Below are positions 1 to 55,292 of a stretch of 55,292 bases of DNA, one piece after another. Below the pieces are notes generated by a model. It was not told the DNA's origin. It ran no database searches and was given only the letters and a program-made list of their open reading frames with translations. Source of the stretch: Candidatus Omnitrophota bacterium (GTDB taxonomy: Bacteria > Omnitrophota > Gorgyraeia > Zapsychrales > Zapsychraceae); contig JAHFGL010000012.1 in NCBI GenBank assembly GCA_023247445.1, positions 1 to 55,292 on the forward strand. Reading direction: 5' to 3'. The position numbers were made by a program, and so were the translations under genes. Position 1 is the first letter of the stretch. Each line of letters starts with the position of its first letter.

Positions 1-671
1 ATATTGGACATGCGGTCCAGCCGCTACAGAACCGGCTGTTCCCTCAATAGCCAATTTCGCTCCTCCGACACCACCCTTTGGAATTGCCGTTGTTCCCATC
101 CCTAATTTACCATCTTTATCAATTGTAACTTTCGCTGTTCCTTGATTTTTAATCGAAATTAGCTGCGCTCCGGCGGTTAAAAAAGCATTTTCTGTGTCAA
201 ACAAATGCGCAATCTGGCCAGCCCCATCACTCTCCCGAGAGACAGCCTTGATCTGATCTCCCGAGGCAATGACAGCGGTGTTTGCAATAAAAGTACCCGA
301 ACCTGTACTATACCATTCCACCGTAGCACTATCTTGATCAGTCCCACAACTAAAGGTATTTGACGCTTGAGTATAAAGTAATTTGGAGGTTGGGACGGCG
401 CTACAGCTTGGCAAACTAACCCAAGTGGCCGCATTAACGCCAGAACCTAACAAAACCTGATCATCAGCGGCATTGCCGGTAACAACTGTGTCAGTAATTT
501 GTCCTTCCTCCTCATAATTGGTGGTGCTTTGAGTATAGGAAGCACTGGCTGGGGTGGTTGTTAGGATCCAAAAGAAAAAGATACTTAAAACGAGAGACGA
601 AGGACGATGGACGATGGACTTTAACGTCCTACGTCCTTCGTCCTTCGTTTTTCTTTTTAAATTTTTATCAA
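1..671 (-). CDS. secreted GIGTT-type fibre protein, N-terminal part (cut by window edge)
   Basis: Partial gene running off the left edge. Its translation closely follows the two neighbouring fibre genes: signal peptide ending in a PASAS-like cleavage site, then GNAADDQVLLGSGVNAATW, LLYTQASNTFSCGTDQ, SRESDGAGQIAHLFDTENAF, TIDKDGKLGMGTTAIPKGG. No ATG exists in frame upstream of the signal peptide. The only start codon I find after the preceding in-frame stop is a TTG at 669-671, about 32 nt after the neighbouring gene ends. That start places a heptamer repeat (591-649) inside the N-terminal region, giving a charged leader before the hydrophobic core. The function is inferred to be an exported structural fibre. 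The start is uncertain, the family assignment is strong. Confidence 0.75.
591..649. repeat. heptamer-type imperfect inverted repeat (GGACGAT/TCCTTCG class)
   Basis: The left arm reads as 7-nt units GGACGAT GGACGAT after CGAAGGA, and the right arm as TCCTACG TCCTTCG TCCTTCG, so the arms are imperfect reverse complements with a short centre near 620. It lies in the 5' end of the left-edge fibre gene. A half-element with similar units is at 14917-14950. Confidence 0.75.
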
Positions 672-703
672 ATCGCTCTATCATCTATCTTTCATCTTCC
701 TCA

Positions 704-2767
704 TCACTTTATTTCCCCAACTTCAAGTCCTTTAATCTCCTCGTCAATCTTACTAATTATTATTGAATTTTCTTCTAACATTTGATTTTGTTTATCATCA
801 ATTCCCATTTGATGTTTAAGAAATTGACTTTGCTCTTGATTTAAATCATCTTTTTTAAGAAGCTCTTCTTCTAATAACATCTGTTCTTGCTTGAGCAAAT
901 TAATTTCTTTATCCAAATAATTATTTCCTAATTGATGAGGTGAAACGAGCATAAGAATTCGTCCTTCTTTTTTACCTTTCTTTATTTCCTTAAAACTTTC
1001 CAAGGCTTTACCAACGACCGCCCCATACTTAGTGGCCTTCATCCCAACGCCAGGCGTGGATGAAGAGGTGATCCAATCTCCTTCTTCAATCGGACCATTT
1101 TCTAAGTTGACTCTCGCTTCAACCTGTCCGGCTAAAGAAATAAATCGATATTTCCTCTCTGGGTATTTTTCTTCCATTTCTTCTGGAGAACCTAATTGTA
1201 ATCCAGGAAATGCCCGAGGATTAAAGATATGTATGGAAGAAACAACACCAACTAAATTCTTGTCATAAGCCCCTTTGGAAAGAATAAGTTTTATCATTGT
1301 GTTAGGATCGATAGAAACAAGATTGGCTTCATCAACACGATGATCAACCCACATCGCTTCCGCTAAATCATAGCCGATGTCCCCACTTGTACTCATATCC
1401 ATCGTTGTATAGCCTGATCCCGTACCATCAACATCTCTTATCGCCATGCGGATACCTCCAACGACTTCAAATTTGTTAGCAGGAGCTGTTGTTCCTATAC
1501 CAACGTTATCGGAAGATGCAACAATAAGATTTTTCGTCCCATTTGTAGCATTGACCACCATATTAAAATAATCTGCAGCAGTATCATTGACATATAGGTT
1601 AGCATAATTTGTTGAAACCCCATTACCCTGACGGAGAATCAAACCATAGTTCGCATCTTCCGGAAAAAGAGCAATGTACGCGTTTGTATTTGATCCTGGG
1701 GTTGTGTCAAAGGCTATCGCACCGCTTGTCGCTCTCATCCAAATATTGGCTATTTCTGTAGTTTCTGCCAATCCACGCAGATAAATCCCCGTCGTATTAC
1801 TACCAGAAGCAACGTCAAGTCGTGCCGCCGGAGCACTCGTCCCCATTCCAATATTACCAGTTGTATCTATAGCCATCCCTTCTGACCAAGTAACAGCTGA
1901 ACCAGCGGCCACACCACTTGCGTAACGAAATAGTAACTTATCTGATAGTTTGTAGATTTGAAAATTCGAACCTGCATCAGAACTCCGCCATGACCCATCA
2001 TAATAAGAATCAAAATTTAAAGAAATATTATCATGATCCCAATTAAGCTGCTGGAATACAGGATAGTTATCTGAGTTAACCGTATATTGAACATGGGGGC
2101 CATCTGACAGAGAAGATGCTGTTCCTTCAATAGCAAGTTGCGCCAATCCGACCCCTCCATGGGGAATAGCTGTTGTTGAGATACCAATCTTTCCATCTTT
2201 ATCAATGGTCAATTTAGCTGTCCCAGCATTTGCAACAGAGATCAGCTTTGCTCCAGCTGTTGGAAAAGTATTTTCCGTATTAAGCACATGGGCGATTTGA
2301 CCAGCCCCATCGGTCTCACGTGAGACATAATTAATCTGATCACCGGAAAGGATATAATTTGTATCGATCGAAAAAATTCCGCCAGAACTTGTCCAAACAC
2401 CTTTTTTCACATCAATACCACAACTAAGAGTATTGGATGCTGTTGTATAAAGCAATTTAGAAACTCCTGCCGTCGCACAGGTAGGGATCGTAACCCAGCT
2501 TGCCGCATTCGCTGCAGAACCAATCAATGTCTTATCATCCGCCGCATTGCCTGTTACGAGTGTTGTACCAATTTGAGCTTCCTCCTCTAAGTCACCGAGC
2601 TCAAGATAAGACGCTTGAGCTGGGTGGGTTATCATAATAAAGAGAAACATCGTTGAAAATAGAAAAGAGAAAATAGAAAATTGATGAAGATAGAAAGTAG
2701 AAATTCGATAAAGGCACTCTTTCCATTTTCCATTTTCTATTTTCATCAATCTTCCATCCTCTATCAT
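704..2767 (-). CDS. secreted fibrous protein with GIGTT repeats and DLAE/ENGPI C-terminal module
   Basis: 687 residues. A hydrophobic signal sequence ends near ITHPAQAS (about residue 53). The body is rich in Thr, Ala, Gly and Asn and carries NIGMGTSAPAARLDV and NVGIGTTAPANKFEV repeats, the short collar motif common in tail-fibre-like and surface proteins. Residues about 455-600 hold GYDLAEAMWVD, then VNLENGPIEEGDWITSSSTP and KYGAVVGKALESF, a module I recognise from large secreted proteins of uncultured bacteria. The last ~75 residues are a Glu/Lys/Gln-rich predicted coiled coil, consistent with oligomerisation. The gene starts directly after the stop of the next fibre gene. Met8 is an alternative start. 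Much of the signal-peptide code lies in the heptamer repeat 2656-2775. Adhesin, sheath or fibre roles are all possible. Confidence 0.8.
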   Translation of the reverse strand: MIEDGRLMKIENGKWKECLYRISTFYLHQFSIFSFLFSTMFLFIMITHPAQASYLELGDLEEEAQIGTTLVTGNAADDKTLIGSAANAASWVTIPTCATAGVSKLLYTTASNTLSCGIDVKKGVWTSSGGIFSIDTNYILSGDQINYVSRETDGAGQIAHVLNTENTFPTAGAKLISVANAGTAKLTIDKDGKIGISTTAIPHGGVGLAQLAIEGTASSLSDGPHVQYTVNSDNYPVFQQLNWDHDNISLNFDSYYDGSWRSSDAGSNFQIYKLSDKLLFRYASGVAAGSAVTWSEGMAIDTTGNIGMGTSAPAARLDVASGSNTTGIYLRGLAETTEIANIWMRATSGAIAFDTTPGSNTNAYIALFPEDANYGLILRQGNGVSTNYANLYVNDTAADYFNMVVNATNGTKNLIVASSDNVGIGTTAPANKFEVVGGIRMAIRDVDGTGSGYTTMDMSTSGDIGYDLAEAMWVDHRVDEANLVSIDPNTMIKLILSKGAYDKNLVGVVSSIHIFNPRAFPGLQLGSPEEMEEKYPERKYRFISLAGQVEARVNLENGPIEEGDWITSSSTPGVGMKATKYGAVVGKALESFKEIKKGKKEGRILMLVSPHQLGNNYLDKEINLLKQEQMLLEEELLKKDDLNQEQSQFLKHQMGIDDKQNQMLEENSIIISKIDEEIKGLEVGEIK

Positions 2768-2775
2768 CTATCTTC
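2656..2775. repeat. heptamer-type imperfect inverted repeat (GAAAATA/TTTTCAT class)
   Basis: The left arm contains GAAAATA GAAAAGA GAAAATA followed by GAAAATT GATGAAGA. The right arm contains TTTCCAT TTTCCAT TTTCTAT TTTCATC AATCTTCC, the approximate reverse complement. The element spans the stop of the 2768-4759 gene and the first ~37 codons of the 704-2767 gene. A shorter pyrimidine tract of the same style lies at about 677-700, after the end of that gene. Confidence 0.7.
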
Positions 2776-4759
2776 CCGATCCATTCCCCTTATTACGTTC
2801 TAATCGTAAAATCCTCTTCTTTAAATTCTCAATCTTCTTTCTGTATTTATTTATAATTGCATCTTGTTTTTGATTTAATTCAAATTGTTTATTCAACACT
2901 TCTTCTGCGTTTTGATGCATAGCTGTTTCTTTAGCAATTCCCTTTTCCAAAGTTGCCTTTTCTTCTCTAAGAAGATCTAATTCCTTATTCTGATTTTTAT
3001 CATCGATATTCTGTAAAGAAACAATGATGATGATTTTCCCAGGCTGACCATCGGCCGTTGCCTTAAAACTTTCTAGAGCCTTACCGACAACCGGCCCCTT
3101 CCCTTTGGCATTCATACCAATTCCAGGGATAGAAGAAGATGTAATCCAATCACCAACTTCAATTGGGCCATTTTCTAAATTAACCTTAACCTCCACTTGA
3201 CCAGCCATCGAAACAAACATATATTCTCGATCAGGAAATATTTCTTCCATCTCTTCTGGGGAACCAAGCTGTAAGACAGGAATCGCCCGCGGCGTATCAT
3301 GAGAAGAAGTCACCGCCATTAAATGATTATCATAAGGTCCTTGAGACTTAACCAATTTCTTACCATTAATAGGATCCACCGAAACCAAATCACCTTCTTG
3401 CACATTTTTATCAACCCACATAGCCTCCGCCAAATCATATCCAATCGATCCGTTAACATCTATATTCATAGTGGATGTACTGGTGACGTTAAGAACCCCC
3501 ATACGAATACCCCCATTAACATAAAAGGCATCATAATAAGTATTAGCGGTTGTCCCAATACTAACTTTATTGTTGGCCGTTACGAAAAGTCCAGCAGTAG
3601 CACTCGCAGCATTACTAGCTCTTATATTCAAATAATCATCAGAGGCACTATCAGCCACAGCAAAAGTGGCATAAGCTGTTGTACCAGCGCCACTCCCATC
3701 AAATATTGAAACTCCGGCCGTAGCGCTTTCCGGTATAAAATCAATATATGCATCTGTTCCGGAACCACTTACCGTACTAATGACAAGATGTCCGCCAGCA
3801 TCCAAATACATATCTGCAATTTCTGTGGTCGAAGCGGCTCCTCTAAGACGAATTGCGGCAGAGTTACTACTCGTATCCATCTCAACTCTTACACTTGGGG
3901 TTGTAAGTGAGGCTAATCCTATTCCAATATTTCCACTTGATAAAACCATCGTCATAGCCTCTGTAAAAGTCAATGCACTTCCAGCCGCCACACCCGTAGC
4001 ATAGCTAAACCTTAAATAATTACCAAATCTTTCAATATAATAATTTGATCCTGCATCAGAGCTACGATAACTACCATCATAATATGCATCAAAAAGTAGC
4101 CCCATATAACCACCATGTCCATTGGTAGAAAGATAGTGTTGAAAAACAGGGTAATCATCTGCGGGTATTGTATATTGAATATCAGGATTAGTTCCATGAA
4201 GGGCTAACTTTGCCGCCCCAATTCCAGTTTTAGGGATAGCGGTTGTCCCAATCCCAATTTTTCCGTCCTTATCAATCGTTAATAGATTTCCACTGCTAAT
4301 TTGACCAGCAAATAAATTCGCCCCGGCTGTTGAAAATGCATTTTCCGTATCAAATAAATGGGCGATTTGGCCAGCCCCATCTGTTTCACGAGATGTATAT
4401 TTAATTTGATCACCGGCCGCAATCACAGATGTATTCGCAATATAAGAACCACCAGAACTAACCCATGAAGCTGTTGCCCCTGTTTGATCAGTACCGCAAG
4501 AAAAGGTGTTGCCCGTTTGGTTATAAAGTAATTTATCCGTCGCATCGGTGGCACAGTTTGAAACGGTCGTCCACGTAGCGACACTGTTAATGACTCCTAC
4601 CAAAATCTTATCGTCGTCTGCATTAAAAGTAATAAGTGTTGTACCGATATTCGATTCCCCTTCATAACCCGAAAGTGGTCCATAATAGCTAGCATTGGCT
4701 GGACGGATGGGAAGGAATAGTGTGCTTAAGAAAATAAAAAATAAAATTATATTTTTCAT
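2768..4759 (-). CDS. secreted fibrous protein, paralogue of the neighbouring GIGTT protein
   Basis: 663 residues with a clean signal peptide (hydrophobic IILFFIFLSTLFLPI, cleavage near RPANAS). It matches the 704-2767 product along its length: SRETDGAGQIAHLFDTENAF, KDGKIGIGTTAIPKTG, YYDGSYRSSDAGSNYYIERF, GYDLAEAMWVDKNV, then NLENGPIEVGDWITSSSIPG and a C-terminal coiled coil with many Glu, Lys and Gln. The tandem arrangement and shared domain order point to local duplication. The signal peptide here is ordinary and not repeat-derived, which makes it the better guide to the ancestral N-terminus. Function is unknown; an extracellular fibre or surface-layer component is inferred. Confidence 0.8.
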   Translation of the reverse strand: MKNIILFFIFLSTLFLPIRPANASYYGPLSGYEGESNIGTTLITFNADDDKILVGVINSVATWTTVSNCATDATDKLLYNQTGNTFSCGTDQTGATASWVSSGGSYIANTSVIAAGDQIKYTSRETDGAGQIAHLFDTENAFSTAGANLFAGQISSGNLLTIDKDGKIGIGTTAIPKTGIGAAKLALHGTNPDIQYTIPADDYPVFQHYLSTNGHGGYMGLLFDAYYDGSYRSSDAGSNYYIERFGNYLRFSYATGVAAGSALTFTEAMTMVLSSGNIGIGLASLTTPSVRVEMDTSSNSAAIRLRGAASTTEIADMYLDAGGHLVISTVSGSGTDAYIDFIPESATAGVSIFDGSGAGTTAYATFAVADSASDDYLNIRASNAASATAGLFVTANNKVSIGTTANTYYDAFYVNGGIRMGVLNVTSTSTMNIDVNGSIGYDLAEAMWVDKNVQEGDLVSVDPINGKKLVKSQGPYDNHLMAVTSSHDTPRAIPVLQLGSPEEMEEIFPDREYMFVSMAGQVEVKVNLENGPIEVGDWITSSSIPGIGMNAKGKGPVVGKALESFKATADGQPGKIIIIVSLQNIDDKNQNKELDLLREEKATLEKGIAKETAMHQNAEEVLNKQFELNQKQDAIINKYRKKIENLKKRILRLERNKGNGSGR

Positions 4760-4779
4760 GATGACTAAGAATACACCCC

Positions 4780-4866
4780 GTCATCCTGAAGGAGCAAAGC
4801 GACTGAAGGATCTCAGAAATCTTAAGTGTTTTGAGATTCTTCGTCGCTTTCGCTCCTCAGAATGAC
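4780..4866. repeat. long dispersed palindrome, GTCATCCTGA class, copy 1
   Basis: Starts GTCATCCTGAAGGAGCAAAG and ends CGCTCCTCAGAATGAC, with arms pairing over about 30 nt. This is a widespread type of bacterial intergenic palindrome. The core around CTTAAGTGTTTTGAGAT also occurs, in opposite orientation, in the copy at 4980-5052. With the 15-nt repeats and the second copy it fills the 314-nt gap 4760-5073, in which I see no gene. Confidence 0.8.
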
Positions 4867-4871
4867 GATAA

Positions 4872-4916
4872 AATTAAATTCGTGATAATTAAATCCGTGA
4901 AAATTAAATCCGTGAC
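4872..4916. repeat. three tandem 15-nt repeats
   Basis: Three consecutive units of the form AATTAAATCCGTGAN (first unit has T for C at position 9). The following sequence contains GTGACACAATACTCAATTCC and AGGTAATGTGTCCC, reminiscent of REP-like tails. No open frame is present here. Confidence 0.7.
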
Positions 4917-4979
4917 ACAATACTCAATTCCGCAATTAATTTAGGAATCAGGTAATGTGTCCCAAAGTCTTTTTTTTCC

Positions 4980-5052
4980 GTCATCCTGAACGAAGTGAAG
5001 GATCTCAAAACACTTAAGAAATTCTGAGATCCTTCGCTGCGCTCAGGATGAC
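4980..5052. repeat. long dispersed palindrome, GTCATCCTGA class, copy 2
   Basis: Starts GTCATCCTGAACGAAGTGAA and ends GCTGCGCTCAGGATGAC. The arms are nearly perfect reverse complements. It lies just past the stop of the giant fibre gene, and its centre is the reverse complement of the centre of copy 1, so the two copies are in opposite orientation. There is no U-run on the minus strand, so it is not a classical terminator. Confidence 0.85.
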
Positions 5053-5073
5053 GATAAAAAACTTAAGTACTAA

Positions 5074-8000
5074 CTAAATAATCCACCACGTCGATCCATC
5101 GCAGACAATCATGTACGACTGATATTGGGCATTAAAGCTAACGGTCGTGCTGCCATCAATGGTTTCTGAGGCATTACCATCAATAATCACATTGTTAGCT
5201 GAGGCATCTGTTTTCTTAATTTGATACTCGCGTCCCGTTGCGCCGCTGGCGGCTGGTAAGGTGATCCTTACTGCCCCACCACTGGCATCAACTAAAATCA
5301 CATGGTCGGTGGCCGCAGCTGTATAGTCCGCTGTTTTAGAAATGGTTACAACACCAAAAGACCCACTAACATGCAAAGTCGACTTAGGTCCAGTAGTTCC
5401 AATCCCGACGTTGCCATTTGTATCAATTACCATCCTATTCGCCACCGCCGTAGTATCATAAATAAAAAACTTATTGGCTAAACCAAAAAGAGTTTCTCCT
5501 GCTCCTCCAACTCCAAAACGATATTCTCGGCCTGTACCTTTAGCAGAATACATTCCATAACTCGAAGTACCCGCGGCATCTCCTGTTTCAGAAGTAATTA
5601 TACTAGAAGTGCCACTTTTGTATGTGTGTAGAATTGAGCCTGGCACCGTCGTCCCGATCCCGACGTTGCCATCTGAAGCAATTCTCATTTTTTCCGTACG
5701 TGTTGCGGTATTGTCAGGAGTTGTATCAAATCTAATATATGATGGCGCATCACCTGCCGCCCATGCACTTTCCGCGTGTGCCACAACCCCAGCGGAATTA
5801 GCATAAGTAGTCGCATCCACTAAACCAGAAAAAAGGACTTTAGCAATCTGATCACCCGAAGCCAAGGCAGCGCCATCATTTAATTTCAAAGTAATACCTA
5901 CCCCTGCCGCTGAAGAAGATGCTCCTGATCCATAAATTTCAAAAGCGGAATTGTTGGAATTAGTGAATTGAAAACCTGTTGTTGGAGCACTTAAGCCGAT
6001 CCCGACGTTACCACTAACAGTCAGCATTCCTCCTGGCAACGTGTATCCAATCCCAACGTTACCGCCTTCAGTTAGCGACACTGAATCGCTTCCTGTTTGA
6101 GTACCAATCCGCATCGTGTCATCGCCACTGTTCCATTTAATCCATCCATACTCACCTGCGTTTGAACCTTCCCCTAAATACGCAAAAGCATCGGTTCCTG
6201 TATTAACAGCAGCCATATTACCAATGACATGTAGTTTCTGACTCGGCGCCGTCGTCCCAAACCCAATGTTGCCATTGGTCGTTGTTATAGCCGGACCTGA
6301 AGAACTTTGTGAAATTGCTAAAGCGGTGACATTGCTCGTTGCCGTCGCTGAGTTGGTAATCTGAACCAACGATCTTAAATTAGCTGTGCTCGCCGAATTC
6401 GAGGCAAAGTTCGCTATCTTTCCACTGGTGAGCGCATCGGCATCACCAATATCTAATGCCGTTCCCGTTGTTAAGACCGTCGGCTGGATATCCACCACAT
6501 TCGCTGTTGTCTGTTCTCCATCAATGTCTAACGCAACTCCTGTGATTCCGTTATGATCGATATAAAGTGATGTACCAAGGGAGTCTTGTTGAAGCCCTAA
6601 CACCTTTGTTGTTGCCGCCCCGGTATGATCATTTGTTACCTGAACTAAGGTTCTCGCTGTTGTGTCACTACTGTTCGATACAAAATTTGCAATCTTTCCA
6701 CTGGTAAGTGCATTCGCATCACCGATATCTAACGCTGTTCCCGTTGTTAATACCGTCGGCTGGATATCAACCACATTGCTTGTTGTATTTTCCCCATCGA
6801 TATCTAAGGCGACGATACCGGTTGCCACATCCTGATCTAGACGTAATAAGAACGCTGAGTCTGTTCCACTCGCCGCTGGATTCTGTAAAATAAGCGAATC
6901 GTCGGCCGTCGTTAACGCAATCGTTACATCTGATCCATCCACATCTCCACCATAAGCGGCCTGTAATGTGCTCGCCCCGCTCCCACCTTCAAGCACCCAA
7001 TTATTAGCCGTTTCGCAGGCATAAAGTCTCTGACCTGTCGTGGCGTCCGTGTCCATATAAATTTGTCCAACGCTACAGGCGGCCGGTAAGCTTGTTGAGC
7101 TTGGTAATAATAATCCTGCACTTCCTAAATGAACTAATCCGTTAGTGACATCAATGGCCCGGGCATTCGCATCTTGTTGGATTTTTAAAGCTGTTGCACC
7201 AACCGCGCCACTATCATCATTGGTAATCTGAACTAGCGTTCTTGTTGCTGTGCTTGCACTAGTTGATGCAAAGTTCGCAATCTTTCCTGTTGTCAAAGAA
7301 TCTGCGCTAGGTATATCTAATGCTGTTCCCGTCGCGCCACCGTAAGTTAAACTGATTCCTTTCGACGCTCCACCATTTTGTGTCAAACTTAACAATGTCG
7401 AGCCGCTATTGGCCGTTGAGCTGCTACTGATTGTAAAAAGAGTTCTTGCCGCTGTATTAGCACTCGTTGATGTAAATTCAGCCAAACCTCCTTGAGTTAA
7501 TGAATTGCCTATCAAAGACATCGCTATCCCTGTATCGCCACCATATACAACACTTAAAGCTTTCGAACCATCACTCGTACCAGCCTGACTCACTAAAAGC
7601 GCCGTGGCGCCGGTTGCGCCTGCATCGGAATTATAAATTTGAACAAGTGTTCTGGCGGCTGTGCTCGTCGAACTTGATGAAAAATTAGCTAAATAACCTC
7701 CAACTAAAGAATTACCCGTCACACCGAGGGCTGTTCCATTAGCTCCGCCATACGTTAATCCAATTCCTGTCGAGGCTCCACCGTTTTGTGTCAAACCTAA
7801 TAACGTCGAAGCTGTGTTTGCCGTTGAACTACTACTAATCGCAAAGAGTGTTCTGGTTGCTGTGCTCGCGCTGCTCGAAGCAAAATTGGCAAACTTTCCT
7901 GTTGTCATTGTAGTGTCACTACTCGCATCGATAATGACTCCTGTTGTTATCGCATTCGTTGATAGATTGAAAACCTTTCCCGTTTGTGTTGAACTTTCAA

Positions 8001-11000
8001 GTTGAACAGCCGTCGTTGATTTAGCCGCGCCATTATCGTCAATCCATAAGGCAACTCCATTAGACTCTTGGGTAATTAACAAAGGTGTTGCCCCCACGGC
8101 CGCTGTTGAACTATTTGTTATCGTTGTTAAAAACCTCGTTGCTGTATCTGCACTGCTAGACTCAAAATTGGCGATCTTTCCCGTCGTTAATGCATTCGCA
8201 CCACCGATGTCTAGCGCCGTTCCGGTTGTTAACACCGTCGGTTGAATGTCTACAACATTTGCGGTCGTTTGCTCACCATCTATATCTAACGCAACACCCG
8301 TCGGTCCGTTATGGTCTATAAATAATGATGTGTTGATGGAATCTTGTTGGATGGCCAATACTTTTGTCGTTGCAGCCCCGGTGCTGTCATTGGTGATTTG
8401 GACTAATGTTCTTGCCGTGGTTGTTGCTGAATTTGAAACGAAATTAGCTATTTTTCCTGAAGTTAACGCATCCGCATCGCCGATGTCTAAGGCCGTGGCT
8501 GTGGTTAACGGCGCGGCCGAAATATTAATAATATCGGCGTCTGTATTTTCCGCGTCGATATCAAAAGCGATAACCCCAGCTGTATCGTTTTGATCAATCT
8601 GCATCGCAAACCCGGAATCATTGGTCCCATCATCATTTTGAATTACAAATGCGTCGTCAGCGGACGTTAACGAAATAATCGTGTTACTGCCATCCACATC
8701 AGAATTATAAGCTCCTTGCAAAGTTGCACTTCCCCCGGTATCTGTTCCGCAACTTAAGACACCATTGGCATCGGTATCAATTGTGTCGCAACTAACAAGC
8801 CCCGTGATCCGCGCCCCGCCGACAACATGTAATTTGGCTGATGGATCCGTTGCCCCGATTCCAACATTGCCACCCTCTGAATTAAGAACCAATGGCCTAT
8901 ACGTATTACCTGGGTCAACAGCTTGAATCCAGCTGTAGCTAGTGCCATTTACACCAAAGAAAAGAGAATCATCTGTGACAGCAGTTCCTGTAGATAGACG
9001 TAAATGACCACCTAAACCATCATTAACCGTAGATGCTGCCTCAGTAGAGCTAATAATATCGATCTTGCTATTCGGGCCTGTCGTCCCAATACCGACGTTG
9101 CCGCCAGACTTAAAGGTTACTAAAGGAGTAGCCCCGTTTGAAATAAATGTATCCACCGCTTCGGCACGTAAAACCAATGAATTAGCTGTTCCCCCCGTTA
9201 TCAATCCAGTCCCATCATTACGGCTAATTCCTACATACGCGACATCTGCTCCTGCATTCCCAAATCTTAAATAAGCAATATTAGTATCGACGCTTCTATT
9301 TAACCTTAGTCCTGCGTGAGAAGTACTATAGACATCTAGAACATCTCCCGGCGCCGTCGTCCCGATCCCGACGTTACCATTAGTGGTTGTTAAGGCTGGG
9401 CCTGAAGAATCTTGTTGAATTCTTAAGGCGGTGACTCCTACCGCTGCTGAGTTGTCATTGGTAATTTGAACCAAGATTCTCGTATCCGTTGTTGCGCTGT
9501 TCGACGCAAAGTTTGCAATCTTACCCGTCGTCAGCGCATCTGCGTCGCCAATATCCAGAGCTGTTCCCGTTGTCATCACCGTCGGTTGGATGTCAACTCC
9601 ATTGGCCGTTGTTGATTCTGTGTCGATATCTAATGCAATCCCAATCCCATTTTGATCTATAAATAATCCTCGGCCTTTTGATTCTTGCGTCACAGTTAAA
9701 TTCGTTACTCCAATTGCAGCCGTCGCACTATTGGTCACCGCAACCAATGTTCTGGTATTGGTTGTTGCACTGTTCGACGCAAAGTTTGCGATCTTTCCCG
9801 TCGTCAGAGCATCGGCATCACCGATGTCTAAGGCTGTTCCTGTCGTTAATACCGTTGGCTGGATATCAACCACATTGCTTGTTGTATTTTCTCCATCGAT
9901 ATCTAAGGCCACAACACCAGTGGCCACATCTTGATCTAGACGTAATAAAAAGGCTGAATCTGTTCCAGCGGCGGCTGGATTCTGCAAAATAATTGAATCA
10001 TCGGCTGTCGTTAACGCAATCGTTACATCTGATCCATCCACATCTCCATTGTATGCAGCCTGTAGAGTCCCTCCGCCGCCATCTGTTCCGCAACTTAAAA
10101 CCCCATTAGCATCGGTATCAATCGTGTCGCAACTGACAAGCCCCGTGATCCGCGCCCCGCCGGTGACATGCAAATTCGTACTCGGAGCAGAATTGCCAAT
10201 CCCCACACTGCCACTAACTGTAAGCGCCCCACCCGGTGCTGTGTATCCGACTCCCACATTGCCCGCACCTGTAATACGCATTTTTTCTGTTGTTGAACCA
10301 CCACCGGCAGAATCTCTTGTCACAAAAGCCATGTCTGCTGATTGTTGCGTTGTGTCTTTTTCAATTAAGGTAATAGCGCCTGAAGTTGAAACTGTATTAT
10401 TAAATCCAAAGGAAATTCCTACCGTTTCTCCAACCGTATTTGTCCTATTTACTAAAATTTCACCTAACGGATTGGTAATACTTGTTCCTGTTCCGACGCG
10501 TATATCTAAAGCTTTTTGGGGTCCTGTTATCCCAATCCCCACACTTCCACCATTAGTTAATGTCAGTTGATTTGTTAAACTTAGCGTTGCATCATCACTT
10601 TGATGTGCTTGATAAAGAAAATTAACTGCCCCATCATAATGAAGCTCCATAACCCGATGATTTACTAGCGCATTATCTGATGTTTCTGCAATATAATTAT
10701 TATCGGCCGCTGTTTTCTTTACCCCCATACTTAAAAACTGAATGCCACTTTGTAATTCTCCAATACGCCAACCCCAATCAGTGGTACCAAATTTTGCATA
10801 TTTACTAGTGTCGCCACCTTTAACATGAAGAATTGATTCCGGTGCTGTCATTCCAATCCCCACACTACCTTTAAAATATGCTTCTCCAGTACGTCCAAAT
10901 GCAATAATATCTCCTCCAGCACCTGTATTAAATACCAATGGGTCATTAAAAGCACCAAAACCAGACCTTATGCTTAAATCAAAATATGTATTCTCACTGG

Positions 11001-12885
11001 AGCGTGTGACTCTATATCCATTAGCGGCGGCATCCGATGCCTGTTTGATTTCCAGTTTAGCTGCAGGCGCCGTCGTCCCGATCCCGACGTTGCCATTTGT
11101 AGTTGTTAAAGCCGGGCCTGAAGAATCCTGTTGAATAGCTAACGCCGTAACCCCCACCGCCGCGCTATTATCATTAGTGATTTGAACCAATGTTCTGGTA
11201 TTTGTTGTTGCACTGTTCGACGCAAAGTTTGCAATCTTTCCCGTCGTCAGCGCATCGGCATCACCAATGTCTAAAGCCGTTCCCGTTGTTAACACCGTCG
11301 GCTGGATGTCAACAACATTACTGGTTGTATTCTCTCCATCAATATCTAACGCTACAACACCCGTGGCCACATCCTGGTCTAATCGCAATAAAAACGCTGA
11401 GTCTGTTCCCCCGGCCCCGGGATTCTGGAAGATAATCGAATCATCAGCCGTTGTTAACGCAATCGTCGCATCGCTGCCATCGGCATCTTGATTGTATGCT
11501 GTCTGCAGCGCAATCGAGCTCGCGCTATTGGCATCCGTCCCGCAACTTAAAACTCCGTTGGCATCCGTGTCGATGGTGTCGCAACTGACGAGTCCCGTAA
11601 TTCGCCCACCGCCGGTGACATGAAAATCCGTACTAGGCGCTGAATTCCCAACCCCTAGACGACCATTGACCGTTAATGCCCCACCAGGTGTTGTATACCC
11701 AATCCCAACATTACCATTAGTTGTAACTAACGCTGGCGCTCCAGCATCTTGCTGAATCTTTAATGCTATTGTTCCTACCGCGGCACTATCGTCATTGGTA
11801 ATTTGCACCAACGTTCTTGTTGCTGTACTTGCACTTGTTGAACTAAAAATCGCGTTGCCGCCCGTTGTTGCTGAATTCGCCGTGACCTCAACAGCCGTTG
11901 CGGTGGTCGCTGAACTTGTGATTAACATCGATCGGCCATTCGCCGTCTGTGTTATCGCAACGGCATCTCCACCAGAAGCCTGACTGACACCAATTCCCAC
12001 TGTTCCAACAGATGCTGTACTTGAATTCGTGACCTGCAACAATGTTCTTGTCGCTGTGCTCGCACTGCTGGAAGTAAGACTGGTTAATGTTCCTGTTGTT
12101 AAACTATTTCCTGCTGCTAAAATTCCAGTCCCCGTTGCCCCGCCGTAGGTTAATGAAACCCCCGTTGATGCTCCGCCATTTTGCGTTAAACTTAATAACG
12201 TTGAGCCGCTATTGGCGGTCGAGCTGCTACTAATTGTAAAAAGTGTACGTGTCGCTGTGTCCGCGCTGGTTGATGTAAAACTCGCCATTCCACCCGTTGT
12301 TAAAGCGTTAGCGGTTAACGTCATAACATCGGCCGTTGTGTTTGCCGCTGGAATATCTAAAGCAACAACGCCAATGGCATCTTGCTTTAAACGAAGTAAA
12401 AATGTTGAATCGGATCCGGCGGCGGCTGGATTATTTAAAATGATCGAATCATCAGCCGCAGTTAACGCAATCGTGGCATCGCCCCCATCAACATCTTGAC
12501 CATAGGCCGATTGCAGGGTGATTGATCCAGCACCGTTGTCATCATCAGTACACGAAATATCTCCGTTAGCGTCGGCGGTTAATGTTCCACCGTTAGCATT
12601 CCCAGTACAATTGAGTAGAGTAACTCGCATATTTCCTACCACGTGTAATTTCTGAGCTGGAATTGACGTACCGATACCGACATTTCCCGTATCGCCTTCA
12701 GCGACAAGCTTATTCGTTCCAACATTAAAATTATCTCCGTCATCCGTGCCCAAAGGCACAATATCTCCGCCGGTTCCGTTAGGAATCGCATACGAAAACT
12801 TTGGGAAGTTTAATTGAAAAATAAATACAGTCAGGAAAGAAATAAGGAAGAACTTAGGAAGGAAAAATGATTTTAGATTTGGCAT
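5074..12885 (-). CDS. giant modular secreted fibre protein (2603 aa)
   Basis: Signal peptide: Lys-containing start, hydrophobic IFQLNF region, cleavage near FSYA. The body is made of repeated modules. Five begin with LQxAYxxDxDG at about residues 125, 460, 940, 1390 and 1975, followed in most by ADDSIILQNPAA, LLRLDQD, ALDIDGENTTSNVVDIQP, TALDIGDADALTTGKIANF and TRTLVQITND. Between them are NVGIGTTAP collars and SCDTIDTDANGVLSCGTD units with paired Cys. The last ~90 residues (ADYTAAATDHVILVDASGG to DGSTWWII) look like a beta-rich capping domain seen at the ends of fibre proteins. The protein is very rich in Thr, Ser, Ala, Asp and Asn and poor in Lys. Copies differ at synonymous sites, so they are not recent identical duplications. 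It has its own upstream gap with a candidate promoter. Likely extracellular; adhesion or envelope function is inferred. Confidence 0.85.
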   Translation of the reverse strand: MPNLKSFFLPKFFLISFLTVFIFQLNFPKFSYAIPNGTGGDIVPLGTDDGDNFNVGTNKLVAEGDTGNVGIGTSIPAQKLHVVGNMRVTLLNCTGNANGGTLTADANGDISCTDDDNGAGSITLQSAYGQDVDGGDATIALTAADDSIILNNPAAAGSDSTFLLRLKQDAIGVVALDIPAANTTADVMTLTANALTTGGMASFTSTSADTATRTLFTISSSSTANSGSTLLSLTQNGGASTGVSLTYGGATGTGILAAGNSLTTGTLTSLTSSSASTATRTLLQVTNSSTASVGTVGIGVSQASGGDAVAITQTANGRSMLITSSATTATAVEVTANSATTGGNAIFSSTSASTATRTLVQITNDDSAAVGTIALKIQQDAGAPALVTTNGNVGIGYTTPGGALTVNGRLGVGNSAPSTDFHVTGGGRITGLVSCDTIDTDANGVLSCGTDANSASSIALQTAYNQDADGSDATIALTTADDSIIFQNPGAGGTDSAFLLRLDQDVATGVVALDIDGENTTSNVVDIQPTVLTTGTALDIGDADALTTGKIANFASNSATTNTRTLVQITNDNSAAVGVTALAIQQDSSGPALTTTNGNVGIGTTAPAAKLEIKQASDAAANGYRVTRSSENTYFDLSIRSGFGAFNDPLVFNTGAGGDIIAFGRTGEAYFKGSVGIGMTAPESILHVKGGDTSKYAKFGTTDWGWRIGELQSGIQFLSMGVKKTAADNNYIAETSDNALVNHRVMELHYDGAVNFLYQAHQSDDATLSLTNQLTLTNGGSVGIGITGPQKALDIRVGTGTSITNPLGEILVNRTNTVGETVGISFGFNNTVSTSGAITLIEKDTTQQSADMAFVTRDSAGGGSTTEKMRITGAGNVGVGYTAPGGALTVSGSVGIGNSAPSTNLHVTGGARITGLVSCDTIDTDANGVLSCGTDGGGGTLQAAYNGDVDGSDVTIALTTADDSIILQNPAAAGTDSAFLLRLDQDVATGVVALDIDGENTTSNVVDIQPTVLTTGTALDIGDADALTTGKIANFASNSATTNTRTLVAVTNSATAAIGVTNLTVTQESKGRGLFIDQNGIGIALDIDTESTTANGVDIQPTVMTTGTALDIGDADALTTGKIANFASNSATTDTRILVQITNDNSAAVGVTALRIQQDSSGPALTTTNGNVGIGTTAPGDVLDVYSTSHAGLRLNRSVDTNIAYLRFGNAGADVAYVGISRNDGTGLITGGTANSLVLRAEAVDTFISNGATPLVTFKSGGNVGIGTTGPNSKIDIISSTEAASTVNDGLGGHLRLSTGTAVTDDSLFFGVNGTSYSWIQAVDPGNTYRPLVLNSEGGNVGIGATDPSAKLHVVGGARITGLVSCDTIDTDANGVLSCGTDTGGSATLQGAYNSDVDGSNTIISLTSADDAFVIQNDDGTNDSGFAMQIDQNDTAGVIAFDIDAENTDADIINISAAPLTTATALDIGDADALTSGKIANFVSNSATTTARTLVQITNDSTGAATTKVLAIQQDSINTSLFIDHNGPTGVALDIDGEQTTANVVDIQPTVLTTGTALDIGGANALTTGKIANFESSSADTATRFLTTITNSSTAAVGATPLLITQESNGVALWIDDNGAAKSTTAVQLESSTQTGKVFNLSTNAITTGVIIDASSDTTMTTGKFANFASSSASTATRTLFAISSSSTANTASTLLGLTQNGGASTGIGLTYGGANGTALGVTGNSLVGGYLANFSSSSTSTAARTLVQIYNSDAGATGATALLVSQAGTSDGSKALSVVYGGDTGIAMSLIGNSLTQGGLAEFTSTSANTAARTLFTISSSSTANSGSTLLSLTQNGGASKGISLTYGGATGTALDIPSADSLTTGKIANFASTSASTATRTLVQITNDDSGAVGATALKIQQDANARAIDVTNGLVHLGSAGLLLPSSTSLPAACSVGQIYMDTDATTGQRLYACETANNWVLEGGSGASTLQAAYGGDVDGSDVTIALTTADDSLILQNPAASGTDSAFLLRLDQDVATGIVALDIDGENTTSNVVDIQPTVLTTGTALDIGDANALTSGKIANFVSNSSDTTARTLVQVTNDHTGAATTKVLGLQQDSLGTSLYIDHNGITGVALDIDGEQTTANVVDIQPTVLTTGTALDIGDADALTSGKIANFASNSASTANLRSLVQITNSATATSNVTALAISQSSSGPAITTTNGNIGFGTTAPSQKLHVIGNMAAVNTGTDAFAYLGEGSNAGEYGWIKWNSGDDTMRIGTQTGSDSVSLTEGGNVGIGYTLPGGMLTVSGNVGIGLSAPTTGFQFTNSNNSAFEIYGSGASSSAAGVGITLKLNDGAALASGDQIAKVLFSGLVDATTYANSAGVVAHAESAWAAGDAPSYIRFDTTPDNTATRTEKMRIASDGNVGIGTTVPGSILHTYKSGTSSIITSETGDAAGTSSYGMYSAKGTGREYRFGVGGAGETLFGLANKFFIYDTTAVANRMVIDTNGNVGIGTTGPKSTLHVSGSFGVVTISKTADYTAAATDHVILVDASGGAVRITLPAASGATGREYQIKKTDASANNVIIDGNASETIDGSTTVSFNAQYQSYMIVCDGSTWWII

Positions 12886-12931
12886 CCCAACAATAAAATT
12901 TATATGATTAAAATTATTTACTAATAATACT

Positions 12932-12959
12932 ATAGTAACAAAATATAATTCCCCCTCAA
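12932..12959 (-). promoter_or_regulatory. candidate sigma-70 promoter of the giant fibre gene
   Basis: On the minus strand a TTGAGG hexamer is followed 16 nt later by TACTAT, about 47 nt before the ATG of the giant gene, in an AT-rich gap (12886-13068) with no gene. This is a weak match by eye. Confidence 0.3.
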
Positions 12960-13068
12960 TGGTTGTTTGATTTTTTTTACCTTGTTTTTACACAAATATT
13001 CGTCGAGAAACTATTTTTTGGTTTAGCAGAAACGAAACAATTGCAGAATAGCTAAATTCAGGGAGTTT

Positions 13069-14361
13069 TTACTGCCGAAAGCAGGCGTTATTTTGGCAGG
13101 TATGGTTAAAGTGCAGGAGATATCGATTTTTAGCAATGAATCGGTAGATTATCGGCCCTAAAATTCCCATCCCAGGAAAATAAAAAATAGGAATAAAGGG
13201 ATACAGCATTGGCATCGTAAAACAAATCCGGCGAAAGACTTGGAAACCTCCATAAAGCGCGCCATCAGGTTCAATCAAATAAAGTTGGCTTAAAGCTTTT
13301 TCTTTAGTTAAACCATCCTCGCGCGCTGAATGAAAATCAATTTGGTGCAGATCGACAAATCTTAAAGTTCCGTATAAATCCAAAATCTTTAACTTCTTAA
13401 CACTCGCTAAACAAAATTGACACTGCCCATCATAAATCAACTGACTTTGTTTGTTGGACGATTGATTAAACAAACGTTTTTGCTCGATCCACTTCACCAC
13501 ATTATCGGGATCAATAAATAAAAGTAGTTGTGGTATAAACAAAAAGAAAAAAATTGCGGGAACATCAAGTGTCAAAATTAAGGTGATGTGAAAAATAATA
13601 CCCAGATAAATCGCGGCAATCCTTGTCTTAGGATAGAACAAAAGAAAAACCATAGAGAATTCTATGACAACAATAGCAATCCCCAAAAAGTAGCACAATT
13701 GCGGATGATGCATCAGATAATCTTTAAGAATAAAAAATTTCATCACACTCGCACTGGCGGTTGGATAATTCATCAAATTATAAATTGGATTATCCGTCAG
13801 CCAATTGCCCTGCGCTGTTACTTTATACAAAGCCGTGTAAAAATATGTAAATCCAATCTGTAGCTGCAATAACCGCTGAATAAAAATGGGTCGACGTTTT
13901 TTATAAGACTCTTCATTGCCACGCAGTAAAGCATCGAGCGAGAAATAATCACCATGATAAGCCGTTAAGCACATCAAAAAAAGCGTCACAAGCAAAATAT
14001 CCCAGGATAGCGTTCCAACGTGAAAAGAATTAAGCGCGTAAAAATAATAACAAGCAAGAACCATCAAAATGCAACTAATCTGACTCCACAATCCAATCAA
14101 AAAAAGAAACCAGAAGATGCAAAAAATCCAGACAAACATGACGACAAACCAATCGGGGCTTCTCTGCACGAGTTCAACGACTTGCGGTGTAAAAAAGATC
14201 AAGTTATAGTCTTTAAAGGCGGTTGAAAAATAATTATCTCCTAAGTGACAGAACGTTGGCAGGACGTGCGCACCCACGGTGATGGCCACAAAAATCCTAA
14301 AAAACGATAGGCCAATCGAAGGTTTTTCTTCTAGAAATAATTTGGACCAGATGTTAAACAT
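13069..14361 (-). CDS. HTTM-domain membrane protein fused to a DCC (DUF393) thiol-disulfide domain
   Basis: 430 residues. The N-terminal ~290 residues have several membrane segments and the layout of HTTM proteins (relatives of vitamin K-dependent gamma-carboxylase), including FRIFVAITVGAHVLPTFCHL near the start and a central QRLLQLQIGFTYFYTALYKV. From about residue 305 a DCC/DUF393 domain begins with LIYDGQCQFCLASVKKL, whose CxxC is the expected thioredoxin-like redox pair. The fusion suggests a membrane protein handling thiol or quinone-type redox chemistry. It lies downstream of a small membrane-anchored partner (14455-14913), separated by a heptamer repeat. Substrate unknown. Confidence 0.8.
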   Translation of the reverse strand: MFNIWSKLFLEEKPSIGLSFFRIFVAITVGAHVLPTFCHLGDNYFSTAFKDYNLIFFTPQVVELVQRSPDWFVVMFVWIFCIFWFLFLIGLWSQISCILMVLACYYFYALNSFHVGTLSWDILLVTLFLMCLTAYHGDYFSLDALLRGNEESYKKRRPIFIQRLLQLQIGFTYFYTALYKVTAQGNWLTDNPIYNLMNYPTASASVMKFFILKDYLMHHPQLCYFLGIAIVVIEFSMVFLLFYPKTRIAAIYLGIIFHITLILTLDVPAIFFFLFIPQLLLFIDPDNVVKWIEQKRLFNQSSNKQSQLIYDGQCQFCLASVKKLKILDLYGTLRFVDLHQIDFHSAREDGLTKEKALSQLYLIEPDGALYGGFQVFRRICFTMPMLYPFIPIFYFPGMGILGPIIYRFIAKNRYLLHFNHTCQNNACFRQ

Positions 14362-14370
14362 AATCTTAAA

Positions 14371-14451
14371 AAGCTTTCAGTTATCAGCTTTCAGCTATCA
14401 GCAGCTTTCAGACTGACAGCTACTGACAGCTGAAAACTGAGAGCTGATAGC
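14371..14451. repeat. heptamer-type imperfect inverted repeat (CAGCTTT/CTGATAG class)
   Basis: Left arm units CAGCTTT CAGTTAT CAGCTTT CAGCTAT; right arm units CTGACAG CTGAAAA CTGAGAG CTGATAG. Arms are approximate reverse complements. It fills the gap between two genes. A second member of the same class is at 17642-17720. Confidence 0.85.
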
Positions 14452-14454
14452 CAA

Positions 14455-14913
14455 TCAATGTTCAGTACACTGATATTTCACTTCCTGATATCGTTCATAC
14501 GGCTGTTTCGTAATCGATGGATAATACACAACGCTTACAGCAAAGCGATCAAAGTAGGGAAACCGGTATCGCAAAAATTTACAAAACGATCGCCCCGCTG
14601 ATGGATCAGCCACCGAACTTAAAATATTACGATGAATATTATCGAAACCAAATGTTCGCGTTCTAAAAATATCGTGGGGATCAATTGGCTGTGGCTCTTT
14701 GCCTTTAATGCCATAAACTTCCACATAACCAAAATTATCATCAACGTTAAAAAACATGATCCATCCAGCGGGGGGAAATAAAAACTTAGTTTTGGGCAAG
14801 TTCTTGCCTAACAATGGTTCTAAATAAAAATGGCGGGTTGATTCGTAGTGAAAAACAATCGTCCAGATAATGACGAAAAGGGTGATGATGGTATTTCTGA
14901 AATGATGTTTCAT
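14455..14913 (-). CDS. small membrane-anchored protein, likely partner of the HTTM-DCC protein
   Basis: 152 residues. One N-terminal membrane segment (ITLFVIIWTIVF) is followed by a soluble, probably extracytoplasmic domain with FLFPPAGWIMFFNVDDNFG, RTRTFGFDNIHRNI and a conserved-looking FCKFLRYRFP. I do not recognise a named family. Small proteins of this shape commonly sit next to HTTM genes, so a partnership with 13069-14361 is inferred from position only. Start chosen at the ATG giving the membrane anchor. Confidence 0.6.
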   Translation of the reverse strand: MKHHFRNTIITLFVIIWTIVFHYESTRHFYLEPLLGKNLPKTKFLFPPAGWIMFFNVDDNFGYVEVYGIKGKEPQPIDPHDIFRTRTFGFDNIHRNILSSVADPSAGRSFCKFLRYRFPYFDRFAVSVVYYPSITKQPYERYQEVKYQCTEH

Positions 14914-14916
14914 AAA

Positions 14917-14950
14917 CGTAAAACGATGGACGAAAGACGTGGGACGTTAA
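14917..14950. repeat. half heptamer element (ACGATGG class)
   Basis: Units ACGATGG ACGAAAG ACGTGGG ACGTT in the short gap between two genes. Same class as 591-649 but I see only one arm. Confidence 0.55.
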
Positions 14951-14979
14951 AGTTTAGAAGCAATCAAGGGTTACTATCA

Positions 14980-15642
14980 TTAATTGATTTCTTTTTCAGA
15001 AAACACCTGCGCGGTAAATACTTCAATCTTGGTACGCGGATCCTTCCAACAATCCCGTGGGAGTCCAGCTTTTTGAGAACATAACTGTGATAAAAATTCT
15101 TCCCTACTCCATCCTGTTTCCGTTGCAACCTGCGGCAAAAAAACACCTTGATTAAAAGGTCCTTGATGAACAATCACGCCATGAACACCTAGCTGAATCT
15201 CATCTACATTCTTTATCAAGTGCGGCTTGGAAAGAACAGAAACCTCGATTTCTAAATCTTTGATTTCATCCGTGGCCACAGGATTAAACCGCGGATCTTC
15301 ACTGGCGGAGGCAATCGCCATATCGCGTACCAACAAATAAAGTGGACCGCGGCCAACGATATTGCCAATACACCCACGCAATTGTCCATGCTTATGAATC
15401 GTTACAAAAGCCCCTTCTTCGGCGGACAAACGTGAATCTTGTTCTTGAATCTGTAAAACTTCTTTCGTTGTTACGTATTTTTCAATTGTATTTTTTGCAA
15501 TATCAATCAACCGCCGTTTTTGTTCGAGCGTTAAGCTCATAACACTTTCCTTTTCTTCTGCGGCATAAACATTAGCAGTAAAATTTATTTTATTTGCCGT
15601 AAATAGCGATAGCGCTATAGCCAACAACACTACTCTTATCAC
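14980..15642 (-). CDS. amrA: AMMECR1-domain protein (AmmeMemoRadiSam system protein A), exported form
   Basis: 220 residues. The core matches AMMECR1: GAFVTIHKHGQLRGCIGNI (LRGCIG is the family signature, around residue 88), ASASEDPRFNPV, and REEFLSQLCSQKAGLPRDCW. The N-terminus is a hydrophobic stretch (VVLLAIALSLFTA) ending near YAAEE that looks like a signal peptide, unlike the cytoplasmic family members. The start overlaps the end of the MEMO gene by 53 nt; Met35 would remove the signal and is the alternative start. No radical SAM partner is in this window. Biochemical role of the family is not settled. Confidence 0.82.
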   Translation of the reverse strand: MIRVVLLAIALSLFTANKINFTANVYAAEEKESVMSLTLEQKRRLIDIAKNTIEKYVTTKEVLQIQEQDSRLSAEEGAFVTIHKHGQLRGCIGNIVGRGPLYLLVRDMAIASASEDPRFNPVATDEIKDLEIEVSVLSKPHLIKNVDEIQLGVHGVIVHQGPFNQGVFLPQVATETGWSREEFLSQLCSQKAGLPRDCWKDPRTKIEVFTAQVFSEKEIN

Positions 15643-16498
15643 CGGTTACATCTCCCGAATTACCATAATTTAAAAGCTCAACATCCGTTAACCCCTTGTG
15701 CTGCGCATACAAAATCGCTGTCACAACTGGAATAAAACCACACATCTCCATCGTCCGTTTTTGATTTTCCATCCAAATCTGTTTGGCATTTAATTCTTTA
15801 ATAGCGCCAATAGTGCGGGCATCCATCTCACGTGCAAAACCATCATCGTGATAATGAGACAGATCCGTGCTGACGACAATCAAGACATCTTTACGATCAC
15901 CGATGGTCTCTTTAAGACTCATGGCAAAATCATTAAGCAGTTGGACACTAGGTTGACCAAAAACAATAGGAACAATCTTAAAATCGTTAAATGTCTTTTG
16001 TAAAAAAGGTATTTCGACTTCTAAGGAATGTTCGCGTTCAAAGGCCTTGGAATCAAAATAAAAATTGGGATTAGTTGCCATTAACTTTTTTGTAAATTCT
16101 TCATCAACATCCGCGATTCCCAAAGGTGTCTTGAATCCTCCTTTTTCCCAAATGGAGATCCCATCAAAACCATAAAAATGGCTTGGAGCTAGAATAACAA
16201 TTGTTTTATAAGGTGTTTGGCTAACGGCTTTAAAGCTGTATCCAGCCACGGGTCCAGAATAAATGTATCCGGCGTGTGGAGCGATGATAATATCGATATG
16301 TTTTGGGGAAGGGGTGTTACTTGCGGCGCTCATAAACTTCTCAATATCAGCCCTAAGCTCTTTAGGGTCGGCGCTATAAAATTGTCCGCTGACGTTGGGT
16401 TCTTTGATCATGGGATTACTAAAGGCTCGCTGCGGCATCATTAACAAAAATAAAAAAAGAATAATAGAATTCTTTAAAAAATAGGTGGTGTGTATCAT
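15590..16498 (-). CDS. amrB: MEMO-family protein (AmmeMemoRadiSam system protein B), exported form
   Basis: About 302 residues. Matches MEMO: VSGQFYSADPKEL near the N-terminus, IIAPHAGYIYSGPVAGYSF, VILAPSHFYGFDGISIW, STDLSHYHDD and a C-terminal SVVGYSAIAIYG. The conserved His residues in PHAGY, PSH and LSHYH are the likely metal ligands. I place the start at the ATG giving MIHTTYFLKNSIILFL, a signal peptide with cleavage near RAFS. An ATG six codons upstream (16514-16516) lies within a heptamer repeat and is less likely. It overlaps amrA, so the two are surely co-expressed. Confidence 0.85.
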   Translation of the reverse strand: MIHTTYFLKNSIILFLFLLMMPQRAFSNPMIKEPNVSGQFYSADPKELRADIEKFMSAASNTPSPKHIDIIIAPHAGYIYSGPVAGYSFKAVSQTPYKTIVILAPSHFYGFDGISIWEKGGFKTPLGIADVDEEFTKKLMATNPNFYFDSKAFEREHSLEVEIPFLQKTFNDFKIVPIVFGQPSVQLLNDFAMSLKETIGDRKDVLIVVSTDLSHYHDDGFAREMDARTIGAIKELNAKQIWMENQKRTMEMCGFIPVVTAILYAQHKGLTDVELLNYGNSGDVTGDKSSVVGYSAIAIYGK

Positions 16499-16502
16499 AA
16501 AA

Positions 16503-16558
16503 GGGTCACGGGGCATGGGTCAAGGTCTTCCTTGCTACTTGCCCCTTGTCCCTTGCCA
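16503..16558. repeat. heptamer-type imperfect inverted repeat (GGGTCAA/CTTGTCC class)
   Basis: Left arm GGGTCAC GGGGCAT GGGTCAA; right arm CCTTGCTA CTTGCCC CTTGTCC CTTGCC. It fills the gap between the MauE-like gene and amrB and reaches the first possible start codon of amrB. Confidence 0.8.
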
Positions 16559-17008
16559 CTACTTATTATCTTTTTCAAAATAACGATCTAAACTAAAGCC
16601 GTGAGATTGATCTTTTTTAAGAATCAAAAGTCCCGTCAAGCAAAGGGCGCAACTGTCCATCATAAAAACAACATACGGGGGAAGGGAAATTAGTCCGCCA
16701 AAACAACCACACTCTGTTAAAGGAAGATGTCTAATCAGCGCTTGACCAACGACAAGAATAAACCCCATAAATAAAATGAGTGCCGCGCGCAAACTTATAT
16801 CTAGCCAAAGGCCGAGGACGACAAACAGACCAATAAACAATTCAACCCATGGCAGAATTTTGGCAACCATCTCCTCTACTATAACAGGCAGAAAACTATA
16901 ACTTTGAATAACGTATAAGAAATTCTGGTAAGGACCGCTAACTTTCTCAAATCCCGAGACAAGAAAAATGGCACCAATTAATATTCGTAAAATAATAAAA
17001 ATGTTAAT
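16559..17008 (-). CDS. MauE/DoxX-like membrane protein, probable ATT start
   Basis: 149 residues if started at 17008. The frame extends well upstream of the first ATG (16868-16870) and reads LRILIGAIFLVSGFEKVSG, the typical first helix and GFEK motif of MauE/DoxX proteins, so the ATG start would delete a helix. No ATG, GTG or TTG lies upstream in frame. An ATT at 17006-17008 follows GGAGGAG by 7 nt and overlaps the stop of the DsbA-like gene, a convincing start position. Four helices are expected; PLTECGCFGG carries a Cys pair typical of MauE. In methylamine utilisation MauE works with a thioredoxin-like MauD in disulfide formation; the same pairing is likely with the adjacent DsbA-like protein. 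Confidence 0.75.
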   Translation of the reverse strand: MNIFIILRILIGAIFLVSGFEKVSGPYQNFLYVIQSYSFLPVIVEEMVAKILPWVELFIGLFVVLGLWLDISLRAALILFMGFILVVGQALIRHLPLTECGCFGGLISLPPYVVFMMDSCALCLTGLLILKKDQSHGFSLDRYFEKDNK

Positions 17009-17630
17009 TTTTATTCTCCTCCAAAAGACGATTTAACTCTGCCTCAAGATATTTTATGCCAACCACCATTTTGCCATTAACGAAATAGCTGGGAGTGCTC
17101 TTAACATCAAGGGCCTTGCCCTCTCTAGCGTTAGCCATCACAACATCATCAACACTTTTATCATCTAGACAGCGCTCAAGTTGTCCCATATTGAGATTAA
17201 TTTCTTTAGCGATCTGATCAAAAGCTGGACGGGCATTATGTAAAATCGACCATTCTTTTTGTCGCTCAAACACAAGATCAACAAAAGGCCAAAATTTTTC
17301 TTGCCGCGCCGTACATTCGGCATATTTGGCGCTAGTAAATCCATGTTGATGCATCGTCAAAGGAAAATATTTGATCTGCAAATATATCTTACCAGGATGA
17401 TCCTTCATAAACTGATCTAAATATTTAGATCCCTTAGCGCAGGATGGGCACTCTAGATCAACATATTCAACGATTTTAATTGAGGCTCTAGGATCACCCT
17501 TAGTTTTAACCGCCATTACATTCTTGGAACTCGTTTGTGAAGACTGTTTCCAGAGTTTAAGGCCATAAACGGCGGCAATGGTGAAAGCAATGATAAGAAA
17601 AGAAATTTGTTTCTTAGAAATTTTTCTCAT
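17004..17630 (-). CDS. membrane-anchored DsbA/thioredoxin-like protein
   Basis: About 208 residues. The start ATG at 17630 has GGAG 8 nt upstream; a TTG six codons earlier is possible but lacks this. One N-terminal membrane anchor (ISFLIIAFTIAAVYGL), then VEYVDLECPSCAKGSKYLDQ with the CPSC active site about 60 residues in, and STPSYFVNGK with the cis-Pro loop around residue 178. This is the DsbA-like/DSBA-oxidoreductase layout with the helical insert (AKYAECTARQEKFWPFVDLV). It is translated into the MauE-like gene by overlap, so the two probably form an extracytoplasmic disulfide pair. Confidence 0.85.
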   Translation of the reverse strand: MRKISKKQISFLIIAFTIAAVYGLKLWKQSSQTSSKNVMAVKTKGDPRASIKIVEYVDLECPSCAKGSKYLDQFMKDHPGKIYLQIKYFPLTMHQHGFTSAKYAECTARQEKFWPFVDLVFERQKEWSILHNARPAFDQIAKEINLNMGQLERCLDDKSVDDVVMANAREGKALDVKSTPSYFVNGKMVVGIKYLEAELNRLLEENKN

Positions 17631-17641
17631 AAAACAGGCTC

Positions 17642-17720
17642 CTATCAATTATCGGCTTTCAGCTATCTGCGATCAGCAGCTGACAGCTACTGAAAGCTGA
17701 AGACTGATAGCTGATAGCTC
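17642..17720. repeat. heptamer-type imperfect inverted repeat (CAGCTAT/CTGATAG class), second copy
   Basis: Left arm TCGGCTT TCAGCTA TCTGCGA TCAGCAGC; right arm TGACAGC, TGAAAGC, TGAAGAC TGATAGC TGATAGC. Lies between pckA and the DsbA-like gene and ends where pckA ends. Confidence 0.85.
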
Positions 17721-19352
17721 TTAAAGTTGTGGACCAACCGATGTCAAGTCTCGTCCAATTTTAGAATCAGCAAATAATTTAAAATTATCGACAAACATTT
17801 TAGCCAACTTCTTAGCGGTGGCATCATATTCATCTTTATTCTTCCAAGCATTGCGTGGATTAAGTAACTCAGTACTGACGCCAGGAACTGATTTTGGAAT
17901 CTGCAAATTCAAAATCGGCAATGTTTCATAAGCAACTTTATCAAGCGTTCCGTTTAAAATGGCATCAATAGTCGCGCGATTATCCTTTAACGAAATTCGA
18001 TAACCCGTGCCGTATTGTCCAGCAACCCAACCCGTATTAATAAGAAAGGCCTGTGAATTGTGCTTAAGCATTTTATCAGCCAAGATTTCCGCATATTTCG
18101 TCGGATGAACCATCAAAAAGGCTTTGCCAAAACAGGCGGAGAATGTCGCCTTGGGTTCTGTAACCCCAAGTTCTGTTCCAGCCACCTTCGCGGTGTAACC
18201 GCTTAAATAATGATACATCGCTTGTTTATGATCAAGCTTTGACACCGGTGGCAAAACACCAAAGGCATCGCAGGCAAGAAAGATAATATAATTTGGATGC
18301 CCACCTTTTGAAACGGGTTTAACAATATTTTTAATATGATACATTGGATAAGAAACGCGGCTATTTTCAGTTTTCTTCGATGATAGAAAATCGACTTTTC
18401 CGGAAGCATCCAGATCAACGTTTTCCAAAAGCGCGTCGCGTTTAATGGCCTCAAAAATTTCCGGCTCGCGTTCTTTTGTTAAATTAATACATTTGGCATA
18501 ACAGCCACCTTCAAAATTAAAAATCCCATCATTGTCCCAACCATGCTCATCATCACCAATGAGCTGACGTTTTGGATCTGTCGACAACGTCGTTTTTCCA
18601 GTTCCAGATAATCCAAAAAATAAAGCTGTATCACCAGTCTTGCCTTGATTAGCGGAACAATGGAAAGATCCGATTCCCTTAAGCGGAAGGAAATAATTCA
18701 TAATCGAAAAAATTCCTTTTTTAATTTCTCCGCCGTACCATGTTCCCCCAATAACTGTCATCCGTTCGCTGACGTTAAAAGCCCCATAAACTTCCGAGCG
18801 TAATCCATATTTAGCAAAATCAAGACAACTGGTCTTACAAGCATTAAGAATCGTCCAATCCGGTTTAAAATTTTTAAGCTCATCTTCCGTTGGACGGATA
18901 AACATGTTCTTAAAAAAATGCGCCATCCAAGCAACTTCCGTCACCAAGCGAACACTCAAACGTGTGGCGGCATTGGCCCCGCAAAAGCCATCGATCACAT
19001 ATAATTTTTTCCCAGTTAATTGCTTAATCGAAATTTCTTTTAAATGTTTCCAAGCCTCGATCGAAAGTCTTTTATTATCTGAGCCTGATGCCTCACCGGT
19101 CGCCCACCAAACGCTATCTTTGGTCATATCATCTTCGACAATATATTTATCTTTTGGAGAACGGCCCGTAAATTTACCCGTATCAACAGCAATGGTGCCA
19201 AATTCTGTCAGATGTCCCCGCTCATATCCTTCTAAACGAGCATCCGTTTCATGTTTAAACAAATCTTCATAAGAAAGATTATAAAAAATCTCTTTCCATT
19301 CTTTGATTCCAATATTTTCTAGGTTTAGTGATGCTAAACTTACATTTGGCAT
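17721..19352 (-). CDS. pckA: phosphoenolpyruvate carboxykinase (ATP)
   Basis: 543 residues, the usual length. It interconverts oxaloacetate plus ATP with phosphoenolpyruvate, CO2 and ADP in the cytoplasm, at the junction of gluconeogenesis and the TCA acids. The ATP-type signatures are clear: [13 protein letters not shown] (P-loop, about residue 247), GDDEHGWDN (kinase 2), the substrate-site [12 protein letters not shown] and [20 protein letters not shown]. Its ATG is one base past the stop of the CheX-like gene, so it is probably the last gene of that short operon. Confidence 0.96.
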
Positions 19353-19353
19353 G

Positions 19354-19971
19354 TTATTCTCTTTCTTTTATTTCTTGATTAACCTTAAGGATTGGACCCA
19401 TCGTGAGGTCAGCGACAATCCGTTTAACCCCTTTAATTTCAAAATTTATTTCATACAACTCTTTTTGCGTTGGGTCATACTCAACGCCATTTAGAACATC
19501 GTTTTGATAGTTAGAAAAATGCGACATCACCAACTCTTGATACCCCAACTGTGTTAACCCTGATTTAAAATTACCGGCAACAATATTACAAAATGTCCCA
19601 CAGGCATCGAGTAAAGCAGCTTGATCATCCTCATCAATAACAGCCGGATATTGCAATTCATTTAAAAGTTTAAAAACATACATTTCCGGTAGATAAATGA
19701 TGATGGCCCCGATGGCCTTTTTTTGTTCACCATCCTTCTCGTTTTTATAAAAATTAACGGTTGAGATGTACGTTCGTTCATCAAATTTGGTTAACCCGCT
19801 AATGCGCATGCGCTTAATAAATTCTGTGATTGGTTTAAGCTCCACTTTAGGTGCTGATGATAATTCAATATCGGCCCGATGCTTAAGGACTCTTTCGACA
19901 ACCTTAGCTAACAGTAAAGCTTGAACATACAAATCATCTGGGTCTTTTTTATTTTCAATGTTTCTTGCCAT
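19354..19971 (-). CDS. CheX/CheC-like protein, catalytic Glu apparently absent
   Basis: 205 residues. The first ~60 are helical and unassigned. From about residue 65 the sequence resembles the CheX/CheC phosphatase fold: [20 protein letters not shown] and [18 protein letters not shown]. In CheC-family phosphatases the helix carries D/S-xxx-E-xx-N; here the pattern is D-ACG-T-FC-N, so the Glu position is Thr while Asn is kept. This may be a non-catalytic, binding version. It lies between a CheY-like receiver gene (14-nt gap) and pckA (1-nt gap). No other chemotaxis gene is in the window. Family assignment rests on motif reading only. Confidence 0.6.
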
Positions 19972-19985
19972 ATCTTAAACGAAGA

Positions 19986-20369
19986 CTATTTTATATATTT
20001 CTTAATTATTTCCAATAAAGTTTCAGCTTTATATGGCTTAACAATATATCCGGCTAAGTTTGGATTAACATCCATAGCCTGTTTTTTGCTATCTTCCGAG
20101 CCTGAAGCGGTGACCATCACAATCGGAGTGGCGGCCGTTGCTGGAACCTTAACAACCGCTTTCATAAAATCAAGCCCATTTAATTTCGGCATCTGCCAAT
20201 CTAACAAAATAATACAGATGTTTTGATAATTTTCGCTTAAAACCTTGAGCCCTTCTTCCCCGTCAGCCGCCTGCAAAATTTCATTCTCAATCCCTGATTT
20301 TTTAATCAAACTGATGAGGAGTTTTCGATCCATGAGGGAATCATCAATGATAAGTATCTTCAATGCCAC
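19986..20369 (-). CDS. single-domain response regulator (CheY-like)
   Basis: 127 residues, a stand-alone receiver domain. The acidic pair is Asp9-Asp10 (KILIIDDSL), the phospho-acceptor Asp57 (IILLDWQMPKLNG), the switch Thr87 (VMVTASG) and Lys111 before Pro (YIVKPYKAE). No output domain. It is followed by the CheX-like gene, a natural partner for dephosphorylation or binding, but no histidine kinase is nearby. Confidence 0.93.
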   Translation of the reverse strand: MALKILIIDDSLMDRKLLISLIKKSGIENEILQAADGEEGLKVLSENYQNICIILLDWQMPKLNGLDFMKAVVKVPATAATPIVMVTASGSEDSKKQAMDVNPNLAGYIVKPYKAETLLEIIKKYIK

Positions 20370-20468
20370 AAACCTTTACAAACACATATGATGGGGTTAA
20401 AAACTTTTGTTAATTAGGTGCCATTTTAAATGATATTAAAAAATAAATCAACGTTTTTAAATGGGCGT

Positions 20469-20678
20469 TTACGTGCTAATTCTTAAAGATTTGTTAAAGG
20501 CCTTAAATTTCAAAATCCAAAATCCAGTTAAAGTTATGATGGGAATAATCACAAATTTAATTACTATCTGAAACAGCGGATATTTATGGAAGGGAGAATA
20601 AATGTAAAACATGATAACCAGACCCAAAACAATATGCACCCATCGTAAGATGGTACGAATTTTAGCTTCTTTCATCAT
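20469..20678 (-). CDS. small two-helix membrane protein
   Basis: 69 residues with two hydrophobic helices (WVHIVLGLVIMFYIYS and IVIKFVIIPIITLTGFWIL) between basic ends. Unrecognised. The start has AAAGAGAAA just upstream. A terminator precedes it, so it has its own transcription unit. Confidence 0.6.
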   Translation of the reverse strand: MMKEAKIRTILRWVHIVLGLVIMFYIYSPFHKYPLFQIVIKFVIIPIITLTGFWILKFKAFNKSLRIST

Positions 20679-20696
20679 TTTCTCTTTCTCTAGGTC

Positions 20697-20738
20697 AAAA
20701 AAAAGCGGCCGAAGAGATATTTTTCTATGGCCGCTTTC
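20697..20738 (-). terminator. rho-independent terminator after the glycine-zipper lipoprotein gene
   Basis: On the minus strand AAAGCGGCC and GGCCGCTTT form a 9-bp stem followed by a run of T. It lies about 30 nt after the lipoprotein stop. Confidence 0.85.
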
Positions 20739-20767
20739 TCATAATCCTAAGTCCTGAACAGAGATTA

Positions 20768-21061
20768 TTATTGCTTATATTTTAATTCTGTACCATCTTT
20801 GGGACAATATTTGACATCACTGGTGAATTCTGATCCACACACAGGACAAAATTTCTTATCCATATGCTCACCAATGAGCATCCCCCCAACAGTTCCAACA
20901 GCTCCCCCAATAGCGGCTCCGGTGAGATCATTACCAGTTTGATGCCCGATGATGCCCCCGACAGTCGCCCCACCCAAACCACCGATGGTAGCTCCTTTTT
21001 GTGTTGTGGTACAACCCACCAATGTCAAAACTGCCATAACTAGCAAAAGTTTATTTTTCAT
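20768..21061 (-). CDS. glycine-zipper lipoprotein with C-terminal zinc-ribbon-like tail
   Basis: 97 residues. Lipobox LTLVGC, then a glycine-zipper segment (GATIGGLGGATVGGIIGHQ, AAIGGAVGTVGGMLIGE) of the kind that inserts in or lines membranes, and a tail with CPVCGSEF and YCPKDGTEL, two CPxxG knuckles resembling a zinc ribbon. A zinc ribbon on a protein with a lipoprotein signal is unusual. A good Shine-Dalgarno (GGAGG) precedes the ATG. Monocistronic, with a terminator just downstream. Function unknown. Confidence 0.8.
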   Translation of the reverse strand: MKNKLLLVMAVLTLVGCTTTQKGATIGGLGGATVGGIIGHQTGNDLTGAAIGGAVGTVGGMLIGEHMDKKFCPVCGSEFTSDVKYCPKDGTELKYKQ

Positions 21062-21135
21062 ATCAATTCCTCCATTAATTAATTTTTAACTGTGGGCTTA
21101 TTGTAACAAAATATCTTTAGGCCTCAACTGAATTT

Positions 21136-23052
21136 TCATTTTTTAACCAAAAAAGGGCCGACTAGATAAGCCTCTTGATTGCCCCCGGATGCAATAGTGT
21201 CTAATGTAATCTTTGCCGGAAAGTCGGTTGGGTTAACTGTGAAATCATAAGAAAACATTTGATATGATTGCCCGTAAATCTGCTCGCCCTTTAATTTCTT
21301 TCCATTAACCGTAAACAAAAAAGTGGCCCTTCCCTTAATAAAAAAGACGGCCCTTTGTCCACTATCGGCTTTAACTGACAAATTCTTGGATAAAATCTTT
21401 GTTGCTGAAACAACCTCTGGCGTAGGCTTAACTAACGAAGAATTATCATTTATTTGTGTTAAATCAAATGTCATCTTTGTTCCAGCATCAACAAAAATTT
21501 TAACCTCTCTAAGTTCATTGTGGGGGGCAACGGCATTCTTCTTAATTATACCCAACGAACAAATGGCCCTTCCACTTTCAATAGAGCGCAAAAACATCAC
21601 GGGAATAATCCGCGCAAAGACATATTGATCTCCATCATCAATGCGCCCTTTAAACAAAGTTGTGTCACCGCTTGGAAATGAAAGATAAACAGGCCAAGTT
21701 TTATTGTGCGCCATAAATTCTTGTGTAAAGGAAACGGCGGTAATGGCTTCTTGTTTAAAGTCTTGATCCCAATCATGAAAAGCCAAAGCCTCTTTTAACC
21801 CCTCCTTGTAATGAATAACATTCGAGGCATTAATGATCGTGACCGAAATTAACACCAAAATAAATCTTTTATAATCAATGACCGCTGAGGCAAGTAATAA
21901 TCCAATAAACATGCTAATAAGAAAGACATCCGGATAAACATAGTAATAGCTAAAAAATAACAGGCTGGGGAAAAATGTTTCTGGTGGCATAATAATGCCA
22001 TGAACCCCTCCGTTGTGTGGAAGAAAGAATGCCTTAACGATGATTGTTCCTACGATTCCAATTGATAAGAGCAGCACAAATCGGGATGGTTTACGTGTCG
22101 ATAGAATCAGAAGTAGTGACGCAATGGCGGCGGCAACGCCAACGGGGGCTAAGCTCCAATATCCCAAGTCTTTTCTTAAGAAATAGCCAAAGAAAGATTT
22201 GGCGACATCAAGGAGCGTTTGATAATTGCTGAAATACTGAAAGTACTTATAAAAATATTTTACGTGTTCCGATTGAGCAAATCCAAGCTGGGCGCTAGGC
22301 AAGTTATTAACAAAAATTAAATAATTAATTAAAAAGAAAGAAAAAATGGTTATCAAAAATCCTGTAGCTATTTTTGGGGTTGTCAGAACCTTGATTCCAT
22401 CACGGATGATCACAAAAAAAAGAAGTAAGAAAATCAAAAAGTAAGCCGTCTCATCGGTCAACAACATCAAAAGCACAGTGGTTAAGAAAATAATAAACCG
22501 CGAAAGTCGAATTTGATTAAATGGCGGCTTTGTCCGTGCGATCATAATCGCCGCCATTAAAAAGAATGTCATGACCAGAAGTTTGGCATTACGAAAAGGA
22601 AAAAGTAGCGTTGTGATGGCGCATCCCGCATTAAGTAGAAGTACGCTTCCCACAAGCGCTGCTCTCTTTTCTTTAATAAGACTCGATATCAATAGCCATA
22701 ACAGCCCAACATTAAGTAGATGCAGTCCAATGAGTGTGTAATTGCGGATAAAACCCTTTTCAATATATTGCCAAAACTTAAATGAAACCATTTCAAAAAA
22801 ATAAGAAACAGTTCGTGTACGAAAGATTCCATCAACATAATGGGCATCAAATGGTTTTATGAAATCATTCTTAGTAAAACCTGTGTGCAATGTAAATTGA
22901 TCCACGTCATCCATCGACCAAAAAAAACGATGTAACAGGATTTCGTTCTGCAACCAATTAACGGGCCTTGTATTGGCATAAACAAATAATCCTAAATTAA
23001 AAATGACAATGAACCCGACAAACCATAACAATATTTTTTTATGTTTATTCAT
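21136..23052 (-). CDS. large polytopic membrane protein, GT-C-like
   Basis: About 638 residues. Roughly ten hydrophobic segments in the first ~420 residues, then a ~220-residue C-terminal domain rich in beta strands (KMTFDLTQINDNSSLV, FLFTVNGKKLKGEQIYG). Near the N-terminus is FFWSMDDVDQF, an acidic pair in the first loop as in GT-C glycosyltransferases. I cannot name a family. The ATG overlaps the stop of the TMTC-like gene upstream, so it belongs to that operon and probably to the same glycosylation process. A TTG two codons earlier is an alternative start. Confidence 0.6.
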   Translation of the reverse strand: MNKHKKILLWFVGFIVIFNLGLFVYANTRPVNWLQNEILLHRFFWSMDDVDQFTLHTGFTKNDFIKPFDAHYVDGIFRTRTVSYFFEMVSFKFWQYIEKGFIRNYTLIGLHLLNVGLLWLLISSLIKEKRAALVGSVLLLNAGCAITTLLFPFRNAKLLVMTFFLMAAIMIARTKPPFNQIRLSRFIIFLTTVLLMLLTDETAYFLIFLLLFFVIIRDGIKVLTTPKIATGFLITIFSFFLINYLIFVNNLPSAQLGFAQSEHVKYFYKYFQYFSNYQTLLDVAKSFFGYFLRKDLGYWSLAPVGVAAAIASLLLILSTRKPSRFVLLLSIGIVGTIIVKAFFLPHNGGVHGIIMPPETFFPSLLFFSYYYVYPDVFLISMFIGLLLASAVIDYKRFILVLISVTIINASNVIHYKEGLKEALAFHDWDQDFKQEAITAVSFTQEFMAHNKTWPVYLSFPSGDTTLFKGRIDDGDQYVFARIIPVMFLRSIESGRAICSLGIIKKNAVAPHNELREVKIFVDAGTKMTFDLTQINDNSSLVKPTPEVVSATKILSKNLSVKADSGQRAVFFIKGRATFLFTVNGKKLKGEQIYGQSYQMFSYDFTVNPTDFPAKITLDTIASGGNQEAYLVGPFLVKK

Positions 23053-24700
23053 GACCAAGAGACTCTTGAAGTTTTAAGATGTATTTAGGATCGACACTCA
23101 AGCCGAACGATTCAGCTTTTCTTGCATCATCTAGCGCCTTTTGCCATTTCTTTTGAGCGCCAAAAGATAATGAACGACTATAGTAAGCTTGGATAAATCG
23201 AGGATCAATCGAAAGCGCGCGATCGAAATTCTCGATAGCTAAATCATACTGACTTTTCATTCGATAAGCCTCACCTTTGTTAGTAATAGCATCAACATAT
23301 TGGGGATCAAGCTCGATGGCTTTATTAAAATCAGCTAAAGCTAAATCATAATAACCTTTCATCCCATACGCCATCCCGCGGTTATTATACGCCAATGAAA
23401 ATTTATCATTTAATTCAAGCGCTCGATTGAACTCCCCAATGGCCTTATCATAATCCCCCATCTTATTGTAAGTATCTCCCAGATTTAAAATGGCCGTTGG
23501 AATTTGCGGATTCTTCGCAACCACATAACTCCATAAACTAAAACTATTTTCCCATACTTTTGATTGCGTAAAAGTTTTTGCGGCCAAAAACCCATAAACT
23601 ATAATCAAACCAACAATCATCACTTGCTGTCGAGACTTTGACAAACGTACAAATATTCTTTCCAAAAGAACTCCCAGCATTAGACAGAATCCCAGACTTG
23701 GCAAATACATGAATCGATCCGCCACGATGTTCTCATCCTTTAAGTCATCAAAACGCAGTAAAAAGAAAATGGATACAAAATAAAACAAGAATCCGATCAT
23801 TAACCATTTATTTTTTCGATATCGAATCAAAATAACAATAATCAATATCAACAAAATTATCGACAACACATAGGAATCATGGCCCAAGGCAATTGGCCGC
23901 GGAAGTTGATATAACGGGATAAATTCCGCTGGGAAGAAGAATTTCTTCACATAAAATGTCAACGACCAAACCCAGGTTAAAAAAGATTCAACAATATTTC
24001 CACCGCCAGGAACCCGGGCATGGAATCGATACGTCATCCAGACAACAGGAACGATATAAACAAAGTAGCAAATCTTGTCCAAAAATATTTTTCGCTCAAA
24101 TGATCTTCCCTTTAACCAATCGCAGATAAATAAAACCAGCGGCAAACTAAGCGCCATCGGTTTTGATAAGATGCTTAATAACCCCCAGAACAAACTAAGC
24201 ACATACTGGCCTTTCTTCCCTTCTAGATAGCTCCAATAACTTAATAAACTCAACATATAAAAAAACGCATACAACACGTCTTTTCGTTCCGTCACCCAGG
24301 CAACGGATTCCACATGCATCGGATGAGTTCCAAAAAGTAAAGCCGCCAGAAATGCAGCAAGATAACTTAGCCCAATTCTTAGCGCAAAAATAAATATTAA
24401 CGCCGTAACACTTAAATGAAGAAGTAAATTATTCAGATGATAAACAAAAGGATTATATTTCACGAAATGATACTCGATGGCAAATTGAAGGACAGTTAAT
24501 GGATTATAACTTTTATTGACTGTCGTTGTAAAAATCGCCTTGATGTTCGGCCACGCTAAAGATCGGATATCAATATTTTCCAACAAATATCGATCGTCAT
24601 CCCAGTTCGTAAAACCATTATGTAAAACAGGCCGGTAAGCGAGAAAGGTTATTAGTAGAAGAAAAAATAAAAGCAGACTCTTTAACTTGCGTGGTGACAT
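23045..24700 (-). CDS. TMTC-like membrane glycosyltransferase with four TPRs
   Basis: 551 residues. The first ~390 residues are a multi-helix membrane domain with FTNWDDDRYLLEN (acidic motif in the first extracytoplasmic loop), GTHPMHVESVAWVTERKDVL and SKPMALSLPLVLFICDW, as in TMTC/PMT-type GT-C enzymes that use a polyprenyl-phosphate sugar. The C-terminal part holds four TPRs (NRGMAYGMKGYYDLALADF and relatives). In animals TMTC proteins O-mannosylate secreted proteins; the bacterial activity is inferred. A single base separates it from its paralogue 24702-26582. Confidence 0.8.
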   Translation of the reverse strand: MSPRKLKSLLLFFLLLITFLAYRPVLHNGFTNWDDDRYLLENIDIRSLAWPNIKAIFTTTVNKSYNPLTVLQFAIEYHFVKYNPFVYHLNNLLLHLSVTALIFIFALRIGLSYLAAFLAALLFGTHPMHVESVAWVTERKDVLYAFFYMLSLLSYWSYLEGKKGQYVLSLFWGLLSILSKPMALSLPLVLFICDWLKGRSFERKIFLDKICYFVYIVPVVWMTYRFHARVPGGGNIVESFLTWVWSLTFYVKKFFFPAEFIPLYQLPRPIALGHDSYVLSIILLILIIVILIRYRKNKWLMIGFLFYFVSIFFLLRFDDLKDENIVADRFMYLPSLGFCLMLGVLLERIFVRLSKSRQQVMIVGLIIVYGFLAAKTFTQSKVWENSFSLWSYVVAKNPQIPTAILNLGDTYNKMGDYDKAIGEFNRALELNDKFSLAYNNRGMAYGMKGYYDLALADFNKAIELDPQYVDAITNKGEAYRMKSQYDLAIENFDRALSIDPRFIQAYYSRSLSFGAQKKWQKALDDARKAESFGLSVDPKYILKLQESLGHE

Positions 24701-24701
24701 A

Positions 24702-26582
24702 TTATTTCTTGATCAATTCCTGTAGTTCTTTGATATAAGTTTCATTGACACTATCACCTAAAGCTCGAGCCGTTAAAGCATCAAGTAAGGACTCTTTATA
24801 TAACCTCTTTAACCCATAAGCAATCGATCGATTCAAATAAGCTCCAGAATATTTAGGCGCTAGTTGCAGCGCCCGACTAAAATCGTTAATGGCCGCATCA
24901 TAATTATTGAGGCTCATATAAATTTCTCCTCGATCATAGTACCCATCCACATAATTGGGGCTTATTTCTAAAGCTTTATTATAATCAGACAAAGCCAGCG
25001 GATATTTCTTTTGAACTTTATAAATACTTCCCCTATTAACGTAGGCCTTCCAAAGTAAAGGTTTGAGCTTGATCGTCTCATCAAACTCTTTAATGGCTAA
25101 ATCAAATTGACCGTTCTGAGAATAAATGTTTCCTCGATTCGAATAGGCATCCGCATAGGTTGGATCAATGGCAATCGCCTTAGAAAAATCATCGAAGGCG
25201 GCTTGGTAGGACTTCTCAAAAAAGTGTAACGCTCCTCTATTATTATAGGCCTCTGCATAATTAGGATTAATGGCCAGGGCCTTTTGATAATCCGCTAGCG
25301 CCAAGTCATAAACACCATTTTCATTATAAATATTTCCTCTATTGTTATAGGCGATGCTGTTATTCGCATCTTTTGTAAGGACATAATTCCATAAACTAAA
25401 ACCGTCTCGCCAAATTTGTGATTGTTGAAATGTCTTAAACGATAGTAGACCAAAAAGAATAACCCCACTGATAATAATGACCATTCTCTTTACGGCAAAC
25501 TTTCTAAGCAGCACATCGACACCAACGCCAAGTAACAAACAAAATCCTAAGCTAGGCAAATACATAAATCGGTCGGCGACAATGCTCTTATCCAGTAAAT
25601 CGTCAAATCTTAGAAGAAAGAATACCGAGATGAAATAGAATAAAAATGCAAAGATAATCCACTTATTCTTTCGGTAACGGATTAAACAAAAAATGATGAC
25701 AATAAAAGTAATCCCCGCCAAGAAATAATGAGGATTCAAGAGGTTCACAGGTTTTGGCAATTGATATAGCGGAACCAATGTAAACGGGGCGATGAACTTT
25801 TTCAAATAAAACGTCAACGACCAAATCCATGTTAAGGCACTGCTAAGGATATTCCCACTGCCGGGCACGCGCACATGCAATCGATAGGTGATCCACACAA
25901 TAGGAATCATATAAATAAAATGCGGGATTTTATCTAAGAAAACGTCTTTACTTAACTTCCTTTGCCTCAACCAATCACAAATCCAAAAAACCAACGGTAA
26001 ACTTAAGGCCATTGGTTTTGATAAAACACTTAAAATCCCACAAAGAATCGATAGCCAATAAAAACCTTTGCGGCCATTTAAATATTGCAGATAACTTGAT
26101 AACGCCAGCATATAAAAAGCGGCGTACAAGACGTCTTTTCGTTCCGTCATCCATGCCACCGATTCCACATGAATCGGATGAATCCCAAATAATAATCCTC
26201 CACAAAAAGCTGCCGGCAAGCTAAGGCCAAGATCTAGCGCAAAAATAAAAATCAAGGCGGTAACAATCAAGTGAAGCAAAAGATTATCCAAGTGATAAAT
26301 AATCGGGCGATATTTAAAGAAATGATATTCGACCGCGAACGACAAAATTGTTAGTGGGATATAGACTTCTTCAACCGTGTGACTAAAAATCGCCTTAATG
26401 TTCTCCGGCGCTAGCGATCGGACATCCACATTTTCAATAAAATGGACATCATCATCCCAGTTTGTAAAGCCATTATTTAACACGGGATAATAAGAGAAAA
26501 ATGTTATGGCCAGAATAATGGCTAGATATAAATTTTTATGCTTTGGATTTGTGGTGGGAACTGTGGATTGCTTAACAAACAT
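24702..26582 (-). CDS. TMTC-like membrane glycosyltransferase with six TPRs
   Basis: 626 residues and a clear paralogue of the 23045-24700 product: FTNWDDDVHFIENVDVRSL, GIHPIHVESVAWMTERKDVL, SKPMALSLPLVFWICDW and DKSIVADRFMYLPSLGFCLL. About 410 residues of membrane domain precede six TPRs (AYNNRGNIYNENGVYDLAL and others). TPRs in such enzymes probably select protein acceptors. It follows the COG3014-type lipoprotein gene by 8 nt, so the run 27925 to 21136 can be one transcript. Confidence 0.8.
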   Translation of the reverse strand: MFVKQSTVPTTNPKHKNLYLAIILAITFFSYYPVLNNGFTNWDDDVHFIENVDVRSLAPENIKAIFSHTVEEVYIPLTILSFAVEYHFFKYRPIIYHLDNLLLHLIVTALIFIFALDLGLSLPAAFCGGLLFGIHPIHVESVAWMTERKDVLYAAFYMLALSSYLQYLNGRKGFYWLSILCGILSVLSKPMALSLPLVFWICDWLRQRKLSKDVFLDKIPHFIYMIPIVWITYRLHVRVPGSGNILSSALTWIWSLTFYLKKFIAPFTLVPLYQLPKPVNLLNPHYFLAGITFIVIIFCLIRYRKNKWIIFAFLFYFISVFFLLRFDDLLDKSIVADRFMYLPSLGFCLLLGVGVDVLLRKFAVKRMVIIISGVILFGLLSFKTFQQSQIWRDGFSLWNYVLTKDANNSIAYNNRGNIYNENGVYDLALADYQKALAINPNYAEAYNNRGALHFFEKSYQAAFDDFSKAIAIDPTYADAYSNRGNIYSQNGQFDLAIKEFDETIKLKPLLWKAYVNRGSIYKVQKKYPLALSDYNKALEISPNYVDGYYDRGEIYMSLNNYDAAINDFSRALQLAPKYSGAYLNRSIAYGLKRLYKESLLDALTARALGDSVNETYIKELQELIKK

Positions 26583-26590
26583 ATAAAGTT

Positions 26591-27925
26591 TTATTGGACG
26601 GTTCTAAACAAAATAAACTTCTTCTCCCCGGCGATAACACTAATCGATCCGAAAGAATGCTCATTAAGAAAGAGCTCATATTGCCCTGGATCCAAAATTA
26701 ATCTGGCCATACGAATTTGATCTGGCAAGGTTTGCCACGAACGTAAATCGGCTTGTTCTGAAACGATGTTATAGAGACTGCCAACATACTTAACCCAGTT
26801 GGATGAATTATCGCCGTATTTTCTTTCAAGGGCTTCTTCTGTTTCTTGCTCTATCAAATATTTTCCAGCCGAACGAATGGCCGCTTTTGCGATCACTCGT
26901 GCTTTACGATTATTCAAATTTTCAATCGCGATGCCCCCAATATCTTCAACTTCCTCTGTACTAATAAAAGAACTATTCTGATCAAGATCAACCGCCTTAA
27001 AATAACCTACGGATATTTCTTCCGTTCGCCTATCATATACAGGAAAGGCCAATTGAGAAAGATACCCGCCCGGTAATGGAATAGGAATACTTATCTGATG
27101 TTTGATGGGTGACAGGCCAGCATAATGAATCAGATAAACCTCGGCTTTTGCTTCTTTGTCTTTTAACCCCAAAAAGGATTTATTCATAAATTTACGGCGG
27201 TAAACTTGAAATTCTTCTTGGTCCATCCACTCGGCTAGCGCTAAAATATTTTCTTTTAGAATCTCAGGAACCTCAATATGGTAATCGTTTTCATAAATAT
27301 CAACCGCCTTTTTATAAGAAATAAAGGCATCATTAAGATCATCACCTGTGCCATTCTGCTCATATAATATGCCCATCAATAGTCGCGCAAACGCATCTTC
27401 TTTATAAACATTCTTTTGATCCGGCTTATATTGGCGATTGATCACCGATAGTTTGACATCAACATCCCTCGCCTCAACAAGCGCTTCCTCGATATTACCC
27501 AAGGCCACAAAGTTTAAACTCTGAAAAATATTAATCATCACCCGTTCAAAATCTTCACCCCGATAAGGAGCCATATTATCATTGATCAACCATGTCGCGA
27601 CTTCCTTCGATATGGAGGTCGTATATAGTTGATCATAAACATTCTTGGCCTCTTCAAAAGTTTTTATGCTCTCTTCATATCGTCCAGCTAAATGTGACAT
27701 TAGTCCATAATCAAGAAGATACAAAAGATGGTTGTTCGCGCCATAACTATCTTTTTGATTTTCTTGAAGCACTTTGAGGGCATATTTGAATTTTCCAGCC
27801 GTTGCCAGGCCATTGATTTGCGGCTGGATCATAGGAGATGAAGCGCAGGAAGAAAAAACAAGAATACAAACAATAAGAAAAAAATGCTGGAGTGATTTTT
27901 TTGCCAGGAGATTTGTTCTAATCAT
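26591..27925 (-). CDS. COG3014-type outer-membrane lipoprotein
   Basis: 444 residues. Signal with lipobox VFSSC, then helical repeats (LYLLDYGLMSHLAGRYEESI, AFARLLMGILYEQNGTGDDL) and a C-terminal domain ending QYELFLNEHSFGSISVIAGE. The pattern matches the uncharacterised COG3014 family, in which genes often adjoin an LpoB-like gene, as here (28003-28605). The helical repeats suggest a scaffold role in envelope assembly. Biochemical function unknown. Confidence 0.75.
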   Translation of the reverse strand: MIRTNLLAKKSLQHFFLIVCILVFSSCASSPMIQPQINGLATAGKFKYALKVLQENQKDSYGANNHLLYLLDYGLMSHLAGRYEESIKTFEEAKNVYDQLYTTSISKEVATWLINDNMAPYRGEDFERVMINIFQSLNFVALGNIEEALVEARDVDVKLSVINRQYKPDQKNVYKEDAFARLLMGILYEQNGTGDDLNDAFISYKKAVDIYENDYHIEVPEILKENILALAEWMDQEEFQVYRRKFMNKSFLGLKDKEAKAEVYLIHYAGLSPIKHQISIPIPLPGGYLSQLAFPVYDRRTEEISVGYFKAVDLDQNSSFISTEEVEDIGGIAIENLNNRKARVIAKAAIRSAGKYLIEQETEEALERKYGDNSSNWVKYVGSLYNIVSEQADLRSWQTLPDQIRMARLILDPGQYELFLNEHSFGSISVIAGEKKFILFRTVQ

Positions 27926-27928
27926 AAG

Positions 27929-28002
27929 CGGTCACCTGTCACCATGTCACCAATCACCAGAATTTTTTGCTGGTGACTGGTAACCTTGTGTCTTGGTGAC
28001 CT
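27929..28002. repeat. heptamer-type imperfect inverted repeat (TCACCAA/TGGTGAC class)
   Basis: Left arm GGTCACC, TGTCACC, AATCACCAG; right arm CTGGTGAC TGGTAACC, TTGGTGACC, with TTTTTT at the centre. It fills the gap between the LpoB-like gene and the COG3014 gene. Confidence 0.85.
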
Positions 28003-28605
28003 TTAAAAAGAAAACTTAGCGTTCTCAACCATCTTTTTGATTTCGTGTTGTCCGATCCAAACCTTCACATTGGTTTCTAGATCAACCAGTTCAAGATTGA
28101 CTTGATAAAAAACAACAGACTTTCCTTTAACTTCATCTCTAACTGAGTTGATGCTACCAATAAGCATAAAATCAGCGCCTAATTCTCTCCCTATCTTTTT
28201 CATACTTTCTTGCGAGGTGTAACCAGTTTGCTGATCTTCGCGTTCCTCACGAACTTGCTCACGTTCCTTAGGAGAGGCAACGAAAGTAACCTTGCCAGAA
28301 TTAAGTAGCTCTTGTTCCAATTCTTTAATAAAAACCTGTGAATTGATGTGCTCATCACTACGATTATTAATGCGACCAACAATAACAACAGGATTTTTTT
28401 GTTTTTCCTTCATAAAATTGGTTAACCACGGTTTTTCCAGACAATCTTGAATCATCTCGCGGAAAACAAGCTGAGCATCAAAATCATTCCAATTTCCACT
28501 TAGATCAATTGGTCTGGGAACATCAACGCGCGTCACCTTTGTTGAGCTGCATCCAATCACACCCAACAATAAAATCATCATCATGCAATTAATTTTTCGA
28601 TTCAC
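28003..28605 (-). CDS. lpoB: LpoB-like penicillin-binding-protein activator lipoprotein
   Basis: 200 residues. Lipobox LGVIGC. The body matches the LpoB fold: DLSGNWNDFDAQLVFREMIQ, VVIVGRINNRSDEHIN, FIKELEQELLNSGKVTFVAS, GRELGADFMLIGSINSVRDE and LVDLETNVKVWIGQHEIKK. In enterobacteria LpoB reaches from the outer membrane to stimulate PBP1b; no PBP gene is in the window. The start overlaps the LAB_N gene by 17 nt, and COG3014 follows, a common pairing. Confidence 0.82.
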   Translation of the reverse strand: MNRKINCMMMILLLGVIGCSSTKVTRVDVPRPIDLSGNWNDFDAQLVFREMIQDCLEKPWLTNFMKEKQKNPVVIVGRINNRSDEHINSQVFIKELEQELLNSGKVTFVASPKEREQVREEREDQQTGYTSQESMKKIGRELGADFMLIGSINSVRDEVKGKSVVFYQVNLELVDLETNVKVWIGQHEIKKMVENAKFSF

Positions 28606-28876
28606 ATTTAACTCCTTGTTTTAGGTTGTCGATTTTATAAATAAGCCAGAGGTTACGCGAATACACCAGCAAACCTACCGCTTGACCAACAATAAAAACT
28701 GGATCTTGGCGATAAATGGCATAGATTAGCAAAATCACTCCGCCAGCAATACTAAAATACCAAAAAACAATTGGAACGAAGCTTTCTTTCTTTTTCTCAG
28801 AACAAATCCATTGAATAATAAACCGCAAACTAAAAAGAATCTGTCCGAACAACCCCAACATGATCCACTTATTCAT
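28589..28876 (-). CDS. lipid A biosynthesis N-terminal-domain (LAB_N) membrane protein
   Basis: 95 residues with three hydrophobic helices and the LAB_N signature: GQILFSLRFIIQWICSEKKK, ESFVPIVFWYFSIAGG and QAVGLLVYSRNLWLIYK. Such proteins frequently follow a DPM1-like GT2 gene, as here with a 4-nt overlap. A role in moving or modifying polyprenyl-linked sugar or lipid A is inferred, not shown. Confidence 0.85.
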   Translation of the reverse strand: MNKWIMLGLFGQILFSLRFIIQWICSEKKKESFVPIVFWYFSIAGGVILLIYAIYRQDPVFIVGQAVGLLVYSRNLWLIYKIDNLKQGVKCESKN

Positions 28877-29619
28877 CGTCGGCCTCTGGCCATAAGTATA
28901 CGAAAAAAATCCGCCATAACTTTAAAAATTCTTTTATGGCTGTATTTCGTTTGTCCAAATCTCCGAGGACGATGATGGGAAACGATTTCCCCAACTCTAA
29001 AGCCCTGCCATGACAAACAAAGAGGAATAAAACGATGTTGCCCTTCCCAATTAAGGGGAATCTTTAAAATACAATCCTTACGATAGCCCCGCAGTGTACA
29101 AGAAATATCGTGAATATTCTTTCCTGTCAAAAAACGCTGTAGACTATTTCCTAATTTTGACAACTCAGTTTTAAGAAATGTATCTTGCCTATTTTGTCGC
29201 CACCCACAGACACAATCGAAACCTTCCTTCATCTTCGAAAGAATTTTGGCGATATCGGCTGGATCGTTTTGTAGATCACCATCTAAGGTAACAACCACTT
29301 CGCCTCGGGCTACGGCCAACCCCTTTTGCAAAGCATGTGTCTGACCTCGCCGCTCCTGCAAATGAACGACCTGGATTACGCTTGAAAATTTATATTGCAA
29401 TTGATTAAGAACTTTTAACGTTTGATCAACAGATCCGTCATTGACAAAAATTATCTCAAAAGACTCGAATGATTTCATCGATTCTAAAATCTCTAAAAGA
29501 AGAAATTCGATAGAATCTGCTTCATTAAAAACAGGAATCACAATCGAATAAAACGGAATTTCTAAAACGCGGGGCTCTTTTTTCTCCTCAACAGATAAAA
29601 CTTTAGACATAACATTCAA
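28873..29619 (-). CDS. GT2 glycosyltransferase, polyprenyl-phosphate-sugar synthase type
   Basis: 248 residues, cytoplasmic GT-A domain without membrane helices. Motifs: YSIVIPVFNEADSIEFLL, IIFVNDGSVDQTL, VVTLDGDLQNDPADIAKIL (DxD-like) and DISCTLRGYRKDC. This resembles dolichyl- or undecaprenyl-phosphate mannose synthase (DPM1/ArnC group). It would supply lipid-linked sugar to the three TMTC-like enzymes nearby. The actual sugar is not readable from sequence. Confidence 0.85.
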   Translation of the reverse strand: MNVMSKVLSVEEKKEPRVLEIPFYSIVIPVFNEADSIEFLLLEILESMKSFESFEIIFVNDGSVDQTLKVLNQLQYKFSSVIQVVHLQERRGQTHALQKGLAVARGEVVVTLDGDLQNDPADIAKILSKMKEGFDCVCGWRQNRQDTFLKTELSKLGNSLQRFLTGKNIHDISCTLRGYRKDCILKIPLNWEGQHRFIPLCLSWQGFRVGEIVSHHRPRRFGQTKYSHKRIFKVMADFFRILMARGRR

Positions 29620-29646
29620 ATATATTTCTTAGCGCAATATCATTTA

Positions 29647-30171
29647 CTATTTAGTTATCATGATAAAACTATTGGGGAATTTGCCGCTGAACTTACTTAA
29701 CAAATCTTGGGCTTCCTCTTTAGTTTCAAACTTTCCCGCATAAAGCCGATACCACGTCCCCTTTTCACCCAAATTCTTCGTCACCATATAAGCCGTTGGA
29801 TCAATCTTTTTAACCTCTTCCAAAGTTTTATCCGCTTTGGGTTTATCTTTAAAAGACGCCACTTGAACAGTAAAAATAGATTTTGTTGCCACGGCTGTAG
29901 TCGTTGATGATTTTGGTTCAGATGCGGGAGGGGAAACACTAACCTTCGGAGATGTTGCTGGGATAGCCACATTTACAACAGGCGGTGTTGTCTTAACAGT
30001 TTGATTTTCTTTTCCAACAAACTCATACTCAACATTATGTGTTGTTTTTTCCTCATCCTGAAATAAATCGCTCAAAGGAATGGTCTCTCTATTTCCTTGA
30101 TGGTTCAAAAGAACAAGAACAATAATAACAACCCCAACGATGAGGGCACTGATTAACCATGAATTTTTCAT
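29647..30171 (-). CDS. membrane-anchored SPOR-domain protein
   Basis: 174 residues. One N-terminal helix (LISALIVGVVIIVLVLL), a Pro/Ser/Thr-rich linker, and a C-terminal SPOR domain from about residue 98 (FTVQVASFKDKPKADKTL to SFIMITK). SPOR domains bind denuded septal peptidoglycan, so a cell-division or envelope-remodelling role is likely. The gene is preceded by a broken small gene. Confidence 0.85.
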   Translation of the reverse strand: MKNSWLISALIVGVVIIVLVLLNHQGNRETIPLSDLFQDEEKTTHNVEYEFVGKENQTVKTTPPVVNVAIPATSPKVSVSPPASEPKSSTTTAVATKSIFTVQVASFKDKPKADKTLEEVKKIDPTAYMVTKNLGEKGTWYRLYAGKFETKEEAQDLLSKFSGKFPNSFIMITK

Positions 30172-30201
30172 ATAATCCCTCCTTTAAAAGAATACGAAAA
30201 T

Positions 30202-30387
30202 TTATTTATTGCGTGAAGCAACAATCTCTTCAAGACGCTCAATACGTTTTGTAATTTGCTGCAGATAATCAATGATGATCGCATGAGTAAACTAAGGATC
30301 AATTCCAACGGCTGAGTTAGAACCTATTTTATTAATCGTATTTTGATACTCATCTTTTGTCTTTTTCATCGGATCTGAAAACATCAT
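30202..30387 (-). pseudogene. 62-codon small gene interrupted by an in-frame TAG
   Basis: The frame reads MMFSDPMKKTKDEYQNTINK, IGSNSAVGIDP, TAG, then FTHAIIIDYLQQITKRIERL, EEIVASRNK, TAA. The TAG is codon 32 at 30292-30294. Both sides look like protein, the second half an amphipathic coiled-coil helix, so this is a real small gene with one nonsense change, or a readthrough case. It fills most of the 300-nt gap between the SPOR gene and 30472-31812. Family not recognised. Confidence 0.6.
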
Positions 30388-30471
30388 AACCCGATCTCTC
30401 TTATAATAATCTAAACGAAATTAAATGTATTTTAACGTTAACTATCTTTACAAACAAGGCATAAGTTGAGC

Positions 30472-31812
30472 TTATTCGCGCTGATGAATCCACTCATCTA
30501 ATGACGGAATTTCTTGAATCTTTCTAGAATCAATTTCTTTACTAATATCCGTATACCAACCTATCGTATGTCCATTAATTTCAACCAGCTGCCCAATCTT
30601 ATTAGTCGCTGGCTCTAAAATGAGCACTCCTAAATAGTGATGATCCAGCATGGCAAAACGACTCCCGGGAAGCCAACGTATATCTTGGACCGTCAAATCT
30701 CCCCCTTTATATTGATATCGAGGGATTTCGCTAGCGACAGCATGACGAGGAATTTTAAATAATCGTTTACGAAACCAACGATCATTCACAAAATACAAAT
30801 GGTCATCTTTATCGATACCAAGGAGTTTCCCGGCATCTGAGACAAAGCGTTCCCTTGACTGACTCTGGCTATTAAAACGAAGGCGATCCCCTTCTAAGAA
30901 AAGTTTAATATCCCGTAAAAGCAAATGATCAACGGGAACTGTCGATTGATTAGAAGCGATTTGTGCAACAAGTTCTGACTGCAAGGTCGTTAAAGAAATA
31001 CGAGAAACCTTAATTTCATAAGAATAATCATGCAGCGAGGTATCAACAGCTTCTTGATAAAGATTATATAAATTCTCACCCTTTTTATCCCAATATAAAG
31101 CAGAACTTTTTCGAACAGGACTATCAATGGCACGTTTATTCTTCTCTTCTAGATCATATATATAAATCTGATCTTTTGAAAGATACTGAGACCACCGAGA
31201 TATTTCATAACAAAACTTTTTACTATCCGGCGACCAATGAGCCCCGCTGATGGCTCCCTTAACTTTTTCATCTGATTTCTGCGTAGCAAGAGAATTATCG
31301 GCCAAAGCCGTCACACTATCAATTAATATACTTTGCCTTGTTTTAAGAGGTAATAGGTAAAGTGATTGGTATGTGTTAATCAATAAGTTTTTCCCATCGG
31401 GAGAAAAAACATATTCTCGAATGGGGTCTTTCGCGGCAAAAACGGATTGCGCATTTTGGCCATTAATCTGGATAGATTTTAATTCGTTACCATCGATAAA
31501 ATAAACAGATGATGAGTCATTAATCCAATGGGTGTTGGGTGAAACGTCTTTAGGAAATTCAAATATTTCGGCAAGGCTGTAGTAATTAGTCCAATACACA
31601 TAACCAGCCAAACTCACCAGCAACAGTAGACTACTCATGGCTGTAATATAAATGATATTTTGAAGTGTTGTGAAAAAAGCATCCCGGGCTTTAAAATCGC
31701 TCAATTTTAATACAAGTAAAAGCACAATGACAATTATTGCGCAGGCTAGAAAAAGATACAAAATCAGCTCAAAATGATTGCTTAAAAATCCAACCGTTTT
31801 TTCTAAATCCAT
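30472..31812 (-). CDS. membrane-anchored beta-propeller-like protein (TolB-like repeats)
   Basis: 446 residues. Two N-terminal membrane helices (ILYLFLACAIIVIVLLLVL and IIYITAMSSLLLLVSLAGYV) are followed by a ~360-residue extracytoplasmic beta domain with WD40/TolB-like blades: REYVFSPDGKNLLINTY, GAHWSPDSKKFCYEISRWS, IYIYDLEEKNKRAI and DIRWLPGSRFAMLDHHYLG. Function unknown. It has its own gaps on both sides. Confidence 0.65.
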   Translation of the reverse strand: MDLEKTVGFLSNHFELILYLFLACAIIVIVLLLVLKLSDFKARDAFFTTLQNIIYITAMSSLLLLVSLAGYVYWTNYYSLAEIFEFPKDVSPNTHWINDSSSVYFIDGNELKSIQINGQNAQSVFAAKDPIREYVFSPDGKNLLINTYQSLYLLPLKTRQSILIDSVTALADNSLATQKSDEKVKGAISGAHWSPDSKKFCYEISRWSQYLSKDQIYIYDLEEKNKRAIDSPVRKSSALYWDKKGENLYNLYQEAVDTSLHDYSYEIKVSRISLTTLQSELVAQIASNQSTVPVDHLLLRDIKLFLEGDRLRFNSQSQSRERFVSDAGKLLGIDKDDHLYFVNDRWFRKRLFKIPRHAVASEIPRYQYKGGDLTVQDIRWLPGSRFAMLDHHYLGVLILEPATNKIGQLVEINGHTIGWYTDISKEIDSRKIQEIPSLDEWIHQRE

Positions 31813-31934
31813 AACGAATAAACCCCTTTCTCGACTTAAAACTGTTTTATCTTAATGAGAAAGTACGGGAAAGTCAATGAGAGCCTTCAGCGAAAATATT
31901 TTTAACGAAGATAAAGAAATGCGGGAAAATACGT

Positions 31935-33137
31935 TTAGGAGTCAGTCCCAGGCCAAGGGTTATCATTGCGGATATATTGGCCGTCTTCTAATTTAGTAAA
32001 AAATTGCAGTAACAACGGATGAGAAATTTTATTCTTACTATCTTCTTTTATGAGTTTTTCTTCACACACATAAGTAACCTGATCAGAACCATCAATCAAA
32101 ACATGATACCAAGGTTGATGAGGATTAATTTTTGCCAAGCTGGCCTCCTCCCAACAAGAAGCATCTAAGCAATGCCCATCAATATCAACAATAATTCCAC
32201 GATAATTTAACTCTTTGTGACGAACGAGCTGGCCAGTTTGAAATAGCGGCTCAATACTACGAATGATTTCCTCCGGCGTGATATGGACAAACTGCTGGTG
32301 ATTGACCTTCTTGTCCAAATCTTTAAAGAGCTCAACCATAAGCTTAGTGCTCATCGCATCATCTTGGGTTTGAAAAGCTCGGATCAAATTCGCTAGATAA
32401 CGTCGAATAATGGTATCGACCTCTGCTTTTTCATTTAGAATCTCTTGGATATCCTCGATCGATTTTTCTTTTAACCGCAACATATCATGCTCGTGAATAA
32501 TTTGCCCGGAACTAAAGCAATCCACATAAACTTTTTTCCCCTGAAGATCAATACGCGCCAAAAAATGCCCCGGAAAATGACAGCCTTCGATATGTAGCCC
32601 TAACCGATGACCAACGAGCATATAAATGCTAGCCAAGCTAATAGGGATCCCTCTTTTATATTTAATCACATAAATAAGATTACTATTTTGTGGATTGTAA
32701 TAATCGTCTTCGTTGCCTTGTAAACCTTTAATTTTGAATAAAAATTGAGCAAGTAAACGCGCATCATTGACTTTAAACTTCGCTTTGTATTGCGAAGCTA
32801 AATCATCCAATAAAGTTCCTAAAGTTTTTTCTGATTCAGAAGGGTCTAAAAAACACGAAAGCATATTTAAGGCTTTTTCTAATTTCACAGAATCATTTGG
32901 ATTGTTAAACCAAGACGGCCAAACGTGACGAAGCCAAATACTTTTCTGATTTTTGAAAATAATATGCAGACAATCTCTTTGTGTCGGGGTAAGCGGAAAA
33001 GATATTTTACTTAATTCATCTCTTAAACTGGGGCCGTAAGTAGTTAATTCGGCAATAATTCTATTTTGAATATCCGTCGATTCATCATCGAGCAACTTAA
33101 TTAGGTGGGGAATCTGTTTCGGATCTACCATTGCCAT
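31935..33137 (-). CDS. SirB1/transglutaminase-like protein with C-terminal HspQ (YccV-like) domain
   Basis: 400 residues. Residues about 85-260 match the SirB1/Transglut_core2 group: YKRGIPISLASIYMLVGHRL, EGCHFPGHFLARI. Residues about 285-365 match the HspQ/YccV fold: FQTGQLVRHKELNYRGIIVD, and HQPWYHVLIDGSDQVTYVCE, EKLI. This SirB1-plus-HspQ order is the same as in animal FBXO21 outside its F-box. HspQ is linked to proteolysis in enterobacteria, so a protein quality-control role is possible. Biochemistry unknown. Confidence 0.8.
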   Translation of the reverse strand: MAMVDPKQIPHLIKLLDDESTDIQNRIIAELTTYGPSLRDELSKISFPLTPTQRDCLHIIFKNQKSIWLRHVWPSWFNNPNDSVKLEKALNMLSCFLDPSESEKTLGTLLDDLASQYKAKFKVNDARLLAQFLFKIKGLQGNEDDYYNPQNSNLIYVIKYKRGIPISLASIYMLVGHRLGLHIEGCHFPGHFLARIDLQGKKVYVDCFSSGQIIHEHDMLRLKEKSIEDIQEILNEKAEVDTIIRRYLANLIRAFQTQDDAMSTKLMVELFKDLDKKVNHQQFVHITPEEIIRSIEPLFQTGQLVRHKELNYRGIIVDIDGHCLDASCWEEASLAKINPHQPWYHVLIDGSDQVTYVCEEKLIKEDSKNKISHPLLLQFFTKLEDGQYIRNDNPWPGTDS

Positions 33138-33255
33138 AGGGAATTGCCTGGTTGCTCATACAAACAGAATTACTTGTATTCTTTATATTATTAAATTCAC
33201 CCAAAGGCAAGTCCAACTACAAATTTTTTACCTTCATATTCTTTAAACCTGATGG

Positions 33256-33906
33256 TTACTTTAATTGCGATTCCAATTTTGCCATAAGATCCGTCGTTTC
33301 CTTGACAATATTTTCTGGAACAAGTTTAAGCGCTTGCATATCTTTCTGGAAGGATCGCAGCGAATTAACTAATTTACGGATCGCGGCTTCGTTTCGTTTA
33401 TCCCTTTCTTCTTCTGGATCAACCGGTTTCCGTTCCTTCATGATTGATGTCAAATCACGGCGGACAACACTAGCATCCTTGCCTTTATCAAAAATAGATT
33501 TCTTTAGCTGAGAATAATCTTCTCTTAATAATTCCTTTTTTTGTTTCGCCATTCGAAGAACATTAATAGCGTCATAACTGGGAACATTGATGGCTTCACG
33601 TTTCTCACTAAACTCTTTGGATAAATACGCGGGTTCATCTTGTTCCAAAAAAAGATACGTTTTTAAAAGCTTCAAACACAATTCTTTTTTAAGACCAACT
33701 TCCTTTTCGGTATAATGCTCAAATTTTTCATAGCCCCACGCATGATAATGCTTATCTTGCCAGACGGCATAAAGAGATTGTCCCAAATTAACCCAAGACG
33801 TCTTAAAATCCTTCGCATAATCCGCGATTTGTTCTCGAAGAGTATCCCCAATAATATGATCTTTGCTGCGTTTGTTAGTTCCTTCTGAAATCTCAAAACT
33901 TTTCAT
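33256..33906 (-). CDS. unrecognised cytoplasmic helical protein
   Basis: 216 residues, no signal or membrane segment. N-terminal half has WVNLGQSLYAVWQDKHYHAW and FEHYTEKEVGLKKELCLKLL, a helical pattern a little like DUF3102 or ParB-type helix bundles. The C-terminal half is charged and helical (EEERDKRNEAAIRKLVNSLR). I cannot assign a family. It lies 29 nt downstream of the PfkB gene and may share its transcript. Confidence 0.55.
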   Translation of the reverse strand: MKSFEISEGTNKRSKDHIIGDTLREQIADYAKDFKTSWVNLGQSLYAVWQDKHYHAWGYEKFEHYTEKEVGLKKELCLKLLKTYLFLEQDEPAYLSKEFSEKREAINVPSYDAINVLRMAKQKKELLREDYSQLKKSIFDKGKDASVVRRDLTSIMKERKPVDPEEERDKRNEAAIRKLVNSLRSFQKDMQALKLVPENIVKETTDLMAKLESQLK

Positions 33907-33935
33907 AACGACTTCCCTTTCGATATAAATTATCT

Positions 33936-34868
33936 TTACGCCTTCTTAATTTTGACACATTGTATCATCTGTTTAAAAATTTTTCTATCAATGAGTCCAG
34001 GAATATAATTATTTAAATTGGCGGCGCCAGCGGCAACACCCATGTGCATCGCTTTCTTCAGTGACTGATCACCGCAATAAGAATGCAAAAATCCCGCCAA
34101 GAAACTATCCCCACACCCAACATCATTCTTTACTGATAATTTTGGTGTCCGTGCATGATAAATTTCTCTTTGATTAGATCCAATGGCGCCCTTATCAGCC
34201 AACGATATCACCACAATCTTTATTCCCATCTGATGGAATCGGTTGATGGCTTCTTTTACTTTCTTTAAACTATTTAATTTCGTATGCAAAACTTCTTCGG
34301 CTTCCATTAAATTCGGCTTGATCATAAAAGGCGCAGCTTTTATCCCTTCGCTCAAAGCCTTGCCACTGGTATCCAGAACAGTCATCACATTAGTTTTGTG
34401 GGCTAATGTAATCAACTGTGCATAAATTGAATCATGCGCGCCATTGGCACTACGCCCGGCGAGGACAACACAGTCAGATTCTTTGAGGACATTTTGAAAC
34501 TGTCTTTTGAATCTATTCATATCTACTTGAGAAACACGCGGGCCGATTTCAATAGCACGCTTTATTTCTTTTTTTGCTGTACTGATGATTGTCAAATTTG
34601 TACGGGTCTCTCCTTTAACATTAATAAAGTTTGATTTGATTTTTTCTTCACGAAGTAGTTTCCTAACCGTTTGGCCTGTTACCCCAGCTAATAAACCGAT
34701 CGCTAGGTTAGGATGTTTAAAAGAGTCGAGCGCCCGGGAAACATTGATACCCTTTCCTCCGGCGCTGAAAATATACTTTTCTTTTGAAAGCGGTATGTCT
34801 TTTTCAGTTTTGAGGATTGTCTTATCCAGGGCGGGATTAAGAGTAACCGTAAGAATTAAATCTTTCAT
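33936..34868 (-). CDS. PfkB-family sugar kinase, 1-phosphofructokinase/tagatose-6-phosphate kinase type
   Basis: About 310 residues. Starts ILTVTLNPALDKTI, then FSAGGKGINVSRALDSF (substrate glycines), and near the C-terminus VKNDVGCGDSFLAGFL with the GxGD catalytic Asp. The NPALD start and GGKG(I/V)NVSRAL block are typical of hexose-phosphate kinases (FruK, LacC, PfkB). Which sugar phosphate is used cannot be read. No PTS genes adjoin. The ATG at 34868 is preferred to an upstream TTG. Confidence 0.85.
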   Translation of the reverse strand: MKDLILTVTLNPALDKTILKTEKDIPLSKEKYIFSAGGKGINVSRALDSFKHPNLAIGLLAGVTGQTVRKLLREEKIKSNFINVKGETRTNLTIISTAKKEIKRAIEIGPRVSQVDMNRFKRQFQNVLKESDCVVLAGRSANGAHDSIYAQLITLAHKTNVMTVLDTSGKALSEGIKAAPFMIKPNLMEAEEVLHTKLNSLKKVKEAINRFHQMGIKIVVISLADKGAIGSNQREIYHARTPKLSVKNDVGCGDSFLAGFLHSYCGDQSLKKAMHMGVAAGAANLNNYIPGLIDRKIFKQMIQCVKIKKA

Positions 34869-34912
34869 GACCTGTCTTCGCTCCAAAACTTCTGTTTGGG
34901 AGCTTCGCCGGG

Positions 34913-35003
34913 TTCATCCGCCCTTTCAGATAAGGACGAACATCCGCCGTAGCCAAACGTTCCCCCACGAGCAAACCCGTGGTCTCCGGCGTAGGCGGAT
35001 GAA
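34913..35003. repeat. CCGCC-type intergenic inverted repeat
   Basis: Outer arms TTCATCCGCC and GGCGGATGAA enclose CATCCGCCGTAGCC, CCGGCGTAGGCGG and a small CCACG-CGTGG hairpin. GC-rich compared with its surroundings. It fills the gap between the third TMTC-like gene and the sugar kinase. Confidence 0.7.
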
Positions 35004-37196
35004 TTAACGCAGGGCCTTCTTAAGCTCTTCAATATGTTTTTCATCAACAGAGTAACCCAACGATTTTATTGTCAAAAGGTCCTGTAAAACCATCGGTAAA
35101 TTATTTTGCAATTGATAGAGTTGGGCGCGATTGTAATAGGCAAAATAATTCTTTGGATTAAGGGTAATTGCCTGATTAAAATCTTTTAACGCTAAATCAA
35201 ATTCTCTTTTTTGCTGATAGGCTGTGCCTCTGGCATTGTAAGCTCGATCATCGGAAGGATCTAATTCAATAACTTTGTTATAATCGGTGATAGCAAAATC
35301 TAATTGTCCCTGCACGATATAAATCCCCCCGCGATTAAAATACGCCTCTTTATTAGACGCATTTAATAAAATCCCATTTGTATAATCCTTGAGAGCCAGT
35401 TCATATTGACCCGCTTTAATAAAGAGCCCCCCACGATTTAAATAGCCTTCGGCAAACCCAGGCTTTAAGCTCAGGGCCTGATTAAAATCATTCAAAGCTT
35501 CCCTGAATTGATTAGTCACAAGATAAATGACACCTCGATTATTGAGCACCTCTGCATTGCGAGAATTAAACTCAAGAGATTTTTGATAATCGTTAAGGGC
35601 TAAATCATACTTACCTAACTTTTTGTAAATATTGCCACGATTATTGTAGACATCAACATACGATGGCATCAAATCTAAAGCAAACTGATAATCGTTAAGG
35701 GCTAAATCATATTGTTCTTTTTTCTGATAAACCTGCCCCCGATTATAATGGGCCTTAATAAAATTTGGCGCAAAGTCGATGGCCTTATTAAAATCCGCTA
35801 ATGCTAAATCTAGCTTATCATTAAGAAGATAAAAGAAACCTCGATTATGATAGGCTTGCGCATCATCAGGGTTTTGATTAATCACTTGATTAAAAATGTC
35901 TATTGCCAAATCTTTTTTCCCAATTTCATCATAGCCGTAAGCCAGATGATAAAGAACTCTTGGCTTATTCGGGGCATGTCGCGCCATATCCTCAAGAAAT
36001 TTCATTTTGTCAGCCCAAACACAATTGCGTTGATACGCAAGAACAGCAAATATAACAATAATCAACCACATAACAGCCTGATAAACTTTAAACTCTTTAA
36101 TCATTCGTCTTAGAAGAGCAGGAATAAGTATCGCGAAACCAACCATCGGCAAATACATTCGGTGTTCGAAGATGACATCCGCTATGGGAAAAAAACTCGA
36201 CTCAGGAATTAGCGTCACAAATATCCATAGAATGGCGAAGGCCATCATCCTCTCTTTTTGGAACAATCGATAACTCAAATAAAGAATCAAGACAATAAGC
36301 GCTAAAGAAACCAACATCTGAGGATTTAAAAAACTCGTAACCAATGGATACTCGTAATCAAGGTGAAGATTAATTGGAAAGAAAAATAACCGCCAATACG
36401 TGATAACCACGTTAAATTGTGTAAGAAGATATTGCCAGCGGGGAATAATTATTGTTTCCTTACTCATATTTGCCAAAGATTCAAACGACAATGCTCGATA
36501 TTGACATAACGTTAAGAGGAGTAAGAAAAGAATGCTGACGACGGCATACGGAATAATCCTTTTTAAGGTTTTATTATCTTTTTGATCAACTCTGGTGAAA
36601 AAACATTTATCAATAAGTAATATGGCCAGCGGCAGACTTAAACTAATTGGTTTTGAAAAAAGTCCAAGAACAAAGAAAAAGATACTAAAAACATACAATC
36701 TCTTTTCTTTCAAAAGACGATAGTAAACGTAAAACAATACCGCTGAAAGATAAAAAAGACTGGCAAGTAGTGTTGAGCGCTGCACAACATAAGTAACAGC
36801 GGAAGTTTGAATGGGATGACAAAGAAAAATCAAACTGGCAAACAATACAATCTTGCCGTCGTGATGCTCGTTTCTTCCATTTGTTTCTAGTTTAGCGAAA
36901 AACAATTTTAAAAGAATGAAATAAATGACCGTTGTAAGTAGGTGTAAAAAGATATTAACAAGATGATATCCAAAGGGATTGAGCTGATTAAACTGATAAT
37001 TAATTGCAAAACTTAAATAAGCTAAAACCCGAGATGGCTCATAAAGCCAGATGGCTTTTATATTTTTTAAGTTCTCAATAATGGGATTATTAACAATCCG
37101 AGGAAGATCATCAAATTGAAATGGGGCATGAAAAGATGGGCTATAAACGATAATGCCCATCATAATAAATAAAATAATCACAAGGATCTTTTTCAT
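35004..37196 (-). CDS. TMTC-like membrane glycosyltransferase with eight to nine TPRs
   Basis: 730 residues. Membrane domain of about 390 residues with FHAPFQFDDLPRIVNNPII (acidic pair in the first loop), CHPIQTSAVTYVVQRSTLLA and SKPISLSLPLAILLIDK, then eight to nine TPRs to the C-terminus (YNNRGNIYKKLGKYDLALND and relatives). It is more distant from the other two copies than they are from each other. Like them it should act on the outer face of the inner membrane with a lipid-linked sugar. Lies 6 nt from the NAD(P)-binding protein gene upstream. Confidence 0.8.
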   Translation of the reverse strand: MKKILVIILFIMMGIIVYSPSFHAPFQFDDLPRIVNNPIIENLKNIKAIWLYEPSRVLAYLSFAINYQFNQLNPFGYHLVNIFLHLLTTVIYFILLKLFFAKLETNGRNEHHDGKIVLFASLIFLCHPIQTSAVTYVVQRSTLLASLFYLSAVLFYVYYRLLKEKRLYVFSIFFFVLGLFSKPISLSLPLAILLIDKCFFTRVDQKDNKTLKRIIPYAVVSILFLLLLTLCQYRALSFESLANMSKETIIIPRWQYLLTQFNVVITYWRLFFFPINLHLDYEYPLVTSFLNPQMLVSLALIVLILYLSYRLFQKERMMAFAILWIFVTLIPESSFFPIADVIFEHRMYLPMVGFAILIPALLRRMIKEFKVYQAVMWLIIVIFAVLAYQRNCVWADKMKFLEDMARHAPNKPRVLYHLAYGYDEIGKKDLAIDIFNQVINQNPDDAQAYHNRGFFYLLNDKLDLALADFNKAIDFAPNFIKAHYNRGQVYQKKEQYDLALNDYQFALDLMPSYVDVYNNRGNIYKKLGKYDLALNDYQKSLEFNSRNAEVLNNRGVIYLVTNQFREALNDFNQALSLKPGFAEGYLNRGGLFIKAGQYELALKDYTNGILLNASNKEAYFNRGGIYIVQGQLDFAITDYNKVIELDPSDDRAYNARGTAYQQKREFDLALKDFNQAITLNPKNYFAYYNRAQLYQLQNNLPMVLQDLLTIKSLGYSVDEKHIEELKKALR

Positions 37197-37202
37197 GGGA
37201 AG

Positions 37203-38060
37203 CTAGATAGCGTTTAGTGGGTCAGGATATTTAAACGTATAATTTAACAGTTGTTTTAACTTCTGATTGTTCACAATTTTCCCCTCATATGTTCCTTGAG
37301 TACTAAATTCAGGGATCGGCCGACCCATTTTGCCAGCGGCTATCACATAGAGCTCTTGACGTGTGGGATGGCCATCGCTACAAAGATTGAGCACTTGATT
37401 GCCAATAGTACCTTTTTCAATGATTTGAGTAATGATTGCAACACAATCCTCCCGATGGATTAAATTAACACGTTTATTGCCATAAGCTAATATTTCTTTA
37501 CTGCGTTCTTTATCCGCCAAAAGAAAATTTCCAATCGGTCGATCGGGGCCATATAATCCAGCGAATCGAAGAATGGTCGTTTGAAAATGTTTGTCCGCTA
37601 GCAGCAAATCTTCTATTTCTTTTAAAACTTTTGATCGAGGGTTATCGGGAGCGAATAAACTATCTTCGCTTGCGTCCAACAACGTATCAGGATAAATAGA
37701 TGTTGAACTGGCAAAAATGACATGCTTAATTGATGAGTCTTTGACAAAAAAAACCACGGACTCAATTTGTTTTTTATAAAAGGAAGGGTCGGTCAAACTG
37801 CGTTTAAAAGGAATGTTTAGAAAAAGGACATCCGCTTCAAAAAAAGGAGTGATGTCTGCACCCTGGACTTGGGGGGCAACATTAATAAGAAATGGCGTTA
37901 TTCCTAAATCGTTTAAAAGAGAAACTTTAGCAGGGGATGTTGTTGACCCGTTGGGTCGATAACCTAATGTGAGTAAATATTGAGCTAACGATACGCCTAA
38001 CCAGCCACAGCCTAAGAGGCTAATTTTATTTTTTATAGATATTTCTTTAATTCCATCCAC
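37203..38060 (-). CDS. SDR-type NAD(P)-binding protein (YeeZ-like)
   Basis: 285 residues. Rossmann start ISLLGCGWLGVSLAQYLLTL, then HVIFASSTSIYPDTLLDASE with the SxxxY region, and RFAGLYGPDRPIGN. This fits the atypical extended SDR group that includes YeeZ. Substrate unknown. The only start in frame overlaps the end of the peptidoglycan-binding lipoprotein gene by 28 nt. Confidence 0.78.
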   Translation of the reverse strand: MDGIKEISIKNKISLLGCGWLGVSLAQYLLTLGYRPNGSTTSPAKVSLLNDLGITPFLINVAPQVQGADITPFFEADVLFLNIPFKRSLTDPSFYKKQIESVVFFVKDSSIKHVIFASSTSIYPDTLLDASEDSLFAPDNPRSKVLKEIEDLLLADKHFQTTILRFAGLYGPDRPIGNFLLADKERSKEILAYGNKRVNLIHREDCVAIITQIIEKGTIGNQVLNLCSDGHPTRQELYVIAAGKMGRPIPEFSTQGTYEGKIVNNQKLKQLLNYTFKYPDPLNAI

Positions 38061-38503
38061 GTCTTTTTGCCAATGATCCCATCACCTTTAAGGCCATGAT
38101 CTTTTTGGAAAGCGGAAATCGCTTTTTGCGTTTTTGCTCCAATCTTTCCATCTATATCTCCATCATAATATCCTGCCCCTTTAAGAGCTTTCTGGACCTC
38201 TTCAGCACTAGCCGCAACTCTAATAATACGATCATCATCTGATTTATAGCTACCTGCATCCGATAGTGATGTCTTGATTTGAGTTACAGTTGTTTCAGAA
38301 GCAGATCCCAAACTCTCAACTTGGCCGGAAAGATCTTGAACTTGATCTTTAAGATCATTGATTTCCTGATCACGTTCCTCTATTTTCTTTTCTAATTGAG
38401 AAACTGTGATTTGTAATCTACCGACCTCTGAAGGTTGACGAGTTGTTGCGCAACCGACTAAAAATGTTGTCATCAAAATAAGAACTATTGATTGAAAAAT
38501 CAT
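38033..38503 (-). CDS. lipoprotein with coiled coil and peptidoglycan-binding domain
   Basis: 156 residues. Lipobox TFLVGC, a coiled coil (QITVSQLEKKIEERDQEIND, LKDQVQDLSGQVES), and a C-terminal PG_binding_1 domain (EEVQKALKGAGYYDGDIDGK, IGAKTQKAISAFQKDHGL). It would tether the outer membrane to peptidoglycan. GAGGAGG is just upstream of the ATG. Confidence 0.88.
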   Translation of the reverse strand: MIFQSIVLILMTTFLVGCATTRQPSEVGRLQITVSQLEKKIEERDQEINDLKDQVQDLSGQVESLGSASETTVTQIKTSLSDAGSYKSDDDRIIRVAASAEEVQKALKGAGYYDGDIDGKIGAKTQKAISAFQKDHGLKGDGIIGKKTWMELKKYL

Positions 38504-38615
38504 GTTCCCTCCTCGTAAAGAACCATTAAACCAAAATTATTTTTAGGATTTCTTGAAAATACTACTGACGAACAGTTGTATTCTAACACAAAGTTATTTT
38601 CTTCCTATGTCTTCT

Positions 38616-39308
38616 TCAATTATTTTTCTTAAATATCATACTTTTATTTGCATTTATTTTCATCAAGCGAACAACAATCGGGCTCGTGCTATTGGGATAA
38701 TTTTGATGAAAAACCGTCTTACCCTCTGCCTCATCATTAATAATTTCTGTTGTAAATTCAAATCCGGGTTGAATAACGGGGAGGCCTCCTAATTTTATTT
38801 TCTCCTTAGTCCCCACCATCCGTAACGTTCCCATATAAGCAATGGCATCAGGCAAAACATCAAATTTAACATCAAGCTTTTCCGTTGCCAAAGTTGAACC
38901 AACAGGAATTGAGATAGAAGAAATTTTGTAAGCGCCATACGGGAGCTCGATAAAAAAATACCCTGGCTTTACTGTTTGAACATCCCACGCAAAAGCCTTT
39001 TGTTGATTCTTGTCTCCAATATAAAGCTGAAACTTTTGGCCTTGATCATCCGCACTCTCAATCAAGAGCTTGACATAGGTTGCCTCAAGTACGCCTTGAA
39101 AATCTGTTTTAGCAAAAACAACTCCTTTTTTTAGAGCATATTCCTCTAAAGTTTCCCCGGCCACATTTTGGAGTTGTGGTGATGTGTCTGGAGAAGAAAA
39201 TGGTGGTGTCGTCTGTTGATTGTTTTTAATCGCTCGGCTAGACTTCTGTGTTGTGGCACAACCACACAAAAGAAGAATTAAAACTAACGGGAAGTATTTT
39301 CTAATCAT
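38616..39308 (-). CDS. lipoprotein of unknown function
   Basis: 230 residues. Lipobox LLLCGC, a Ser/Thr/Pro/Gln-rich linker, then a beta-rich domain (YVKLLIESADDQGQKFQLY, GYFFIELPYGAYKISSISIP). The second half resembles a small transthyretin- or Ig-like module, but I do not recognise a family. It stands alone between longer gaps. Confidence 0.65.
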   Translation of the reverse strand: MIRKYFPLVLILLLCGCATTQKSSRAIKNNQQTTPPFSSPDTSPQLQNVAGETLEEYALKKGVVFAKTDFQGVLEATYVKLLIESADDQGQKFQLYIGDKNQQKAFAWDVQTVKPGYFFIELPYGAYKISSISIPVGSTLATEKLDVKFDVLPDAIAYMGTLRMVGTKEKIKLGGLPVIQPGFEFTTEIINDEAEGKTVFHQNYPNSTSPIVVRLMKINANKSMIFKKNN

Positions 39309-39404
39309 AAATTCTCATGTAGAGAAATAAAATTAATTTTAGATTTTTAGTTTATCAGAAAAAATATTTTTTAGTAATTTTTTTTAGGAAACACTCTGGC
39401 AGGA

Positions 39405-39446
39405 TAAAAAAAGAAACGGCCAAGGTTTCCCTTGACCGCTTCTTTA
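39405..39446 (-). terminator. rho-independent terminator after 39461-39820
   Basis: On the minus strand AAGCGGTCAAGG, GAAA, CCTTGGCCGTTT form a stem with one mismatch, followed by CTTTTTTT. It lies 15 nt after the stop of the small gene. Confidence 0.85.
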
Positions 39447-39460
39447 GGCTTATTTTTAGA

Positions 39461-39820
39461 CTAGCCCTGGTCCGTCAGAACCTCTGACTTTTTGGGGGAG
39501 AAGATCTTTGTCTTCCAAACAATCTCGATATTCAGTGTATGATGAAAATCAACCTTGATTAAAACCCTATCACGGGTCATGTAAAAACTACCCTTAACTT
39601 GAAAGTTGAATTTCTCCAACTTTTTGGCTGTATCAATCGATTTTTTAATATGAATTTGCGGAGGTTCTAAATCCTCTGTTTTATCAGCTAAAAGAACATT
39701 ATAGAGGAAGCTCTTCTCTACATGTGTTTTGCACTCTTTATCTTCCGAGTCAGAACTAATAGAGAAGCTCTTGATTCGGTTGGTTAGGTCTATTTTCTTT
39801 TTGAACAGGATTTCTTTCAT
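39461..39820 (-). CDS. small unrecognised protein
   Basis: 119 residues from the ATG at 39820, which has GAGGGAC about 6 nt upstream; the frame extends 12 codons further to an earlier ATG without a binding site. No signal peptide. The sequence (KKIDLTNRIKSFSISSDSED, FNFQVKGSFYMTRDRVLIKV) suggests a beta-rich cytoplasmic protein. It is a single-gene unit with its own terminator. Function unknown. Confidence 0.6.
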   Translation of the reverse strand: MKEILFKKKIDLTNRIKSFSISSDSEDKECKTHVEKSFLYNVLLADKTEDLEPPQIHIKKSIDTAKKLEKFNFQVKGSFYMTRDRVLIKVDFHHTLNIEIVWKTKIFSPKKSEVLTDQG

Positions 39821-40009
39821 ATGTCCCTCTTTTCCCTTACAACGAAAGTATATCACCCCTCAAAGAGCTAACAAGATGACCAGAGCCGTTTTGGGAAACC
39901 GTTTCCTTAAAATCTCCCCGTCGGTATAAATGGCTGAGGCATAAATAAACCAAATATTTATTTTTATTTATCTACTGCGGTGGTGTTGCTTTTATTGAAA
40001 ATAGGCAAG

Positions 40010-40035
40010 GGATCTTTGAAATAAATCAAAGATCC
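40010..40035. other. 10-bp hairpin after plsY
   Basis: GGATCTTTGA and TCAAAGATCC with a 6-nt loop, about 40 nt beyond the plsY stop. The T-run after it is poor, so it may be a weak terminator or an mRNA 3'-end stabiliser. The rest of 39857-40073 holds nothing else that I can support. Confidence 0.4.
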
Positions 40036-40073
40036 GTCTAGAAAGAAACCGTTTTCTTTAAAGAAAATTGGGC

Positions 40074-40700
40074 TTATTTTTGCTTATGAAATGGTAAATG
40101 AATGCGTGGCTCTTGGCCGGTAAGAAGTCGTTTAATATTGGGGCGGTGACGCAAGACAACAAAAATACAGAAAATAACACCTAAACAAACTAAAACAAAG
40201 GGTTGATTAGTTAAAACCATAATAATAGGCAGCGCAATCGCCGCCAAAATGGAAGAAATCGAAATAATACCACTAATAAGAAAGCTACTAATCCAGACCA
40301 AAACGGTGAACAAAAGAACAGGTCGAATCGAGGCGATGCGAATCGTTAAACCAATAAGAACACCTAAACTGGTGGCAATCCCTTTGCCGCCTTTAAAATT
40401 TAGAAAAACCGTCCAATTATGACCACTAACAACACATAAGGCTAATACTACACGTGATAAAATATCCGTTAACCCTAAAAGATCTGCAACAACGGCAACG
40501 GCTAATACCCCTTTAAGAATATCAATGATAAGAACTGCAATTCCTGGCCCTTTACCCAAAACACGAAAGACATTCGTAGCCCCCACATTGCCTGATCCGT
40601 GTTCACGAATATCAATCTTCTTATATATTCTTCCATAAATATAAGCCGTCGGGATGGCCCCAATCAAATAGCTGATAATAATCCCAAGAATAATCATCAT
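40074..40700 (-). CDS. plsY: glycerol-3-phosphate acyltransferase (acyl-phosphate type)
   Basis: 208 residues, polytopic inner-membrane enzyme that acylates glycerol-3-phosphate from acyl-phosphate, the first step of phospholipid synthesis. Family motifs: HGSGNVGATNVFRVLGKGPG (about residues 34-53), NWTVFLNFKGGKGIATSLG and the C-terminal VVLRHRPNIKRLLTGQEPRI. It overlaps pgsA by 4 nt, forming a phospholipid pair. Confidence 0.95.
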   Translation of the reverse strand: MMIILGIIISYLIGAIPTAYIYGRIYKKIDIREHGSGNVGATNVFRVLGKGPGIAVLIIDILKGVLAVAVVADLLGLTDILSRVVLALCVVSGHNWTVFLNFKGGKGIATSLGVLIGLTIRIASIRPVLLFTVLVWISSFLISGIISISSILAAIALPIIMVLTNQPFVLVCLGVIFCIFVVLRHRPNIKRLLTGQEPRIHLPFHKQK

Positions 40701-41254
40701 TTAACTCCATTTAAAATTTTGATACCTTCTCTTATATAGTCAACGCCTGAGATGGCCGCTAAAATTAAAGTTGTCCACCATAATAATGGAGAAAACGACC
40801 ACTCTAAAAAAATACCAAAAACACAAAAAATTTGAAAAAATGTGCTGGCCTTACCCCAAATTGTTGGCTTAAGAATAATGTCTCCTCTAACTTGTAATAT
40901 AATGAGTCCTCCCAAAAGAAGAACGACATCTCGACTAATAACAGCGACCACCAACCATGTAGGAAATTGAACAGCCCCTAGTAAAGGGCCTGTCAGATAA
41001 AGGCAAATAAAAGCGCTGATTAAAAGTAGTTTATCGGCGAGTGGATCGAGGATAGCTCCCGCTTTTGTCTTTTGATCACGGGTGCGCGCAATATAACCAT
41101 CTATAATGTCGGAAATAACCGCAAAAAGGAAAATTCCTAAAGCAACTAGTCGCATGTAATCATGTTGTGGGGTATAGTATAAAAGCGTGATAATAAAAAA
41201 AGGAACAGCTAAGATGCGGACAATGGTAATTTTATTAGCAAAGGTCAGTGCCAT
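40697..41254 (-). CDS. pgsA: CDP-diacylglycerol-glycerol-3-phosphate 3-phosphatidyltransferase
   Basis: 185 residues, membrane-embedded CDP-alcohol phosphatidyltransferase. The family motif is complete: Asp52-Gly53, Ala56-Arg57, Gly66, Asp70, Asp74 in DGYIARTRDQKTKAGAILDP. The start LTFANKITIVRILAVPFFII is typical of PgsA, giving phosphatidylglycerol phosphate. Next to plsY and downstream of lepB. Confidence 0.92.
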   Translation of the reverse strand: MALTFANKITIVRILAVPFFIITLLYYTPQHDYMRLVALGIFLFAVISDIIDGYIARTRDQKTKAGAILDPLADKLLLISAFICLYLTGPLLGAVQFPTWLVVAVISRDVVLLLGGLIILQVRGDIILKPTIWGKASTFFQIFCVFGIFLEWSFSPLLWWTTLILAAISGVDYIREGIKILNGVK

Positions 41255-41256
41255 CG

Positions 41257-41601
41257 TTATTCATCCACTGCTTTTAAAGGGATATGGTGTACCGGACATA
41301 TTGCAACCGCTTGAGAATATCGTACGCCATCAATGGGACAATAATAAATTTTTCTTTCTTTGCCACTTAAAGAATTGGTTAACGTTTCAACCGCCGACTT
41401 TGTTTCTGGATCGTTTTGAACTCTCTTAGATAAAGCCTCGATATCTTTTTCACTTAGCTGTTTACCACTCATCGCGCCGGCGATGGAAGTTAACGCTTCT
41501 TTAGCTTCAGTCGATGATTGACTTTTATTCCCATTAATCGTCTGACAGCCGCATAGAAAAATGATCGAGGTTAAACTAAGAATAATTCTAGAAATATTCA
41601 T
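41257..41601 (-). CDS. lipoprotein with C-terminal zinc-ribbon-like tail
   Basis: 114 residues. Lipobox IIFLCGC, a Ser/Lys/Glu-rich helix-forming middle, and a C-terminal tail YYCPIDGVRYSQAVAICPVH followed by HIPLKAV. The spacing of its CPxxG and CP turns resembles the tail of the glycine-zipper lipoprotein at 20768-21061. It sits between lepB (10 nt) and pgsA (2 nt), so is co-transcribed. Function unknown. Confidence 0.72.
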   Translation of the reverse strand: MNISRIILSLTSIIFLCGCQTINGNKSQSSTEAKEALTSIAGAMSGKQLSEKDIEALSKRVQNDPETKSAVETLTNSLSGKERKIYYCPIDGVRYSQAVAICPVHHIPLKAVDE

Positions 41602-41611
41602 AAAATGACAA

Positions 41612-42415
41612 TCATTCTAAAAAACGGATGCGATTTAGTGGCCAATAAATAAACTCAGCCCGACCGATTAAATTCTTCTCGGGTACAAATCCCCAGAATC
41701 GACTATCAAGACTCGAAGCACTATTATCCCCCAAAACAAAATAATTACCCGGAGGAACCTTGACGACTTGATGTGCCTCACCAAAAGATGAATTACGATT
41801 ATAATAATAAATATTCTTTATCCGAGGCTCTTTAGATAATACTCCATTAATATAAATGTGGCCGTCCTTAATTTCCACAGTCTCTCCTCCTGTTGCGATC
41901 AATCGCTTAATAAAATCGCGTTTAGGATCCTCTGGAAAAATAAAAACAATAATATCGCCTCTTTTAGGTTTAGTAAACCCTGGCAAACGTTTATCAGTAA
42001 GAGGGATATGCGGGCCATAACGTAACTTGTTGACCATAAGCCGATCCCCTTCAATAAGTGTCATGCGCATCGAGCCACTAGGGATTTTAAATGCTTGGAT
42101 GAAAAAAGTACGGATAAATAACGCCAATAGAAGTGCAATTAGGATAGATTCAACCCATTCCAAAACTACCAATTTGGTATGAGACATTTTCAGAATATTA
42201 AATATCTTTTCCTTCTTCGCTGAAAAAGATTCTTCAATCTTCAGTTGGGAGGCGTTTGTCAATTCAAAAAATTTCTCCTGAAGAATTCCATCGTTATCAA
42301 TATATTCATTAATAACAAGGGTTCGCCAAAGAGCATCTGGGTTATTGGTAACCTTTAGCAAATGTTTCTCTTTTACCGCTAATTTCTTGAGTATTTTGAT
42401 TCTAAGTTTAATCAT
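41612..42415 (-). CDS. lepB: signal peptidase I, with N-terminal extension
   Basis: 267 residues. Membrane helix at about 85-108, then FKIPSGSMRMTLIEGDRL with catalytic Ser115, FIKRLIATGGETVEIKDG with catalytic Lys170, and FVLGDNSASSLDSRFWGFVP. It removes signal peptides on the outer face of the inner membrane. The first ~80 residues are a charged soluble region not found in the usual single-helix enzyme, of unknown role. The start overlaps lepA by 4 nt. Confidence 0.93.
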   Translation of the reverse strand: MIKLRIKILKKLAVKEKHLLKVTNNPDALWRTLVINEYIDNDGILQEKFFELTNASQLKIEESFSAKKEKIFNILKMSHTKLVVLEWVESILIALLLALFIRTFFIQAFKIPSGSMRMTLIEGDRLMVNKLRYGPHIPLTDKRLPGFTKPKRGDIIVFIFPEDPKRDFIKRLIATGGETVEIKDGHIYINGVLSKEPRIKNIYYYNRNSSFGEAHQVVKVPPGNYFVLGDNSASSLDSRFWGFVPEKNLIGRAEFIYWPLNRIRFLE

Positions 42416-44202
42416 AGTTTTAGCGCCGCCAAAAAGGCCTCTTGAGGGATTTCAACGTTACCAAATTGCTTCATACGCTTCTTCCCCTCTTTTTGTTTTT
42501 CCCAAAGTTTTCGTTTTCTTGAAATATCCCCCCCATAACATTTGGCGGTGACATTCTTTCCCATCGCTTTAACGCGCGCACTGGAAATAATTCGCCCTTC
42601 ACTGGTTGCCTGAATGCGCACCTCAAAGAGCTGTTGTGGAATAACATCTTTTAATTTAGTGACGAGCGCCAATCCCTTTTCATAAGCATAATCTTTAAAG
42701 ACTAAACACGAAAACGCATCGCAGATCTTATCATTAATCATAATATCTAACTTAGATATTCTCGTTGGTAAGAATCCTTTAAATTTATAATCAATAGATC
42801 CATAACCGCGGGTAACAGATTTAACCGCATCATTAAAGTCAACAATGACTTCGGAAAGCGGGATATCAAAGATAATCTTCATACGATCCGAGACATATTC
42901 GCTGCCGATAAAAATTCCGCGCTTTTTCTTAGCCAACTCCATAACCGCATCCATGTTGGCCACGGGTGTTAAAATCGTAACCGTTAGATATGGCTCTTCA
43001 ACGCCAGAAATGATGGAACTATCCGGTAACGCCGTTGGGCTATCTAAGGTAATCGCTTTGCCATCCTTGGTCTTGATTCGAAATTGAACGTTGGGTGTTG
43101 TTAAAACCAAATTTAAATCATATTCGCGTTGCAATCTTTCCTGAACAATCTCCATATGAAGCAGTCCCAAAAATCCGCAGCGAAATCCATGACCAAAAGA
43201 TTGCGAACTTTCTGGTTCATAAACTAAACTTGGATCACTAAGTCGTAATTTCTCAATGGCTTCACGTAGCGCCATAAAATCCATTGTGTTGACGGGAAAA
43301 ACGCCGCAAAAGACTAGTGGCTTTAACTGACGATATCCGGCCAAAGGTTCCTTGGTTGGATTGATTACATCTGTAATCGTATCCCCCACACGCACCTCTC
43401 GAGGTTCATGGACATTGCAGGTAATATAACCAACTTCGCCAGCGCCTAACTCTTTAACTTTTTCTTGTTCCGGCCGAAAAACTCCAATTTCCTCAACGCC
43501 ATATTCTTTATCCATATGCATCATCTTTATGCGCATGCCTGGCTTAATGATGCCATCCATGACACGAACATAAATAATAATGCCTTTATAAATATCATAT
43601 TTTAAATCAAAGATAAGGGCTTTGAGTGGAGCATTAAAATCCCCATCGGGCGCCGGGATAAAGCTAACGATCTTCTCAAAAAGTTCTTTAATCCCGATCC
43701 CCTCTTTAGCCGAAACAAGTTGAATATCATCTTCCTTAAATTTTAAAATCTCGATTAATTGTATTTTGGCATGATCAATATCAATATTGGCAATATCAAT
43801 TTTGTTAATCACAGGAAGCATTTCCAAATTATTGTCAATGGCCAGATAATAATTCGCGACGGTCTGAGATTCGACGCCTTGGGAAACATCGACTAATAAA
43901 AGCGCACCTTCACAGGCCTTCAGCGATTTTTCAACCTCATACGTAAAATCAACATGGCCAGGCGTATCAATCAAATTAAAGACATACCGCTTTCCATCAT
44001 TGGCGTTGTATTCAATTCGAACGGCCGAGGCCTTGATCGTAATGCCGCGTTCTCGCTCTAGATCCATATCATCTAATAGTTGATTTTTAAACTTGCGTTC
44101 ATCGATAGCTCCGGCAAATAGAAGAAACCGATCCGCCAAGGTGGACTTGCCGTGGTCAATATGGGCAATGATAGAAAAATTACGTATAAGAGATTTATCC
44201 AT
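42412..44202 (-). CDS. lepA: elongation factor 4 (LepA)
   Basis: 596 residues, full length. GTPase motifs AHIDHGKSTLADRF (residues 13-26), DTPGHVDFTYEV and NKIDIANIDIDHAKI, later SDPSLVYEPESSQSFGHGFR and the C-terminal LepA-specific KDVIPQQLFEVRIQA, GKNVTAKCYGGDISRKRKLW. It acts on ribosomes, promoting back-translocation or remodelling. The start overlaps cmk by 8 nt. Confidence 0.98.
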   Translation of the reverse strand: MDKSLIRNFSIIAHIDHGKSTLADRFLLFAGAIDERKFKNQLLDDMDLERERGITIKASAVRIEYNANDGKRYVFNLIDTPGHVDFTYEVEKSLKACEGALLLVDVSQGVESQTVANYYLAIDNNLEMLPVINKIDIANIDIDHAKIQLIEILKFKEDDIQLVSAKEGIGIKELFEKIVSFIPAPDGDFNAPLKALIFDLKYDIYKGIIIYVRVMDGIIKPGMRIKMMHMDKEYGVEEIGVFRPEQEKVKELGAGEVGYITCNVHEPREVRVGDTITDVINPTKEPLAGYRQLKPLVFCGVFPVNTMDFMALREAIEKLRLSDPSLVYEPESSQSFGHGFRCGFLGLLHMEIVQERLQREYDLNLVLTTPNVQFRIKTKDGKAITLDSPTALPDSSIISGVEEPYLTVTILTPVANMDAVMELAKKKRGIFIGSEYVSDRMKIIFDIPLSEVIVDFNDAVKSVTRGYGSIDYKFKGFLPTRISKLDIMINDKICDAFSCLVFKDYAYEKGLALVTKLKDVIPQQLFEVRIQATSEGRIISSARVKAMGKNVTAKCYGGDISRKRKLWEKQKEGKKRMKQFGNVEIPQEAFLAALKL

Positions 44203-44887
44203 TTTTTCGAATATTCTTTAATAGCTCAGCGACAACTTCATCAATGGAAAGGTAGGTTGTATCAATAAAGATCGCATCGTCGGCTTTTTTAAGAGGTCCC
44301 ACTGATCGTGTGATATCGCGCTGATCTCGTTCTTTCATTTCTGTTTTAAGAATTGATGGATCAACCTTTTTGCCATTATCTGTTAATTCCCGTAACCGAC
44401 GTTTGGAACGTTCTTCTAAATCAGCATCGATATAAAATTTTGATGTGGCCCCCGGAAAAACAACCGTCCCGATATCTCGCCCTTCAGCAACCACCCCTCT
44501 TTTAGCAGCAATCGTTCGTTGCCACCCAACCATAATCGTTCTTACTCCCGATGTCCGCGCGATATAAAAAGTTTTGTTGGTCACCTCCGGTGTTCTAACT
44601 TCCTGACTAACATCTTCACCATCTAAGATAACTTTGACACCACTTGGCGTATCTTCCAGATCAATAGCTGTCGAACCTGCGAGCTCAACAAGACTTTGTT
44701 CATCTTCTAAATTAATTTTTTGCCGTAAAGCTTTTAAAGTCAAAGCGCGATACATCGCCCCTGTATCTAAATAGGAAAGATTAAGAATTTTCGCTAGTCT
44801 TTTGGCAACCGTACTCTTACCGGCGCCGGCAGGTCCATCAATAGCAATCACTTCAAGAGTTCTATGGGTTTGCGGCGAGGCCATCAC
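44195..44887 (-). CDS. cmk: cytidylate kinase
   Basis: 230 residues. P-loop IDGPAGAGKSTVAKRLAKIL (Gly18 to Lys24), LDTGAMYRALTLKAL, VAEGRDIGTVVFPGA, and RSVGPLKKADDAIFIDTTYL. Phosphorylates CMP and dCMP. The first codons overlap the end of tyrA by 26 nt; a second Met follows directly. In many bacteria aroA lies between tyrA and cmk; it is absent here. Confidence 0.95.
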   Translation of the reverse strand: MMASPQTHRTLEVIAIDGPAGAGKSTVAKRLAKILNLSYLDTGAMYRALTLKALRQKINLEDEQSLVELAGSTAIDLEDTPSGVKVILDGEDVSQEVRTPEVTNKTFYIARTSGVRTIMVGWQRTIAAKRGVVAEGRDIGTVVFPGATSKFYIDADLEERSKRRLRELTDNGKKVDPSILKTEMKERDQRDITRSVGPLKKADDAIFIDTTYLSIDEVVAELLKNIRKNG

Positions 44888-45725
44888 GTTTTTCTTTTGC
44901 TTTTGTAAAATGCTGGATGATCGTTTGCTGATCGCGGTTGATCATTGCTTTGCGAAGAGAAGAAAAATTCTTAATACTCTCATCGAGTGCTTTAATAATA
45001 TTTTTTGAATTGGCTAAACAAATTTCATTCCACATCTGTGGAGAAGAGGCCGCAATACGTGTCGTATCTTTGAGTCCCTGCGAAGCATACGTTAAATATT
45101 TATCGGGAATCGTTTCCATCATGCCATAAGCTAAGAGGTGCGGTAAATGACTGGTAAAGCCAAGGATTTCATCATGTTCCTTAGGCGTCAAAAATGTTAT
45201 CTTCGCGCCAATTTTCGTCCATAAAAATTTAATTTTCTCTTTAGCGACTTGATTTGATTTATCCGTTGGGGTCATGATGCACTGTGCATTTTCAAATAAT
45301 TCCGCTCGAGCATTGTCCACCCCACGTTTTTCTGAACCTATGAGGGGATGCGATCCAACAAAAAACGGAGAATTACTCAGATGTTTTTCCGCCGCCTCAA
45401 CAATCAATTCTTTGGTGCTGCCTAAATCCGTAACGATACATCCTCGCCTGATGTGCGGATTAATGATCGGAAACAATTTTGCAATCGTTTCAACGGGGGT
45501 TGCCAAAACAACTAATTCAGCGTTACGTAACGCTTGGGCCATATCCGTTTGCGCTTGATCGATCGCCCCACATTTAACGGCGGCAAGAAGCGTTGATTGC
45601 TGTTGCGAAACGCCAACAACTTCTTGAGCCAAGCTGTGTTTTTTGATCGCTAGCCCTAATGAGCCGCCCATGAGGCCAACCCCAATAATGGTCACACGTC
45701 TAAAAATTTGTGTTCGTAGCATCAT
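44862..45725 (-). CDS. tyrA: prephenate dehydrogenase
   Basis: 287 residues. Rossmann motif VTIIGVGLMGGSLGLAIKK (GxGxxG at 15-20), TDLGSTKELIVEAA, GSHPLIGSEKRGVDNARAEL and LGFTSHLPHLLAYGMM. It oxidatively decarboxylates prephenate (or arogenate) to the tyrosine precursor. No ACT domain. Operon with aroF 14 nt upstream and cmk overlapping. Confidence 0.93.
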   Translation of the reverse strand: MMLRTQIFRRVTIIGVGLMGGSLGLAIKKHSLAQEVVGVSQQQSTLLAAVKCGAIDQAQTDMAQALRNAELVVLATPVETIAKLFPIINPHIRRGCIVTDLGSTKELIVEAAEKHLSNSPFFVGSHPLIGSEKRGVDNARAELFENAQCIMTPTDKSNQVAKEKIKFLWTKIGAKITFLTPKEHDEILGFTSHLPHLLAYGMMETIPDKYLTYASQGLKDTTRIAASSPQMWNEICLANSKNIIKALDESIKNFSSLRKAMINRDQQTIIQHFTKAKEKRDGLAANP

Positions 45726-45739
45726 ATTTACCTAGTTTC

Positions 45740-46756
45740 CTAAATTGTTCGTGAAACGGCGTTGGCAATTTTTCCTAAATCTTTCATTAAGCTGTTAAAA
45801 TTTTCTGGAACTAATGACTGTTCCCCATCGGAAAGTGCTTCTTCTGGATTTTCATGGACTTCAATCATGAGTCCATCACATCCAGCGGCAACCGCAGCCT
45901 TGGCCGCACTGCCAACTAATCCCCATCGTCCTGTACCATGGCTTGGATCAACAATAACGGGCAAATGCGATAATTGTTTCGCCACCGCAACGGCATTAAT
46001 ATCGAGGGTATTTCGCGTATACGTTTCAAAAGTTCGAATTCCTCGTTCGCATAACATTACATCATAATTCCCATTGGCAAGAAGATACTCCGCCGACATC
46101 AACCATTCCTTAATCGTTGCACTCATCCCGCGCTTGAGCATCGCTGGCTTTTTCGTTTTTCCAATTTCCTTAAGCAGCGAGAAATTTTGCATATTACGCG
46201 CGCCGATTTGAAAAATATCAACATATTTTCCAACCAACCCGACATCACGTGGATCCATAACTTCAGAAATCGTGGCCATTCCTAATTCTTTGCCGACTTG
46301 AGCCAAATGTTTTAAACCATCTTCGCCTAAACCTTGGAAATCATACGGAGAAGTTCTCGGTTTAAAAGCCCCGCCGCGAAGAACGTTCGCCCCAGCTTGT
46401 TTGATTTTTTTGGCAACCGAACGTAAGCCATCTAAGCTTTCAATCGAACATGGCCCAGCCATGACGATTATTTTGCTGCCGCCGAGTTGAATATCTTTGC
46501 CAATTTTAATAACTGAATTATCTTTTTTAAATTCACGCGAAACTAACTTGTACGGGGCTAAGACGGGAATAACCTGATCAACTCCTGGAAAAACCTCCAG
46601 CGGAATCGCCCGCAATTTATCTTCGGGACCGAGCAAGCCGATCACTGTTCGTTCTACTCCACGCGAAATGTTCGCTTTAAGTCCAAGTTGTTCAACCCGC
46701 TTTAAAATATGTTGAATATTATCTTCAGTTGCGGTTGATTTTAAAACAATAATCAT
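45740..46756 (-). CDS. aroF: 3-deoxy-7-phosphoheptulonate synthase, type I-beta with N-terminal regulatory domain
   Basis: 338 residues. An N-terminal ~70-residue ferredoxin/ACT-like domain (MIIVLKSTATEDNIQHILKR) precedes the barrel: VMAGPCSIESLDGLRSVAK, RGGAFKPRTSPYDFQGLGED, GARNMQNFSLLKEIGK, LKRGMSATIKEWLMSAEYL and VDPSHGTGRWGLV. It condenses PEP and erythrose-4-phosphate, the first shikimate-pathway step; the N-domain allows feedback by Tyr or Phe in related enzymes. It overlaps hisC by 4 nt. Confidence 0.95.
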   Translation of the reverse strand: MIIVLKSTATEDNIQHILKRVEQLGLKANISRGVERTVIGLLGPEDKLRAIPLEVFPGVDQVIPVLAPYKLVSREFKKDNSVIKIGKDIQLGGSKIIVMAGPCSIESLDGLRSVAKKIKQAGANVLRGGAFKPRTSPYDFQGLGEDGLKHLAQVGKELGMATISEVMDPRDVGLVGKYVDIFQIGARNMQNFSLLKEIGKTKKPAMLKRGMSATIKEWLMSAEYLLANGNYDVMLCERGIRTFETYTRNTLDINAVAVAKQLSHLPVIVDPSHGTGRWGLVGSAAKAAVAAGCDGLMIEVHENPEEALSDGEQSLVPENFNSLMKDLGKIANAVSRTI

Positions 46757-47835
46757 AGAATCTCCTCCAATGCCTTAATCAAACGTCGATTTTCTTTTTG
46801 TGTTCCAATTGTGACGCGAATATATTTGGTCAAACCCCAATGCGACATATCGCGTATTATGATGCCGCGTTTTAATAATTGCTGTGCAACAGTAGTTGAA
46901 TCATTCACTTCAATAAGAATAAAGTTCGTGCAACTTTGAATATAACTTAACTTCAACCGTTTAAATTCTTTGTAGAGGGACTTACGCTCGACCTCAACCA
47001 TTCGAGCTAATTTCTTATAATACGATTGGTCGGCAAGCGCGGTTAACGCCGCCGTTTGAGCCAGCGAATTAACATTAAACGGTTCTCGTATACGATTGAG
47101 TAAATCAACAACCTCTGGAGAACCAATCCCATAACCAACACGTAACCCTGCTAATCCATACATCTTTGAAAACGTCCGGCTGACAAAAACATTTTTGTAG
47201 CGGTTAATTAATCCCGTCGATTTAACGTAATCCTTCGCATGAACATATTCAAAATAAGCTTCATCTAGAAAAATCAAAATGTCCGAACGCAGATCCTTCA
47301 AAAAATCCTCAACCTGGGCTTGTGTTAAATATGTTCCAGCGGGATTATCCGGATTGCCAAGAAAAATAATCTTGGTTTTTTCGGTAACGGCAGCCTTCAT
47401 GGCCTTTAAGTCATAATAAAAATCAATGAGCGGAATACTTTTAATTTTCGCGCCAGCAATTTGTGAGGCAATATCATAAATTAAAAAAGATGGTTTCGCA
47501 ATGATAACCTCATCGCCTTCTTCGACAAACGCGCGAATGGCTAAGACTATAAGCTCGTCGGAACCGTTACCAAAGATCAGTTGCTCTGGACTGACCTTAA
47601 GATGACGAACTAGGGCTTGACGCAAATAAAAGCATCCGCCATCAGGATAGCGATGAATCTCTTTTGCTGCCGTTTTTATCGCTTGGAAAACTTTGGGTGA
47701 AGGGCCATACGGATTTTCGTTGGAGGCGAGCTTAATGACATCCTTGAGTCCTAATTCACGCTTGACCTCATCGATGGGTTTCCCGGGAATATACGGTTTA
47801 ACATCCAAAATTGTTCGCTTCGCTACACGTCTCAT
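46753..47835 (-). CDS. hisC: histidinol-phosphate/aromatic aminotransferase
   Basis: 360 residues, PLP class I/II. KLASNENPYGPSPKVFQAIK, FGNGSDELIVLAIRAFVEEG, FLGNPDNPAGTYLTQAQVED, LDEAYFEYVHAKDYV and SRTFSKMYGLAGLRVGYGIG with the PLP Lys in FSKMYGLAG. Placed between pheA and aroF with no his genes around, it most likely transaminates phenylpyruvate/4-hydroxyphenylpyruvate and possibly histidinol phosphate too. 4-nt overlaps on both sides. Confidence 0.9.
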   Translation of the reverse strand: MRRVAKRTILDVKPYIPGKPIDEVKRELGLKDVIKLASNENPYGPSPKVFQAIKTAAKEIHRYPDGGCFYLRQALVRHLKVSPEQLIFGNGSDELIVLAIRAFVEEGDEVIIAKPSFLIYDIASQIAGAKIKSIPLIDFYYDLKAMKAAVTEKTKIIFLGNPDNPAGTYLTQAQVEDFLKDLRSDILIFLDEAYFEYVHAKDYVKSTGLINRYKNVFVSRTFSKMYGLAGLRVGYGIGSPEVVDLLNRIREPFNVNSLAQTAALTALADQSYYKKLARMVEVERKSLYKEFKRLKLSYIQSCTNFILIEVNDSTTVAQQLLKRGIIIRDMSHWGLTKYIRVTIGTQKENRRLIKALEEIL

Positions 47836-48896
47836 TCGAGAACCGGATAAGAACCGACAACCTTCAAATACTTACACATCACCTCTAGTTTGGCTAAAGC
47901 TTTCATAACATTTTTATCCAAACGATGGCCTTCGAAATCGACAAAGAAATAATAGTCCCAGGCTTTCTTCTTAGATGGTCGAGATTCTATTTTTGTTAGG
48001 TTAATTTTATATTGTAAAAATGGTGAAAGCATTGCATGAAGCGCGCCCATTTTATCTTTAATCGAAAACAAAATCGTTGTTCGATCTTTTCCTGTGGCCG
48101 GGGCATCACCTTTAGCAATGATCAAGAATCTAGTCGTGTTATGAGCGATATCTTGTAAATTATCTTCAAGAATATTTAAATTATAGATTTCTCCTGCTTC
48201 TCGAGAGGCAATCGCTGCCGAATATTTTTGTTTGGTTGCAATTTCTGCGGCTTGAGTTGTTGATGCCTCCATAATCAAATCGGCTTTCGGCAAATTCTGT
48301 GATAACCAACTTCGACATTGCCCAAAAACCTGAGGATTAGAATGAATTTTTCTGATATTTTTTAACGATCTTTCTTTTGACAATAAATAATGTGATATCT
48401 TCTGTAAGACTTGTGAGCATATTTTTAGCTCTGAATCGACGAGCAAATCAAATGTATCGGTAACAGCGCCCTCAACAGAGTTTTCAACAGGAGCAACTCC
48501 ATAATCACAATCGCCTTGCTCAACTCGTTGGAAAACTTCAGGAATATTACGGCACGATACATATTCAACCTGTGAACCAAATTTCTTCCTGGCGGCAATA
48601 TAGGTAAATGATCCTTGCGTTCCCAACGAGGCAATCCGTAAAGGCTTTTCTAACGAAAGTGAACTCGACATAATCTCACGGTAAATGGCCTCGAGCGCTT
48701 CTTTAGATATAGGACCTTTATTTAATGTCCGCAGATGATTTAATACTTTCTTCTCTCTCGCTGGAGAATAAATACTGATCTGATCTTTTAGTTTTGCTTC
48801 GCCAATTTGCTTACTTAATTTTGCGCGCTCATTAAGCATGTACACAATTTTAGAATCAAAGCTATCGATCTTTTTACGTAGCGGTTCTAAACTCAT
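47832..48896 (-). CDS. pheA: bifunctional chorismate mutase/prephenate dehydratase
   Basis: 354 residues. N-terminal chorismate mutase helix bundle (LEPLRKKIDSFDSKIVYMLN, to about residue 85), prephenate dehydratase (SLGTQGSFTYIAARKKFGSQ, YGVAPVENSVEGAVTDTFDL, NTTRFLIIAKGD), and a C-terminal ACT domain with KIESRPSKKKAWDYYFFVDF; ESRP is the phenylalanine-binding motif, so feedback inhibition is expected. Makes phenylpyruvate. Its start abuts the end of scpB. Confidence 0.96.
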   Translation of the reverse strand: MSLEPLRKKIDSFDSKIVYMLNERAKLSKQIGEAKLKDQISIYSPAREKKVLNHLRTLNKGPISKEALEAIYREIMSSSLSLEKPLRIASLGTQGSFTYIAARKKFGSQVEYVSCRNIPEVFQRVEQGDCDYGVAPVENSVEGAVTDTFDLLVDSELKICSQVLQKISHYLLSKERSLKNIRKIHSNPQVFGQCRSWLSQNLPKADLIMEASTTQAAEIATKQKYSAAIASREAGEIYNLNILEDNLQDIAHNTTRFLIIAKGDAPATGKDRTTILFSIKDKMGALHAMLSPFLQYKINLTKIESRPSKKKAWDYYFFVDFEGHRLDKNVMKALAKLEVMCKYLKVVGSYPVLE

Positions 48897-49636
48897 TAAC
48901 GAGACTCCTGCGGTTGATTGGAAGGAATTTGCGATTCACCCGTGGTAGGAGTAGATTCTTCAGCTTTCTGCTCAATCTCTTTCTTTTCTAAAGAAGAAGC
49001 TGCTTGGGCCAACGCTTCCACGGATTCTTTGATGGCCGCTTCTTCTTCCTTTAATTCTTCTTCATTAACAGGTAATGTTTCTCCTTGCGGAGGCTGTAGA
49101 GTAGGAAATTCTTCTAACCTAGGCAAATCGCTCAATGATTTTAATCCAAAGTACTCTAAAAATTGTTTCGTTGTGCCATAGAGAAATGGTTTACCTGGAA
49201 TATCTTTTCTACCGACGACCTTAATTAATTCTTTATTCAAAAGATGCGCGACAACACCATCAGAATTAACGCCACGAATAACTTCGATGTCCGCTCGCGT
49301 AACGGGTTGTTTGTAAGCCACGATTGCAATCGTTTCAAGCGCCGGTTTAGATAACTTTTCTTTATGTTTTGTTTTATAAAAATTATGTAGATACGCAGCA
49401 TACGTGGGGTTACTAAGCATCTGATACCCTTCGGCGATCTCGACGATTGTCATCCCACTTTTTCTTTGTTCTTGTTCTTGCTGCAGCGCTTGGATATAAC
49501 TTTTAATTTCCGCCGCTCCCACTGTCTCTAAAGCTTTTTTTAATTCATCAAGAGCTACGGGACGTTCACTAACAAAGAGGATCGCTTCAATAACACCTTT
49601 AATATAATCGATTTGGTCCTTGGTCGTATTTTCCAT
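48896..49636 (-). CDS. scpB: chromosome segregation and condensation protein ScpB
   Basis: 246 residues. Two winged-helix domains: DYIKGVIEAILFVSERPVAL, EGYQMLSNPTYAAYLHNF and KPALETIAIVAYKQPVTRAD, FLYGTTKQFLEYFGLKSLSD. The last ~75 residues are a Glu-rich low-complexity tail. It works with ScpA and SMC; scpA is not in the window. scpB followed by pheA is unusual as a functional pairing and reflects co-transcription only. Confidence 0.94.
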   Translation of the reverse strand: MENTTKDQIDYIKGVIEAILFVSERPVALDELKKALETVGAAEIKSYIQALQQEQEQRKSGMTIVEIAEGYQMLSNPTYAAYLHNFYKTKHKEKLSKPALETIAIVAYKQPVTRADIEVIRGVNSDGVVAHLLNKELIKVVGRKDIPGKPFLYGTTKQFLEYFGLKSLSDLPRLEEFPTLQPPQGETLPVNEEELKEEEAAIKESVEALAQAASSLEKKEIEQKAEESTPTTGESQIPSNQPQESR

Positions 49637-49664
49637 TAGCCTTTTACCCTCTGTTTATAAATTT

Positions 49665-49737
49665 TCCGCCCAAAATAATTTTGGGCGAGATCTCGCCCAT
49701 CCACCAAAATTCATAAAATTTTGGTGGATGAGGCGGA
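49665..49737. repeat. multi-hairpin intergenic palindrome (TCCGCC ... GGCGGA)
   Basis: Outer arms TCCGCC and GGCGGA enclose three alternative hairpins: GCCCAAAAT-AATTTTGGGC, the perfect 16-nt palindrome at 49683-49698 (GGGCGAGATCTCGCCC), and ATCCACCAAAATT paired with AATTTTGGTGGAT. It lies between ruvA and scpB. It could form a cloverleaf-like cruciform or a stable mRNA fold. Confidence 0.8.
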
Positions 49738-49751
49738 CGTTTAACTAATAC

Positions 49752-50381
49752 TTATGATTTAATCTTTTGCTTATAAATCTCATTGAGCAACCCTTCGGTT
49801 GTTTGGATATCCTTGGATCGTTTGAGTGCTTTATCAATCATCTCCAAGGCCTCTTGTTTCTTATACTGAAGTTGGATCAAAACATCTAGCGCTTCTTCTT
49901 GCCAACCCGTCGTGACTATTGGTTTAGTTGCGCTCGTTTTTTTATCTTGAATCAATCCAAACTTTCCAACTTTTCCTTGCAGCTTGGCAATAATATCTTT
50001 CGCGCGTTGCAATCCAATTCCTGGCAGCGTCTTTAAATAATTTAAATCTCCGTCATCAATCGCGCGGCTAATCTCAGATATCGGCTGGCTAATCGCCTTA
50101 ACCGCGGCCTTAGGTCCTATGCCTGAAACTTTAATAAACTCTTGAAAAAAATCTCGTTCAACCTCGTTAATAAAACCGATTAAAATCGGCTGTCCGCTTC
50201 CTGGCCCAATCTGAAAATAATGATGCGTAATTAAATTAATCTCGCCTTGTTCATCTTTGGTTTCATCGACCCGCTCTAAAACCGATATGGGGACAACAAT
50301 CTCATAACAAATGCCGTGGACATTTAAGATTAATGACTGCTCACGCTTTTCAACTAACTTTCCTTTGATTCTGACGATCAT
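49752..50381 (-). CDS. ruvA: Holliday junction branch migration protein RuvA
   Basis: 209 residues. Domain I start MIVRIKGKLVEKREQSLILN, the helix-hairpin-helix pair FIKVSGIGPKAAVKAISQP and LKTLPGIGLQRAKDIIAKLQ, then a linker and domain III (EALDVLIQLQYKKQEALEMI). It directs RuvB on Holliday junctions. Overlaps ruvC by 4 nt. ruvB is not adjacent downstream; scpB is there instead. Confidence 0.95.
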   Translation of the reverse strand: MIVRIKGKLVEKREQSLILNVHGICYEIVVPISVLERVDETKDEQGEINLITHHYFQIGPGSGQPILIGFINEVERDFFQEFIKVSGIGPKAAVKAISQPISEISRAIDDGDLNYLKTLPGIGLQRAKDIIAKLQGKVGKFGLIQDKKTSATKPIVTTGWQEEALDVLIQLQYKKQEALEMIDKALKRSKDIQTTEGLLNEIYKQKIKS

Positions 50382-50860
50382 ATTTGGCGGCTATTAATCT
50401 GCGCATATCCAATGCTCAAGGCTAACGCATCACTGGCATCTAACGTCAACTTTTCTTCACTGATATGAAGTATATGAGCAACAACTCGTCGTGTTTGCAC
50501 CTTTGACGCATTACCATTGCCGACAATGGCACTGCGAATCCGTTTCACACTATACTCCGCTAACTTAACATTCTTTTGCGCGCACAACAAACATACAACC
50601 CCACGAACATGACCTAAAATACTCGCTGTAATTGGATGTTTATGATGTGCATAGAGCTGTTCCAAAACTAGAACGTTGGGCTTATACTGCTCGATTAATT
50701 CATCGAGCAAGGTATAAATTTTCTTGATACGATTTTCAAAGAGATCTTTTTTCTTGGGTTCAATTGTTCCAGTCTCGATTAACTTAATTTTCTGATTCTG
50801 ATAGTCAATAAGACCATAACCAGTTGCCGTTAAGCTTGGGTCTATCCCTAAAATCTTCAT
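50378..50860 (-). CDS. ruvC: Holliday junction resolvase RuvC
   Basis: 160 residues. Catalytic acids Asp7 (LGIDPSLTATGYG), Glu67 (VLVLEQLYAHH), Asp141 and Asp144 (TLDASDALALSIGYAQ). Cuts Holliday junctions in recombinational repair. 4-nt overlaps with yebC and ruvA. Confidence 0.96.
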   Translation of the reverse strand: MKILGIDPSLTATGYGLIDYQNQKIKLIETGTIEPKKKDLFENRIKKIYTLLDELIEQYKPNVLVLEQLYAHHKHPITASILGHVRGVVCLLCAQKNVKLAEYSVKRIRSAIVGNGNASKVQTRRVVAHILHISEEKLTLDASDALALSIGYAQINSRQI

Positions 50861-51618
50861 GACATTTCTGACGAAATTTTATCCATTTCTTCATCAGGTA
50901 TATCGAAATTGGCGTGAACATTCTGAACGTCTTCTTGTTCTTCAAGGGCTTCCATAAGGCCTAAGATTGATTTAGCATCATCACCGAGAACTTTTACCTT
51001 TGAGCTAGCAATCATGGTAATTTCTGCTGATTCCATAGGAATGTTTTTGCTTTGAAGAATTTTCTTAAGAGGTTCTAAGTTGGCGGACTCACAAATAATT
51101 TCATGATATTGATTGTCTTCACTATTTATATCTTCGGCCCCGGCCGGCAAGGCTAATTCATAAATTGTTTCTTCACTTACCTTATCTTTTTGCACCGTGA
51201 TAACACCTTTTTTAGTAAACATAAAGGCTGTGCTTCCAGCTCCCGCAAGACTGCCATTTTTCTTGGATAATATATTTCTAATTTCTGCCGTCGTACGATT
51301 TTTATTATCGGTTAATCCTTCAATTAAAACGGCAACGCCACCTGGACCATAAGCATCAAAGGTGACAGCTTCATAAACAACGCCTGGCAATTCACCAGTT
51401 CCTTTTTTGATCGCGTTATCAATGTTATCTTTTGGCATATTGATTCCACGTGCACGGTCGATAGCTGTTCTTAAACGTGGATTTGTATTAGGATCTCCAC
51501 CACTATCCTTAGCCGCTGATGTAATTTCACGAATAATTTTCGTAAAGGCAGCGCCTCTCTTAGCATCAGTTCCCGCCTTTTTATGTTTAATTTTTGCCCA
51601 TTTTGAATGACCTGACAT
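50857..51618 (-). CDS. yebC: YebC/TACO1-family protein
   Basis: 253 residues. N-terminus MSGHSKWAKIKHKKAGTDAK is diagnostic; NMPKDNIDNAIKKGTGEL and DAYGPGGVAVLIEGLTDNKN follow. Family members help translation of difficult (proline-rich) stretches or act as regulators. The ATG has a strong AAGGAGG upstream. First gene of the ruv run; the RNase P RNA gene lies upstream. Confidence 0.96.
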   Translation of the reverse strand: MSGHSKWAKIKHKKAGTDAKRGAAFTKIIREITSAAKDSGGDPNTNPRLRTAIDRARGINMPKDNIDNAIKKGTGELPGVVYEAVTFDAYGPGGVAVLIEGLTDNKNRTTAEIRNILSKKNGSLAGAGSTAFMFTKKGVITVQKDKVSEETIYELALPAGAEDINSEDNQYHEIICESANLEPLKKILQSKNIPMESAEITMIASSKVKVLGDDAKSILGLMEALEEQEDVQNVHANFDIPDEEMDKISSEMS

Positions 51619-51672
51619 TGAACTTCCTCCTTAACCATCCATCTGTTCTGTTTTTATTTATTTTAAATTATA

Positions 51673-52097
51673 AAAGCAAGCCAATAAGCCGAGTTCTGTG
51701 AGTCTCGATTATTTTTAGGCGAGACTGACGGTTATTCAACTCACTTTATTCCTTACGGAATAAACTCTTGCAGCCTACCCGGGAATTTTGACGAATCGGA
51801 TCAACTCGTTCATGCGCCTTGCGACCCATAATCTTCCCCTATTTGGCCTTGCTCCATGTAGAGATTGCTCGTTTCACTCCCTCACACCCGAAGGTGTTTT
51901 GGGCATCGTCACTGTAGCTCTAATCCTTTTATTCAGGGTTTAAGGAATAGGGTTTGGGTGTTAGCCAAAACTAAAACCTTTCCCCTAATCCCTGCCCCCT
52001 AAATAACGTCCTGCATTAACAGGATACATTACCCTTCGGAGCCCGGACTTTCCTCCTCGCTATACTGAAATAACGAGGCAACCATCTTGGCTTGCTT
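51673..52097 (-). ncRNA. rnpB: RNase P RNA, bacterial type A
   Basis: About 425 nt. Conserved segments: GAGGAAAGTCCGGGCTCC near the 5' end, GGAGCAAGGCCAAATAGGGG, CCCGGGTAGGCTGC and ACAGAACTCGGCTTATTGGC at the 3' end. The ends pair (AAGCAAGCCAA with TTGGCTTGCTT) as helix P1, which sets the limits. P13/P14 seem to be missing, while the region after P8 is enlarged by a heptamer-like inverted repeat (51934-51994). The 5' ~69 nt coincide with the last codons and stop of the RNase H gene. Processes the 5' ends of pre-tRNAs. Confidence 0.95.
51934..51994. repeat. heptamer-like inverted repeat inside RNase P RNA (P9 region)
   Basis: On the RNA strand GGGATTA GGGGAAA GG pairs imperfectly with CCCTATT CCTTAAA CCCTG across about 25 nt. 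It lies between P8 and the conserved ACAGTGACGATG region, where E. coli has the short P9 hairpin. Units are 7 nt, like the dispersed repeats elsewhere in the window. Confidence 0.55.
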
Positions 52098-52493
52098 TTT
52101 GTTTATTGCTTTGGTTGCTAACTGATCAGCATCCTTATTTTGTTCTCGAGGAATGCATTTCATATCAAGCCGCTTAAATCCTTGAGCTAAATGCTGGACT
52201 TGATCAAGAAGCAATTTCAAATTTTCATTTTTAATTTTATATTGGCCTGTAACCTGATTAAAAACCAATTCGCTATCAGTATAAACCGTAACTTGATCCG
52301 CTTTTAAAATTAATCCTTCCTGCAGCGCATAAATTAAAGCCGTATATTCAGCGATATTGTTCGTGGCTGGACCAATTGATTTAGAAATTTCTTTAATTTT
52401 GTTTTTATTTTCAAGAACAACAACACCGATCGCGGCCTCTCCAGGATTTCCACTGCAAGCCCCATCAACAAATATTTCTAATTCCCGGCTCAA
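52029..52493 (-). CDS. rnhA: ribonuclease HI-family protein
   Basis: 154 residues. Catalytic acids: Asp10 (FVDGACSGNPGEA), Glu49 (NIAEYTALIYAL), Asp73 (YTDSELVF) and Asp123 (NKDADQLATKAI). It cuts RNA in RNA-DNA hybrids. The catalytic domain is complete by about residue 132; the last 22 residues (from QAKMVASLFQ to EEESPGSEG) are read from DNA that is also the 5' end of RNase P RNA. The start overlaps the zinc-ribbon protein gene by 4 nt. Confidence 0.92.
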   Translation of the reverse strand: MSRELEIFVDGACSGNPGEAAIGVVVLENKNKIKEISKSIGPATNNIAEYTALIYALQEGLILKADQVTVYTDSELVFNQVTGQYKIKNENLKLLLDQVQHLAQGFKRLDMKCIPREQNKDADQLATKAINKKQAKMVASLFQYSEEESPGSEG

Positions 52494-53218
52494 AGATTAT
52501 CCTCTAAATACAAAATCCTCGTGCACATTTCACAAAAAACAAGCCCCTCATTTAATCTAATATTATTTAGCATCTGTGTTGTAACGTTCATAAAACAACC
52601 ACCACAATTTGATCCATGAATCGCGGTAATAGCCAAGCCATCTTTGTGGTCTAAAATTTTCTCATATCGGCTTAAATAGTTTTTATCAATGCCCGGCAAG
52701 AGTTCTTTACGCTCATTCTCAAGGGATTTAACACGCTCATCAAGGTTTCTAATCTCATCATCAATGGTTTTCTTCTTAATCGCAAATGTCTTTTCAAACT
52801 CAGCAACTTTTTTCTTTTCCTGTTCAATCTCCGCCATGGCCTTATCAGATTCATCATACGACACTAAAATTTGCTCTTCCACAAGCGACTTATCAGCCTT
52901 TAAGCCTTCAATTTCCTGTAATTTTGTCGAATATTCTTTATTCGTTTTTAATAGCGAAAGTTGACCATTCGCCTTTAAAATTCCCTCTTCTTTAGTCTTT
53001 AATTCTAACTCTCGTTCTTTACGTTTTAAAAGAATCGTTTTCAACTGATCATCTAATTCTTTGAGTTTCTTTTTATTATTCTCAAATTCTTCTGTTATGG
53101 CCCTAATAATTTCTGGCTTTTCCTGCAAATCTTTTCTTAAATTATAAATTTCTCCGTCGATTTTTTGTAAATCGATCAACTTTTTAATCTGCGTCTTAAT
53201 AGCCGTATCAGCTACCAT
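52490..53218 (-). CDS. coiled-coil protein with C4-type zinc ribbon
   Basis: 242 residues. About 180 residues of long antiparallel coiled coil (many Lys/Glu/Leu; TNKEYSTKLQEIEGLKADK is the usual hinge region), then a zf-RING_7 zinc ribbon with NCGGC and FCEMC. The family is widespread, commonly beside an RNase H gene as here, and its role is thought to concern nucleic-acid binding. Cytoplasmic. Confidence 0.9.
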   Translation of the reverse strand: MVADTAIKTQIKKLIDLQKIDGEIYNLRKDLQEKPEIIRAITEEFENNKKKLKELDDQLKTILLKRKERELELKTKEEGILKANGQLSLLKTNKEYSTKLQEIEGLKADKSLVEEQILVSYDESDKAMAEIEQEKKKVAEFEKTFAIKKKTIDDEIRNLDERVKSLENERKELLPGIDKNYLSRYEKILDHKDGLAITAIHGSNCGGCFMNVTTQMLNNIRLNEGLVFCEMCTRILYLEDNL

Positions 53219-53270
53219 AGATATCCTTCGTTAAACAGTTAAAAAATAATTAGGCTAATTTTATTTTCAA

Positions 53271-53300
53271 TGGGCACAGAAGGGATCGAATCTTCGACCT
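53271..53300 (-). pseudogene. 3' half of a split tRNA-Val (variable loop to discriminator)
   Basis: Reads AGGTCGAAGATTCGATCC, then CTTCTGTGCCCA: variable loop, T arm, 3' acceptor strand and discriminator A. It joins exactly to the 5' half at 53506-53549 to make 73 nt plus discriminator. The T stem has one A-C mismatch. Directly before it a perfect 9-bp hairpin (GTACTGATT with AATCAGTAC) closes the insert. Confidence 0.7.
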
Positions 53301-53331
53301 CTGTACTGATTTTCCTTTTAATAATTATTGT

Positions 53332-53476
53332 AATCAGTACTGCCCAATTTTAAAGTCATTACCCATGGGCGTAGAAGGGCTCGAACCTTCGACCTTTGCC
53401 ATGTGAGGGCAACACTCTAACCAACTGAGCTATACGCCCATAAAAGAATTCAGAAAAAATCAGTATAGTCCCAATT
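53332..53476. repeat. direct repeats flanking the intact tRNA-Val
   Basis: On the minus strand AATTGGGACTATACTGATT (53458-53476) and AATTGGGCAGTACTGATT (53332-53349) are near-identical and flank the intact tRNA-Val inside the insert. A related AATTTGGGACTA (53660-53671) lies just before the first tRNA of the cluster, so this may be a duplicated tRNA leader. Confidence 0.65.
53366..53439 (-). tRNA. tRNA-Val(CAC), intact
   Basis: Acceptor GGGCGTA/TACGCCC, D arm GCTCAGTTGGTTAGAGT, anticodon stem TTGCC/GGCAA with loop CTCACAT (anticodon CAC), T arm GAAGGTTCGAGCCCTTC, discriminator A. CCA is not encoded. The gene lies entirely within the 205-nt insert that splits another tRNA-Val. Confidence 0.95.
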
Positions 53477-53505
53477 ACCATAAAAATTATTCAGATAAAT
53501 TGGGG

Positions 53506-53549
53506 CTGCCATGTGAGGGCAGCACTCTAACCAGCTGAGCTATGTGCTT
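53506..53549 (-). pseudogene. 5' half of a split tRNA-Val(CAC)
   Basis: Reads AAGCACATAGCTCAGCTGG, then TTAGAGTG, CTGCC, loop CTCACAT, GGCAG: 5' acceptor, D arm and complete anticodon arm of a Val(CAC) tRNA. The T arm is missing and is replaced by CCCCAATT... with its own hairpin. Acceptor positions 5 and 6 (A, C) match the 3' half by compensatory changes relative to the intact tRNA; positions 1 and 2 (A, A) do not pair with C72 and C71. Confidence 0.75.
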
Positions 53550-53570
53550 AAAATTAAATAGGGCCTAAAC

Positions 53571-53644
53571 TGGGCCCACCTGGACTTGAACCAGGGACCA
53601 ATTGATTATGAGTCAACTGCTCTAACCGACTGAGCTATGGGCCC
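53571..53644 (-). tRNA. tRNA with CAT anticodon (Ile2 or elongator Met)
   Basis: Acceptor GGGCCCA/TGGGCCC, D arm, anticodon stem GTTGA/TCAAT with loop CTCATAA (anticodon CAT), T arm CCTGGTTCAAGTCCAGG, discriminator A. The anticodon arm and GGTC variable loop are closer to the E. coli Ile2 (lysidine) tRNA than to elongator Met, but I cannot decide by eye. It does not have initiator features. Confidence 0.93.
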
Positions 53645-53678
53645 GAAAATCGCAAAATTTAGTCCCAAATTGACCTTC

Positions 53679-53707
53679 AGCATAACATAATCATTTTTTA
53701 TTTTCAA
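53679..53707 (-). promoter_or_regulatory. sigma-70 promoter of the tRNA cluster
   Basis: TTGAAA and TATGCT separated by exactly 17 nt, 35 nt before the first tRNA. Good consensus match and position. Confidence 0.65.
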
Positions 53708-53765
53708 CAAGATTTCCCATCGGGTTGAAAGAATTAATTCGTGGAAAGTATTTTTATTCAATAAG

Positions 53766-54569
53766 TTAAGGACCGACTTTAACCTTCATGGTATTGGTGG
53801 GTTTAACGCCTTGAAAGGTCATTCCATAAGAAACATAAATTTCAAACTCTTTGGGAGAAGAGAAACCATTCCCTCTGTAACGCTTACTTATAGACTCTCC
53901 ATGCTTTAGGATAATCTGTTTAGCACTGGATGTTCCAGGATTAACTTCAGTAGCTCCCCAAGCCCTGTTATTATAAAGAAAGAATAACGTGCTATCAGTT
54001 AAGTCTTTAACAACAAGATTACCCATCGATGTGTTCTTTAACGAAACCGTAAACTCAATCGGCTCTCCTGTTTTATATGTATCTTTCGTCCTTTCAATCA
54101 CTAATTTAAGGGGCATATATTTTTGCTGATAATCCGATAAACGTTGACCATACCTCTGGATAAGCCCCTCGACATCAAGTTGTCGGCTACGCATAGTTCG
54201 CATTTGATAACCAACAAATTTAAGCTTCAAGAAAGGAAACCCTAACGCAAAATTTCCCTCCTTTTTCGCATAAGGACTCGGATCATCAATCCCAAGAATT
54301 GTCAAGCCAACCTCATACGATCTACTGTTAGGATCTTGATTCTTATAGTTAATAGCATAAATTCCATATTGATTTTGTGTCAATGCTGGGTTATCAAAAC
54401 CTGATAATCCATCGTAACGATTTTTTGCGGCAAGAATATCAGTAAAGATAGCCGTCATAACCTCATTACAAATCTTTTTTGTTTCTTCATCAAGCCGTGG
54501 GCTTTGAGCAAAGGCTGTGGAAACAAGCAAAATCATCATGATGGATAAGAAGATTTTTTTCATAATCAT
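53766..54569 (-). CDS. secreted protein with C-terminal Ig-like domain
   Basis: 267 residues. Signal peptide (IFLSIMMILLVSTAFAQ), a middle region (AAKNRYDGLSGFDNPALTQN), and a C-terminal domain from about residue 150 with LKLVIERTKDTYKTGEPIEF, TVSLKNTSMGNLVV: the 'takes-gain' pattern of small Ig-like/BsuPI-type modules. Function unknown. Flanked by the rpoD terminator and the tRNA promoter, so it is a single-gene unit. Confidence 0.7.
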   Translation of the reverse strand: MIMKKIFLSIMMILLVSTAFAQSPRLDEETKKICNEVMTAIFTDILAAKNRYDGLSGFDNPALTQNQYGIYAINYKNQDPNSRSYEVGLTILGIDDPSPYAKKEGNFALGFPFLKLKFVGYQMRTMRSRQLDVEGLIQRYGQRLSDYQQKYMPLKLVIERTKDTYKTGEPIEFTVSLKNTSMGNLVVKDLTDSTLFFLYNNRAWGATEVNPGTSSAKQIILKHGESISKRYRGNGFSSPKEFEIYVSYGMTFQGVKPTNTMKVKVGP

Positions 54570-54619
54570 AGAGTCTCTTTCGTGTTAACTATATTAAAAG
54601 TATAGCTTAATCAGGAAAT

Positions 54620-54658
54620 AAAAAAAGGCCTACTTTAAATTAAAGTAGGCCTTTTTTT
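54620..54658. terminator. bidirectional rho-independent terminator after rpoD
   Basis: AAGGCCTACTTTAA and TTAAAGTAGGCCTT form a perfect stem with A-run before and T-run after, so it can stop transcription in both directions. It serves rpoD, 20 nt away. Confidence 0.92.
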
Positions 54659-54677
54659 ACGCTGATAAATAATCACG

Positions 54678-55292
54678 TTAAATGATCTCATCCTCTTTAG
54701 CAGCCATATCTAGAAACTGTTTAATCCGACGAGATCGTGTTGGATGACGCAACTTACGTAGCGCCTTAGATTCAATTTGACGCACGCGTTCTCGGGTAAC
54801 ATTAAACTCGCTACCAACCTCTTCTAACGTACGTGTTGTTCCATCATGAATCCCAAAACGCAGTTCTAAAATTTTGCGTTCACGTTCATCGAGCGTCTCC
54901 AAAACACTTGAGATTTCATCTTTGAGCATCGATTGCAACGTCGCATTAGCTGGTGACACAGCTTTTTTGTCCTCAATAAAATCACCAAAATGTGTATCGC
55001 CCTCATCTCCAATAGGTGTTTGAAGAGAAATTGGAACCTGAGAAATTTTCAAGATCTCTTTAACCTTACTAATTGGAATACGCATCTCCTCAGCGATTTC
55101 CCGAGCTGTGGGTTCACGGCCATATTCCTGGACAAACAAGCGCGAAACACGAATAATCTTGTTAATGGTTTCAGTCATATGAACCGGGATACGAATCGTC
55201 CTAGCTTGATCAGCAATAGAACGCGTAATAGCCTGCCTAATCCACCACGTTGCATAGGTCGAGAATTTATATCCACGTTTGTATTCAAATTT
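54678..55292 (-). CDS. rpoD: RNA polymerase primary sigma factor, C-terminal part (cut by window edge)
   Basis: At least 204 residues; the 5' part is beyond the right edge. It begins in region 2.4: [20 protein letters not shown], then region 3 ([20 protein letters not shown]) and region 4 with [20 protein letters not shown] for -35 recognition. This is the housekeeping sigma-70 and confirms that TTGACA/TATAAT-type promoters should be expected. Confidence 0.97.

Follow-up and report, generated by a model that had tools for sequence, protein, structure and literature searches.

Integrative elements whose attachment sites are tRNA genes restore a working gene at the target by rebuilding its 3′ end. 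REP/BIME sequences, Rickettsia palindromic elements and MITEs are small, non-autonomous, dispersed palindromes, often paired and located in intergenic regions. Archaeal tRNAs may contain introns at noncanonical positions or be split into halves that lie apart in the genome. Group I introns, structured RNAs capable of horizontal spread, occur in bacterial tRNA genes (PMC3984707). The double-hairpin elements (DHEs) of fungal mitochondria are described in PMC10085805, citing Paquin et al. (2000), as short, GC-rich, dispersed sequences formed by two adjacent hairpins, patchily distributed between species, thought to be mobile and found in some cases in RNA genes; neither a tRNA cargo nor a location in cognate tRNA genes is reported there. 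A 2023 survey of the Omnitrophota is silent on introns, repeats and hairpins (PMC10066038), and no description of nested cognate tRNAs was found in the open-access literature.

The locus considered here lies in a stretch of 55,292 nt (the window) on contig JAHFGL010000012.1 of a Candidatus Omnitrophota bacterium. Its features are all on the minus strand and, read directly from the sequence, follow one another in this order: a tRNA-Met(CAT) gene (53571-53644; ARAGORN; Rfam, 74.6 bits), the 44-nt 5′ half of a tRNA-Val(CAC) gene (tRNA positions 1-44; 53506-53549), an insert of 205 nt (53301-53505), the 30-nt 3′ half of tRNA-Val(CAC) (53271-53300) and a gene for a C4 zinc-ribbon coiled-coil protein (52490-53218; Pfam Zn_ribbon_9, 1.1e-9). 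The insert is a double-hairpin element with a complete tRNA-Val(CAC) at its centre (53366-53439), which is found by ARAGORN, by Rfam (71.2 bits) and in the tRNA census, while the split outer gene is missed by both programs. This inner tRNA is the sole intact tRNA-Val(CAC) found among the 45 tRNAs of a genome rated 95.6% complete. The outer halves match the cognate tRNA over its positions 7-43 and 42-74, respectively, and ARAGORN recognises their joined sequence as a 74-nt tRNA-Val(CAC) in which A1 and A2 face C72 and C71, and A53 faces C61, without being able to pair. The original prediction had described halves, insert and inner gene in this arrangement, had listed the same mismatches (1-72, 2-71 and an A-C in the T stem) and had considered the joined molecule a co-linear tRNA-Val(CAC); all of this agrees with our analysis except the length of the joined tRNA, given there as 73 nt. 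Elsewhere in the window (51669-52098, minus strand), a class A RNase P RNA overlaps the end of an RNase H-like ORF (52029-52493).

As also predicted, both ends of the insert are occupied by hairpins. Specifically, hairpin A (a-L-a′) spans 53468-53506, with core arms at 53498-53504 and 53470-53476, and hairpin B (b-L-b′) spans 53303-53340, with the arms GTACTGATT/AATCAGTAC at 53303-53311/53332-53340 enclosing a 20-nt loop. The inner tRNA is flanked by a direct repeat, a′b, present as AATTGGGACTATACTGATT at 53458-53476 and as AATTGGGCAGTACTGATT at 53332-53349. The insert has CAG at its 3′ edge (53301-53303), a trinucleotide that recurs at 53506-53508. In addition, an inverted repeat, CCCAATTT/AAATTGGG, would allow the insert ends to pair with each other; the free-energy fold of the locus does not bring the two outer halves together as a tRNA. 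No group I or group II intron family was detected by Rfam, at E values up to 10, in the window or in the segment 53200-53700.

The history of the site can be read from related genomes, 55 of which were searched and about 30 fetched as loci. In about 20 relatives of the same order, tRNA-Met is directly followed by one uninterrupted tRNA-Val(CAC) with no insert, and in most of these the pair is followed by the same zinc-ribbon gene. The outer tRNA-Val is therefore the resident gene, as this synteny places an uninterrupted tRNA-Val at that very position, and the two halves derive from one gene, as had been proposed; the contrary picture of a tandem of complete tRNA-Val genes with an isolated deletion is not what the relatives display. 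At the conserved site two genomes (G041 and G047; loci L024 and L026) have a decayed tRNA-Val(CAC) pseudogene, and three (G006, G007 and G024; L025, L028 and L032) have no tRNA-Val.

Among the genomes searched, only one relative carries the same nest, namely ‘Candidatus Omnitrophota bacterium isolate nzgw313’ (record JAHFGK010000022.1; hereafter G032, with G000 for the genome of the window), which belongs to another family. A nested-tRNA pattern able to recognise both nests matched this record alone in a set of 84,980 species genomes and had no match in viral contigs. Since the relatives have an empty site and another family repeats the nest, the split layout is not a product of chance. The inner tRNA-Val is identical in the two genomes over 74/74 positions, the next best in the sampled relatives being about 92% identical. 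Hairpin B has the same stem in both (18/18) and a divergent loop (10/20), whereas the flanks are unrelated; in G032 hairpin A is imperfect. The insert ends of G032 can form an equivalent pairing with a compensating change, CCCAACTTTT/AAAAGTTGGG, in line with the pairing originally predicted. In a tree of the zinc-ribbon protein, the gene of the window falls inside its own family, whereas that of G032 stands beside another family and is not sister to it, so that the insert was acquired separately from the genes around it. Identity is much higher in the outer halves (69/74; 40/44 for the 5′ half and 29/30 for the 3′ half) than in the linkers (69/108 plus gaps; p=2.7e-6), a difference that implies either separate insertions into intact genes or a continued constraint on the outer copy. 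In G032 all stems of the outer tRNA-Val pair, yet its anticodon is CAG. As the two outer copies carry different lesions, the sequences favour separate insertions. That is, if related Val-bearing elements entered intact tRNA-Val genes on separate occasions, the outer halves would be expected to be well conserved.

The hairpins of the insert belong to a larger family, here named H and defined by a loop of about 20 nt and a 9-bp stem that score with a covariance model, R2, which took the place of an earlier model, R1, that gave few matches. In an alignment of 18 hairpins the loop is close to ACATCTAAATAAATTTAAGGAA, while the 9-bp stem is variable with compensation: 96.9% of cells are paired, against 13-44% in slid controls, and 6 of the 9 pairs show compensatory double changes. 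Cells with double changes number 26, compared with 7.2 in shuffles; this shuffle control does not amount to a probability, whereas the slid control is clear. The two hairpins of the window pass R2 by construction (38.3 bits for A, 45.5 for B), because they and those of G032 are in the training set, but the model also finds independent H copies elsewhere in G000. Scoring 150 candidates per genome, so that places may be missed, and counting both strands, we obtained at least 98 matches at 62 or more places in G000, and at least 109 in G038, 87 in G026, 85 in G032, 73 in G011, 51 in G033 and 50 in G022; with the same number of candidates there were none in G015, G024 and G028, and none or almost none in G017 and G030. 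In G000, 25 of the 60 H copies outside the insert of the window are found at 200 bp or less from a tRNA, against an expectation of 0.5. H hairpins are thus a dispersed family with a conserved loop and covarying stems, patchy between genomes and strongly clustered at tRNA genes. Copies lacking a tRNA are of two kinds: plain double hairpins, which occur within outer tRNA copies and at numerous further sites, and elements in which just a few nucleotides fill the slot of the tRNA.

Other identities of these hairpins were considered and discarded. Transcription terminators would not account for conserved loops, for copies on either side of tRNAs or for the lack of a T run. The integron attC site was suggested by a likeness of CCCAAC/GTTGGG to its R boxes, but the window has ATTGGG. 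In G033 and G038, hairpins with the stem of B and a new loop lie away from tRNAs, usually beside a second hairpin, and at three loci of these genomes (L033, L037 and L038) H hairpins occur in pairs whose end coincides exactly with a start codon and whose loop contains AGGA. These copies may control translation of the downstream gene; as a general explanation, however, a 5′ UTR structure regulating the ribosome-binding site conflicts with the copies in and around tRNAs.

A scan of the flanks of each tRNA for remnants of that very tRNA on either side and in the proper order shows that the arrangement is not confined to valine. Cognate nests surround 4 of the 45 tRNAs of G000 (Val-CAC, Leu-CAG, Arg-TCT and Cys) and 3 of the 43 of G032 (Val-CAC, Arg-ACG and Gly-TCC). 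Non-cognate pairs of query and locus passed the same scan once in 1980 (G000) and once in 1802 (G032), in both cases isoacceptors at loci already nested. One-sided remnants were seen for Gly-TCC, Pro-CGG, Arg-TCG, Glu and others. With the exception of Gly-TCC of G032, which is flanked by hairpins of another kind, the nests (6/7) share the order a-L-a′-b-[tRNA]-a′-b-L-b′, with a hairpin at each outer end and an imperfect direct repeat of 14-36 nt spanning the tRNA; the score of this repeat was reached by 16 of 1000 shuffles for the window and by 0 to 4 for the other five. CAG bounds the insert on both sides in Val of both genomes, Leu-CAG, Arg-TCT and Arg-ACG and may represent a 3-bp target duplication, although it is only 3 bp long and other sites differ. 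In Arg-ACG of G032, the T-stem pair of the outer copy is that of the un-nested gene of G000, while the inner copy has a different one; the outer copy is thus the resident gene in this case too. Further rearrangements were observed at individual loci. The outer tRNA-Arg(TCT) of G000 (L133; G000:C21:7400-7950) bears separate hairpin insertions besides its nest, two H-like hairpins interrupt, at its T loop, the 3′ part of a second tRNA-Val, itself broken, in G022 (L005:535-629), and in L010 (G052:C70) the 3′ end of tRNA-Val and about 50 bp are repeated three times downstream, as if from integration events.

The explanation that we consider best, with a probability of roughly 0.64, is that a mobile double-hairpin element carrying a tRNA broke the resident tRNA-Val(CAC) and supplied a working copy in its place. 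Specifically, a short element consisting of hairpin a-L-a′, b, a complete tRNA, a′ and hairpin b-L-b′ would have inserted at the variable loop of the resident gene and disrupted it; its own tRNA-Val(CAC) would now serve the cell, leaving the outer halves to decay as a pseudogene. If only some double-hairpin copies carry a tRNA, and if an insertion is viable only when it brings the cognate one, surviving nests would be cognate. Cargo and target could come to match because selection sorts among many different cargoes or because targeting itself makes use of the tRNA sequence. The nested cassette insertion contemplated in the original prediction is supported, and the further nests make it general. 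Two things weigh against this reading. One is the contrast, described above, between well-conserved outer halves and divergent linkers in the two Val nests. The other is that joining the outer halves of Leu-CAG, Cys, Arg-ACG and Gly-TCC gives tRNAs of perfect structure, more than is expected of old pseudogenes. Such copies would fit recent insertion but would fit excision from RNA as well.

The other possibility raised at the outset was indeed intron-like, namely that the insert is excised at the level of the precursor RNA, whose outer halves then become joined, the inner tRNA being a by-product. The perfect outer copies, the better conservation of the outer Val with respect to the linkers, the covarying stems and the pairable insert ends of G000 and G032 would all suit this mechanism, which we nevertheless regard as unlikely. 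The split points vary (D loop, anticodon stem, anticodon loop, variable loop and T loop), an intact cognate tRNA is always present, no Rfam intron family is matched, and the outer Val has three mismatches in the window and a changed anticodon in G032; moreover, a search for tRNA-Glu(TTC), the one needed tRNA missing from the census of G000, where Glu(CTC) alone was found, yielded no split copy either. For Val, an intron or a functional split tRNA is not supported. Far less probable still is that the halves, kept together by the CCCAATTT/AAATTGGG helix, act without ligation as a two-piece tRNA, or as a processing or regulatory structure of this kind: conservation of the outer halves and a helix open to both genomes, with compensating changes, favour the idea, but the mismatched acceptor and T stems in the window, the altered anticodon of G032 and the predicted fold of the locus speak against it. 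A scenario without any mobile cassette, in which a local tandem duplication or template switch was followed by invasion of the redundant tRNA copy by MITE- or REP-like hairpins, is improbable too, albeit the strongest of the three. It would agree with the plain double hairpins scattered inside outer copies and elsewhere, with the direct repeat around the inner tRNA and with the tolerance of redundant tRNAs to insertions. On the other hand, the inner Val is identical across two families whose other Val genes are about 8% or more apart, the tRNA occupies the same central slot in 6/7 nests, which sequential accidents would not yield, and in Arg-ACG of G032 it is the inner copy, not the outer, that departs from the un-nested gene.

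If the element did move and rescue its host, a candidate driver, to be taken as a lead only, may be found in small GIY-YIG nucleases. Small ORFs of this type adjoin split or hairpin-bearing tRNAs in G022, G032 and G038, which recalls GIY-YIG homing endonucleases; the insert of the window contains none. At one locus of G032 (L188:158-448; G032:C159), the ORF lies between an intact tRNA-Gln(CTG) and a tRNA-Gln(CTG) 5′ half that bears a GC-rich double hairpin, and the ORF's 3′ end and a spacer precede both tRNA-Gln copies. In G038 (L015:1098-1454) and G022 (L005, about 223-420), the ORFs are directly downstream of tRNA-Val(CAC) and adjoin a hairpin that starts at the CCA end of the tRNA.

Transfer RNA genes are usually viewed as passive landing sites, whereas here, at several genes and in two families, hairpin elements break them and bring the cognate tRNA along. 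Cognate nests in this genome and in a distant relative point to a little-known kind of mobile element. A broader proposal, to which we give somewhat less than even odds, is that of a selfish element that targets tRNA genes, carries a variant of the gene that it breaks and makes the host dependent on it, choosing cognate targets, spreading between Omnitrophota families and replacing resident tRNA genes one by one. Were the rescue reading true, it would disclose a route by which element-borne copies replace essential tRNA genes, and the way in which an element acquires exactly the tRNA that it destroys would become testable. For annotation, caution is advisable, as several of the tRNA pseudogenes here are in fact split genes that host nested copies, which probably work.

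How, then, does this arrangement compare with the systems described so far? With respect to group I introns, the insert has no catalytic core detectable by Rfam, interrupts tRNAs at varied points and contains an intact tRNA. The nests differ from archaeal split tRNAs in that an intact cognate is always present, the outer Val is damaged and the host is a bacterium. Integrative elements at tRNA sites leave a working gene behind, whereas the H element carries a whole second tRNA and the resident gene stays broken. Unlike REP/BIME sequences, Rickettsia palindromic elements and MITEs, H hairpins have a conserved loop and stems that vary with compensation, and a tRNA can sit centrally between them. 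The nearest described elements, as far as the literature description of them allows the likeness to be drawn, are the mitochondrial DHEs, from which the H element is set apart by the tRNA that it carries within a cognate tRNA gene.
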